This document shows, piece after piece, positions 1 through 46,720 of a stretch of DNA of 46,720 nt. Position 1 is the stretch's first letter; each line of letters opens with the position of its first letter. Below the pieces are notes generated by a model. The model did no database searches. It had not been told where the DNA came from and worked only from the letters and a program-made list of their open reading frames with translations. The translations under genes and the position numbers were made by a program. Source of the DNA: Dehalococcoidia bacterium (GTDB lineage Bacteria > Chloroflexota > Dehalococcoidia > DSTF01 > JACRBR01); the NCBI GenBank assembly GCA_021462855.1, contig JAJTXQ010000054.1, forward strand, positions 1-46,720, read 5' to 3'.

Positions 1-1
1 G

Positions 2-391
2 GGCGAGTCGCCGCGGACGGCGTTCGGCGAGAACCGCGCCGGCCTGTCGGGCGTGGCGCTCAATGTCGAGCTGGACCCGCTGCTGAAGAAGGTCGCGCGG
101 AAGCGGCTGATCCGCGCCGCCGCGTACCGGCGGCGAAATGAGATGATCCTGCGCATGCTGGAGCGGTTCGGCGACGCGCGCGCGTCCTACGCGCCGTATC
201 GTTCGCGCATCGTCTGGGGCAGCGTGCTGCCGCTCGACCGCGGACGGCTCGTCGAGGATGAGCGCACGCTGGTGGCGGCGGGCATCCACAGCCGGCGCCG
301 CGCCGCCGACGAGCTCGGCGTCGAGGATCCGGAGCTGGAGTTCAGCCGCTGGCTGGAGGAGCAGCGCGCCGCCGCGCGGCTCATGCCGTGA
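2..391 (+). CDS. Probable phage portal protein, C-terminal part (5' end outside window)
   Basis: The frame is open from base 2 and ends with TGA at 389-391, so about 129 C-terminal residues of a longer protein are visible; the GTG at 53 is unlikely to be the true start. The segment has an SGVALNVELDPLLKKV stretch, a basic helix (RKRLIRAAAYRRRNEM) and an ending of the type 'SVLPLDRGRLVEDERTLV...GIHSRRRAADELGVEDPELEF', which I recognise from the C-termini of tailed-phage portal proteins. Portals form the dodecameric DNA channel at a capsid vertex. The next gene, only 4 bp away, points the opposite way and is not phage-like, so this is either the edge of a prophage lying to the left or a relic. 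Family assignment rests on motif memory only. Confidence 0.6.
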   Translation, partial: GESPRTAFGENRAGLSGVALNVELDPLLKKVARKRLIRAAAYRRRNEMILRMLERFGDARASYAPYRSRIVWGSVLPLDRGRLVEDERTLVAAGIHSRRRAADELGVEDPELEFSRWLEEQRAAARLMP

Positions 392-395
392 CGCG

Positions 396-827
396 CTACG
401 GCGCCGGTGGCCGCATGACCTCGTGCATCGTGACGACGTTGAGCGTGTTGGGGAAGTGCACGACCTTGACGTACATCCCCTCGGACACGTGGATGAAATC
501 TTCGGGCCGCACGCGGAACACGGCACGTTCAACGTTCACGTAGTGCGATTGCATCGCGATGATCAGGTCGGCGCGCGCCCACTTGCGCGTGACGACGCCC
601 TCGCTTTCGGCGAGCGGCGACGACATGTCGCGCAGGTGCTGCACGACCTGGTAGCCGAGCAGCAGCCCGACGAGCCCGACGACGGTCAGCGACACGTAGC
701 CGGCGCCTTCCGGGCCGGACTGGATGATGTAGTAGAGCACCGCGACATCGGCCGCGAGCATGAGGGCGTAGATCAGCATGCTGCGGAACAGCGACGAGCG
801 CGCGATGGATTCGGGGTCCCGGGCCAT
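396..827 (-). CDS. Small two-helix membrane protein of unknown function
   Basis: A 143-residue protein starting at the ATG at 827, which begins MARDPESIARSS; longer upstream reading gives only arginine-rich shadow sequence. Two hydrophobic segments lie near residues 15-37 and 43-62, followed by a soluble tail of about 75 residues with a regular beta-like pattern (VERAVFRVRPEDFIHV, MYVKVVHFPNTLNVV). It starts 4 bp downstream of the LysM gene stop and so is almost certainly co-transcribed with it. I do not recognise the family; a membrane-anchored accessory to the LysM protein is only an inference from the coupling. Confidence 0.7.
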   Translation of the reverse strand: MARDPESIARSSLFRSMLIYALMLAADVAVLYYIIQSGPEGAGYVSLTVVGLVGLLLGYQVVQHLRDMSSPLAESEGVVTRKWARADLIIAMQSHYVNVERAVFRVRPEDFIHVSEGMYVKVVHFPNTLNVVTMHEVMRPPAP

Positions 828-831
828 GCTC

Positions 832-1383
832 CTATGGCGACGGCGCCGGCGTGGGCAGCGGCGGCAGCGCGATGACGTCGCCCGCCCTGAGCACCGGCGC
901 ATCGAAGTCGAGGTTGTTGAGGGCGGCGATCGCGCGGGCGTAGGCGTCGATGTCGTCGGTGGGCGAGATCGTGGCGCCGGCGATGCCGTACAGCGTGTCG
1001 CCTTCCTGGATGGTGTACTCCCGGAACGGGCTGACGGTCGCTGTCGCTGTGGGCGAGGGGGTGGACGGCGTGCTGGTAGCGCGCGGCGTCTCGGCCGCGA
1101 CCGTGGCGTCGCCGGCGCCGCCGGCCGGCGTCGGCGTCGACTGGCCGACGATCACGGGCGCGCCGCGGGTCTCGACGGGCGGGCGCAGCAGCAGGATCAC
1201 GGCGAGCGCGGTGCCGATGAGCATCGCCAGCAGGGCGCCGCGGTAGAGGTTGAACGAGGGGAGCGCGCTCGCCGGCCGGAGGCACTCCGCGCAGTAGTGC
1301 TCGTTCCCGTGATCTTCGCAGTAGGGGTGCGCGCACCGCTTGCAGGCATTGATCGCGGGGTTCGCGCAGGAAAAGCAGTCCAC
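832..1383 (-). CDS. Zinc-ribbon, single-pass membrane protein with C-terminal LysM domain
   Basis: A 183-residue protein from a GTG at 1383. The N-terminus has a cysteine/histidine cluster (CFSCANPAINACKRCAHPYCEDH...HYCAEC, residues about 3-35) like B-box or zinc-ribbon modules. One membrane helix follows near 47-65, then a Thr/Pro/Ser/Ala-rich linker (about 70-118) and a LysM-like domain (YTIQEGDTLYGIA ... LRAGDVIALP, about 121-175). LysM modules bind N-acetylglucosamine polymers such as peptidoglycan, so the domain is probably outside the cell with the zinc module inside. A TATCAT hexamer 7 nt before the GTG and no Shine-Dalgarno sequence suggest leaderless expression separate from rplJL. 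Confidence 0.8.
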   Translation of the reverse strand: MDCFSCANPAINACKRCAHPYCEDHGNEHYCAECLRPASALPSFNLYRGALLAMLIGTALAVILLLRPPVETRGAPVIVGQSTPTPAGGAGDATVAAETPRATSTPSTPSPTATATVSPFREYTIQEGDTLYGIAGATISPTDDIDAYARAIAALNNLDFDAPVLRAGDVIALPPLPTPAPSP

Positions 1384-1390
1384 GTACGGA

Positions 1391-1396
1391 ATGATA
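1391..1396 (-). promoter_or_regulatory. -10 element of a putative leaderless promoter
   Basis: TATCAT on the minus strand, 7 nt before the GTG start of the LysM gene and downstream of the rplL hairpin. No good -35 and no ribosome binding site are seen. Confidence 0.45.
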
Positions 1397-1406
1397 GCAG
1401 CAGCGA

Positions 1407-1432
1407 GGGGCGCGGCGGGTGCGCCGCGCCCC
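1407..1432 (-). terminator. rplL terminator-like hairpin
   Basis: Perfect 11-bp G+C stem (GGGGCGCGGCG pairing with its complement) with a 4-nt loop, 15 bp after the rplL stop. No U tract follows, so intrinsic termination is uncertain. Confidence 0.5.
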
Positions 1433-1447
1433 TGCGGCAGCGCGTGT

Positions 1448-1840
1448 TTAGGCCAGCTCGACCGTCGCGCCGGCTTCGGCGAGCTTCGCCTTCACCGCCT
1501 CGGCCTCGGCCTTGGCGATGCCTTCCTTCACGTTGACGGGCGCGCTCTCGACGAGGTCCTTCGCTTCCTTGAGCCCGAGCGTCGTGACCTCGCGGACGGC
1601 CTTGATGACGTTGATCTTGTTCGCGCCCGCGTCCTTGAGCACGACGTTGAACTCCGTCTGCTCTTCCTCGGCCGCAGCCGGCGCTGCGGCGCCGCCGCCA
1701 CCCGCCGCGGGCGCGGCCATCATCATCGCCGGCGCTGCGGCGGTGATGCCGAACTCGTCCTCGATCTTCTTGTTGAGGTCGCGCAGCTCGAGGATGGTCA
1801 TCCCCTTGATGATGTCGAACGCCTCTTCAACCTTCGCCAT
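1448..1840 (-). CDS. rplL: 50S ribosomal protein L7/L12
   Basis: A 130-residue protein starting at the ATG at 1840 ([20 protein letters not shown]). The N-terminal dimerisation segment is followed by an Ala/Met/Gly/Pro-rich hinge (about 34-60) and the conserved C-terminal domain ([41 protein letters not shown]). L7/L12 forms the flexible ribosomal stalk that recruits translation factors. It lies 43 bp after rplJ under the L10 leader. The expected next gene, rpoB, is absent; a hairpin and a LysM gene follow instead. Confidence 0.97.
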
Positions 1841-1883
1841 GGTTCGTCCTCCTTGTGTCCCGTGCGGGATCGTGTGCCTGTGC

Positions 1884-2411
1884 TTACGCTGCCGATTCGA
1901 GCTGCTCCGCGCGCGCGTCGACCAGGCGCGCGAACGTCCGCATGCTGTCATCGAGCATGTTCACGAGGTTCTGCAGCGGCGAGATGAACGCGCCCGCCAG
2001 CTGGCCGATGAGCTGCTCGCGCGACGGCAGCGACGCGAGCTCCGCGACGACCTTGCCATCGACGACGGCGCCGTCGATGTACACCTTCTTCGCTGCGAAG
2101 GCATTGCGCGCGGTGCGGGTGTACTCGCTGATCGCCTTCGCCGGCGCGACGATATCCCCGTAGCCGAAGATGACGAGCGACGGGCCTTCGACGACGCCGC
2201 CCGCCGCTTCCTGGCCAGCCTGCGCGGCGGCGATCTGGAACAGCCGGTTCTTCACGACGCGAGCCTCGACGCCGGCATCGCGGAGCGTGCGACGGAGCGC
2301 CGTCATCTCCTTCACGCTCAGTCCGCGGTACTCCGCGCCGATGACGACGCTGGAGTTGGCGAACAGCTTCTTCAGTTCCTCGACGGTGGCTTCTTTGCGT
2401 GCCGTTGGCAT
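1884..2411 (-). CDS. rplJ: 50S ribosomal protein L10
   Basis: A 175-residue protein beginning [17 protein letters not shown], with family hallmarks [27 protein letters not shown] and [12 protein letters not shown] and a C-terminal helix that anchors L7/L12 dimers. L10 forms the stalk base with L11 on 23S rRNA. It is preceded by a recognisable L10 leader, so the L10-L12 complex probably represses its own mRNA. The usual upstream neighbours rplK and rplA lie about 23 kb away in this window. Confidence 0.97.
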
Positions 2412-2565
2412 CGGTCGCCTCCCTCAGCGAGCGGACAATACGAAACCCCTGCCGTGGAGACAGGGGCGCACGCGCTCGGGGTCCGCCGCGGGCGGACGCG
2501 ATGGTCACGTATTGCGCCTCGGCAGGCTGTGATTATGTCCCGAAGGAGCGCCTGCTGTCTCTGGC
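2412..2565 (-). ncRNA. Ribosomal protein L10 leader (rplJL autoregulatory element)
   Basis: The minus strand just upstream of rplJ carries the signature pair AGACAGCAGGCGC (2549-2561) and GCCTGCCGAGGCGC (2514-2527), joined by a stem GCAGGC/GCCTGC around a short internal hairpin, as in L10 leaders (Rfam RF00557). Downstream are a perfect hairpin GTCCGCC-GCG-GGCGGAC (2481-2497) and a second stem (CCCCTG...CAGGGG) near 2445-2466, placed like an expression platform. The known role is binding of the L10(L12)4 complex to repress rplJL. Boundaries are approximate. Confidence 0.8.
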
Positions 2566-2571
2566 GGCGGC

Positions 2572-2601
2572 AGTGTATCGGCGCAGGCGCGGCGGATGCA
2601 A
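2572..2601 (-). promoter_or_regulatory. Promoter of the rplJL operon
   Basis: TTGCAT (2596-2601) and TACACT (2572-2577) are separated by 18 nt on the minus strand, placing the transcript start close to 2565, at the beginning of the L10 leader. Confidence 0.55.
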
Positions 2602-2726
2602 GGCCGTTCGGTGTAACGCAGGTTTCTGGACTTCTTCAGGCCGCCGCTGCGGTGGTGCGCGAGCCGGTGGTACGGCCCCGGCTGGCAGCCGCCCGCGCGG
2701 TCACGTCACCATCCAGGCGGGCGGGA
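2602..2726. other. Intergenic region between the kinase gene and the rplJL promoter
   Basis: No gene is visible. It holds short imperfect G+C-rich dyads that may end the kinase transcript, but none with a perfect stem and U tract. Confidence 0.4.
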
Positions 2727-5090
2727 TCAGCCGAGCGGCGCTTGCTCGGCGACGCGGGCAGGTTGCTCGCGCGGCGCGGGCGGCTCGTCGCCGTCGTCGC
2801 CTTCGTCGGACACGGCGGGGAGCGCAAAGCCGAACTCCGAGCCGACATCGGGCCCTGCCTTGACCCAGATGCGGCCGCCGTGCGTCTCGATCAGCCGCTT
2901 GCACACCGCGAGGCCGATGCCCATCCCCGGCGTGTAGTGTGACGTCTTCGAGGAGCGATAGAACGGTGTGAAGATGTCCGCCGCCTCCTGCGCGCTGACG
3001 CCGACGCCGCGGTCCTGCACGCGCACCGTGATCTCGCCGTGCGCGCGTTCGATGACGACCGTGATCGGCTCGTGCGCGGGGCTGTACTTCTCCGCGTTGC
3101 TGAGCAGGTTGCGCACGACCTGCTCGATGTACAGGTCCGACGCGATCACGGGCAGCGTATGGCCGCGCGAGTCGAGGATAATCTCGCGGTGCGGGTGCTG
3201 CTGGCGGTGCTCGGCGACGATCCGTTCGACGATGCGCCCGACGAGGATCGGCTCGGCATCGATCGTGCCGCCCTGGCTGATCCGCGCGAGCAGCAGCAGG
3301 TTTTCGATGATCCTGTGGAGGCGCGTGGCATCGCGGCGGATGTCGTGCACCGCGCCGCGGCGCGATTCGTCATCGAGCAGGTGGGCGCGGTTGTCGAGCA
3401 CTTCGGCGTTGCCGGCGATCGTCGTGATCGGTGTCTTGAGCTCGTGCGACATCAGGCCCAGGAACTCGTCCTGCGCTGCGTTCGCCTGCTCGAGCTCGCG
3501 CACCAGTTGCTCGCGCTCGTCTTCGCTGACCTTTCGTTCGTGCACGTCCATGCTCACGGTGACCCATCGCTCGATGGTGCCGTCGCGGCGGCGCGTCGGA
3601 AGGCCACGCACGAGGTGCCAGCGGTACTCGCCGTCATAGCGGCGCAGGCGCATCTCGTTGCGCAGCGGCTCGCCGGTGGCCAGCGAGCGCTGCCAGAGCG
3701 TGGTGCTGCGCTCGTTGTCGTCCGGGTGTACGGTCGCGAATTCCGTCCAACTGCCGGCCTGTTCCTCGGTGAGGCCGGTGTACTCAAAGTAGCTGTCGTT
3801 CGCATATTCGAAGGCGCCGGACGGGCTGGTCGTGACGACGAGCGCGGGCATCACTTGCGTCAGCGACCGGTAGCGATCCTCGCTCTCGATGAGGGCTTCC
3901 TCGGTCCCCTTGAGCGTATCGATGTTGACCAGCGTGAGGATGAAGCTGCTCGGGTCGTCGCTCGTGGCGCCGATGGGCGTCACGCCGGCGAGGTGCCAGC
4001 GATAGTCGCCGCTGGCGCTGCGCAGGCGGAACTCGCCCGCGCGTGGCGCGCCGCCGCCGATCGTCTCGCGCCAGTTGCTGATGGCGGAGGCGGCGTCCTC
4101 CGGGTGGAGCAGGGCGGCAAACGGGTCGCGGGGCAGCGCGTCGGCGGTGAAGCCCGTGTACTCGTAGAAGCGGTCGTTGGCGAACGTGAATCTCCCATCG
4201 GCGTCGGTGACGACGACCATCGCATCGATCGAGTTGGCCAGTTCGCGGTAGCGCGCTTCGCTCGCGCGGTGCGCGTCGTTTGCGCGCTTGCCTTCATCGA
4301 TGTCGATGCTCGCACTGGCCCACGAGACGACCGCGCCGGACCCGTCGCGGATCGGCGCAACGAAGCCCAGGTGCCAGCGGTAGGCGCCGTCGGCCCCACG
4401 GATCCGCCATTCTGCGGAGTCCGCTTCGCCGCGCCGCAACGCGTTCATGTACGTCGCGGTGACACGCCCGCGGTCGTCCGGGTGGCAGATGCGCAGCGGG
4501 TGCTCGATGAGATCGTCGATCGATATGCCGGTGTAGGCCGTCCAGCGTTCGCCGGCGTACAGCAATCGCCCGCTCGTGGTCGTCTCCGACACGAGCGCCG
4601 GGATGGCCTCCGTGAGGTTGCGCCAGTGCTGCTCGCTCTCGCGGAGCGACAGGAGCAACGCGTCCGCGCGGTCACGCGCCGCACGCTCGCGGCCGTACAG
4701 GACCATCGCGATCACGCCGGCGATCCACAGGACGAGCAGTGAACTGACGCCCGGTGCGCCTTCGAGCGCGAACGAGGGGCGTGGCTCGAGGATGAAGTAC
4801 CACGTCGCGGCGGAACTCACCGCGAGCGCGACGAGCCCGGCGCGCGCGCCGCCAACGGCGACCGCAATCATGACGCCAACGACCAGGATCGCGACCCCGC
4901 CGTTCGCCATCCCGGCAAACTCGGCGAGGAGGAGGGCCACGGCGAGCGCGCCGACGACGCTGACGCAGGCGAGCAGCGTCCGCCGCACGCTCGGTGACTC
5001 CTCGTTCGCCGCCGGCCACAAGATGCCGCGAGCGATGGCGTCGAAGCGGCCCGCCCGGGCCGGCGTCCGTGTTACGGAATCGGTAGTCAA
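2727..5090 (-). CDS. Membrane-bound PAS-domain sensor histidine kinase
   Basis: About 787 residues from a TTG at 5090; an ATG at 5156 is possible, but the codons between have unusually low G+C at third positions. Order: a KdpD-like DUF4118 membrane region with several helices (about 36-135, including WYFILEPRPSFAL), three PAS/PAC sensor modules (about 150-270, 280-400, 405-525; each with a Y.WHL PAC motif), a HisKA domain with the phospho-acceptor His in LMSHELKTPIT (codon 3444-3446, about residue 549), and a HATPase domain with N box NLLSNAEKYSP, G1 DRGVGVS and G2 GMGIGLAVCKRLIE. It should autophosphorylate and pass phosphate to a response regulator, but none is encoded nearby, so it is an orphan kinase. 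The signal is unknown. Confidence 0.9.
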   Translation of the reverse strand: MTTDSVTRTPARAGRFDAIARGILWPAANEESPSVRRTLLACVSVVGALAVALLLAEFAGMANGGVAILVVGVMIAVAVGGARAGLVALAVSSAATWYFILEPRPSFALEGAPGVSSLLVLWIAGVIAMVLYGRERAARDRADALLLSLRESEQHWRNLTEAIPALVSETTTSGRLLYAGERWTAYTGISIDDLIEHPLRICHPDDRGRVTATYMNALRRGEADSAEWRIRGADGAYRWHLGFVAPIRDGSGAVVSWASASIDIDEGKRANDAHRASEARYRELANSIDAMVVVTDADGRFTFANDRFYEYTGFTADALPRDPFAALLHPEDAASAISNWRETIGGGAPRAGEFRLRSASGDYRWHLAGVTPIGATSDDPSSFILTLVNIDTLKGTEEALIESEDRYRSLTQVMPALVVTTSPSGAFEYANDSYFEYTGLTEEQAGSWTEFATVHPDDNERSTTLWQRSLATGEPLRNEMRLRRYDGEYRWHLVRGLPTRRRDGTIERWVTVSMDVHERKVSEDEREQLVRELEQANAAQDEFLGLMSHELKTPITTIAGNAEVLDNRAHLLDDESRRGAVHDIRRDATRLHRIIENLLLLARISQGGTIDAEPILVGRIVERIVAEHRQQHPHREIILDSRGHTLPVIASDLYIEQVVRNLLSNAEKYSPAHEPITVVIERAHGEITVRVQDRGVGVSAQEAADIFTPFYRSSKTSHYTPGMGIGLAVCKRLIETHGGRIWVKAGPDVGSEFGFALPAVSDEGDDGDEPPAPREQPARVAEQAPLG

Positions 5091-5322
5091 AGGCCTCCCC
5101 GCTGCGGGCGCAGTGTGACAGATCCCAGCATACGGGCATCGATCTTGCAGAATCATCGCCTTCCGGCGAGGGCACATCGATCGAGCGTAACATCGCCGCG
5201 ACGGGTTGACGAAGCCACGCGCTCGCCGCACCGGCGCGAGCCGGTGTGACCGCCCGCTTCATCGACGACCTGCGCGTTGTCGCGACGTCCCCGCGGGAGA
5301 GCGCGCGCGGACCGGAACGCGC

Positions 5323-5328
5323 TACGAT
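5323..5328 (+). promoter_or_regulatory. -10 element of a putative leaderless promoter
   Basis: TACGAT, 6 nt before the ATG at 5335, with no Shine-Dalgarno sequence between. Confidence 0.45.
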
Positions 5329-5334
5329 CGGTGC

Positions 5335-6288
5335 ATGCGCATGGCAGTCGTGGTCCTCGTAACGGCGTCGATAGCCGCCGCGGCGTGCAGCGGCGAAGGC
5401 GGCGAGCGCGCGACGCCGTCACCCGCAGCGAGCGCCAGCGCAACCGCGACGCCGCCGGCCACGTGGACCCCCACGGCGTCGCCAATCCCGCTCGTCACCG
5501 CGCCGCCTGGCGAGCCGGACGCGTCGATCTCGGCGCCTGTGCCGGCCGGAGAGGCGTTCCCGTCCGGGCAGCAGCCGGCGGGCACGTGGTGGGTCTACGA
5601 CTGGTACGAGGACCGCGTGCAGGTCATCGAATCACGCGGAGCGGCGCAGCCGCGGTGGCTCGCCGTCGACGCGCTGGCCATCGGCGGCGAGACGCAGACC
5701 ACCGTGCTCCACCTCGACGGCCGCGTCGAGCTTCTTGCGGCGGACGCCGTGGCGAGCGCGACGCCTCCGCCAAAGGCCGGCACGTCGCCCGACGGACGAT
5801 GGTCGGCGCTGCAGGAGGCGTCGGGTGAGGGCGGCGTCATCGTGCGGCCGGCGGCCGGCGCCACGGGCGGCACGCGCATCGCCAACGCGTTCTACGCGAC
5901 GTGGGCGCCCGGCAGACCGGCGCTGCTCGCGATGCAGGGCAACTGGTGCACCGGGTTCGACGTCTTCATGTACGACGCGGATGCCAGTGAGCTCCGCAAC
6001 CTCACCGAGGCGATCGACACCGTCACCGCGTACGCGTGGCACCCGAGCGGCGAGGCGATCGCGCTCAGCATCGTCAACGCGGGAACGCCGGACCGGCGGA
6101 CGCTCGGGATGCTGCACCTGCCGAAGATGGTGCTGTCGCAGCTCGTCGTGCTGGGACACTACGGCGAGCTCGTGCCGATCGCGTGGAGCCCGGACGGGCG
6201 GCATCTGCTGTTCGGCTACATCCCCGGCCGCGGCTTCTGCGAGGGCGCAGAACCGCTGCCTTCGCCGACGCACCTGGAGCCGCTCTGA
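5335..6288 (+). CDS. Lipoprotein with WD40/TolB-like repeats
   Basis: A 317-residue protein starting MRMAVVVLVTASIAAAACSG; the signal peptide ends in a lipobox (AAAC, Cys at about 19), so it should be lipid-anchored outside the membrane. A Thr/Pro/Ala/Ser-rich linker (about 25-75) follows, then segments typical of TolB-like beta-propeller blades (TSPDGRWSALQ, AWHPSGEAIALSIV, AWSPDGRHLLFGY). The substrate or partner is unknown. The start is preceded by a TACGAT hexamer at leaderless spacing. No enzymatic motif is seen. Confidence 0.8.
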   Translation: MRMAVVVLVTASIAAAACSGEGGERATPSPAASASATATPPATWTPTASPIPLVTAPPGEPDASISAPVPAGEAFPSGQQPAGTWWVYDWYEDRVQVIESRGAAQPRWLAVDALAIGGETQTTVLHLDGRVELLAADAVASATPPPKAGTSPDGRWSALQEASGEGGVIVRPAAGATGGTRIANAFYATWAPGRPALLAMQGNWCTGFDVFMYDADASELRNLTEAIDTVTAYAWHPSGEAIALSIVNAGTPDRRTLGMLHLPKMVLSQLVVLGHYGELVPIAWSPDGRHLLFGYIPGRGFCEGAEPLPSPTHLEPL

Positions 6289-6348
6289 TCGTGCCGCGAT
6301 CGCGCCCTCCCGAGGGCTGCCGGAGCGCCGGAATCCGCCTCGTTTTGA

Positions 6349-8469
<2,121 letters not shown>

Positions 8470-8484
8470 CGGGAGCGCGTTTAC

Positions 8485-9048
8485 CTATCTCGATTTCGGC
8501 CGTTTGCGTGGTCGCGGGGGCTTTGCCGCTGCTCCGCCTCGCCCGGGCGTCCGCGCGGGAGATTCCGCTTGCTGCTCGGCGTCTGTGTGCGACTGCGTGA
8601 CGGTTCCGATCTTAAGCACCGGGAGCGTGATCGGCTCCCACCCCATGCGCCCGACCATGTCGGAGACAAACGCCCGCAGGTACGGCCATGTGTTCACGTG
8701 CAGATTGAAGTGGAAGTCCTGGAAGATCGCGTCCGTCATCTCCGCGTCCGACCGGTAACGGAGGTGGAATTCGACGGTGATGCTCGCGGCATCCGCGCCG
8801 TCGGCCGTCACTGATAGCGCAAACGTTTGCCCGGCCTCGAACCCACCGGGACAGAGACCCCAGCCGACAGAGCCACTTCGAATGGTGATGTCTGCATCCG
8901 CGGGACGCGCGTCGCTGCCCAGTAAGTGGATCTCCGCATTGGAGATCCAGATCTTGTCGAGGTCTATCTGCGCGATGAACTCGGCGTATTCCTCCGGAGA
9001 CAGCTGAACAGGAGGAGCGTTCCGTTTCGCCCGGCGGGGGTCGGCCAC
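8485..9048 (-). CDS. SecB-like chaperone of a toxin-antitoxin-chaperone cassette
   Basis: A 187-residue protein from a GTG at 9048, 2 bp after the hicB stop, so translation is probably coupled. The core (about 20-130) matches the SecB fold by pattern: a long beta region (KIWISNAEIHLLG, SITVEFHLRYRSD), then the hallmark WPYLRAFVSDMVGRMGWEP and a LPVLK segment near 110-130. SecB-family proteins bind unfolded clients; SecB-like members next to TA pairs fold and protect the antitoxin. The tail (about 145-187) is rich in Pro, Arg and Lys and unlike the SecA-binding tail of proteobacterial SecB. It converges on gyrB with a 15-bp gap. The assignment comes from the motif plus the hicAB context. Confidence 0.7.
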   Translation of the reverse strand: MADPRRAKRNAPPVQLSPEEYAEFIAQIDLDKIWISNAEIHLLGSDARPADADITIRSGSVGWGLCPGGFEAGQTFALSVTADGADAASITVEFHLRYRSDAEMTDAIFQDFHFNLHVNTWPYLRAFVSDMVGRMGWEPITLPVLKIGTVTQSHTDAEQQAESPARTPGRGGAAAKPPRPRKRPKSR

Positions 9049-9050
9049 AG

Positions 9051-9554
9051 CTACGCCGCCACCAGCCGGACGTTTGCGCGTGGCCGCGGCTTCTCTGCGC
9101 GCGCCGGCGGCAGACCCGCGATTTGATAGCGGAGGCGCGCATCCATCGCCGCGACACGCGCTGCGAGCGCGTCGATCTTGCTTTCAATGCTCGCCTGTGC
9201 GTCGCGTTGAGCGAGTAGCATGACGACGTACTGGTTCAGGCTCGCGCCCTCACGCTCCGACGACCAGACCAGCTGCTGGTGCAGTGAGCGCGGCAGGCGA
9301 AGCACGAACTTGCCGCTATAGTCATCGACGCCCGAAGGCAACGGGATGTCGTTCCCGCGTTCGTACTCGGTCTCGATCCAGAGGCGACGCGCGTCTTCAG
9401 CGAGCGCTCCGATTTCCTCCGGCGTGTCTGCCTGGGTCATGCAGCCTGGCAGGTCAGGGAACATCACGAAGTAGCCGGGGTCGCTGCCGGTGATGACCTG
9501 GAACGGGTATGCCAGTGAAAGGTAGTGGTTGAGTGGACGACGGTGCTTCTTCAT
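9051..9554 (-). CDS. hicB: HicB-family antitoxin with ribbon-helix-helix domain and C-terminal extension
   Basis: A 167-residue protein. Residues about 12-75 form the degenerate RNase H-like HicB domain (GYFVMFPDLPGCMTQADTPEE), which normally blocks HicA. Residues about 83-117 are an Arc-type ribbon-helix-helix (GKFVLRLPRSLHQQLVWSS, GASLNQYVVMLL) expected to bind the operator. Beyond this is an extra tail of about 50 residues with a helical heptad-like part (IESKIDALAARVAAMDARL) and a basic end. In chaperone-dependent TA systems a C-terminal antitoxin extension acts as the chaperone-addiction region, and this tail is the obvious candidate. It starts 20 bp after hicA. Confidence 0.85.
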   Translation of the reverse strand: MKKHRRPLNHYLSLAYPFQVITGSDPGYFVMFPDLPGCMTQADTPEEIGALAEDARRLWIETEYERGNDIPLPSGVDDYSGKFVLRLPRSLHQQLVWSSEREGASLNQYVVMLLAQRDAQASIESKIDALAARVAAMDARLRYQIAGLPPARAEKPRPRANVRLVAA

Positions 9555-9574
9555 GCTGGATTCCTGTGGTGCTC

Positions 9575-9805
9575 CTACACGCCGAGTCGCTCGATGATCT
9601 GATCGAGGTACACGGCTTTCACCTTCCGGCCCCGGACCAGCGGGAAGATGATTGGCGCCTGTCCTTCTTTCACGAACGCGACGTGGCTGCCGGATTGGCG
9701 ACCGTGGCTCCAGCCGTACCCTCGAAGCAGCTTTTCGACGTCGCCGAAATCCGCCTCAGGTGGCCGAGCTTTGATCCGGGCAACCAGCTTATCGAACTTG
9801 GTCAA
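9575..9805 (-). CDS. hicA: HicA-family mRNA interferase toxin
   Basis: A 76-residue protein from a TTG at 9803-9805, with a GAGGAG ribosome site 8 nt upstream. It has the HicA double-stranded-RNA-binding-like fold pattern: a GYGWSHGRQSGSHVAF segment containing the conserved GSH (catalytic His), then IIFPLVRGRKVKAVYLDQII. HicA toxins cleave mRNA and tmRNA to stop translation. It is the first gene of hicA-hicB-secB-like, the usual toxin-first order for HicAB. The cassette looks visibly lower in G+C than gyrB and dnaE on either side, as expected for mobile TA loci. Confidence 0.85.
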   Translation of the reverse strand: MTKFDKLVARIKARPPEADFGDVEKLLRGYGWSHGRQSGSHVAFVKEGQAPIIFPLVRGRKVKAVYLDQIIERLGV

Positions 9806-9820
9806 CCCGCCAGCTCCTCG

Positions 9821-9849
9821 ACAGTACTATATACGGTACTATGTGTCAA
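9821..9849 (-). promoter_or_regulatory. Promoter of the hicA-hicB-SecB-like operon
   Basis: TTGACA (9844-9849) and TACTGT (9821-9826) are separated by 17 nt on the minus strand, with the transcript expected to start just upstream of the hicA ribosome site. Confidence 0.55.
9823..9840. promoter_or_regulatory. Palindromic operator candidate for HicB
   Basis: AGTAC-8 nt-GTACT, a perfect 5-bp dyad covering the spacer and the -10 of the toxin operon promoter. Binding by the HicB ribbon-helix-helix domain here would repress transcription. Confidence 0.5.
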
Positions 9850-10022
9850 TACTTGAACGAACCTGCTGGCCGCGGCCCCGCCGGGCTCTCAGCCCGATTC
9901 GCGTATAGTACGAGCCGCCGCCGGCGCCGGGCCACTCGTGGAACGGATTGGCTCACACCGAACATAAGCGCAGTCCGCGAACGATCGGCGTCTGCTAGGA
10001 TGCCTGTCGGGCACCCGAACAT

Positions 10023-13000
10023 ATGTTTACGCACCTGCACCTTCACACCGAGTACAGCCTGCTCGACGGCCTGAGCCGCATCCCGGACGTGATGGAGCGG
10101 GTGCGGGCGCTCGGGCAGACCTCCGTCGCCATGACGGACCACGGCGCGCTCTACGGCGCCATCGACTTCTACAAGGAAGCGCGCGCCCGCGAGCTGAAGC
10201 CGATCATCGGCATCGAGGCGTACATCGCGCCGGACTCGCGCCACAAGCGCTCCGAAGCGCGCGCGAACAACTACTACCATCTGACGCTGCTCGCGAAGGA
10301 CGAGACGGGCTACCGCAACCTGCTGCAGCTCAGCACCAAGTCGCACCTCGAGGGCTTCTACTACAAGCCGCGCATGGACAAAGAGCTGCTGGCGGCGCAC
10401 GGCAAGGGCATCATCGCGCTCAGCGGCTGCCCCTCGGGCGAGATGCACAGGCTGTTGCTCGAGGATCGCTACGACGAGGCGCGCGCGCTCGCCGGCTTCT
10501 TCGGCGACGTGTTCGATGATTTCTACCTGGAGGTCATGCGCCACGACGAGCCGGAGATCAACGCGCAGTGCGCGAAGGTCCTCGAAGGCCTGGCGCGCCT
10601 CTCGCGCGACGAGGGCATCCCGCTTGTGGCGACGAACGACTCACACTACACCGCGCCCGAGGACGCGTCGATCCATGACGTCCTGCTGTGCATCGGCACG
10701 AACAGCACGGTCGATGACACGAAGCGCGCGCTGAAGATGCATGACACGTCGTACTACGTGAAGTCGGAGGACGAGATGCTCGCGCTGTTCCCCGACCTGC
10801 CGGCGGCGGTGACGAACACGCAGCTGGTCGCCGAGCAGTGCGACTTGCGCATGGACTTCGGGAGGCTGCACCTGCCGGAGCCCGAAGTGCCCGGCGGCAA
10901 GACGCCGCACCAGCACCTGACCGACCTCGCGCGCGAAGGGCTGAACCGCAAGTATCCGTTCGCGTCCGGCGAGGTGCGCGAGCGGCTGCAGTACGAGCTC
11001 GACGTCGTCGAGAAGACCGGGTTCACCAACTACTTCCTCGTCGTCTACGACATCGCGCAGTTCTGCGAGCGCGAGCAGATCATGCTCGGCGTGCGCGGCT
11101 CGGCGGCGGCGAGCATCATCCTCTACACGCTCGATGTGACGTTCATCGACCCGCTGGCGACGCGGCTGGTGTTTGAGCGCTTCCTGCACGTCGACCGCAA
11201 GGAGCCGCCCGACGTCGACATGGACATCCCGGACGCGCGCCGCGATGAGGTGATCCGCTATGTCGCGGCGAAGTACGGCTACGACCGCGTGGCGCAGATC
11301 ATCACGTTCGGCACGATGGGCGCGAAGGCGGCGGTGCGCGATGTTGGCCGCGCGCTCGGCATGCAGTACGGCGACGCCGACCGCGTGGCGCGGCTCGTGC
11401 CCAGCATGCCGCTGCACATCACGCTCACACAGGCGCTCGAGGATTCGCCCGAGCTCGCTTCGCTGTACGAGACGGACCCGCAGGTGACGCGGCTCGTGGA
11501 CACGGCGCGCCGGCTCGAGGGCGTGGCGCGGCACGCCAGCACGCACGCCGCCGGCGTCGTCATCTCGCGCGAGCCGCTGGCCGAGCATGTGCCGCTGCAG
11601 CGCCCGACGCGCGGCGACGAGACGTCGATCCCCACGACCCAGTATGCGATGGCGCAGGTCGCCGAGATCGGCCTGCTGAAGATGGACTTCCTCGGTCTCG
11701 CCAACCTGACGATCCTCGGCCGCGCGATCGACATCATCGAGCGGACGAAGGGCGTGCGCATCGACCTGCAGGCGCTGCCCGATGGCGATGCGAAGACGTT
11801 CGAGATGCTCGGCGCGGGCGACACCTTCGGCGTGTTCCAGCTGGAGTCGCCGGGCATGCGCCGGTCGATCCAGGAGCTGCGGCCCGACAGCACCGCCGAG
11901 CTCATGGCGCTCGTCGCGCTGTACCGCCCGGGGCCGATGCAGCACATCGGCGCGTACTGCCGCGCCAAGCACGACCGCTCGCTCGTCCAGTACCCGCACC
12001 CGGACCTGGCGGAGATCCTCGACGAGACGTACGGCGTCATCGTCTACCAGGACCAGGTGTTGCTGGTGCTGCAGAAGTTCGCCGGATACTCCCTGAAAGA
12101 CGCCGACGCGATCCGCAAGGCGATGTCGAAGAAGATCGCGTCGCTGATGGAGGCGGAAGGCGAGAAGTTCATCGCCGCGGCGGTGAAGAACGGCTATGAG
12201 AACGCGCAGGCGACGGCGATCTTCGACCTGATCCTGCCGTTCGCCGGCTATGCGTTCAACAAGGCGCACTCGGCCTGCTACGGCACGATCGCGTACCAGA
12301 CGGCGTATCTGAAGGCGAACTACCCGCACGAGTACATGACCGCCGTGCTGTCGAGCGCGGGCACATCGGACCGCGTGGCGGCGGCGGTAGCGGAGTGCGT
12401 GCGGCTGAACATCACCGTGCGGCCGCCCGATGTCAATGCCAGCGGCGCCGGATTCGCGCTCGAGGGCGCCGGCGCCGACGTGGCGGTCCGCTTCGGCCTC
12501 GCCGATGTGAAGAACGTCGGCCACGGCGCGGCGGAGGCGATGCTCGCCGTCCGCGACGAGAGCGGTGCGTTCGAGAGCATCGAGGACTTCGCCAAGCGCA
12601 TCGACCTGAAGGCGCTGAACCGCCGCACGCTCGAATCGCTGATCAAGTGCGGCGCGTTCGATGCGCTCGGCGGCCGCGGCACGCTGCTCGCCAGCCTCGA
12701 CCGCATCATCTCGCTGGCGCAACGCGAGCAGAAGCTGAAGGAGTCCGGCCAGTCGACGATGTTCGACATGTTCGGCGACAGCGTCGCGACGCCGCTGCCA
12801 GCGCTCGAGCTGCAGGAGGTCGAGGTGTCGAAGGCGGAGCAGCTGGCGTGGGAACGCGAGCTGCTCGGCGTGTACGTCTCGGAGCACCCGTTCCGCATGG
12901 CGGCAAAGTCGCTGTCGCAGCACACGTCGGCGCTGGTCTGCGAGATCACGACGGAGATGGACGGGCGCGAGGTGGTGATCGCGGGCATGGTGCAGGACGT

Positions 13001-13757
13001 GCGCACGCGCACGACGAGAGCCGGCAAGCCGTTCATGGTGGCGATGGTGGAGGACCTCTCGGGCACGCAGGAGGTGACGGTCTGGCCGGATGTCTTCGAG
13101 CCGACGCGCGAGCTGTGGGCGCCGGGAAACATCCTGCTGATGCTGGTGCGGGTGCGCGAGCGTGCCGACCGCCTGCAGATCGCGGTGCAGCAGGTGTCGC
13201 TCGTGCAGGCCGCCGATGGCTCGGTGAGCCACGAGCACTTCACGGTGCCGGACTGGCTGACGGCGGCGGTGCGCTCGTCGGCGGGCGTAGGCGTGGTGCG
13301 CGCGCTCCCGCCGGGCAGCGGCGAGCACGCGCCGGCCAACGGCAACGGCGATAGCGCGCGCAACGGCAACGGCAACGGGAGCCGCACGGGCGCCGGGCAG
13401 CCAGCGCCTGCCGCATCGTCTGCCGATGCCCCTGCAGCAGCGCCAGTCCCGGAGCCGCGGCGTGCGGCGTCCCGGGCAACGCTCCGCTTCTTCATGCACG
13501 AGTCCGATGACGAGACCGCGGACCGCGCCCGGCTCGACGCGCTGATCGCGCTGATCGGCGAGCACCCGGGCGAGGACATCGTGCGTCTGTTCGTGCACCT
13601 GAACGACGGCGACAAGATCGAACTGGCGATGCCGGCGGCGGCGGCGAGCGAGGAGCTCCGTGAGCGCGGCATCGCGCTGCTGGGCGAACGCGGCGGGGCC
13701 GAGGCGATCGCCCGGCCGCAAGAGCGCCGGACGGCCGGCGTGCAGCCCGTGGCATAG
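10023..13757 (+). CDS. dnaE: DNA polymerase III subunit alpha
   Basis: The 1244-residue replicative polymerase. It opens directly with the PHP domain (FTHLHLHTEYSLLDGLS, MTDHGALYG, TNDSHY), then the palm with catalytic acidic motif PPDVDMDIPD and KMDFLGL, the GVRGSAAAS substrate loop, the fingers (FNKAHSACYG), a helix-hairpin-helix region (LNRRTLESLIKCGAFDALGG) and an OB fold (about 985-1070). A Gly/Asn/Ala/Pro-rich linker (about 1105-1150) leads to a C-terminal domain of about 90 residues. The PHP metal ligands look intact, so proofreading or a structural metal site is possible. Length fits the family. No Shine-Dalgarno sequence is obvious. Confidence 0.97.
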   Translation: MFTHLHLHTEYSLLDGLSRIPDVMERVRALGQTSVAMTDHGALYGAIDFYKEARARELKPIIGIEAYIAPDSRHKRSEARANNYYHLTLLAKDETGYRNLLQLSTKSHLEGFYYKPRMDKELLAAHGKGIIALSGCPSGEMHRLLLEDRYDEARALAGFFGDVFDDFYLEVMRHDEPEINAQCAKVLEGLARLSRDEGIPLVATNDSHYTAPEDASIHDVLLCIGTNSTVDDTKRALKMHDTSYYVKSEDEMLALFPDLPAAVTNTQLVAEQCDLRMDFGRLHLPEPEVPGGKTPHQHLTDLAREGLNRKYPFASGEVRERLQYELDVVEKTGFTNYFLVVYDIAQFCEREQIMLGVRGSAAASIILYTLDVTFIDPLATRLVFERFLHVDRKEPPDVDMDIPDARRDEVIRYVAAKYGYDRVAQIITFGTMGAKAAVRDVGRALGMQYGDADRVARLVPSMPLHITLTQALEDSPELASLYETDPQVTRLVDTARRLEGVARHASTHAAGVVISREPLAEHVPLQRPTRGDETSIPTTQYAMAQVAEIGLLKMDFLGLANLTILGRAIDIIERTKGVRIDLQALPDGDAKTFEMLGAGDTFGVFQLESPGMRRSIQELRPDSTAELMALVALYRPGPMQHIGAYCRAKHDRSLVQYPHPDLAEILDETYGVIVYQDQVLLVLQKFAGYSLKDADAIRKAMSKKIASLMEAEGEKFIAAAVKNGYENAQATAIFDLILPFAGYAFNKAHSACYGTIAYQTAYLKANYPHEYMTAVLSSAGTSDRVAAAVAECVRLNITVRPPDVNASGAGFALEGAGADVAVRFGLADVKNVGHGAAEAMLAVRDESGAFESIEDFAKRIDLKALNRRTLESLIKCGAFDALGGRGTLLASLDRIISLAQREQKLKESGQSTMFDMFGDSVATPLPALELQEVEVSKAEQLAWERELLGVYVSEHPFRMAAKSLSQHTSALVCEITTEMDGREVVIAGMVQDVRTRTTRAGKPFMVAMVEDLSGTQEVTVWPDVFEPTRELWAPGNILLMLVRVRERADRLQIAVQQVSLVQAADGSVSHEHFTVPDWLTAAVRSSAGVGVVRALPPGSGEHAPANGNGDSARNGNGNGSRTGAGQPAPAASSADAPAAAPVPEPRRAASRATLRFFMHESDDETADRARLDALIALIGEHPGEDIVRLFVHLNDGDKIELAMPAAAASEELRERGIALLGERGGAEAIARPQERRTAGVQPVA

Positions 13758-13765
13758 GGGGAGGC

Positions 13766-14200
13766 ATGACGTCCGTCTACACCGACGATCAGCGCGCGTT
13801 CCTGCTGGCGCATCGCCTTGTCGTCGTCGGCGCGCAGCGCGCGGGCGCGCCGCACCTGACCCCCGTGTACTACGTGATGGATGGCGACGACCTGCTCATC
13901 TCGACGACGCGGTCGCGGCTGAAGACGGAGCTCATCCGGCGCAACCCGGACGTGTCGCTGTGCGTGCTCGCGGAGGAGTTCCCGTTCCTGTACGTGCTCG
14001 TCTACGGCGCGGCGTCGATCGAGGACGCCGGCGCGGCTGACCTGATGATGCGCATCGGCGAGCGGATGACCGGCGCCCCGGTCCCGGAGGCCGCGCGCCC
14101 CACGGTCGAGGAGCGCGCCCGCACGGAGGGCCGCATCGTCCTGCGCGTGCGACCGCACCGCGCCGTCGCGACCATGCCGCTCGCACCGAAGCGCGCGTAA
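13766..14200 (+). CDS. PPOX-class (pyridoxamine 5'-phosphate oxidase-like) flavin/F420-binding protein
   Basis: A 144-residue protein starting 8 bp after dnaE with a GGGGGAGG ribosome site. The N-terminus has the split-barrel pattern of small PNPOx-like proteins: a strand VVVGAQRAGAPHLTPVYYVMDGDDLLISTT, then SRLKTELIRRNPDVSLCVL, and PFLYVLVYGAASIED. Such proteins bind FMN or F420 and reduce varied substrates or degrade haem. TIGR03618-type F420-dependent members are the closest by memory, but I cannot choose the cofactor. Probably translationally linked to dnaE. Confidence 0.75.
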   Translation: MTSVYTDDQRAFLLAHRLVVVGAQRAGAPHLTPVYYVMDGDDLLISTTRSRLKTELIRRNPDVSLCVLAEEFPFLYVLVYGAASIEDAGAADLMMRIGERMTGAPVPEAARPTVEERARTEGRIVLRVRPHRAVATMPLAPKRA

Positions 14201-14295
14201 CGCCTGTCGCCCGCGGGCATTTCTTTCCCGCGCGGCGGGGGGTAGGATCGTTGCACCCCCGCCGGCGGCGGGACGCACCAAGGAGCAGCACCACC

Positions 14296-15105
14296 ATGAC
14301 GTACCGCGACCTACGCTACGAAGTGGCCGACGGCATCGCCACGATCACGCTCGACCGCCCCGATCACCTGAACGCCATCAGCGGCGCCATGCTCGCGTCA
14401 TTCTCCACCGCGTTTCGCGAGGCCGACACTGACACCGGTGTCCGCGTGATCATTCTCACCGGCGCGGGCGAACGCGGCTTCTGCTCCGGGCTCGACCTGA
14501 AGGAGCAGGGCGCGCGTGCCGGGGCGGGCAGCCTCAACGGCACGGCGATCGCGGGCGCCACGGCGAAGTTCGCCCTGGCGGCGAGCCCGCCGGTGGTGCT
14601 TCACCAGACCGACAAGCCGGTGATCTGCGCGCTGAACGGCGCCGCCGCCGGCTACGGGCTGGACCTCGCGCTCGGATGCGACATCCGCGTGGCGGCGGAG
14701 CACGCCAAGCTCGCGGCGGTGTTCACGAAGCGCGGCGTGCTGCCGGAGAGCGGCGGCACGTGGCTGCTCCCGCGGCTCATCGGCTGGGCGAAGGCGGCGG
14801 AGCTCGCGTTCACCGGCCGCACACTCTCGGCGCGCGAGGGGCTCGAGTGGGGCTTGGTGAACAAGGTCGTTCCGAAGGAGTCGCTGATGGACGAGGCGCG
14901 CGCGCTGGCCAGCGAGATCGCGCGGAATGCGCCGCTCGCCGTGCAGGCAACGAAGCGGATGATGCGGTTGAGCCTGGACGAGACGTTCGAGGCGAACGTG
15001 CACCACGTGTTCCTGCAGCTGCTGCCGCTCTTCCGCTCACAGGACTTCACCGAGGGCGTGAAGGCGTTCATCGAGAAGCGGGAGCCGCAGTTCGAGGGGC
15101 GCTGA
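14296..15105 (+). CDS. Enoyl-CoA hydratase/isomerase family protein
   Basis: A 269-residue crotonase-fold enzyme from the ATG at 14296, with an AAGGAG ribosome site 9 nt upstream. Hallmarks: ITLDRPDHLNAIS (about 17-29), GFCSGLDLKEQG (oxyanion-hole segment), ICALNGAAAGYGLDLALGCDIRVA (about 113-136), AVFTKRGVLPESGGTWLLPRLIG with the Glu of the active site, and a C-terminal helical cap. It would hydrate 2-enoyl-CoA esters, as in fatty acid or aromatic-acid breakdown; the substrate cannot be deduced. A strong hairpin lies 25 bp after the stop. Confidence 0.9.
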   Translation: MTYRDLRYEVADGIATITLDRPDHLNAISGAMLASFSTAFREADTDTGVRVIILTGAGERGFCSGLDLKEQGARAGAGSLNGTAIAGATAKFALAASPPVVLHQTDKPVICALNGAAAGYGLDLALGCDIRVAAEHAKLAAVFTKRGVLPESGGTWLLPRLIGWAKAAELAFTGRTLSAREGLEWGLVNKVVPKESLMDEARALASEIARNAPLAVQATKRMMRLSLDETFEANVHHVFLQLLPLFRSQDFTEGVKAFIEKREPQFEGR

Positions 15106-15130
15106 TCACCGCGGCAACGGAGCAACGCGC

Positions 15131-15156
15131 AAGGCCGGCCCATACGGGCCGGCCTT
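15131..15156. terminator. Perfect hairpin between convergent genes
   Basis: AAGGCCGGCCC-ATAC-GGGCCGGCCTT, an 11-bp perfect stem. The flanking A and T bases give a weak bidirectional terminator shape between the hydratase and csrA. Confidence 0.55.
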
Positions 15157-15242
15157 CGTGCTGCGGTGTGCCTTCGTCGCTGCCCCGCCTCGGCCGGGAG
15201 GGCATCCGGCCGGGCGGGGCGGTGTACATCATCGTCGCCGGG

Positions 15243-15476
15243 TTATGTGTGGGCTCCAGCCGACGCGGAGAACCCGTTCGGCTTGCCGACAGGCGCGGTG
15301 CCCTCGGGCGCCGGTTCACCGTCTTCGACGCCGAGCAACTCGGTCCGCATCACCTTCACGCCACCCGGCGCGGTGATGCCGAGCTTTACGCGGTCGCGCT
15401 CGACGCTCAGCACCTTCACCCAGATGTCTCCCTCGATCCAGATGCCCTGCTGGACCTTCCGCACCAATATGAGCAT
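15243..15476 (-). CDS. csrA: Carbon storage regulator CsrA
   Basis: A 77-residue protein if started at the ATG at 15476 (MLILVRKVQQGIWIEGDIWV); an ATG 15 nt upstream would add MGASR, but the family begins at the chosen Met. The beta-strand pattern, LVRKV near the N-terminus and the VKLGITAPGGVKVMRTELL segment are typical. The Pro/Ala/Gly-rich tail (about 55-77) is longer than in E. coli CsrA (61 aa). CsrA dimers bind GGA motifs in mRNA leaders to block or stabilise translation. No flagellar or fliW gene is nearby. It is divergent from a winged-helix regulator. Confidence 0.85.
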   Translation of the reverse strand: MLILVRKVQQGIWIEGDIWVKVLSVERDRVKLGITAPGGVKVMRTELLGVEDGEPAPEGTAPVGKPNGFSASAGAHT

Positions 15477-15559
15477 CCTGCTCGCTCCCATCCGATGCCG
15501 CCGAAGGCGGACCGTAGCCCTTCGACCGTTCCCCCGCGCGGCGGGCCGGCTCCGGCGCC

Positions 15560-15758
15560 GCCGCGGTCTATTGATATGCGTCCCATACTTGACAGTACCC
15601 GCCTCGGCGCATTAACTAGAACCCGAATGCTGGATACCGGAAGCTGGTACGGAAAATCAGGATATCAAATACCGGAATTAGAGTTCCGGCTCCTGATTGC
15701 CGGTATTTGAATTCTAACAAGCTTCCCCGTCAACTAGCAACGTGAGGCGCGACCACCA
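15560..15758. promoter_or_regulatory. A+T-rich regulatory segment with overlapping inverted repeats
   Basis: This stretch between csrA and the winged-helix gene is much richer in A+T than its surroundings. It holds three overlapping dyads: AATCAGGA (15655-15662) with TCCTGATT (15691-15698); TCAAATACCGG (15665-15675) with CCGGTATTTGA (15700-15710); and CCGGAA-TTAGAG-TTCCGG (15672-15689). The word ATACCGGAA also occurs directly at 15634-15642 and 15669-15677. A TTGACA lies at 15589-15594, but its -10 is unclear. It is probably an operator array for the adjacent regulator or an RNA with pseudoknot topology. Confidence 0.5.
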
Positions 15759-15760
15759 AC

Positions 15761-16189
15761 ATGAGCGGTAACAGTCGCTGGAGCCTGTTGACGAACCACG
15801 CGTTTGTCCTCGCCCACGTCGTCGAGCACCCCCGCTCGACGCTGCGCCAGATTGCCGATGCCGTCGGGATCACCGACCGGGCCGCGCTGTCGATCCTGCG
15901 CGCGCTGGAGGCGGACGCCATCATCACGCGCGCGAAACAGGGGCGGCGGAATCGCTACGCCGTCGACATCGAAGCGCTAATGCGCCACAAGAGCCAGGGC
16001 AAGTATACGATCGGGGAGCTGGTGGCGGAGTTGCGCCTGCTGGCGTCGCGCCTGCCGGAGGTCGGCATTTCGCAGGACCTGCGCATCACGCACCCGGCTG
16101 CCGCCGGGGACGGCGCCGGTCCGGCGACGGGCGCGTCCGCCGACGGGACGGCGCCGCCCCTGTCTGCGGCCGAGGGCGCACACTCGTAG
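15761..16189 (+). CDS. Winged-helix transcriptional regulator (MarR/ArsR-like)
   Basis: A 142-residue protein with a winged helix-turn-helix at about 8-72: FVLAHVVEHPRSTLRQIADAVGITDRAALSILRALEADAIITRAKQG, the pattern of MarR/ArsR DNA-binding domains, with a basic wing (KQGRRNRY). A short helix follows, then a Gly/Ala/Pro-rich disordered tail (about 105-142). No sensor or metal site is visible. The upstream inverted-repeat cluster suggests autoregulation and possible control of csrA. Confidence 0.8.
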   Translation: MSGNSRWSLLTNHAFVLAHVVEHPRSTLRQIADAVGITDRAALSILRALEADAIITRAKQGRRNRYAVDIEALMRHKSQGKYTIGELVAELRLLASRLPEVGISQDLRITHPAAAGDGAGPATGASADGTAPPLSAAEGAHS

Positions 16190-16198
16190 CCGGGCAGC

Positions 16199-16226
16199 GG
16201 GTCAGCCTCAGATTGAGCGCTGACCC
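16199..16226. terminator. Hairpin between convergent genes
   Basis: GGGTCAGC/GCTGACCC outer stem with CTCA-GAT-TGAG inner stem and one bulged C, just after the regulator stop. Likely a bidirectional terminator; the U tract is missing. Confidence 0.5.
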
Positions 16227-16289
16227 ACCACCGCGGCAGGCACACCCTGTTCCCTTGCCGGATGCACGCGCGTGGCGCGGCGGCCCGCG

Positions 16290-17048
16290 TCAGTCGGTGA
16301 CGGTGAAGTCCGTCGTCATGCCCTTCTTGAAGTGGTCCTCGGTGCTTCCCGCCTCGCCCGGCACGATGAGGCACGCCAGCGTGTATTCGCCCGCCTCAAG
16401 GTCGAGCACGATCTCGGCGGTCACGCCGACCGGGATGTCCTCGATCTCGCCGAGGGGTTCGAACGCGTCGCCGTCGGCCTTCTTCAGCACGGCGAGCTCG
16501 TGCACCTGGTCGGCGCTTGCGTTCGTGGCGACGAACTTGATCGCGCCGGCGGCGACCGTTGGTACGTCGGGCTTCACCGCCCAGTCGATGAGCTCGACGT
16601 TCACGGTCGCATCGCTCGAGCGCGACTCCGGTGTCTCGGCGCTGCCGCTCTCTTCGTCGTCTGTCGGTGCGGCGCCGCTGCCCGCGACGACCTCGATGAT
16701 CGTGTTCGGGCCGCCCGGTACGTAGCACTTGATCTTGTGCGTGCCGGGCTCGGTCGGGACCTTGTACCCCGGCTCGCGCGTCCGGCCCTTGGGGACGACG
16801 ACTTCCTCCAGCTTCATGCCGTCGATGCCTTCGACTTCATAGTCGCGGTCGGACTCGTTCTTCACGACGAGCTTCAGCTTCTCGCCGGGTGTGGCCTCGA
16901 TGCGGGCGGGCGTGCAGCCCTCATCGCCCTGCGTGATGGTGACGGCGCGGCCGCCTTCGCCGCTGGCGGTGCAGGCCGCGGCCAGCAACGCAATCGCAAC
17001 GCTTCCCGCGCCGAGCGCCCGGCGCCAGGTGAGTTCAGGACCAGACAT
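16290..17048 (-). CDS. Cupredoxin-domain lipoprotein (EfeO-like partner of the iron permease)
   Basis: A 252-residue lipoprotein with signal peptide and lipobox (LLAAAC, Cys at about 26). Two cupredoxin-like beta domains follow: about 34-122 (ATPGEKLKLVVKNESDRDYEVEGIDGM ... GTHKIKCYVPGG) and about 148-252 (VPTVAAGAIKFVATNASADQVHELAVLK ... GEYTLACLIVPGEAGSTEDHFKKGM). Each has the C-terminal Cys and Met/His expected of type I copper ligands. The stop lies 2 bp from the next gene upstream, the EfeU permease. The known EfeUOB logic suggests it delivers or oxidises Fe2+ for transport. The peptidase M75 part of classical EfeO is absent. Confidence 0.82.
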   Translation of the reverse strand: MSGPELTWRRALGAGSVAIALLAAACTASGEGGRAVTITQGDEGCTPARIEATPGEKLKLVVKNESDRDYEVEGIDGMKLEEVVVPKGRTREPGYKVPTEPGTHKIKCYVPGGPNTIIEVVAGSGAAPTDDEESGSAETPESRSSDATVNVELIDWAVKPDVPTVAAGAIKFVATNASADQVHELAVLKKADGDAFEPLGEIEDIPVGVTAEIVLDLEAGEYTLACLIVPGEAGSTEDHFKKGMTTDFTVTD

Positions 17049-17050
17049 GT

Positions 17051-17914
17051 TCAGGCCTCCGTGATGGTTGGTGCCGCCGGCGCGCGCTCGACGCGCCGTA
17101 CCTGCGGCGGGCGTGAAACGGGGATGATGAAGTATGCGGCGAGCGTGGTGAGGATGAAGCCCCAGTAAAGCACGATCTGCCCCATGAGCGGCGCGGAGTC
17201 ATAGCCGAGCACGGTGTGCAGGAACTTGCCGAAGGTGGAAGTCATGGGGATGACGGACTCCATGTCCCACGGCCGCGATCCGAGGTCGCCGATGATCATC
17301 GCCTCGTGCAATTCAGCGAGGCCGTTGGACAGCAGCCCGCCGGCGAGGAACACCACGACGACGCCTGTCACCAGGAAGAACGGCTTGAGCGGGATACGCG
17401 CCGACCCGTAGTAGAGCACGATGCCGATCACGGCGGAGATCGCGAATCCGGCGACACCGCCGGCGACGAATTCCACGCCCGACCCGGCGTTCTTCGACCC
17501 GGCGAACAGGAAGAGCGTCGTCTCGATGCCCTCGCGGCCGACCGACGAGAACGCGAGCAGCGCCAGCGCGACGATCGACCCGCGCGAGAGCGCCGTGTCC
17601 ACCTGCTCGCGCAGGTCGCGCGAGATGCCCGCCGACTGCCGCTTCATCCAGAACACCATCCACGTGAGCACCGCGACGGCGAACAGCATGGTGAAGCCCT
17701 CGAACGCCTCGAGGACGCGCCCGTCGAGCTCGCGCGATGTGATCTCGAGCGCCGCGGCGAACGCGAGCGAGAGCGCGGCCGCCGCCACGACGCCGAGCCA
17801 GATGGCGCGGAAGTGCTGCCGCTGGTCGAGCGACCGCAGGTAGCCGAGCAGGATGGTGACGACGAGCGCGATCTCGACGCCTTCGCGCAATGTGACGAGC
17901 AGAGAGAACAACAT
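17051..17914 (-). CDS. efeU: EfeU/FTR1-family iron permease
   Basis: A 287-residue protein with seven likely membrane helices and two REGxE iron-binding motifs, REGVE (about 9-13) and REGIE (near residue 130, in SVGREGIETTLFLFAG), the signature of the OFeT/FTR1 family. It imports iron across the cytoplasmic membrane, usually after oxidation of Fe2+ by a partner. An AGGAG ribosome site sits 6 nt before the ATG. First gene of a two-gene operon with the cupredoxin lipoprotein; the upstream region carries two DtxR-like boxes, so iron-dependent repression is expected. Confidence 0.93.
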   Translation of the reverse strand: MLFSLLVTLREGVEIALVVTILLGYLRSLDQRQHFRAIWLGVVAAAALSLAFAAALEITSRELDGRVLEAFEGFTMLFAVAVLTWMVFWMKRQSAGISRDLREQVDTALSRGSIVALALLAFSSVGREGIETTLFLFAGSKNAGSGVEFVAGGVAGFAISAVIGIVLYYGSARIPLKPFFLVTGVVVVFLAGGLLSNGLAELHEAMIIGDLGSRPWDMESVIPMTSTFGKFLHTVLGYDSAPLMGQIVLYWGFILTTLAAYFIIPVSRPPQVRRVERAPAAPTITEA

Positions 17915-17933
17915 GGACGGCTCCTAGCGGTTC

Positions 17934-17970
17934 TTAGCGTATGCTAATATATGGCATTAGGTCTAGCTAA
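17934..17970. promoter_or_regulatory. Twin DtxR/IdeR-like operator boxes
   Basis: Box 1 TTAGC-GTAT-GCTAA (17934-17947) and box 2 TTAG-GTCTAG-CTAA (17957-17970) are dyads resembling the DtxR/IdeR consensus half site TTAGG. They flank a TATATT hexamer (minus strand, 17946-17951) that would serve as the -10 for efeU, so binding would occlude that promoter. Confidence 0.6.
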
Positions 17971-18014
17971 CTGCCACGGCCATTCGGCCCCTCCTTCTGG
18001 GGAAATACGCAGGT

Positions 18015-18043
18015 TTGGGGCCTCGCCCGCTGCCGCGTATACT
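18015..18043 (+). promoter_or_regulatory. Promoter of the DtxR-type repressor gene
   Basis: TTGGGG (18015-18020), 17-nt spacer, TATACT (18038-18043); the start would lie about 36 nt before the ATG. Confidence 0.5.
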
Positions 18044-18085
18044 CGCGGGACGCGGCGGGAGTCGGTCCCGAGTGAGAGCGCAAGC

Positions 18086-18787
18086 ATGGTACGCACGCAG
18101 CACGTGAACCCGTCATCGACCATCGAGGACTACTTGATGGAGATTTTCAACATGCACCAGGACGGGCGGACGGTCATCGCCGCCCGCCTGACGGAGAAGA
18201 TGGGCGTGGCCGCGCCGACGGTGTGGAACACGGTGCACCGCATGGTCCGCGATGGCCTTGTGGAGACGAACGAGTCGAAGGAGATCTTCCTCACCGACGC
18301 GGGACTCAAGTTCGCCGAATCGATCAAGCGCCGCCATCTGCTCGCCGAGCGGCTGCTCGTCGACATCCTGGGGCTTGACTGGGCGGATGCCCACGAGGAG
18401 GCGCACCTCATCGAGCACACGATCTCGCCGAAGGTGGAGGCGAGGATCGCCGAGGTGCTCGGGCACCCGATGACGTGCCCGCACGGCAACCCGATGCCGG
18501 GACTCGACCCGTCGTTGCGGCCGCGCACGCTCACGCTCGACGCCATCGCCGGGCAGGGCGGCGAGTGGGTGATCGATGGCATCAACGAGCCGGCGGAAGA
18601 CGACCGCGAGTTGATGGTGTTCTACCAGCGTCATGGCCTGACGCCGGGCGCGCGGCTGCGCATCATCGAGGTCGCCGGGTACAACTCGACGATCACGGTG
18701 GAGGTCGAAGGCAGCCCGGCGACGCTCGGCATGCGTGCGGCGGAGAACCTGCGCGTCGTCGTCGAGCAACCCGCCGCGGTCCGCTGA
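18086..18787 (+). CDS. DtxR/IdeR-family metal-dependent transcriptional repressor
   Basis: A 233-residue protein from the ATG at 18086. N-terminal winged helix (about 11-75: TIEDYLMEIFNMHQDGRTVIAARLTEKMGVAAPTVWNTVHRM), then the metal-binding dimerisation domain (about 76-150) with LAERLLVDILGLDWADAHEEAHLIEH and CPHGNPMPG, which carry the usual Glu/His/Cys ligands, and a C-terminal FeoA/SH3-like domain (about 160-230). The CPHGNP motif favours the iron-type DtxR/IdeR branch over MntR. It is divergent from efeU and should repress that operon when iron is plentiful. Confidence 0.92.
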   Translation: MVRTQHVNPSSTIEDYLMEIFNMHQDGRTVIAARLTEKMGVAAPTVWNTVHRMVRDGLVETNESKEIFLTDAGLKFAESIKRRHLLAERLLVDILGLDWADAHEEAHLIEHTISPKVEARIAEVLGHPMTCPHGNPMPGLDPSLRPRTLTLDAIAGQGGEWVIDGINEPAEDDRELMVFYQRHGLTPGARLRIIEVAGYNSTITVEVEGSPATLGMRAAENLRVVVEQPAAVR

Positions 18788-18810
18788 CCCGAAACCGTCA
18801 CCGGGCGTGA

Positions 18811-18816
18811 TACCTT
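18811..18816 (+). promoter_or_regulatory. -10 element of a putative leaderless promoter
   Basis: TACCTT, preceded by TGA, 6 nt before the trmO ATG at 18823; no ribosome binding site between. Confidence 0.4.
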
Positions 18817-18822
18817 GCCGCC

Positions 18823-19344
18823 ATGTCGTGGTGGCTGCGCTTCGTCGACTGGTTCCCCCGCCGCTTCGGCATTGGCCGGAGCCCGGTCCCGCGCGAGCCG
18901 GCATCGTTCCGGCCGATCGCCGTCGTGCGCAACAACGTGCGCGAGCCGCGCCCGCACGGCTGGGAGGGGCTGCGCTCGCAGATCGTCGTCCGCGACGACC
19001 TGGCGCCGATGCTCGACGGCATCGACGAGTACTCGCACATCGTGGTGGTGTTCGCGTTCGACCGCGTGCCGGAGCACGCGCGGCGCGAGCGCGTGGCGCC
19101 GCGCGGCGACGGGCGCATCCCGGAGCAGGGCGTGCTCGCCACGCGCAGCCAGCTTCGGCCGAACCCGATCGGCGTGTCCGTCGTGCGGTTGCTGAAGCGG
19201 CGGCACAACGTGCTGCGCGTCGAGGGGCTGGACGCGATCGACGGCACGCCCGTGCTCGACATCAAGCCGTACTTCCCGAACCACGACGCGGTGCCGGACG
19301 CCTCGATCCCGCAATGGGCGCGCGCCCTCGCGGACGACGTCTGA
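18823..19344 (+). CDS. trmO: tRNA (N6-threonylcarbamoyladenosine37-N6)-methyltransferase TrmO (TsaA/UPF0066 family)
   Basis: A 173-residue protein. After a short basic N-terminus, the beta-barrel family core appears: PIAVVRNNVREPRP (about 31-44), YSHIVVVFAFDRVPE and the hallmark VLATRSQLRPNPIGVSVVRL (about 104-123), then GLDAIDGTPVLDIKPYFP. Known members methylate t6A37 in tRNA-Thr using SAM. The local context (DtxR gene upstream, dapB convergent) gives no extra clue, although two tRNA-Thr genes lie in this window. Confidence 0.88.
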   Translation: MSWWLRFVDWFPRRFGIGRSPVPREPASFRPIAVVRNNVREPRPHGWEGLRSQIVVRDDLAPMLDGIDEYSHIVVVFAFDRVPEHARRERVAPRGDGRIPEQGVLATRSQLRPNPIGVSVVRLLKRRHNVLRVEGLDAIDGTPVLDIKPYFPNHDAVPDASIPQWARALADDV

Positions 19345-19423
19345 AGCGCGGGGAAGGCCCCGGTACTGGCGCCCTGGACGGCGCATGGCGCCGGGAGTGT
19401 CTGCCCCGGTGACGCCGGCGGCG

Positions 19424-20212
19424 CTACGTCAGCCCGATCAGCGCGTCGAGGCCGATGACGAGATCTTGGCGCTTCATCACCTCGCGCACGGCGAGCATGA
19501 TGCCGGGCATGAAGGAGTCGCGGCCGGTGGAGTCGTGGCGGATGGTGAGCGTCTGCCCCGTGCCGCCGAACACCACCTCCTGGTGCGCGACGAGGCCGGG
19601 CAGCCGCACGCTGTGGATGGTGATGCCGTCGACCGAGCCGCCGCGGGTGCCGGCGACCGTCTCGGCGTCGGGGACGTTGCGCGCGAATGGCTTGCCGCGC
19701 GCCTCGCGCATGCCGCGGGCGGTGGCGATCGATGTGCCCGACGGCGCATCGACCTTCTGCTCGTGGTGCTGCTCGATGATCTCGGCTGCGTCGAAGTACG
19801 GCGCCGCGATCTTCGCCATGTGCATCATCAGCACGGCGCCGATCGCGAAGTTCGCGGCGAGCACGCCGCCGACCTTGCGGGCGCCGCACTCGGCGGCGAG
19901 GCGCTCGACGTAGTCCTGTGACAGCCCCGTCGTCCCGATGACCGGCCGCACGCCGCGCGGCAGGGCGGCCTCCGTGAGCCGCGGCGTCCATGCGGCATTG
20001 GTGAAGTCGATGACGGCATCGGGGCGCGCCTCGTCGAACGCGCGCGCGGCGTCGCCGAAGAGCGGCACGTCGCCCGCCGGAGATGCGATGGCGCCGGGCT
20101 GCGCCAGGCCGTCGATGCAGGCGACGACGCGCATGTCATCGACCCGCGCGAGCGCGTCGATGATCGCGCGGCCCATCTTGCCGCTGCCGGAGACGGCGAC
20201 GTCGATCGTCAT
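19424..20212 (-). CDS. dapB: 4-hydroxy-tetrahydrodipicolinate reductase
   Basis: A 262-residue enzyme from the ATG at 20212. Rossmann motif VSGSGKMGRAI (about 6-16), DFTNAAW, GTTG, a central NFAIGAVLMM segment, the catalytic region IIEQHHEQKVDAPSGTS (about 148-164) with the His and Lys, and a GRDSFMPGIMLAVREV ending. It reduces the dipicolinate precursor in lysine and diaminopimelate synthesis with NAD(P)H. The usual GxxGxMG glycines are present. No dapA is adjacent. Confidence 0.95.
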   Translation of the reverse strand: MTIDVAVSGSGKMGRAIIDALARVDDMRVVACIDGLAQPGAIASPAGDVPLFGDAARAFDEARPDAVIDFTNAAWTPRLTEAALPRGVRPVIGTTGLSQDYVERLAAECGARKVGGVLAANFAIGAVLMMHMAKIAAPYFDAAEIIEQHHEQKVDAPSGTSIATARGMREARGKPFARNVPDAETVAGTRGGSVDGITIHSVRLPGLVAHQEVVFGGTGQTLTIRHDSTGRDSFMPGIMLAVREVMKRQDLVIGLDALIGLT

Positions 20213-20260
20213 GGCGCAAGCGTACAGCGCGCGCACGCCGCGTCACAGCGGGGACGTGGA

Positions 20261-20288
20261 AGAGCGGGCGAATCCATTCGCCCGCTCT
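20261..20288 (-). terminator. Perfect hairpin after the 20322-20930 gene
   Basis: AGAGCGGGCGAAT pairs perfectly with ATTCGCCCGCTCT around a 2-nt gap (13-bp stem), 33 bp after the stop of the minus-strand gene; followed by TTCC rather than a U run. Confidence 0.55.
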
Positions 20289-20321
20289 CCCACAACCGCA
20301 CCAGACGGGGATCCGGCCTGT

Positions 20322-20930
20322 CTACGCGGCGCGTGCCGCGCGCTCGTCCTTCGCGTCTTCGGCTTCGTCGCCGTCCGTGCGCCGGACCGCCGCGGGCACC
20401 GGCGAGGCTGTCTCGATGTGGCGCGTCGTCGCGCTCATCATCTGCACGGCGGTCCCATTGATGATGATGTGCTCGCCTTCGCCGAGCACGGCGCCCTCCG
20501 CGTCGTAGACCGTCGCGCCGGTGACGACGAAGAAGCGCTCGGCCAGCGCGCGGAGCGCCTGCGTCGCGTCGGCGCCGTCGAGCACCCGCACGAGGCCCTG
20601 CACCTGGAACGGCGGCGCCATCAGCAGGACGGGGGTCTGCACGGTGCCACGTTCGGCCAGGTCGTGCGTCATCTGTGGCCCCTCGAAGTTCGCGAAGATG
20701 ATGTCGTCGCGGCGGACGAGGAGCGGCGCGCCGAGCTCGAGCTGGGCGCCGGCGCGGTACAGCGGGCGCACGACGGGCGACTGCAGCTCGAACTGCCCGG
20801 AGAGCGCCGGGTTGTTGAGCGTTTCCATCAGCCGGCCGAGTTCGTGGATGCCCGCCGGTGAGCCCGACGCGACGAAGGTCGTCGTCACGACTTCCAGGCG
20901 GATCGCCTCGAGGTGGTGGAACATGGTCAT
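20322..20930 (-). CDS. Conserved-looking protein of unknown function
   Basis: A 202-residue protein from the ATG at 20930, with a GGGGAG ribosome site 4 nt upstream. No signal peptide or membrane helix. It has two similar-looking beta-rich halves (DDIIFANFEGPQMTHDL, TPVLLMAPPFQVQGLVRVL) and a segment around ERFFVVTGATVYDAEGAVLGEGEHIIING. The tail is Glu/Ala/Arg-rich. Mid-protein the chain runs smoothly with high third-position G+C, so it is a real gene, but I do not recognise the family. It lies downstream of the 73-residue gene on the same strand with a 122-bp gap. Confidence 0.75.
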   Translation of the reverse strand: MTMFHHLEAIRLEVVTTTFVASGSPAGIHELGRLMETLNNPALSGQFELQSPVVRPLYRAGAQLELGAPLLVRRDDIIFANFEGPQMTHDLAERGTVQTPVLLMAPPFQVQGLVRVLDGADATQALRALAERFFVVTGATVYDAEGAVLGEGEHIIINGTAVQMMSATTRHIETASPVPAAVRRTDGDEAEDAKDERAARAA

Positions 20931-21052
20931 GGCGCTCCCCCTCCGCTGCCTTGCGTGATGCAGCGTATTCTGGGGGTTAGCCCCTGCCGATGGCATCGGC
21001 AGATCGCCGAAAGGCGCGGCGCGTTTCCCCTAGCGGCGGGTCGCTGGCGCCT

Positions 21053-21274
21053 TCAGGCGGCCGGTTCGCCGGAGGGAGGGCGCTCGCCGCCGTCCGCCTG
21101 CGCGGGCGCTCCTTCGGCGGCCCCGGCGGCGGTGTCCGCGGCCTTCTCCTCCGCGTCGATGCGGTCAATCGCCGCGTCGAGCGCGGAACGCGCGGCGCGG
21201 AGCGTTGCCAGCAGCGCGCCCTTCGCGTGGTCGGCCACCTGCTTGAGTTCGTCCTTCGTCCTGTCGCTCGTCAT
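21053..21274 (-). CDS. Small helical Ala/Glu-rich protein
   Basis: A 73-residue protein beginning MTSDRTKDELKQVADHAKGA. The first 50 residues form a probable amphipathic helix (LLATLRAARSALDAAIDRID), and the tail is Gly/Pro/Ala-rich. It has an AGGACGGG ribosome site before the ATG. No family recognised; the composition recalls phasin-like or small DNA-associated proteins, but this is not evidence of function. Confidence 0.55.
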   Translation of the reverse strand: MTSDRTKDELKQVADHAKGALLATLRAARSALDAAIDRIDAEEKAADTAAGAAEGAPAQADGGERPPSGEPAA

Positions 21275-21340
21275 GGGCCCGTCCTGTCGCTACGCCATCA
21301 TTCTACTTCCCGGCGCGCCGCCGCTGCGCGTGTTGCCCGG

Positions 21341-21353
21341 CATTGAGCGCAAG
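21341..21353 (+). promoter_or_regulatory. Possible Ada box upstream of ada
   Basis: CATTGAGCGCAAG resembles the E. coli Ada operator (AATTAAAGCGCAA), including the GCGCAA B-box, 54 bp before the ada start. Methylated Ada could activate its own gene here. A clear promoter is not seen. Confidence 0.35.
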
Positions 21354-21407
21354 TTCCGGATAGATGCGGCGGCCGGGCGGCATTAGTCTCGTGCAGGAGG
21401 AGGTACG

Positions 21408-22523
21408 ATGATCGCCGAGATGAAGCCCGCTGCCCCTGCGCTGAACGACGACGCTTGCTGGGCCGCCGTCGTTGCGCGCCGCACGGAATCGGACGGCCTG
21501 TTTGTTACGGCCGTCCGCACGACGGGCATCTACTGCCGCCCATCCTGCCCGGCGAAGACCCCGCATCGCAAGAACGTGGCGTTCTACCGGACGCCGCGCG
21601 AGGCCGTGGCCGCCGGCTATCGCGCGTGCAAGCGCTGCCGCCCGGACGCGCCCGCCCGCCCGGCCGTTGCGCTCGTCCGCGAGGCCTGCCGCCGCATCGA
21701 TCGCGCGGACCCGGCGCCGAGCCTCGCGGCGCTGGCGGCGGAGTGCGGCGTGAGCCCGTTCCACCTGCAGCGGACGTTCCGCCGCATCACAGGCGTGACG
21801 CCGCGGCAGTATGCGCAGGAACGGCGGACGCGCACGCTGCGCGCGCGCCTGCGGGATGCGCCGGGCGTGGCGGCGGCGACGTATGACGCGGGCTTCGGCT
21901 CGAGCCGTGCGGTGTACGAGCAGGACGGCGCGCGCCTGGGCATGACGCCGGGCCGCTATCGCCGCGGCGGCGAGGGGATGCGCATCGCGTTCACGATCGC
22001 CGCGAGCCCGTTCGGGCGCATGCTCGTCGCGGCGACGGAGCGCGGCGTGTCGGCGATCGCGTTCGACGCGGGCGACGAGCCGCTCGAAGCGGCGCTGCGG
22101 CGGGAGTACCCGGCGGCCGAGATCGCGTGCGACGACATCGCGATGCGGCCGTGGGTCGACGGTGTGCTGCGCACCGTCGCCGGCGATGCGCCCGACCCGC
22201 AGCTCCCGCTCGATGTGCGCGCGACGGCGTTCCGCATCCGCGTCTGGGAGGCGCTGCGGGCGATCCCGCGCGGCGAGACGCGCTCGTACGGCGAGATCGC
22301 GGCGTCGATCGGGGCGCCGAAGGCGGTGCGAGCCGTCGGCACGGCGTGCGCGACGAACCCGGTGCCGCTCGTCGTGCCGTGCCACCGCGCGGTGCGCGGC
22401 GACGGCACCCTCGGCGGCTTCCGTTACGGCAGCGAGATGAAGCGCCGCCTGCTCGCCCACGAACGGGCGAACGTGCCGGAGCGCGAGTCGCGAGGCGCGC
22501 CGGCGAAACGCGCGCGGGCGTAG
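21408..22523 (+). CDS. ada: Ada: bifunctional methylation-responsive regulator and O6-methylguanine-DNA methyltransferase
   Basis: A 371-residue protein with a GGAGGAGG ribosome site. The N-terminal zinc domain has the four cysteines C43, C47 (GIYCRPSCPAK), C74 and C77 (YRACKRC); one accepts methyl groups from phosphotriesters. An AraC-type helix-turn-helix region lies at about 87-187 (SLAALAAECGVSPFHLQRTFRRITGVTPRQYA). The C-terminal methyltransferase (about 195-350) has the active-site motif VPCHRAV with Cys325. The protein repairs alkylated DNA and, when methylated, acts as an activator. Complete, with no missing key residues. Confidence 0.95.
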   Translation: MIAEMKPAAPALNDDACWAAVVARRTESDGLFVTAVRTTGIYCRPSCPAKTPHRKNVAFYRTPREAVAAGYRACKRCRPDAPARPAVALVREACRRIDRADPAPSLAALAAECGVSPFHLQRTFRRITGVTPRQYAQERRTRTLRARLRDAPGVAAATYDAGFGSSRAVYEQDGARLGMTPGRYRRGGEGMRIAFTIAASPFGRMLVAATERGVSAIAFDAGDEPLEAALRREYPAAEIACDDIAMRPWVDGVLRTVAGDAPDPQLPLDVRATAFRIRVWEALRAIPRGETRSYGEIAASIGAPKAVRAVGTACATNPVPLVVPCHRAVRGDGTLGGFRYGSEMKRRLLAHERANVPERESRGAPAKRARA

Positions 22524-22599
22524 CATCGCGCTGCGCCGTACGGGCGCCGCGGCACCGGGCGGCCGGTGCGGCGGCGCTGTTGGCTCAACTGGACGGCGG

Positions 22600-24015
22600 C
22601 TACGGCACGACGCCGCCGGGGTCGTCCGGCTCGATCGGATTGGTCCACGTGCGGCCGGCGTCCTGCAACGAAGCGCCGAGGTCGTCGCCGGCGGGGCGCG
22701 AGCCGCGCTCCACCCACGCGACGAGGTCCTCGAACGCGCGGATGCGTTCGCTCTCGCTGAACATGCAGTGCCCGGCGCGCCGGATCGCCCGCTGCACGAG
22801 CAGGTCGCCCGCGCCCGCGGCCTCGACCGTGCGCCGGTACGACTGCTCGAGGCTGATCGGCACGAAGAGGTCGCCGGTGTTGTGCAGCGTGAGCAGCGGC
22901 GTCTCGATGCGGCCGGTCAGCGGCGCGAACTCCGGGTAGCGCGCGGGGTCGCGGAACACCGGGTTCGCCATCACGCGGCCGATGCCTGCGTTCAGCTCGG
23001 CGGGCGTCACCCCGAGCGCGGGGTCGATGTCGTACGACGTCGTGGCGTTCTGGCTGGCGGCGTTGGCCGGCCCCGCCGCGCCGACGGCGTTGACCAGGAT
23101 GACGAAGTTGAAGTTGAAGTTCGCGGCCAGCCCTTCGCGGAAGAACGGGCGCGGGCCGCCGGTCATGCGCTGGATCACGTCGGCAAAGCGGCGGCCGGCG
23201 AGTGTCGGCTCATCGCGCGTGCCGAGCGCGGGCACGACGCGTTCCATCAGCATGCTGCCGAACGCGCCGGCGTCGGTCGTGAGCGTGTACAGGTCGGCGC
23301 CGGTGAAGTAGCTCGACAGCGCGCCCCAGCTGAGGAAGTAGTCGAGGATTTCGTGGCCGGAGACGACGCCGCACTCGGTGATCGCGCCATCGTACGCATC
23401 CGGGTATTGCTCGAGCGAGAACGTGACGACGTGCCCGCCCATCGACTGGCCCCAGATGTACGACCGCCGCGGCGCGCCGATCTCGCGCTCGACCACGGCG
23501 CGCAGCGCGTGCGTGTCGGCGGCGGCTGCGCCCGGCTCGTAGCCGTTCTTCGAGTACGAGGACGCGGCCCAGGCGTAGCCGCCGCGGATGAGGTGCTCGC
23601 GGATCGGCGGGAACGTCACCGTGAGCTCGGGCGGGTTGCCGCGGAAGCCGTGGGCGAAGTACACGACATCGCCGTTCCAGTCGTCGGGGACCTCGATCTG
23701 GTACCCGCCGCCCTCGTACTGCCCGTAGATCGCCGTCGCGCCCGGCAGCGCATCGAACCGCGGGTCGGCGACGTGGTAGGCGATGTTGACAGGCGTGACC
23801 GGCAGCGTGCGCGGCGTCTGCGTTGCGACGGGCGATGCGGCGGGGGACGCCGGAGCGCTGGCCGTCGCTGCGGGCGCGGTCTCGGTGAGCGGCGTCGCGG
23901 TCGATGAGCCGTCGCACGCGGCGGTGGCGAGCGCGAGCAGCGCGAGCGCGCACCATGCGGACGCGTGCCATCGCCGTCGCTTCGCTTCCACCACCGCCGC
24001 CGTCCTCCGCGTCAT
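22600..24015 (-). CDS. Alpha/beta-hydrolase lipoprotein (esterase/tannase-like)
   Basis: A 471-residue protein with a signal peptide and lipobox (LATAAC, Cys at about 34), a Thr/Pro/Ala/Ser-rich linker (about 38-72), then an alpha/beta-hydrolase fold: VVYFAHGFRGNPP (oxyanion region), nucleophile elbow WGQSMGGHV, an acid in LHNTGDLFVPI and a His in RRAGHCMFSESER, giving a full Ser-Asp-His triad. It should act outside the membrane on an unknown ester or peptide. Its ATG overlaps the stop of the upstream thioesterase gene (ATGA), so both are one operon. Confidence 0.85.
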   Translation of the reverse strand: MTRRTAAVVEAKRRRWHASAWCALALLALATAACDGSSTATPLTETAPAATASAPASPAASPVATQTPRTLPVTPVNIAYHVADPRFDALPGATAIYGQYEGGGYQIEVPDDWNGDVVYFAHGFRGNPPELTVTFPPIREHLIRGGYAWAASSYSKNGYEPGAAAADTHALRAVVEREIGAPRRSYIWGQSMGGHVVTFSLEQYPDAYDGAITECGVVSGHEILDYFLSWGALSSYFTGADLYTLTTDAGAFGSMLMERVVPALGTRDEPTLAGRRFADVIQRMTGGPRPFFREGLAANFNFNFVILVNAVGAAGPANAASQNATTSYDIDPALGVTPAELNAGIGRVMANPVFRDPARYPEFAPLTGRIETPLLTLHNTGDLFVPISLEQSYRRTVEAAGAGDLLVQRAIRRAGHCMFSESERIRAFEDLVAWVERGSRPAGDDLGASLQDAGRTWTNPIEPDDPGGVVP

Positions 24016-24437
24016 GCTTCTCGCTGTTGGATGATGAATGTGGCGCCGCCGCGCGCCACGAGCGAACCGTTGGCGTCCGAAATGTCGACCTCGGTGAAGA
24101 CGACGCGGCGCCCCGCCTTCACCACGCGCCCCTCCGCCCGCACCACGCCCGCGCGCACGGCGGCGAGATAGCGCAGGTTGCTCTCCGCCGTCAGCAGCTG
24201 CGCCGCCGCGCCGTGCAGGGTGCGCGCCGCGCTCCCCATCGCCGCGTCGGCCAGCGCCGGCAGCACGCCGCCGTGGGCGATGCCGTCGGCGTTCAGGTGG
24301 CCGGCGGCCACGTCGAGCCGCAGGATCGCGCGGCCTTCGTCGAGCGATTCAACGGCGATGCCCATCCGCCCGTAATACGGCGAGCCACCCGTCCACGAGC
24401 GGGCGTAGGCGATGCGTTCCGCAGGCGATTGGGACAT
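24012..24437 (-). CDS. PaaI-family hotdog-fold thioesterase
   Basis: A 141-residue protein from the ATG at 24437. Hotdog-fold pattern with AAGHLNADGIAHGGVLPALADAAMGSAA (about 41-68), the family hallmark HGG, then a SNLRYLAAVRAGVVRAEGRVVKAGRRVVFTEVDI core. PaaI-like enzymes hydrolyse acyl-CoA or aryl-CoA thioesters as homotetramers. The stop overlaps the start of the hydrolase lipoprotein gene by four bases, which links an intracellular thioesterase with an exported esterase; the pathway is not known. Confidence 0.9.
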   Translation of the reverse strand: MSQSPAERIAYARSWTGGSPYYGRMGIAVESLDEGRAILRLDVAAGHLNADGIAHGGVLPALADAAMGSAARTLHGAAAQLLTAESNLRYLAAVRAGVVRAEGRVVKAGRRVVFTEVDISDANGSLVARGGATFIIQQREA

Positions 24438-24558
24438 GCAGGATCGAGTGTAGCGGATCGCGGCGGGCCCGTTATGTTCTCCCTGTCGCGGCGGCGGGTG
24501 CTCGCGCGGGTGGCCGCGCCGGAGCGGGCACGTTACGATCGGCGCGAAGGAGCAAGCG

Positions 24559-25065
24559 ATGGCGAAGAACCAGTCGTTCGACATCACGACCGGCGTCGAC
24601 CTGCAGGAGGTCGACAACGCGGTGAACCAGGCGAAGAAGGAGATCGCGCAGCGGTACGACTTCAAGGGTCAAAAAGCCGAGATCGAGTACGACCGCAAGG
24701 CGGCGAAGCTCACGCTGGCGGCATCGGACGAGTTCTACCTGAACGCGCTCTGGCAGGTGCTCCAGGAGCGGCTGATCAGCCGCAAGGTGCCGATCAAGAA
24801 CCTGCACCGGGAGAAGGTGGAGCCAGCGGGCGGCGGCACGGTGCGGCAGGAGGTGAAGCTCGCGCAGGGGCTGTCGCAGGAGACCGCGCGCGAGATCGTC
24901 AAGTTCCTGAAGGAGCGCAAGCTCAAGAACGTGCAGACGCAGATCCAGGGCGACGCCGTGCGCGTCACGTCGCCTTCGCGCGATGAGCTGCAGAACGTGA
25001 TGGCGTTGCTCAAGGACCAGTCGTACGACGTCGAGCTGCAGTACGGGAACTACCGCTCGCAGTAG
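24559..25065 (+). CDS. yajQ: YajQ-family nucleotide-binding protein (UPF0234)
   Basis: A 168-residue protein with an AAGGAG ribosome site and a TACGAT hexamer about 20 nt upstream of the start. Family features are SFDITTGVDLQEVDNAVNQA, the RYDFKG motif, IEYDRKAAKLTLAASDEF and LKERKLKNVQTQIQGDAVRV. YajQ proteins have two ferredoxin-like domains; some bind cyclic di-GMP. Length matches the family. Confidence 0.95.
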   Translation: MAKNQSFDITTGVDLQEVDNAVNQAKKEIAQRYDFKGQKAEIEYDRKAAKLTLAASDEFYLNALWQVLQERLISRKVPIKNLHREKVEPAGGGTVRQEVKLAQGLSQETAREIVKFLKERKLKNVQTQIQGDAVRVTSPSRDELQNVMALLKDQSYDVELQYGNYRSQ

Positions 25066-25148
25066 GGATGCGGCGCCGCACGGTGCGAGCGCGACGATGG
25101 CGCTGGCCGCGGGATGCGCCCGATCGCCCGTGGCGGCGGGGCAGCAGA

Positions 25149-25174
25149 AGAGGCTCGCCATTCGGCGAGCCTCT
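25149..25174. terminator. Bidirectional hairpin between yajQ and rplA
   Basis: AGAGGCTCGCC-ATTC-GGCGAGCCTCT, an 11-bp perfect stem between convergent genes; it would end the long translation operon on the minus strand. Confidence 0.6.
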
Positions 25175-25203
25175 GTCATCGGCACGGTGGTGCGCGCGCG
25201 CCG

Positions 25204-25914
25204 TCAGCCGGTCTTCATCGCCAGAGTGGGCGTGGGGTCGAGGTGGATGCCGGGGCCCATGGTGGTGGTGAGCGTGATCGACTTGATGAACACGCCCTTG
25301 CCGCCCGACGGCTTCGCCTTGACGATCTCCGACACGATCGTCGCCATGTTCTCTTCGAGCGCCGCCTCGGCGAAGCTCACCTTGCCGATCGGCACGTGGA
25401 TGATCGCGGTGCGGTCGAGCCGGAACTCGACGCGGCCCTGCCTGGCCTCGTTCACGGCCTTGGCGAGGTCTTCGGCATCGACGACGGTGCCGGTGCGCGG
25501 GTTTGGCATCAGTCCCTTCGGGCCGAGCACGCGGCCGAGGCGGCCGACCTTGCCCATGAGGTCGCGCTGCGCGAGCGCGACATCGAAGTCGGTGTATCCG
25601 CCCTCGACCTTCTTGATCAGGTCGTCGCCGCCGACCTCGTCGGCGCCGGCCTCGCGCGCGAGTCGCGCGCCTTCGCCCTCGGCGAAGACGAGCACGCGCA
25701 CGGTCTTGCCCAATCCGTGCGGCAGCAGCGCGGTGCCGCGGATCTGCTGGTCGGCGTGGCGCGGGTCGAGGCCGGTGCGCAGGTGCAACTCGACCGTCTC
25801 ATCGAACTTCGCGAAGGAGGCTTCCTTCGCAAGCTTGATGCCCTCGTCCGGCGCGTAGAGCTTCTTCGGGTCGACGAGCTGCGACTTCTCGGTGTAGTTC
25901 TTGCCTCGCTTCAT
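25204..25914 (-). CDS. rplA: 50S ribosomal protein L1
   Basis: A 236-residue protein from the ATG at 25914 ([15 protein letters not shown]). Family features: [52 protein letters not shown] and [21 protein letters not shown]1 forms the mobile stalk next to the E site and can bind its own mRNA as a repressor. It is the last gene of the operon here; rplJ does not follow, unlike in most bacteria. Confidence 0.97.
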
Positions 25915-26014
25915 CCTTCTCGCTTCTCCTGGCGACGTTACCCTTGCGGGCCGAGCCGGCACGGATCGTGCCTCCGTCGCTGCAAAGTCCGCCCGGGCGG
26001 ACGCTCACCGCTGT

Positions 26015-26440
26015 TTACGATGCGACGTCGATCCCCATGCTGCGCGCGGTGCCTTCGACCATGCGCATCGCCATTTCGATGTCGTTCGCGTTGAGGTCTT
26101 TCATCTTCATCTCGGCGATCTTGCGCACCTCGTCGCGGCTGATCGTCGCCACCTTCTCGCGCTTCTGCGCCCGGCTGCCCTTCTCGATGCCGGCGGCGCG
26201 CTTGAGCAGGTCGGATGCGGGCGGCGTCTTGAGGATGAACGCGAACGAGCGGTCCTCGAACACCGTGATCTCGGCGGGGATGATCATGCCGGCCTGGTTC
26301 GCCGTCTTCTCGTTGTACTCCTTGCAGAAGCCCATGATGTTGATGCCGTGCTGGCCGAGCGCGGGTCCGACAGGCGGCGCCGGGTTGGCCTTGCCGGCCT
26401 GGATCTGCAGGGTGAGCACTGCGCGGATCTTCTTTGCCAT
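26015..26440 (-). CDS. rplK: 50S ribosomal protein L11
   Basis: A 141-residue protein starting [20 protein letters not shown]. Conserved [41 protein letters not shown] and a C-terminal RNA-binding domain ([21 protein letters not shown]). It binds the GTPase-associated centre of 23S rRNA. It lies 110 bp after nusG, a gap that contains a hairpin, and 100 bp before rplA. Confidence 0.97.
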
Positions 26441-26481
26441 CGTCTACCTCTGCGGGCTTCCGCGCCCGCCGCTGCTACACA

Positions 26482-26512
26482 GAGACGCCAGGCACGCGGC
26501 CTGGCGCGTCTC
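26482..26512 (-). other. Intra-operon hairpin between nusG and rplK
   Basis: GAGACGCCAGGC pairs with GCCTGGCGCGTCTC around a 5-nt loop, with two bulged bases. It could stabilise mRNA, attenuate rplKA, or act in ribosomal protein control of the L11 leader; none is shown. Confidence 0.4.
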
Positions 26513-26550
26513 GATCTACCGCATGCGCTGGCCTGCGGCTACCCTCGGCC

Positions 26551-27186
26551 TTACAGCCGCTCGACCTGCAGGAAGTCCAGCTCGACGGGCGTTTCGCGCC
26601 CGAAGAACGAGACGAGCACCTTGACCTTGCCCTTCTCCAGGTGGATCTCGTCGACCTGGCCGACGAAGTCCTGGAACGGGCCATCGACGATGCGCACGCT
26701 CTGGCCGATCACGAAGCCGACCTTGACCTTCGGCGCCTCGACGCGCATCTGGCGGAGGATCTTCGTGACCTCGGCCGGCTCGAGCGGGACGGGCTTGGTG
26801 CCCGACCCGACGAACCCGGTGACGCCCGGCGTGTTCCGCACGACGAACCATGCGCGGCTCGAGTCGATGTCGTCTTCACGAAGCTCGATCATCTGCACCA
26901 GGACGTAGCCGGGGAAGATCTTGCGCGCGACGGTCCGGCGCTGGCCGTCGCGGATCTCGATCTCGTCCTCGGTGGGCACGACGACCTGGAAGATGAGGTC
27001 CTTCGCGTCCATGGGCTGGATGCGGTGCTCGAGGTTGGTCTTGACCTTGTTCTCGTAGCCGGAGTAGGTGTGGATGACGTACCAGCAGCGCCCTTCCTGG
27101 ATCGCCTCTTCTTCGGGCGATTCGGTCGCTACCGACGCCTCTTCCGGCTCCTCGACCCTGGCGACTGCCTTGCCCTTGCGTGCCAT
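26551..27186 (-). CDS. nusG: Transcription termination/antitermination factor NusG
   Basis: A 211-residue protein from the ATG at 27186. An acidic N-terminal stretch (about 10-32) precedes the NGN domain (WYVIHTYSGYENKVKTNLEH, IFPGYVLVQM, NTPGVTGFVG) and a C-terminal KOW domain (VRIVDGPFQDFVGQVDEIHLEKGKVKVLV). NusG binds RNA polymerase and couples it to Rho or to the ribosome. It starts 8 bp after secE. Confidence 0.97.
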   Translation of the reverse strand: MARKGKAVARVEEPEEASVATESPEEEAIQEGRCWYVIHTYSGYENKVKTNLEHRIQPMDAKDLIFQVVVPTEDEIEIRDGQRRTVARKIFPGYVLVQMIELREDDIDSSRAWFVVRNTPGVTGFVGSGTKPVPLEPAEVTKILRQMRVEAPKVKVGFVIGQSVRIVDGPFQDFVGQVDEIHLEKGKVKVLVSFFGRETPVELDFLQVERL

Positions 27187-27194
27187 CGTGCCTT

Positions 27195-27524
27195 CTATCG
27201 CAGGAGGGTGTTGTCGGCCACCCAGTTGAATCCCATGTCGACGCCGCCGAGCAGCAGCCCGATCGTGACGGTGACGGCGATCACGGCGACCGTGAGCCGC
27301 GTCGTCTCCTCGCGCGTGGGCCACGAGACTTTTTTGAGTTCATTGACGATGTCTTGCGCCGGGCCGCCGAGCACGGGGATGCGCTCGATGAGCGTGCGGC
27401 GCGCCTTCACCTCGGGCGCGGCGGCCTGCTGCTTCTGCGGGCGCTGCCCGCCGGACGGGCGGAAGGAAGGCGACTTCGCGGGCGGCTTGCGGACGAGCGG
27501 CTGTCTGCGCAGGGCGCGGCTCAT
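27195..27524 (-). CDS. secE: Preprotein translocase subunit SecE
   Basis: A 109-residue protein with an unusually long basic, Pro/Gln-rich N-terminal part (about 1-45), then the conserved amphipathic helix ELKKVSWPTREETTRLT (about 62-78) and one membrane helix (about 79-98). SecE clamps SecY in the translocon. Position between rpmG and nusG is the standard order. Confidence 0.93.
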   Translation of the reverse strand: MSRALRRQPLVRKPPAKSPSFRPSGGQRPQKQQAAAPEVKARRTLIERIPVLGGPAQDIVNELKKVSWPTREETTRLTVAVIAVTVTIGLLLGGVDMGFNWVADNTLLR

Positions 27525-27539
27525 GGCGATGTCCCTCCC

Positions 27540-27704
27540 TTAGCGGACCTCGCGGTGGGCCCGGTGCGTCCGGCAGCGCGGGCAGAACTTGCGCAGCTCG
27601 AGGCGGTCCGGGTCGTTCCGGCGGTTCTTGGTCGTGGGGTACGTGCGCTCTTTGCACTCCGTGCAGGCGAGCGTGATGATCGATCGGTCTTCTTTCTTCG
27701 CCAT
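27540..27704 (-). CDS. rpmG: 50S ribosomal protein L33
   Basis: A 54-residue protein from the ATG at 27702-27704 to a TAA at 27540-27542. It reads [17 protein letters not shown]..., contains [17 protein letters not shown] and has two CxxC pairs (CTEC, CPRC), so it is the zinc-binding form of L33. It starts 15 bp upstream of secE and follows the hairpin after tuf. Confidence 0.95.
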
Positions 27705-27735
27705 GTGTCAGTTCCTGCCCGTAGCGGCGGGCAAA

Positions 27736-27771
27736 GCGGCCCGCCCGTACAGTATAGAACGGGCGGGCCGC
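27736..27771 (-). terminator. Large hairpin between tuf and rpmG
   Basis: GCGGCCCGCCCGT (27736-27748) pairs perfectly with ACGGGCGGGCCGC (27759-27771), a 13-bp stem. The 10-nt loop contains TATACT on the minus strand, the same -10 word as in the tRNA promoter upstream of tuf. It may end or slow tuf transcripts and also carry a promoter for rpmG. Confidence 0.55.
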
Positions 27772-27786
27772 GCCATTCGTGTACCT

Positions 27787-28986
27787 CTATTCGAGGATCT
27801 TCGTGACCGCGCCGGCGCCCACCGTGCGGCCGCCCTCGCGGATCGCGAAGCGGAGGCCGTCCTCGACGGCGACGGGCGTGATGAGCTCCACCGTCATCTT
27901 GACGTTGTCGCCCGGCATGATCATCTCCACGCCCTCGGGCAGCGCGATGGTGCCGGTGACGTCGGTCGTGCGGACGTAGAACTGCGGGCGGTAGCCGCTG
28001 AAGAACGGCGTGTGCCGGCCGCCCTCGTCCTTCGAGAGCACGTAGACCTCGGCCTCGAACTTCTTGTGCGGGGTGATCGAGCCGGGCTTGGCGAGCACCT
28101 GGCCGCGCTCGATGTCCTCGCGCTCGATGCCGCGGAGGAGGCAGCCGACGTTGTCGCCCGCCTCGCCCTGGTCGAGCGTCTTCTGGAACATCTCGACGCC
28201 GGTGACGGTCGTCTTTCGCGTTTCGCCGAAGCCGATGATCTCGATCTCGTCGCCGACCTTGACGATGCCGCGCTCGACACGGCCGGTGACCACGGTGCCG
28301 CGGCCCTTGATGCCGAACACGTCCTCGACCGGCATGATGAACGGCTTGTCGACCGGGCGCGCCGGCGTCGGGATGTACGAGTCGACGGCCTCCATGAGCT
28401 CGATGATCGACTTGTACTCCGGCGAGCTCGGGTCATCGCTCGTCGAGTTGAGGGCGGCGAGCGCGCTGCCGCGGATGATCGGGATGTCGTCGCCCGGGAA
28501 GCCGTTCTTGGTGAGCAGCTCGCGGAGTTCGAGCTCGACGAGGTCGAGCAGCTCGGGGTCGTCCATCTGGTCGACCTTGTTCAGGTAGACGACGATGTAC
28601 GGCACCTCGACCTGGCGGGCGAGCAGGATGTGCTCGCGCGTCTGGGGCATGGGGCCCTCGGGCGCGGCGACGACGAGGATCGCGCCGTCCATCTGGGCGG
28701 CGCCGGTGATCATGTTCTTGATGTAGTCGGCGTGGCCCGGGCAGTCGACGTGCGCGTAGTGCCGGTTCTCCGTCTCGTACTCGACGTGCGCGATGGCGAT
28801 CGTGATGCCGCGCGCGCGCTCTTCCGGCGCGTTGTCGATGCTGCCGAAGTCGCGGTACGACGCGAGTTTCTTGAGCGCCAGGGTCTTGGTGATCGCCGCG
28901 GTGAGCGTGGTCTTGCCATGGTCGACGTGACCGATGGTGCCGACGTTTACGTGCGGCTTCGTCCGCTCAAACTTCTGCTTCGCCAT
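27787..28986 (-). CDS. tuf: Elongation factor Tu
   Basis: A 399-residue GTPase from the ATG at 28986 ([19 protein letters not shown]). G motifs: [34 protein letters not shown] and a G5-type SAL; domains 2 and 3 follow with [13 protein letters not shown] and [16 protein letters not shown]. It delivers aminoacyl-tRNA to the ribosome. The switch I region reads [11 protein letters not shown] instead of the more common ITINTAHVEYE, a variant I associate with Chloroflexota. It is co-transcribed behind two tRNA-Thr genes. Confidence 0.98.
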
Positions 28987-29137
28987 GTCTGGCAACTCCT
29001 CCTGTTCCCCTCTGGCGGAGGGGGTGCTGTCGTTCCGCACGCCGGCGGATCGCGTCGTGTCCTGGAGCGCCGCCCGCCTGCGGGCGAGCTCCATGTTTGG
29101 TGCGACTTCATCCCGCCTTCGGCGGGCGTGTCTCCTC

Positions 29138-29213
29138 TGGAGCCCACAATCGGATTCGAACCGATGACCTCACCCTTACCAAGGGTGTGCTCTGCCAACT
29201 GAGCTATGTGGGC
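29138..29213 (-). tRNA. tRNA-Thr (anticodon GGU)
   Basis: A 76-nt cloverleaf including encoded CCA: acceptor GCCCACA/TGTGGGC, D arm AGCTCAGTTGGCAGAGC, anticodon arm CACCC-TTGGTAA-GGGTG (anticodon GGT), T arm ATCGG-TTCGAAT-CCGAT, discriminator T. It lies between tuf and the other tRNA-Thr. Confidence 0.95.
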
Positions 29214-29281
29214 AGATCGGTCGTTCTGGCGGGCATGGCGCGCATCCGTCCGCGCTGCCTGCTCCACCGTGGGTACCAACC

Positions 29282-29357
29282 TGGAGCCCGAGAGGGGATT
29301 CGAACCCACTAACCTACCGATTACAAATCGGTTGCGCTACCGTTGCGCCACTCGGGC
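29282..29357 (-). tRNA. tRNA-Thr (anticodon UGU)
   Basis: A 76-nt cloverleaf with encoded CCA: acceptor GCCCGAG/CTCGGGC, anticodon arm ACCGA-TTTGTAA-TCGGT (anticodon TGT), T arm GTGGG-TTCGAAT-CCCCT with one mismatched pair, and a 6-nt variable loop. It is the first gene of the tRNA-tuf operon. Confidence 0.92.
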
Positions 29358-29430
29358 TCGATCGCCCCGCTCCCTCCGCCGGTACGCCGGCGGAGCGAAG
29401 GTGGGCCGGCTCTGATTGTGAACGTGCCGA

Positions 29431-29460
29431 ACAAAAATACGCCCCGCCGTTCCCGGCGGG
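29431..29460 (-). terminator. Attenuator-like hairpin in the tRNA-tuf leader
   Basis: On the minus strand CCCGCCG-GGAA-CGGCGGG is followed after five bases by TTTTT, an intrinsic-terminator shape placed just after the predicted transcript start and before the first tRNA. Confidence 0.45.
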
Positions 29461-29472
29461 TATCGCGCGCAC

Positions 29473-29502
29473 AGTATAGGTAGCCGGAATCTGGCAAGTC
29501 AA
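29473..29502 (-). promoter_or_regulatory. Promoter of the tRNA-Thr/tuf operon
   Basis: TTGACT (29497-29502), 18-nt spacer, TATACT (29473-29478) on the minus strand; the best sigma-70-type match in the window, as expected for a highly expressed operon. Confidence 0.7.
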
Positions 29503-29580
29503 GAAATCCGGAGATTCCCGCGGCGGCGCCCGGCAGCATCCTGAACTGCCCCGCGCGGCCCCCGCGCGCTCGCGCCTCGC

Positions 29581-29586
29581 TAGACT
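29581..29586 (+). promoter_or_regulatory. -10 element of a putative leaderless promoter
   Basis: TAGACT, 7 nt before the ATG of the cysteine synthase-like gene at 29594; no ribosome binding site. Confidence 0.45.
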
Positions 29587-29593
29587 GACCGCG

Positions 29594-30532
29594 ATGCACC
29601 ACCGGCACATCCTGCACACGATCGGCGCCACGCCGATGCTCGAGCTGAAGCGGCTGTCGCCGAACCCCGGCGTGCGGCTCTTCGCGAAACTCGAAGGCTG
29701 GAACCCGACCGGCTCGATCAAGGACCGCATCGTCAAGCATATGATCCAGCACGCCGAGCGCGACGGCCTGCTCGTGCCCGGCGACACCGTGTACGAGGCG
29801 AGCACCGGCAACACCGGCATCGCGCTGGCGATGGTCGGGCGGGCGATGGGCTACGGCGTGCACATCGTCATGCCGCGCAACGTGTACCCGGAGATCCCGC
29901 GCGCGCTCGCCGTGTACGGCGCCGACGTCACGTGGGTGACGACCGAGGAGGGCGTCACGGGCGCCATGGCGCTCGCGCGGGAGATGGCGGCGCGCCAGCG
30001 GTCGTTCATGCTCGACCAGTTCTGCAACCCGCACAACGCGCGCGCGCACTACGTCTGGACCGGCGCGGAGATCCTCGCCGACGTGCCGGAGGTCGATGTG
30101 CTCGTCGCCGGCCTCGGGACGGGTGGCACGCTCATGGGCACCGGGCAGCGGCTGAAGGAGGCGAACCCGCGCACGAAGGTGATCGCCGTCGAGCCGCACC
30201 CGGGGAACGCGCTGCAGGGGCTGAAGTCACTCGCCGACGGATTCATCCCGCCGATCCTCGACCTGGGGTTCCTCGACGGGAAGATCCTGGTGCGCAGCGG
30301 GCACGCGTTCCGCGCGGCGCGCCTGCTGATGCAGCGCGAGGGCGTGTTCGGGGGCATCAGCGCGGGCGCCGTGCTGCACGCCGGGCTGAAGTTCGCCGAG
30401 CGCATGGACAAGGGCGCTATCGTCATGGTGTTCGCCGACTCCGGGTGGAAGTACCTGGAGACGAACCTCTGGTCCGCGCCGCCGCTCGGCGAGGACGACG
30501 AGGAGAACCTCGACGACATCATCTGGTGGTGA
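29594..30532 (+). CDS. Cysteine synthase family PLP enzyme (CysK/CysM-like)
   Basis: A 312-residue fold-type II PLP enzyme. The Schiff-base lysine is K43 in NPTGSIKDR; the substrate loop is EASTGNTGIALAM; the phosphate-binding loop is GLGTGGTLMGT; and the C-terminal GGISAGAVLHA carries the pyridine-nitrogen Ser region. It should make cysteine from O-acetylserine (or a related acceptor) and sulfide. A more precise sub-family (CysK, CysM or Cbs-like) cannot be fixed from the sequence. The acidic tail (GEDDEENLDDIIWW) is unusual and may serve a partner interaction. Confidence 0.9.
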   Translation: MHHRHILHTIGATPMLELKRLSPNPGVRLFAKLEGWNPTGSIKDRIVKHMIQHAERDGLLVPGDTVYEASTGNTGIALAMVGRAMGYGVHIVMPRNVYPEIPRALAVYGADVTWVTTEEGVTGAMALAREMAARQRSFMLDQFCNPHNARAHYVWTGAEILADVPEVDVLVAGLGTGGTLMGTGQRLKEANPRTKVIAVEPHPGNALQGLKSLADGFIPPILDLGFLDGKILVRSGHAFRAARLLMQREGVFGGISAGAVLHAGLKFAERMDKGAIVMVFADSGWKYLETNLWSAPPLGEDDEENLDDIIWW

Positions 30533-30572
30533 CGCGCTGTTCGGTGCTCACGGGTTGTCCGGGATGAAACGG

Positions 30573-30604
30573 AATAGCGCGCGAGCGGGAACTCGCGCGC
30601 TATT
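30573..30604. terminator. Perfect hairpin between convergent genes
   Basis: AATAGCGCGCGAG (30573-30585) pairs with CTCGCGCGCTATT (30592-30604), 13 bp with a 6-nt loop; bidirectional terminator candidate. Confidence 0.6.
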
Positions 30605-30632
30605 CGTGATGACGCCGCGTCTGTAATTGCGG

Positions 30633-31391
30633 CTACTCTCTGGTGCGATCCGTGAGCGGCTCCGTCAGTTCGATGCCGAAGTAGCGGCACAGCTGCCGGA
30701 ACATCTCCTGCTTCGGCGGGCCGGCGGCCTCGAGCGCCAGGTACTCGCGCACGGGCCTGTACGGAGCTTCGCCGCCGCCCGGCGGAATGCGGTCGCGGAC
30801 GACGATCTGACGCCAGTCGTGCACGCGTTGGATGCGCGAGAACGAGCCGATCGCGGCGGCGGCGAATGCCTCGATCGCGCGGTCATCGATCGGCTCGGCG
30901 CCGTTGCCGGTCTGCTCCGCTCCTCGGTGGATGTCCTCAACGGAGCAAGCGCGCGAGCGCGGCGGCTGCTCGGCATCGGCCGCATCGCCGGGCCTGGCGC
31001 CGGGCGCCGGGGTCGTGCTGTCTCCGGCCGCCTCGCCGCCGAGCACGATGCGGTTCATGAGCGAATGGCGCCCGAACGGCAGCGCGACGAACCCGGCGGA
31101 CTCGTTGACGCGTTTCACCAGCGCTCTGCAGGCGTCGCAGTAGAAGCTCGAGTACCTCGAGCCGCTCGGGATGAGTTCGGCGGCGCAGCAGTAGCAGAGC
31201 TCGACGGCGGCGGGGAAATCCCCGGGCGGCGGCGGCAGGTCCGACTCGCGCAGGTGCCATGCAGCCAAGGCGTTGTCGCACTTCCCCCGGGCCGGCTGTT
31301 CGTACAGCGGCCTGCGATCGTCGCCGGTGAGCACGCCGAGGACTTCGGCGCAGCCGGCGCATACACGGAGCTTGTCGGTGCGAAACATCAT
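30633..31391 (-). CDS. Putative zinc-binding protein of unknown function, second gene behind the SAM-type riboswitch
   Basis: A 252-residue protein whose ATG overlaps the upstream stop (ATGA), so translation is coupled. The N-terminal half has paired cysteines: CAGC (about 11-14), CYCC (about 66-69) and a YCDACRALV segment (about 83-91), which may form one or two zinc sites. A low-complexity Ala/Gly/Pro/Asp region (about 120-150) separates this from a C-terminal helical part (FSRIQRVHDWRQIVVRD, MFRQLCRYFGIEL). No catalytic motif is recognised and I do not assign a family. Confidence 0.75.
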   Translation of the reverse strand: MMFRTDKLRVCAGCAEVLGVLTGDDRRPLYEQPARGKCDNALAAWHLRESDLPPPPGDFPAAVELCYCCAAELIPSGSRYSSFYCDACRALVKRVNESAGFVALPFGRHSLMNRIVLGGEAAGDSTTPAPGARPGDAADAEQPPRSRACSVEDIHRGAEQTGNGAEPIDDRAIEAFAAAAIGSFSRIQRVHDWRQIVVRDRIPPGGGEAPYRPVREYLALEAAGPPKQEMFRQLCRYFGIELTEPLTDRTRE

Positions 31392-32005
31392 GCGTACCCC
31401 CTCGCCACGTTCAGCAGATTGGAATCCTCGACGCACGTGTAGCCGAGCGCTTCGAGATCGGCGACGATCTCCTCCTCACGCTCACTGTCGAGCACGAGGA
31501 ACTCGCCGTCGAGGACGCTTGACTCGATGTACCCGTACTTCGCGATGATCTGCGGCGGCATCCACTCGAGCATGATCTGGTTCGGCCACCAGGCCACCGA
31601 CTGCGGTGCGTCATATTCGTTGCCATCGCCGTCCGAGAACGCCGCGATGTCGTCATCGGTCGGCGGGCGTCCCGCGTCGCCGGGGGGCAGGTTTGCGTAC
31701 GCCTGCTCCGCGCTGAGGCCGTCGTAGTCGTCGGGGTGGTAGTCCTCGAGAAACTCCTCGAACGACGCGTAGGACGCGTTCTCGATGAGGTGTGCAGCGA
31801 AGCGCTCGTACGCCGATTCGCTGAACCGGTGGCGGAACTCGCCCCACGTCATCGGAAAGTCCTTGCACGTGGCCAGGTCGAAGTGGAGCTGCGCTTCGGC
31901 GAGCGGCGCGAAGACGAGCGACAATTCGTAGTCCGAGATGCGCCCGTACACGAGGGTCTTCGGCGAATCGGTAGGGGGATCGAGGGGACGTGACTGTTCC
32001 GGCAC
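31388..32005 (-). CDS. Acidic protein of unknown function directly behind the SAM-type riboswitch
   Basis: A 205-residue protein from a GTG at 32005, with a strong AAGGAG site 8 nt upstream. It is rich in Asp/Glu and aromatic residues (LVFAPLAEAQLHFDLATCKDF, MTWGEFRHRFSES, FEEFLEDYHPDDYDG, SVAWWPNQIMLEWMPPQI). No signal peptide, membrane helix or known motif is seen. Third-position G+C is high, so it is a genuine gene. The riboswitch implies regulation by S-adenosylmethionine, but nothing in the protein itself shows a role in methionine or sulfur metabolism. Confidence 0.75.
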   Translation of the reverse strand: MPEQSRPLDPPTDSPKTLVYGRISDYELSLVFAPLAEAQLHFDLATCKDFPMTWGEFRHRFSESAYERFAAHLIENASYASFEEFLEDYHPDDYDGLSAEQAYANLPPGDAGRPPTDDDIAAFSDGDGNEYDAPQSVAWWPNQIMLEWMPPQIIAKYGYIESSVLDGEFLVLDSEREEEIVADLEALGYTCVEDSNLLNVARGYA

Positions 32006-32026
32006 TTGGTTGCTCCTTTCTGAGCC

Positions 32027-32107
32027 GCATCCCCTCGTCGGAGGGATGGCACCTTGGCTGCCGTTGCCAGGTTGCCGGAGCCGCCACGCGCGGCTCTCTC
32101 TTGATGC
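32027..32107 (-). ncRNA. SAM-I-clan riboswitch-like aptamer
   Basis: An 81-nt minus-strand RNA with the conserved SAM-I/SAM-IV core. P1 is GCATC (32103-32107) with GATGC (32027-32031); then AAGAGA; P2 GAGCCGC-GCGTG-GCGGCTC; the invariant CGGCAACC; a P3 arm (CCTGGC/GCCAAGG); AGGTGCCATCC as J3/4; and P4 CCCTC-CGAC-GAGGG. P2 lacks the kink-turn internal loop of classical SAM-I, so a SAM-I/IV variant is most likely. Just after P1 a GCTC-AGAAAG-GAGC hairpin overlaps the AAGGAG site, which suggests control of translation initiation. Confidence 0.75.
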
Positions 32108-32114
32108 TTGTCAC

Positions 32115-32143
32115 AAGGTACCAGAAAGAACCCTCGCAAGCAA
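32115..32143 (-). promoter_or_regulatory. Promoter of the riboswitch-controlled operon
   Basis: TTGCTT (32138-32143), 17-nt spacer, TACCTT (32115-32120); transcription would begin almost exactly at the first base of the aptamer. Confidence 0.5.
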
Positions 32144-32169
32144 CATTTTGGCGCGTCAACGAAGCGCGC

Positions 32170-34095
32170 TCAGCCGAGCCATGGCGCCATCGCGCCGAGC
32201 GGCGTCCCCTCGGGCGGCGGTGGCGCCGGCTCGCGCAGGCGCCGCGCGATGAGCGGGATCGCGAGGATCATCGTGACGGACGCGACCGCGACGACGGCGT
32301 AGGCGATGATCTCGGTCGTACGATCCTCGAGCCCGTCGAGCCCGAAGATGCGCGAGTCGAGCACGGTGAAGAAGCCATTCCAGCCTGCGTGGATCGCCAC
32401 GGCCGCGCCGAACAGCGCCAGCGCCACGCGGTGCTTCCGGCCGATGCTCCAGTACCACCATGCGAGCCCTGCGAGCCCGCTGCAGATGACGTGCAGCGAC
32501 GTGCTGCCGCCGCGCAGGAGCATGATCTGCCACCAGTCCGCCAGGTCCTCGCTGATGCCATCGAGGCCGTAGAGCTGCGACTCGAGCATGCCAAACCCGG
32601 CGCCGGCCGCCGCGCCGAGGAGGAACACCTGCGCGCGCGTCGCCGCCCGCGGCATCGTGAACCGCACGGCGAGGCTCTTGCCGAACTCCTCGCTCAGCGG
32701 CGCGAGCACCGCAGCGGTGACGAACCCGGCGACGAACTGCTCGTTGTTCGTGAGGATGAGGTTGGCGTCGGCGATCGCGTTGAACACGTCGTCGCTGTTC
32801 TCCGCCGTGGCGAAGGCGCCGTTGTGGACGAGCAGCAACGCGACGGCGTACAGCGCGCCGATCGACTCGACGTAGATCGCGATCATCGTCGCGACGCCGG
32901 TGCTGACCGCGATGGCGAGGCCGACCTGCCGCCACGACACGCCGCGCACGGGCACGCCGCGCGCCCAGCCGCCGCGCGCCGCCAGCGCGACGTACGCCAC
33001 GCCCGGCAGCGCTCCGGCCAGGATGTGCAGCGGCGGCATCTGCAACGCGACCGGCGAGTCCTTCTCCATGTTCACGTGGCCGAGTCCGAGCACCACCACG
33101 AACGCTGCGACGGCCACCAGCGCCACGGGCGCGCGGAATGCGCCCGACCCTTCGCCCATCGATGCCGAGATGAGGTGGTACACGAGCAGCACGCCCGGCA
33201 CGAGTGCCAGCACGACCATCGCCGTGAACAGCACGGTCTGTTCGACGACGCTGAGCTCGTTCCCCTCGCCGTCGAAGTAGGCGTCGCCGCCGATGAGCGA
33301 CAGCATGCCGAGAAGGGTCAGCATTCCGGAGAGCGTGAGCATGACGCCGTAGGCCGCGCCGGCATAGCGCGCCCACCGTTCGATGCGCCGGCGCGCGCGC
33401 CTGGCCATCGACCAGCGCACGCAGGCGGCGCCGAGCGCGAGGCCGGCGGCCGTGATCACGGCGCCGAACCACGTGAGCGCGGCGAACCCGCGATACTCGG
33501 CGAGCTCGGGCGTGTTCATCTGCCGCACGATCGGCGCGGCGACGAGCATCGCCAGCCCGCCGGTGACGAGTGTCACGGCGAGGACGGCGAGGACCGCCTT
33601 CGTGTAGGTGCGCGCGGCCCGGTGCATCAGCAGCACCGCGACGGCGCCGATCGCCGCGGCGATGGCCGTCGCGAGCAATGACGCGCGGGTGTCGTTGCCG
33701 TCCTTCGCCAGGTCCGTGATCGAGACGCCGGCGACGGCGAGGCAGGCGATCAGCGCGGCCGTCGCCACCGCGGCGAGGATGAAGCCGAGCACGCTGCGCC
33801 ATGTGCTGCGCATGCGCTCGCCGCGCGCCCGCGGCCACACCATCGGCCGTGTCGCCACGTACCGGTAGCGCGGCGCGCCCGGCGCAGGCGCGTATGCCGC
33901 GGCTGCAGGCGCGGGCACGAGGCCCCGCGGGTCGTGTCCGCGCGAGAGCGTGTCGATGAAGCGTGCGGGGGCCGGTGGCGGCGTGGCGTCGCAGGGCCGC
34001 GACGGGTCGTGCGCCGCGCCGCAGCGCGGGCAGCGGCCGTCACCGTGCGAACTGGCGTCCGCGGGCGGGTCTGCGGCGCGCTCGTCCACGTCCAC
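32170..34095 (-). CDS. PrsW-family intramembrane protease with N-terminal zinc ribbon
   Basis: A 641-residue protein (GTG start at 34095; a second GTG at 34089 fits a GGGGG ribosome site). The N-terminus has a short zinc ribbon (CPRCGAAHDPSRPC, about 22-35) and a Pro/Ala linker; about 12 membrane helices follow. The C-terminal third carries the PrsW/CAAX-protease-like motifs APLSEEFGKSLAV (EExxK), GAGFGMLESQLYG (the Glu after a helix), TSLHVICSGLAG and IHAGWNGF. Known PrsW enzymes cleave anti-sigma factors or membrane substrates, but no such target is adjacent. The large N-terminal membrane half is beyond the usual PrsW length. Confidence 0.85.
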   Translation of the reverse strand: MDVDERAADPPADASSHGDGRCPRCGAAHDPSRPCDATPPPAPARFIDTLSRGHDPRGLVPAPAAAAYAPAPGAPRYRYVATRPMVWPRARGERMRSTWRSVLGFILAAVATAALIACLAVAGVSITDLAKDGNDTRASLLATAIAAAIGAVAVLLMHRAARTYTKAVLAVLAVTLVTGGLAMLVAAPIVRQMNTPELAEYRGFAALTWFGAVITAAGLALGAACVRWSMARRARRRIERWARYAGAAYGVMLTLSGMLTLLGMLSLIGGDAYFDGEGNELSVVEQTVLFTAMVVLALVPGVLLVYHLISASMGEGSGAFRAPVALVAVAAFVVVLGLGHVNMEKDSPVALQMPPLHILAGALPGVAYVALAARGGWARGVPVRGVSWRQVGLAIAVSTGVATMIAIYVESIGALYAVALLLVHNGAFATAENSDDVFNAIADANLILTNNEQFVAGFVTAAVLAPLSEEFGKSLAVRFTMPRAATRAQVFLLGAAAGAGFGMLESQLYGLDGISEDLADWWQIMLLRGGSTSLHVICSGLAGLAWWYWSIGRKHRVALALFGAAVAIHAGWNGFFTVLDSRIFGLDGLEDRTTEIIAYAVVAVASVTMILAIPLIARRLREPAPPPPEGTPLGAMAPWLG

Positions 34096-34183
34096 CCCCT
34101 TCTCGCCGACGGTACGACAGGCGCGGCATGCGAGGCAATGGCCGGGCCACCGATTTCGCTTGCCCGCGCCCCGGAGCCACGCC

Positions 34184-34189
34184 TACACT
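34184..34189 (+). promoter_or_regulatory. -10 element of a putative leaderless promoter
   Basis: TACACT, 8 nt before the glycosyltransferase ATG at 34198; no ribosome binding site. Confidence 0.45.
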
Positions 34190-34197
34190 CGGCACGC

Positions 34198-35499
34198 ATG
34201 AACATCCTGCTCGTGTGCGCGCTCGACGTCTGGTCGCTCGACCAGGGGAAAGGCGCGCCGACGCTCGAGCGCACGCTCCGCGCGTACGGCGAGGCGGGCC
34301 ATCGCATCGATGCCGTGCTGCCGGACATCGGCGCGAATCATTTCTATCGCAGGCCCGGGCCGCGGTTCGAGGCGCCGGAGTCCCGCCCGGACATCCCGAA
34401 CGTCGCGTTCCACGCATTCCACATGCCTTCGATGCGCGACCTTCCGCTGCCGCAGCCGCCCGCCGCGCTCGAGAAGGTCGACCAGAAGCTGCGGTTCGCG
34501 CTGGGCTTCCCGTGGCTCGCCGCGCGCCGGGCCGAGCGCCTGCTGCGCGACGCGCGCGCTCCGTACGACGTGCTGTATGCGTACGAGGTGCACGGCGTGC
34601 TGGCGGCGCGGCTCCTGCGCCGGCGCGGGTACCGCCTGCCACTGGTCACGCGGTTCCAGGGGACGGTGATGCACCCGGCGCTCAAGGACCGGTTGCTCTA
34701 CGCCCGCCGGTACGAGGAGGCGCTCGCGCTCAAGACGCCCGCCGACCTGGTCATCATGACCGACGACGGGACGCGCGGGGACGAGGGGCTGGCGCGCCTG
34801 AATCCGCGCATGAAGGGCCGCGTGCGGTTCTGGCGCAACGGCCTCGACCTCGACCGCCTGCGCCCCGCCGGCGATGAAGCGCGGCGCGACGCGCGCACCG
34901 CGCTGGGCATCCCGAACGATGCGTTCGTGATGCTGACGGCGTCGCGGCTGGCGGCGTGGAAGCGCGTCGACCGCGCGATCCGCGCGCTGCCGCGCGTGCG
35001 TTCGTGGGCGCCGCAGGCGATGCTCGTCGTCGTCGGCGATGGCGAGGAGCGCGCGCGACTCGAAGCGCTGGCGACCGGGCTGCGCGTGCGCGAGCAGGTG
35101 CGGTTCTGCGGCGCCGTCCCGCAGGAAGATGTCATGCGCTACATGCACGCCAGCGACGTGTTCCTCGCGGTCGCCGATCTGTCCAACGTCGGCAACCCGC
35201 TGCTCGAGGCGATGGCGTGCGGCATGTGCATCGTCGCCGTCGATGCCGGTGATACGCGCGACCTGATCGATGACGGCGTGACCGGGCGGCTCGTCGACAG
35301 CTCGCAGCGGTCTGGCATCGCCCGCCCGCTGGAGGAGCGGCTCGCCGACCTGCTCGTCGCGCTCGCCGGCGATGCGCCGCAACGCGAGCGGCTGGCTCAT
35401 GCGGCTGCGTCGTTCGCGCGCGCGCGGTTCTGGACGTGGGATCAGCGCATGGCGGCCGAGCTCGAGGCGGTGCAGGCGGTCGCGCGTCGCGGCGGGTGA
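34198..35499 (+). CDS. GT4-family glycosyltransferase
   Basis: A 433-residue protein starting MNILLVCALDVWSLDQGKGA, a typical first Rossmann strand and loop of GT-B enzymes. The C-terminal domain has the donor-binding pattern VMLTASRLAAWKRVDRAIRAL, MLVVVGDGEERARLEALA, VRFCGAVPQEDVMRYMHASDVFLAVADLSNVGNPLLEAMACG (Glu of the EX7E-like motif) and a DLIDDGVTGRLVD ending. It would transfer a sugar from a nucleotide donor to an unknown acceptor. A Wzx-like flippase gene lies 0.8 kb downstream, which hints at surface polysaccharide or glycolipid synthesis. Confidence 0.9.
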   Translation: MNILLVCALDVWSLDQGKGAPTLERTLRAYGEAGHRIDAVLPDIGANHFYRRPGPRFEAPESRPDIPNVAFHAFHMPSMRDLPLPQPPAALEKVDQKLRFALGFPWLAARRAERLLRDARAPYDVLYAYEVHGVLAARLLRRRGYRLPLVTRFQGTVMHPALKDRLLYARRYEEALALKTPADLVIMTDDGTRGDEGLARLNPRMKGRVRFWRNGLDLDRLRPAGDEARRDARTALGIPNDAFVMLTASRLAAWKRVDRAIRALPRVRSWAPQAMLVVVGDGEERARLEALATGLRVREQVRFCGAVPQEDVMRYMHASDVFLAVADLSNVGNPLLEAMACGMCIVAVDAGDTRDLIDDGVTGRLVDSSQRSGIARPLEERLADLLVALAGDAPQRERLAHAAASFARARFWTWDQRMAAELEAVQAVARRGG

Positions 35500-35500
35500 C

Positions 35501-36145
35501 TCAGGCCTGCCGGGTGAAGCGCATGGTGTAGCCGAGCAGGTGCCGCTGCCGGTCGAGGAAGCGCAGCCCGGCGCGAGCGCATAACCGGCGCAGTTCGCCC
35601 TCGCGCACGTAATCGGGGTCGGTCAGCGTCTCGCCGAAGGCGACGACGCCGCCCGGCCGCAGCACGCGCGCGATCTCCGCGATCGCGCCCCCGGCGTCCG
35701 GCACCTCGCCGAGGACGGCGACGAGGTAGGCGCGGTCGATGGCGCCGCTCGCGAGCGGCAGCCGCGCCGCATCGCCGGCGAGCGCGCGCACGCGCGGACG
35801 CGCCTCGACCGGCAGGCGGCGCAGCAGCTCGCGCAGCATCGCGGGCTGCACGTCCACGGCGACGACGCGGCCACCCGGCCCCGCCGCCGCGGCCGCCTCG
35901 GCGGTGAAGTACCCCGGCCCGGGCCCGAGCTCCAACACGCGCTCGCCGTCGCGCACGCCGAACGCCGCGACCATCCGGCGCGGATCCTGGATGCGGCGCC
36001 GCGCCGGATGCAGCAGGGTCGCCGCCTGCGATGCGGGGAAGACGGTCTTGGCGCGGCGTTCGGTGATCCAGCGCGAGACGCCGGCGTTCACGGCGAGGGC
36101 GAGCGCGCCCGTCGCGGCGGCGATGATGAGGCTGCGTCGCTTCAC
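35501..36145 (-). CDS. SAM-dependent methyltransferase with N-terminal hydrophobic segment
   Basis: A 214-residue class I methyltransferase. An N-terminal hydrophobic helix (about 4-24) suggests membrane attachment. SAM-binding motif I is RVLELGPGPGYFTAEA (about 70-85), then VVAVDVQPAMLRELL, a DAARLPLASGAIDRAYLV segment and RVLRPGGVVAFGETLTD, like UbiE/Methyltransf_11 proteins. The substrate is unknown, possibly a lipid or quinone. Its stop is 1 bp from the convergent glycosyltransferase stop. Confidence 0.87.
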   Translation of the reverse strand: MKRRSLIIAAATGALALAVNAGVSRWITERRAKTVFPASQAATLLHPARRRIQDPRRMVAAFGVRDGERVLELGPGPGYFTAEAAAAAGPGGRVVAVDVQPAMLRELLRRLPVEARPRVRALAGDAARLPLASGAIDRAYLVAVLGEVPDAGGAIAEIARVLRPGGVVAFGETLTDPDYVREGELRRLCARAGLRFLDRQRHLLGYTMRFTRQA

Positions 36146-36270
36146 GCGGCCATCGTCGCAGGCGCCATGCCGCCGGGCAATGCGTCATGCGCAGCGGAAT
36201 TCGCAGAACGCGAGCGCCGGACAGCGCGATGTCCCGGGAACGGGCCGGCGGCGGCGCGTTGCCGGAGCGT

Positions 36271-36276
36271 TACAAT
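36271..36276 (+). promoter_or_regulatory. -10 element of a putative leaderless promoter
   Basis: TACAAT, 7 nt before the flippase ATG at 36284; no ribosome binding site. Confidence 0.45.
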
Positions 36277-36283
36277 CAGCGCG

Positions 36284-37669
36284 ATGTCCCGCTTCGACGA
36301 CACGACGGGCGAGCTGCCGCCCGCGCGCGGCTCTTTTCTCGGCAGCGTCAACATCGTCATGGCCACGTACGCGCTCGATGGCCTGCTCGCGCTGGCGACG
36401 GGCGCGTTGATCGCGCGTGAGCTCGGCGCCGACGGCCGCGGCGCGTATGGGCTGTTCCTGCTGGCGGCGGCGTTCGGGCAACTCGTGCTCGGCCTCGGCG
36501 CCGGGAACGCGGCGGTGTACTACCTGAACAAGCGCGAGCTGTCGCTGCGCGAAACGGTGACGGCGATGCACGCGCTCGTGCTCGGCGCGGCGATCGTCAC
36601 GGCGCTCGTCGTCGCCGCGACCGCGCCGGCGTGGGGCGACGACATCTTCGGCGAGGACGTGCCGGCGTGGCTGCTGGTGCTCGCGGTCCCGGCGATCCTG
36701 CACTTGAACTTCATGCGGCTCGCGCTGCAGGCGCTCGGCCGGTTCGGCGATCTCGGGCTCGCCACGGTCGGGCAGCAGGCGGTGCTGCTCGCGCTGGTCG
36801 CGATCTTCTCCGCCACGTCCGATGCGACGCCGGCGGATGTCGTCGCGTTGCTCATCGTCGCGAGCGTGTCGGCGGGCGCGTTCGCGCTCGCGCGTGTCGG
36901 CGTGGCGAACGTCGACCCCGCGGGCATCGCGCGGCCGCGATGGCGCACGATCCGCGCGCTGGCGTCGTTCGGGCTGCAGGGCGAGGCGGGCAACGTGCTG
37001 CAGCTGCTGAACTACCGTCTCGACCAGTACATCGTCCGTGGGTTCGTGAGCCTGGCGGGCGTCGGCATCTACGCCGTCGGCGTGTCGATGACGGAGGCGA
37101 TCTTCGTGCTGGCCAACGCCGTCGCGCTCGTGCTGATGCCGCGCATGACGGGGGCCGATGACGAGGAGGTGGCGTGGATGGCGCCCGTCGCGACGCGGAA
37201 CACGCTGCTCATCGCGGCCGGCGGCGCGCTTGCGCTCGCGGCCATCGCGCCGTGGCTCATTCCGGCCGTGTTCGGCCGCGCGTTCGATGACAGCGTGGAG
37301 GCGCTGTGGTGGCTGCTGCCGGGGGCCGTGGCGCTCACGGGCTCGAAGGTGCTGACAAGCTACATCTTCAGCCGCGGCCGCCCGCTCGTGAACACGATGA
37401 TCACGGCGGTGTCGCTCGTCGTCACCGTTGCGGCGAACTTCGCGCTGGTGCCTGCGTTCGGCGTCAACGGCGCGGCGGCGGCATCGTCGCTGGCGTACGC
37501 GGCGCACTTCGCGCCGGCGCTGTTCGCGTACCGCCGCCTGAGCGGCCAGCCCGTGCTCGGTGCCGTGCTGCCGCGTCCTTCCGACATCGGCCTGTACACC
37601 GACGCCGCCCGCGGCGTGCTGGCGCGGCTCGCGCGGCGTGCGTCGCCGCAGGGCGCGCCGAACCCGTAG
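36284..37669 (+). CDS. Wzx-like polysaccharide flippase (MOP superfamily)
   Basis: A 461-residue protein with 12 to 14 predicted membrane helices and the family pattern: N-terminal SVNIVMATYALDGLLALATGALIARELGADGRGAYGLFLLAAAF, a central LNYRLDQYIVRGFVSLAGVGIYAVGVSMTEAIF and AFGVNGAAAASSLAYA near the end. Such proteins flip lipid-linked oligosaccharides across the membrane. The upstream glycosyltransferase on the same strand supports a surface glycan role; polymerase and ligase genes are absent from the window. Confidence 0.9.
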   Translation: MSRFDDTTGELPPARGSFLGSVNIVMATYALDGLLALATGALIARELGADGRGAYGLFLLAAAFGQLVLGLGAGNAAVYYLNKRELSLRETVTAMHALVLGAAIVTALVVAATAPAWGDDIFGEDVPAWLLVLAVPAILHLNFMRLALQALGRFGDLGLATVGQQAVLLALVAIFSATSDATPADVVALLIVASVSAGAFALARVGVANVDPAGIARPRWRTIRALASFGLQGEAGNVLQLLNYRLDQYIVRGFVSLAGVGIYAVGVSMTEAIFVLANAVALVLMPRMTGADDEEVAWMAPVATRNTLLIAAGGALALAAIAPWLIPAVFGRAFDDSVEALWWLLPGAVALTGSKVLTSYIFSRGRPLVNTMITAVSLVVTVAANFALVPAFGVNGAAAASSLAYAAHFAPALFAYRRLSGQPVLGAVLPRPSDIGLYTDAARGVLARLARRASPQGAPNP

Positions 37670-37679
37670 CGCGCGCCGG

Positions 37680-37685
37680 TACACT
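37680..37685 (+). promoter_or_regulatory. -10 element of a putative leaderless promoter
   Basis: TACACT, 6 nt before the cysteine desulfurase ATG at 37692; no ribosome binding site. Confidence 0.45.
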
Positions 37686-37691
37686 GGGCGC

Positions 37692-38861
37692 ATGGAACGG
37701 CGCGTGTACCTCGACCACGCCGCGACGACGCCGGTCGATCCGCGCGTTGTCAGCGCCATGCTGCCGTACCTGACGAGCGCCTGGGGCAACGCATCGAGCA
37801 TCTACGCCGAGGCGCGCGAGGCCCGCAAGGGGCTCGATGAGGCGCGCCGCACGGTCGCCGAGATCCTCGGCTGCAAGCCGAACGAGATCATCTTCACCAG
37901 CGGCGGCACCGAGGCCGACAACCTGGCGCTGCGCGGCGTCGCGATGGCGTCGCGCGGGCGCGGCGACCACATCATCACCACGCAGGTCGAACATCACGCC
38001 GTGCTGCACGCGTGCGAAGCGCTCGAACGGGAGGGATTCCGCGTCACGTACCTGCCCGTCGATGGCGAGGGCATCGTGCGGCTCGACGCGCTGCGCGGCG
38101 CGCTGGATGGCGCGACCACGCTCGTGAGCATCATGCTGGCGAACAACGAGGTCGGCGCCATTGAGCCGCTCGCCGAGGCGGCGCGCGCCGTCCGCGAGCG
38201 TGGCGGGCACGTCGCGTTCCACACCGACGCGGTGCAGGCGGCGGGCGCCTTGCCGATCGATGTCGATGCGCTGGGCGTCGACCTGCTGTCGATCGCGGCG
38301 CACAAGTTCTACGGGCCGAAGGGCGCCGGGGCGCTGTTCGTGCGGCAGCGCACGCCGTTCGCGCCGCAGACCGTCGGCGGGTCGCAGGAGCGCACCCGCC
38401 GCGCCGGCACCGAGAACGTCGCCGGTGCGGTGGGCCTGGCGACGGCGCTGCGCCTGGCGCACGACGAGATGGCCGCCCGCAACGCGCGGCTCATCGCCAT
38501 GCGCGACCGGCTGCTGGCGGAGATCCCCGCGCGAGTGCCGGGCACGATCGTCACGGGCCCGCGCGACGGCGCGCGGCGGCTGCCGAACAGCGCGAGCTTC
38601 GCCTTCGAGCACGTGGAGGGCGAGGCGGTGCTGCTGCAGCTCGACCTGCTCGGCTTTGCCGCCAGCAGCGGTTCCGCCTGCACGACGGCGTCGCTCGAAC
38701 CGTCGCACGTGCTGGTGGCGATGGGTGTGCCGGAGCGCTACCTGCGCGGCAGCCTGCGCCTCACGCTCGGCACCGACAACACGATGGACGACATCGACCG
38801 CCTCCTCGCCGCCCTGCCCGATGCGGTAGCGCGTATCCGCGCGCTCTCCCCCGCGGGGTAA
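37692..38861 (+). CDS. iscS: Cysteine desulfurase (NifS/IscS family)
   Basis: A 389-residue PLP enzyme starting MERRVYLDHAATTPVDPRV. Motifs: NASSIYAEAREARKGLDEAR, IIFTSGGTEADNLAL, the TQVEHHAVLHAC segment, the PLP Lys in SIAAHKFYGPKG (near residue 204) and the catalytic Cys in ASSGSACTTASLEPSHVL (near 335). It supplies sulfur for iron-sulfur clusters and tRNA thiolation. IscU and IscR are not adjacent, so NifS, IscS and CsdA-like roles cannot be separated. Confidence 0.93.
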   Translation: MERRVYLDHAATTPVDPRVVSAMLPYLTSAWGNASSIYAEAREARKGLDEARRTVAEILGCKPNEIIFTSGGTEADNLALRGVAMASRGRGDHIITTQVEHHAVLHACEALEREGFRVTYLPVDGEGIVRLDALRGALDGATTLVSIMLANNEVGAIEPLAEAARAVRERGGHVAFHTDAVQAAGALPIDVDALGVDLLSIAAHKFYGPKGAGALFVRQRTPFAPQTVGGSQERTRRAGTENVAGAVGLATALRLAHDEMAARNARLIAMRDRLLAEIPARVPGTIVTGPRDGARRLPNSASFAFEHVEGEAVLLQLDLLGFAASSGSACTTASLEPSHVLVAMGVPERYLRGSLRLTLGTDNTMDDIDRLLAALPDAVARIRALSPAG

Positions 38862-39004
38862 GCCTGCGCGCGGTTGTCGCTGCCTCCCGCGAACCAGCCG
38901 GGGAGCGCGCGGACGCCTGCGCATCGGGCCGATGGACGATCTCGAGAAGCGCCTCTAGCGACATTGCGCCATTGTGGTCACTTCGTAAGCGAGCGGCAAG
39001 GCGC

Positions 39005-40378
39005 TCACCCCGCTACGGCGCGGGTGGCTGGCGGCGCCGCGAGGGTGGCGCGGATGGCGTGGAGGTCGGCGCTGGTCTCGGCGCGGGTGGTGCGCTCGAT
39101 GTTGATGCGGGCGATGCCGCCGAGCACGGTCGAGTGGTCGCGGTTGCCGAGCAGGCGGCCGATCTCCGCCACCGTGCAGCGCGTCTCTTCCTTGAGCAGG
39201 AACATCGCCATGTGCCGCGCGTAGGCGATCTCGCGGTTGCGCGTGCGGCCGCGCATGTCGGCGATGCTTGCGCCGGTGCGCCGCGAGACCGCTTCGAGCA
39301 CGGCGTCGGGCGCCAGCGATGGCGGCTCGTGGGATGCGGGCGCGGAAAGCGCGGACAGCGCGCGGTCGATCACCTGCGGCGTCACCTCGCCGCCGACGAG
39401 CGGGACGTAGGCGAGCACGCGGTTGAGGTAGCCCTCGAGCTCGCGCACCGTCGGGCAGCACGTGCCGGCGATCTGCTGCAGCGCGTCGTCGCCGAGCTGG
39501 AGCGCGTGGTTGCGCGACTTCGCGCGGAGGATCGCCAGGCGCGTCTCAAACCCGGGCTTCTGCAGGTCGGCGACGAGCCCCCACTGCATGCGCGAGCGCA
39601 GCGCCTCGGACATCCCGCTGAGCGCCGACGGCGCGCGGTCACAGGCGAGGACGATGCGCTTGCCCGCGGCGTGCAGCTCGTTGAACGCGTGGAAGAGCTC
39701 ACCCTGGAATTTCTCTTTACCTTCGAAGAACTGCACGTCATCGACGACCAGCGTGTCGCAGCCGCGGTAGCGCGAGCGGAACGCGTCGAGCCCGGACGAC
39801 AGCGCGCGCACGTAGTCGTTGCCGAAGCGCTCCGCCGTGACGAACATCACCGCGCGCCCGGCGGCGTGCGCCTCGTGCCCGATGGCGTTGAGCAGGTGCG
39901 TCTTGCCGAGGCCGGACGCGCCGAAGATGACGAGCGGGTTCGGCGCGCCGGCGGCAGTGGCGGCGGCGCGTGCGGCGTGGGCGGCCAGCGCGTTCTCCTC
40001 GCCGACGACGAACGTGTCGAAGGTCATCGCCGGGTGCAGCGCGGGCGGCGCCGGGCGCTTGCGGAACTGCGGCGGGATGACGACGTCGTCGGCGAGCAGC
40101 ACGGGCGGCGACGGCTCTTCTTCCCGGATCACCTCGAAGCGGACGTCCGTCGCGCGGCCGACCACGCGGGCGAGCGTCTTGGCGATGAGCGGGCGCAGGC
40201 GCGTGCTCAGCCACTCGATCGCGAAGTCGTTTTGCGCGCCGACGACGAAGGCCGTGTCATCGTGCCGCAGTCCGACGGTGTCGCGGAGCCAGGTGTCGAA
40301 ATTGGCGCGCGTGACCAGCATTTCGAGCTGGCCGAGCGTGGCGGTCCACGTGGTGGCGGCGGTCGTGTGCGGAGTCAT
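39005..40378 (-). CDS. dnaA: Chromosomal replication initiator protein DnaA
   Basis: A 457-residue protein. Domain I is at about 12-80 (LGQLEMLVTRANFDTWLRD), a short linker follows, then the AAA+ domain: Walker A GASGLGKT (153-160), Walker B LVVDDVQFF (about 210-218), a sensor/arginine-finger region SGMSEALRSRMQWGLVADL. Domain IV has the DnaA-box-binding signature GNRDHSTVLGGIARI near 417-431. It melts the origin as an ATP-bound filament. dnaN is not adjacent; the upstream 0.5 kb is non-coding. Confidence 0.95.
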   Translation of the reverse strand: MTPHTTAATTWTATLGQLEMLVTRANFDTWLRDTVGLRHDDTAFVVGAQNDFAIEWLSTRLRPLIAKTLARVVGRATDVRFEVIREEEPSPPVLLADDVVIPPQFRKRPAPPALHPAMTFDTFVVGEENALAAHAARAAATAAGAPNPLVIFGASGLGKTHLLNAIGHEAHAAGRAVMFVTAERFGNDYVRALSSGLDAFRSRYRGCDTLVVDDVQFFEGKEKFQGELFHAFNELHAAGKRIVLACDRAPSALSGMSEALRSRMQWGLVADLQKPGFETRLAILRAKSRNHALQLGDDALQQIAGTCCPTVRELEGYLNRVLAYVPLVGGEVTPQVIDRALSALSAPASHEPPSLAPDAVLEAVSRRTGASIADMRGRTRNREIAYARHMAMFLLKEETRCTVAEIGRLLGNRDHSTVLGGIARINIERTTRAETSADLHAIRATLAAPPATRAVAG

Positions 40379-40876
40379 CGGGGGCGCGCTCCCGCCGGCG
40401 CGGGTGCGATGTGTCTACGGCGAGCGGCGTGATGAACGAAAGCTCGTGGCGCGGGCAACAGGCATCTCCCCCGACGTTGCGTCCGGTTACAGCGCGATGA
40501 ATGATACGACTGGCAGTAACGGCTAGACCCGAGTACGAAGTCCCGTCGTTTTCCGAGCCGACCTCACTCGGCTCCTAGGATCCCTCCTGCCCGGAGAACG
40601 ACGTAGACCCGTGGTGTGGCGCGTCGTGTGAGGTGTGTTCGGTCTCTCTCGGGATACGGCGAATGTACCTTTGCACCCCTACGCGATCAAGGCCTTTTAT
40701 GCCAACTTCAGCGACGAGTTTTCCACCTTTCCACACTGTGCTGAAACGTAGCGGGCGCATTGCAGTTTCATCGCGTTGTTGCGCTGCTGCGGAGGGCGCC
40801 GTCGCGTGTTGCAGCGCGTGTGCGTGCCGCCTACTGTAATGCACAGCGCACCGCGATCGCGAGTGCCGGAGGACAC
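40379..40876. other. Non-coding region upstream of dnaA; candidate replication origin
   Basis: About 500 bp without a gene between divergent dnaA and the PAP2 gene. TTTTCCACC (40719-40727) and TTTCCACA (40728-40735) lie back to back and resemble DnaA boxes (TTATNCACA). An ATG-like or strongly A+T-rich unwinding element is not obvious, although the sequence is richer in A+T than the coding neighbours. The dnaA promoter must also lie here. Confidence 0.4.
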
Positions 40877-41704
40877 TTGACCATCGACAGCAGCAGTGCG
40901 CCGCAGACCAGCGGCGCGTCGTGGATCGAGCGCGCCGTCGCGGCCGCGCGGCGACGCCGCGTGTACCGCGATGTGTTCGAGATCGGGCTCGTCGCGATCG
41001 CGTTCCTGCTGTACTTCATCGTACGCGGCATGGTTGTCGACCGCGCGGGCGAGGCGTATGACAACGCACGCACGGTCATCGACATCGAGCGCGCGCTGGG
41101 GATCTACTGGGAGCCGCGGCTGCAGGACCTGGTGCTCGGCAACCGTCCCGTCGTCCAGGCGATGAACTTCATCTACTTCTGGCTCGACTTCCCGCTGATC
41201 GTCGCCGTCGGGCTCTGGATGTACTTCGCGCGCCGGCACGCGTACACGATCGCGCGCGACGCGCTGTTGTTGTCGGGCGCGATCGCGCTGGTGATCTACA
41301 ACGTGTTTCCCGTGATGCCGCCGCGCCTGATGCCCGGCGGCGAGTTCATCGGCACCATCGAGAAGTACAGCGATCTGAGCTACCAGGCGCAGTCGATGCA
41401 GGCGTTCGTGAACCCGTACGCCGCGGTGCCGAGCCTGCACTTCGGCTGGGCGGTGATCATCGGCGGCGCGATGGTGATGACGATGCGGCAGCCGCTGCTG
41501 CGGATCGCCGGGTTGCTCTTGCCGTGGGCGCAGATGGCGGCGATCGTCTTCACCGCGAACCACTTCATCGTCGATGCGTTCGTGGGGCTCGTGGTGTGCC
41601 TGGCGGGGCTGGCGCTGGCGGGGGCGATGCAGCGGTGGGGGTACCCGTACGTGCGGCGCGAGGTCGACCGCCGCTGGGGCGCGGCGAGTCTCCGGACGAC
41701 ATAA
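40877..41704 (+). CDS. PAP2-superfamily membrane protein (inositolphosphotransferase-like)
   Basis: A 275-residue protein; the TTG at 40877 with a GGAGG site 4 nt upstream is preferred over a longer arginine-rich extension, but the start is uncertain. Six or so membrane helices. The PAP2_3-type motifs are VMPPRLMPGG, NPYAAVPSLHFGW (Ser-Leu-His) and TANHFIVDAFVG (His and Asp). Members transfer or remove phosphate on lipids or polyprenyl phosphates. Substrate unknown. Confidence 0.85.
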   Translation: MTIDSSSAPQTSGASWIERAVAAARRRRVYRDVFEIGLVAIAFLLYFIVRGMVVDRAGEAYDNARTVIDIERALGIYWEPRLQDLVLGNRPVVQAMNFIYFWLDFPLIVAVGLWMYFARRHAYTIARDALLLSGAIALVIYNVFPVMPPRLMPGGEFIGTIEKYSDLSYQAQSMQAFVNPYAAVPSLHFGWAVIIGGAMVMTMRQPLLRIAGLLLPWAQMAAIVFTANHFIVDAFVGLVVCLAGLALAGAMQRWGYPYVRREVDRRWGAASLRTT

Positions 41705-41715
41705 CGCCCTTCGTT

Positions 41716-41751
41716 TAGAGGCGACTAGAGGTAGAGGCGACTAGAGGCGAC
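41716..41751 (+). repeat. Short tandem repeat TAGAGGCGAC
   Basis: Three copies of TAGAGGCGAC (41716-41725, 41732-41741, 41742-41751) with a partial TAGAGG between the first two, directly after the PAP2 gene. Confidence 0.7.
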
Positions 41752-41837
41752 GCGCGGGAGTGCGGCCGCCTGGACGCCGCTGGCGCTGCCGCCGCCGCGA
41801 TTCCACGCGCCGCGTGATCGATCCCGGGACGACAACG

Positions 41838-41862
41838 AAGGCCCCTCCAGCGGAGAGGCCTT
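41838..41862. terminator. Hairpin between convergent genes
   Basis: AAGGCCCCTCC-AGC-GGAGAGGCCTT, 11-bp stem with one mismatch and flanking A/T, between the PAP2 and DUF3105 genes. Confidence 0.5.
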
Positions 41863-41887
41863 CGCGATGCGATCCGGTGCCGGTCTG

Positions 41888-42859
41888 CTAGCGGCAGAAG
41901 CCTTCCCAGTCGATGCGGCAGGAGTTGTCGGCGATGAAGTCTTCGAGCGCGTCGCGGTCGTAGTCCGCGACGCTCATGCTGAGGACGCGGGTCCACGCCG
42001 CGGCGCCGATGGTGTTCGGCACGAGGTCGCTGTCGTTGGCGACGACGACGCGGTCATCGTGGTTATCGATGCGGTTGTTGGCCAGGTCCTCGATGTCGGC
42101 GACGACGTCTTCGCACGCGGTGTTGCCGCTCTCGCAGTTGTAGCCGATGAACACGCCCGCGTGTTCGAGGATGTGCGCGATCGCCTCGCGCGGAATTTGC
42201 ACGTCGGGCGGGTAGACGTCCGGGTCGGGCGGGATGTTGATGATCGCGCCGTTGCCGAGGTCGACGTTGCGCTGCGCGTTGACGTGGCGCCCCGAGCTTG
42301 GCGGGTTGCTGTTGTAGCAGTTCGTCGGCACCGTCGCGGTCGCCACGGGCGTACCGCCGGCCGTCGTCGCATCCGCTGGCGCGGTGCCGGACGCGGCGGC
42401 CGTCGCCTCGCCCGTCGCCGAGGCTTGCGGTGTGGCGCTGCCGGCGGGCGTGGTGGCGCCGGCGATCGAACCGGAGCCGCTCGCCGAGCCGCTGGGGTTG
42501 CCGGACCACGCGACGCCATCGCAGAACGGCGTGGGCGTGCGGTCGGGCGAGTAGCGATAGCTGAAGTGCCCGCGCCCCTGCGATACGACGTAGGTGCCGG
42601 CGATGCTGGCGCTGTCGTTTTGCTCTTCGCGCTCGGGCTTGCTCAGGTCGACGCTGTCGGCGCCACGTGACTGCAGCACGAGGTACACCACGAGCAGCAC
42701 GACGGCGAACGTGCCCGCAGCGACGGCGATCGGCACGATCGGAACCCCGCCGCCGCCCGGCGCCTTCACTGGCGTCCTGCGCGATGGCGGCCCGCCGGCT
42801 GCCCTGCTGCCGGGTTTGGACTGCCCGCGGCGGTCCATCCTGCGCTGTTCTCTGCTCAT
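41888..42859 (-). CDS. DUF3105-family membrane-anchored protein
   Basis: A 323-residue protein. A basic cytoplasmic N-terminus (about 1-35) leads to one membrane helix (about 40-62). A Ser/Ala/Thr/Gly-rich low-complexity insert (about 125-175) interrupts the extracellular part. The C-terminal region (about 180-323) has the DUF3105 pattern [12 protein letters not shown] (about 183-194), [15 protein letters not shown] and a terminal [10 protein letters not shown]. Function is unknown. The first half of the domain may be around residues 90-118 ([18 protein letters not shown]), split by the insert. Confidence 0.8.
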
Positions 42860-42988
42860 GTTCCCCGATCTCCCTTCCGCAAACCGGATACAGGTTACAG
42901 GTTATCGGCGATCAGGCCAGCGCGCGGAGTCGCGCATCGGGCCGCGCCGATCCACGTACGGGTGCGCCCGCGCGCCCGATGCGCGCGC

Positions 42989-43855
42989 CTACTCCGTCCA
43001 GAACGCGACGCCGGTGAGGCCAGGGCCGGTGTGCACCGCCATCACTTGCGTGAACTCGGTGACGTACGCCTCGGCGATGTCGAGCCGCTCGCGCAGGCGC
43101 GCCAGCACGTACGCGGCATCGTCGGGGGCGGCGGCGTGGTGCACGGCCACGTGCGCGCGGCTCCGCGCGGCGGTGGCGGCGACCAGGTCGACGAGCCGGT
43201 CGAGCGCCCGCGCCCGCGTCCGCGCCCGCCCGGCCAGCTTGATGTCCGACGCGCTGAACCGGACGATCGGTTTCACCTGCAGCATCCCGGCCGCCCATGC
43301 GGCGACACGCGGCACGCGACCGCTCCGCGCCAGGTAGGTGAGCGTGTCGATCACGGCGATCAGCGTGACGCGCGCGGCCATGGCGCCCGCGCGCTCGACC
43401 ACGGCGCCGATATCCGCGCCGGCCTCGGCCGCGCGCGCCGCCTCGATCGCGACGAAGCCCTGCGCCATCGCGGCGCTGCGCGAATCGAACAGGCGGATGT
43501 CGCTGCCCGGCGCCCGCTCCCGGGCGATGTCGATCGCCTGGCGCGCGGAGTCGTACATGGCGCTGAACTGGCGGGAGACGGTGATCACGAGCACGGGCCG
43601 GCCGCCGCTGGCGGCGCGCAGGATGGCGTCGACGAACATGCCCGGCGACGGGGCGGCCGTCGTCGGCTTGTCGGCCGAGCGGCGCAGGACGTCGTAGAAC
43701 TCGCGGGTGCCGGCCGCGAGCGAGTCGACGAACGTGCGCCCGCCGAAGATGATGTGCAGGGGCACCACCTCGATCCCGTGCCGCTCGACGAGCTCGGGCG
43801 GGATGCAGGCGGTGCTGTCGGTGACGACGGCGACGGGCGGGCGCTCTCCGGTCAT
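42989..43855 (-). CDS. DegV-family fatty-acid-binding protein
   Basis: A 288-residue protein from the ATG at 43855. It begins [16 protein letters not shown] (about 8-23) and has [32 protein letters not shown] and the two-domain DegV architecture with a C-terminal [26 protein letters not shown]. DegV/FakB proteins hold a single fatty acid for phosphorylation by a FakA-type kinase. No fakA (DAK2/YloV) gene is in the window. Length is usual. Confidence 0.92.
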
Positions 43856-43951
43856 GTGGCGGGCATTGTATGTGCGGGCGCGCCGCAGCGGGGCGCCGCC
43901 GGTTGTCATGGCGGCCGGCGCCGAGGCTGGCGTGCCGCAGGCGGGGCGAAG

Positions 43952-43980
43952 TTGCCGTGCGGTGGGGCCTCTGTTAGACT
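43952..43980 (+). promoter_or_regulatory. Promoter of rpsO
   Basis: TTGCCG (43952-43957), 17-nt spacer, TAGACT (43975-43980); a purine-rich leader with an AGAGGAAG-type ribosome site follows. Confidence 0.55.
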
Positions 43981-44011
43981 CCCACGCGAAGAAAGAGGAA
44001 GAACGAGGCTT

Positions 44012-44281
44012 ATGGCGCTGACCGCCGAACGCAAGTCCGCCCTGATCGGTGACTTCAAGGGCCACGAAACGGACACCGGTTCACCCGAGGTGCAGATCGC
44101 GCTCCTCACCGAGCGGATCAACCAGCTGACCGAGCACCTGAAGCAGCACAAGCATGACTTCCACACTCAGCGTGGGCTGCTGAAGCTCGTCGGGCAGCGT
44201 CGCCGCCAACTCGCCTACCTCAACAAGAAGGACGTCCAGCGCTACCGCGCGGTCCTCGCACGGCTCGGCCTCCGCAAGTAG
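44012..44281 (+). CDS. rpsO: 30S ribosomal protein S15
   Basis: An 89-residue protein, [19 protein letters not shown]..., with the invariant [30 protein letters not shown] and [28 protein letters not shown]15 binds 16S rRNA helices 20-22 and is needed for platform assembly. It is followed by pnp after a 234-nt structured spacer, the classical rpsO-pnp order. Confidence 0.98.
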
Positions 44282-44353
44282 GGAAGACACCCGCGGGGGC
44301 CCTTTCATAATGGGGCGCGACAGGTCAGGGACCGGCGCCGTGAGAAGCCATCA

Positions 44354-44424
44354 GCAGGCACCGTCGAGCACAATTCGAGACACCGTCGGGTGTGCGATCC
44401 CGCACATTCCCGCTCCGTGCCTGC
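44354..44424 (+). other. Structured leader between rpsO and pnp (three-way-junction candidate)
   Basis: GCAGGCAC (44354-44361) can pair with GTGCCTGC (44417-44424), enclosing a hairpin CGGG-TGTGCG-ATCC-CGCACA-(TT)-CCCG (44387-44412) and a weaker TCGA-type arm. A further AGGCCGC-CGT-GCGGCCT hairpin lies at 44457-44473. Such duplexes upstream of pnp are where RNase III and PNPase act in E. coli; the same role here is inferred. Confidence 0.45.
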
Positions 44425-44496
44425 GCCCGGGACGCCTTGGCAACACCGCTACGACCAGGCCGCCGTGCGGCCTGCGTACACCCACATGTATTGGGG

Positions 44497-44513
44497 GGAT
44501 GGAGGACACATCC
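44497..44513 (+). promoter_or_regulatory. Hairpin presenting the pnp Shine-Dalgarno sequence
   Basis: GGATG-GAGGACA-CATCC: the GGAGG ribosome site (44501-44505) overlaps the stem end and loop, and the hairpin ends 2 nt before the ATG at 44516. Folding would affect start access. Confidence 0.45.
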
Positions 44514-44515
44514 AG

Positions 44516-46720
44516 ATGACTGAGATCAGGACCGTATCAAGGGAGTTCGGCGGGCGCACGCTGACGCTCGAAACGGGGCGCGTGGCGAACCTTGCCGGCG
44601 GCTCCGTGCTCGTGCGTTACGGCGACACCGTGGTGCTGTGCACGGCCACCATGGCGCGCAGCGCGCGTCCCGGCATGGACTTCTTTCCGCTGACCATCGA
44701 CTTCGAAGAGAAGATGTACGCCGTGGGGAAGATCCCCGGCTCGTTCTTCCGCCGCGAGGCGCGTCCCGGCACCGACGCCATCCTCAGCGCACGGCTCACC
44801 GACCGGCCGCTGCGCCCGCTCTTCCCGAAGGGCATGCGCAACGACGTGCAGATTGTCATCACCGTGCTCAGCGCTGACCGAGAGAACGACCCGGACGTGC
44901 TTGGCACGGTCGGCGCGTCGGCCGCGCTGGGGATCAGCGAGATCCCGTTCAGCGGGCCGGTGTCGTCGGTTCGCGTCGGCTACATCGACGGCGCGTACGT
45001 GGTCAACCCGACGTTCCAGCAACTCGACGAGAGCCTCATCGACATCGTCGTCGCCGGGACGAAGGACGCGATCATGATGGTCGAAGCCGGCGCGAACGAG
45101 GCGTCGGAGGACATCATCACGGGCGCGCTCGACTACGCGCAGCAGCAAAACAAGATCCTGCTCGAGATGCAGGAGGAGCTCATCGCCGCGATCGCGCCGG
45201 TGAAGTGGGAGTTCAAGCCCGCGGCGCTGCCCGAGGAGCTCAAGGCGAAGGTGTTCGCCGACCTCGCCGGCAACGTCGAGGAGTTCCTGGCGCTCGCGAA
45301 GGACGAGCGTCAGGGCGCGCTCGACGAGCACAAGGCCCGCCTCGTCGAGCGGTACGGCGAGGAGTACGGCGAACCCGCCGTCGGGCAGGCGCTCGACGCG
45401 TTCGTGAAGAAGACCGTGCGCGGCGCCATCCTCGAGCATGACCGGCGGCCCGACGGGCGGCATTCGAAGGAGATCCGCACGATCACCTGCGAGGTCGGCC
45501 TGCTCCCGCGGACGCACGGCTCCGGGCTGTTCACGCGCGGCCAGACGCAGGTGCTGAGCCTCACCACGCTGGGCGGCGTCGGCGATACGCAACGGCTCGA
45601 CACGCTGTCGCCCGTGGACAGCAAGCGCTACATGCACCATTACAACTTCCCCCCGTACTCGGTCGGTGAGACCGGCCGCATGGGTGGCGCAGGCCGGCGG
45701 GAGATCGGCCACGGCGCGCTCGCCGAGCGGGCGATCGTGCCGGTCCTGCCCGATGTCGAGGACTTCCCGTACACGATCCGCGTGGTGTCGGAGGTGCTGT
45801 CGAGCAACGGCAGCACGTCGATGGGCAGCGTCTGCGGCAGCACGCTCTCGCTGATGGACGCGGGCGTGCCGATCACGGCGCCGGTCGCCGGCGTGGCGAT
45901 GGGCCTGATCATGGGCGAGGACGGCACCTACAAGGTGCTGTCCGACATCGCCGGGCTCGAGGACGCGATGGGCGACATGGACTTCAAGGTCGCCGGCACG
46001 GAGAAGGGCATCACGGCGCTCCAGATGGACATCAAGATCCAGGGCATCCCGATGGAAGTGATGAAGGCGGCGATCGCGCAGGCGCGCGAGGGCCGCATGC
46101 ACATCATGGGGAAGATGCTCGACGTCATCAGCGAGCCGCGCGAGGAGATGTCGCCGTTCGCGCCGCGGATGTACCGGCTGCAGATCGACCCGCAGAAGAT
46201 CGGCACGGTCATTGGCCCAGGCGGCCGCATGATCCGCTCGATCATCGAGGACACCGGCGCGACGATCGACATCGAGGACGACGGCAGCGTGTTCATCGGC
46301 GCGGTCGACGAGGCGTCGGCGCGGCGCGCGATCGAGATCATCGAGAGCATGACGAAGGATGTCGAGGTAGGGCAGGTGTACACCGGCAAGGTGACGCGCC
46401 TGATGAACTTCGGCGCATTCGTGGAGATCGCGCCGGGCAAGGAAGGCCTCGTGCACATCTCGGAGCTCGCCGACTTCCGCGTGCCCTCCGTCGAGGATGC
46501 CGTGCAGCCTGGCGACGAGGTCTCCGTGATGGTGACCGAGATCGACTCGATGGGCCGCGTGAACCTCTCGCGGCGCGCCGTCCTCGAAGGCCAGACCGAC
46601 GTGGCGGAAGTGGTCAAGCGGCAGCAGGCCGAGCGCTCGGAGCGCGGCGGCGGCCGGGGCGGCGACCGCGGTGGACGCGGCGGCGGTGACCGCGGCGGCC
46701 GCGGCGGTGGCGGCGGCTAC
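44516..46720 (+). CDS. pnp: Polyribonucleotide nucleotidyltransferase (PNPase), 3' end outside window
   Basis: 735 codons are visible with no stop. Order: first RNase PH domain (about 10-140; FFPLTIDFEEKMYAVGKIPGSFFRRE), helical linker (about 235-305), second RNase PH domain (about 310-540; GLFTRGQTQVLSLTTLG, GRREIGHGALAERA, SNGSTSMGSVCGSTLSLMDAG), a KH domain with GPGG (near 567-570) and an S1 domain (about 620-695; TGKVTRLMNFGAFVEIAPGKEGLVHI). It degrades RNA 3' to 5' with phosphate. The visible tail is a run of RGG/GGR repeats (from about residue 714), extending out of the window. Confidence 0.97.
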   Translation, partial: MTEIRTVSREFGGRTLTLETGRVANLAGGSVLVRYGDTVVLCTATMARSARPGMDFFPLTIDFEEKMYAVGKIPGSFFRREARPGTDAILSARLTDRPLRPLFPKGMRNDVQIVITVLSADRENDPDVLGTVGASAALGISEIPFSGPVSSVRVGYIDGAYVVNPTFQQLDESLIDIVVAGTKDAIMMVEAGANEASEDIITGALDYAQQQNKILLEMQEELIAAIAPVKWEFKPAALPEELKAKVFADLAGNVEEFLALAKDERQGALDEHKARLVERYGEEYGEPAVGQALDAFVKKTVRGAILEHDRRPDGRHSKEIRTITCEVGLLPRTHGSGLFTRGQTQVLSLTTLGGVGDTQRLDTLSPVDSKRYMHHYNFPPYSVGETGRMGGAGRREIGHGALAERAIVPVLPDVEDFPYTIRVVSEVLSSNGSTSMGSVCGSTLSLMDAGVPITAPVAGVAMGLIMGEDGTYKVLSDIAGLEDAMGDMDFKVAGTEKGITALQMDIKIQGIPMEVMKAAIAQAREGRMHIMGKMLDVISEPREEMSPFAPRMYRLQIDPQKIGTVIGPGGRMIRSIIEDTGATIDIEDDGSVFIGAVDEASARRAIEIIESMTKDVEVGQVYTGKVTRLMNFGAFVEIAPGKEGLVHISELADFRVPSVEDAVQPGDEVSVMVTEIDSMGRVNLSRRAVLEGQTDVAEVVKRQQAERSERGGGRGGDRGGRGGGDRGGRGGGGGY

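Follow-up and report, generated by a model that had tools for sequence, protein, structure and literature searches.

The stretch of DNA analysed here (46,720 nucleotides from contig JAJTXQ010000054.1 of a Dehalococcoidia bacterium; hereafter the window) carries a SAM-I/IV riboswitch that very likely serves as a translational OFF switch over a new family of cysteine-rich proteins. The window encodes a family member of 252 amino acids, and genes of the family are found under SAM-I, SAM-IV and SAM-I/IV riboswitches. Our assessment builds on the aptamer and its expression platform, the order of the genes, the recurrent association of the family with riboswitches, and the invariant cysteines of the protein. 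It applies to the riboswitch and the family, and excludes our proposal on a nucleic-acid-binding role of the protein.

The aptamer occupies 81 nt of the minus strand (32107-32027) and is built as the first-pass annotation had described it: P1 pairs GCATC (32107-32103) with GATGC (32031-32027), stems P2, P3 and P4 are present, and the motifs AAGAG, GGCAACC and AAGGTGCC can be read directly. That annotation had placed the element in the SAM-I clan, and the covariance search that it called for returned a match to RF01725 (SAM-I-IV) at 31996-32112(-), covering the full model (1-99 of 99) with 60.8 bits (E 1e-7) against a gathering cut-off of 41.1 bits. This was the sole RF01725 match in the 3.0-Mb genome of the bacterium (E 1.6e-9). 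In contrast, RF00162 (SAM-I), which like RF00634 (SAM-IV) belongs to the same Rfam clan, scored just 25.7 bits, below its cut-off of 44.4 bits; SAM-I/IV is therefore the correct class. Alignment and fold both present P2 as an uninterrupted stem (GAGCCGC/GCGGCTC), and the absence of an internal loop at this place separates SAM-I/IV from SAM-I and SAM-IV (PMC2864571). The 2010 description of SAM-I/IV riboswitches drew typically on metagenome sequences (Weinberg et al.; PMC2864571), and the window element further resembles these riboswitches in having its Shine-Dalgarno platform on the 3' side; it differs in that its target genes are without known function and that the hairpin arm itself bears the Shine-Dalgarno sequence. 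The core bases AUC, AGAG, CAACC, GGUG and GAU are all retained. The SAM-contacting bases are assigned from the known structure of SAM-I, and the pocket bases AUC, G11, CAACC, GGUG and GAU are kept both in the window and in the SAM-I leaders of the 252-aa family. The ligand of the window riboswitch is most probably SAM.

Directly behind P1 lies the platform hairpin GGCTC-AGAAAG-GAGC (32026-32012, minus strand), which falls within the RF01725 match and recurs at locus L011 of a class relative, G012. A hairpin over the ribosome site had been noticed from the sequence, and it is indeed present: its GCTC and GAGC arms (32025-32022 and 32015-32012) hold the Shine-Dalgarno sequence AAAGGAG (32019-32013, minus strand) between and within them. 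In folding calculations this hairpin coexisted with the aptamer once P1 was imposed. A lower-energy fold of the window RNA (-56.7), which pairs 3' bases of P4 and P1 with early coding sequence, is absent from L011. An anti-sequestor formed by the P2 5' strand and the 5' arm of the Shine-Dalgarno hairpin (GAGCCGC/GCGGCUC) is allowed by the sequence and came out at -44.3 as compared with -52.1 for the aptamer, some 8 kcal/mol worse. For these reasons, neither structure is put forward as the SAM-free fold. A sigma-70 promoter had also been proposed with its +1 at the first base of the aptamer. The candidate, TTGCTT-N17-TACCTT at 32143-32115(-), has the expected position but is weak, matching 6 of 12 consensus bases and failing a consensus promoter scan; in its favour, it aligns with the good promoter TTGACC-17-TAAACT of L011, which stands at a similar distance from the aptamer.

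Two genes follow on the same strand, arranged as originally described. The first starts with GTG at 32005 and encodes an acidic protein of 205 amino acids (31388-32005, minus strand; pI 4.05); the second (30633-31391, minus strand) overlaps it by ATGA and encodes the 252-aa protein with its 10 cysteines. The latter carries CxxC at residues 66-69 and 85-88 and GRHSLMN at 107-113, and so shows the CxxC...CxxC and GRHSxMN-like motifs by which we define the family. In two alignments (A4 and A5), C66, C69, C85 and C88 were invariant across 16-17 rows, W45 and H109 were nearly so, and GRHSxMN was the commonest motif around 107-113; most rows also contain an N-terminal CxxC...CxC pair. An AlphaFold2 model (pLDDT 76.6, pTM 0.74) reached its highest confidence in the C-terminal part, which is helical, and around the second Cys4 site. 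The invariant cysteines suggest that the protein probably binds zinc. A predicted helix comes after its CxxC...CxxC spacing, an arrangement reminiscent of zinc ribbon and treble-clef Cys4 proteins; unlike these, however, the 252-aa protein found no match in Pfam, NCBIfam, PHROG, PADLOC or PDB sequences, nor did its fold by Foldseek (PDB, viral models) or VIA-align. A limited search of open-licence papers found no description of the family. The view that a SAM-I-clan riboswitch precedes genes without known function was borne out.

The relationship between riboswitch and protein emerged most clearly from L011. When relatives within the class were searched with the 252-aa protein, homologues appeared in G012 and G071. 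G012 was also reached independently, through an RF01725 match directly before the same gene. At L011 the riboswitch is followed by the 252-aa homologue itself as the first gene, with no 205-aa gene in between, and the hairpin, Shine-Dalgarno sequence and start (GGAGCAACCAAGTG) of that homologue are those which in the window begin the 205-aa gene. The two 252-aa proteins are 44% identical. Counted from the aptamer up to the start codon, the leaders share 80% of positions (85/106 columns), whereas the flanks agree at 41% upstream and 40% downstream. An 18-row tree groups the window protein with that of L011 (support 99/96).

The family extends beyond this pair. A search with a three-sequence alignment led to L028 (VGBK01000040.1), a homologue from Actinomycetota whose gene stands directly behind a SAM-I riboswitch scoring 67.8 bits. 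A four-sequence alignment then gave 15 matches among 395 genomes of the class of L028, and the phylum at large (396 genomes) contributed three more homologues, L062-L064; two candidates, L043 and L022, were dropped as having no convincing family motif in frame. Homologues are now known in about 20 genomes, scattered sporadically through Chloroflexota and Actinomycetota: within the sets searched, which are samples of their groups, they occurred in 3 of 275 genomes of the window's own class and in 6 of 396 of the phylum of G294. No match was found in phage genomes or viral contigs, and plasmids yielded weak partial matches only (E 0.02 or worse).

Eighteen homologues were found by protein search alone, including that of G071, which has no riboswitch; leaving out G525, which is cut by a contig end, 17 could be assessed. 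Nine of them start directly behind a SAM riboswitch as recognised by Rfam, seven behind SAM-I (L028, identical to L029, and L030, L031, L033, L035, L037, L039) and two behind SAM-IV (L038, L063). Were the chance of this 0.0008 per gene, as we assumed, nine of 17 would correspond to p ~3e-24, a figure that serves as illustration only since the homologues are not independent. Rfam recognised no SAM aptamer at roughly half of the homologues, L027, L032, L034, L036, L041, L062 and L064 among them. The distance from the aptamer 5' end to the start codon was 97-258 nt at the ten loci where it was determined; several gene starts were picked by eye, and neighbouring genes came from a crude custom gene caller. 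Rows with a riboswitch are scattered over several clades of the tree, with different riboswitch classes, and most deep branches are poorly supported. Homologous operons had been named beforehand as the test of the riboswitch assignment, and for the 252-aa gene the outcome was favourable, with SAM riboswitches recurring in front of its homologues. Family members appear to achieve the same control by differing platforms, because at L031, L035 and L037 the P1 3' strand GATGAG shares bases with the Shine-Dalgarno sequence GAGGAG(G), and L028, L030 and L039 have a hairpin of the CCCCTCC...GGAGGGG type between aptamer and start.

The 205-aa protein presents a different picture. Pfam, NCBIfam and PADLOC gave no match and PHROGs a chance-level one alone; phage genomes and viral contigs gave none, and the structure model (pLDDT 44.8) was unusable. 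Searching the whole phylum turned up sparse Chloroflexota homologues (L095-L098, L100), and an Rfam scan of these loci detected no RNA near them, which rules out the 205-aa gene as a conserved partner of the riboswitch. Since its homologues lack the riboswitch and L011 lacks the gene, it looks like a gene that later slipped in behind the riboswitch, ahead of the conserved target, and is now co-controlled, the order of events being our reading of the comparison. Judging by these comparisons, the functional target of the window riboswitch is the 252-aa protein. The original reading of a riboswitch over a two-gene operon is thus corrected in one respect: its conserved partner is the second gene.

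SAM-I, SAM-IV and SAM-I/IV riboswitches generally act as OFF switches. With the Shine-Dalgarno sequence placed inside the hairpin after P1, both in the window and at L011, the arrangement is read most naturally as a translational OFF switch, and by analogy the window riboswitch probably has this polarity. When SAM is plentiful, the aptamer would fold and the hairpin beside P1 would mask the Shine-Dalgarno sequence of the first gene. Less of the 205-aa protein would then be translated, and likewise less of the 252-aa protein, presumably through translational coupling at the ATGA overlap. When SAM is scarce, both proteins would be made.

What the 252-aa protein does is a matter of weighing. The first-pass annotation had assigned the operon a role in methionine, methylation or sulfur balance. 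The response to the SAM level is supported by our results; a part in methionine metabolism is not. A conventional function in methionine, SAM or sulfur metabolism, with the operon serving the methionine cycle through a yet unnamed enzyme, chaperone or regulator, is possible, though we lean against it. It would accord with a survey that assumes, for novel genes controlled by SAM riboswitches in Chloroflexi among others, a part in the metabolism or transport of cysteine or methionine (PMC3766115), with metK behind RF01725 in the class relatives G049 and G091, and with a SAM-I riboswitch (80.9 bits) before an IF-2B-family gene (PF01008), probably mtnA of methionine salvage, elsewhere in the same genome (L072, 447-1597, minus strand). 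A cysteine-synthase-like PALP gene (29594-30532, plus strand) is also convergent with the operon, but in relatives its orthologues stand beside different genes. Against such a function, the homologues are highly divergent and patchily distributed, the family has no enzyme match, no methionine genes were recognised beside its members (most neighbours being judged by eye), and a few members lie in surroundings that resemble mobile elements. We infer that the 252-aa protein is an accessory protein rather than an enzyme of methionine biosynthesis. In G307, integrase-like and DnaG-type primase genes lie near the family member, and the member in G604 (L054, 2499-9142) adjoins an N6 DNA methylase whose mad2-type similarity is weak. 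With the patchy distribution, and with two other SAM-I/IV loci of the window's taxonomic family (in G004) that adjoin integrases, they lend something to the idea of defence or counter-defence of accessory DNA, in which a fall in SAM, caused for instance by a phage SAM-degrading enzyme or by heavy DNA methylation, would release the protein. This idea is nonetheless improbable: neither protein matched PADLOC, no family member occurred in the phages or viral contigs searched, and most homologues sit among ordinary-looking chromosomal genes.

Two further explanations concern the riboswitch itself. The aptamer might sense a ligand other than SAM, as do the spermidine variants of SAM-I, which share the architecture of the window element, offer a precedent for SAM-I relatives with odd targets, and were indeed discovered through such targets (PMC10853860). 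Several SAM-I leaders of the family do have a changed first base in J1/2 (CAGAG or GAGAG). The spermidine variants, however, are altered in J1/2 and in the P3 internal loop, where the window and L011 keep the consensus, with AAGAG, CAACC and GGUG intact; moreover, a polyamine gene would be expected downstream, and the window genes match no known families. We regard a different ligand as very unlikely. Finally, the operon might have come by chance to lie downstream of a decayed leader of a methionine gene, in keeping with the occurrence of the 205-aa gene elsewhere without a riboswitch. This can hardly be credited and was already disfavoured, as the 252-aa family is repeatedly found with three riboswitch classes in two phyla, and the platform and start spacing are conserved.

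Returning to the accessory protein that we favour, our tentative guess is that it binds nucleic acids, or acts as a regulator, on accessory or mobile DNA in response to a shortage of methyl donor. This is kept as a guess because neighbours such as those in G307 and G604 occur at a minority of loci. More speculative and rather doubtful is the general form of the idea, a zinc-binding accessory family under three SAM riboswitch classes in two phyla that acts when methyl donor runs short, for example by guarding or regulating accessory DNA. If true, SAM riboswitches would be used outside metabolism and, together with a second small family described below, would point to a SAM-sensing layer of accessory genes. 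A riboswitch reveals what signal a gene without known function answers to. As riboswitches of several classes couple this one family to the SAM level in bacteria that are far apart, the link is hard to dismiss, and it gives an experimental handle on a protein unrecognised by the databases searched. Should the 252-aa protein act outside methionine metabolism, the known purpose of SAM riboswitches would be widened.

Several other SAM riboswitch loci came to light. Members of the second small family, which are 74-83 amino acids long and share the motif ADGNxxRR...WGG, stand behind SAM-I in the window's own genome and behind SAM-I/IV riboswitches at two loci of G004 and one of G001 (L073, 2035-2256, plus strand; L018, 5799-6041; L015, 6318-6551; L017, 3167-3418); the family had no match in Pfam and none in viral contigs. 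Both SAM-I/IV loci of G004, L015 and L018, adjoin phage-type integrases, and one gene at L015 additionally encodes an NrS-1 polymerase domain, which suggests that SAM riboswitches occur on integrative elements. The window's own genome further has SAM-I (73.7 bits) directly before an orphan 112-aa cysteine-rich ORF (L073, 1613-1948, plus strand), whose Shine-Dalgarno sequence GAGGAGG overlaps the P1 3' strand. Another SAM-I riboswitch of that genome (52.2 bits) precedes an orphan ORF of 66 aa, beyond which lies a gene for a universal stress protein (L074, 428-1606, minus strand). In G604 (L040), the family gene is itself followed closely by a SAM-I aptamer, which precedes a pair of AAA ATPase and VWA-metallopeptidase genes. 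The leaders of L031, L035, L040, L073, L074, L015 and L018 have CAGAG in place of AAGAG in J1/2, and often CACGGTG in place of CAAGGTG.
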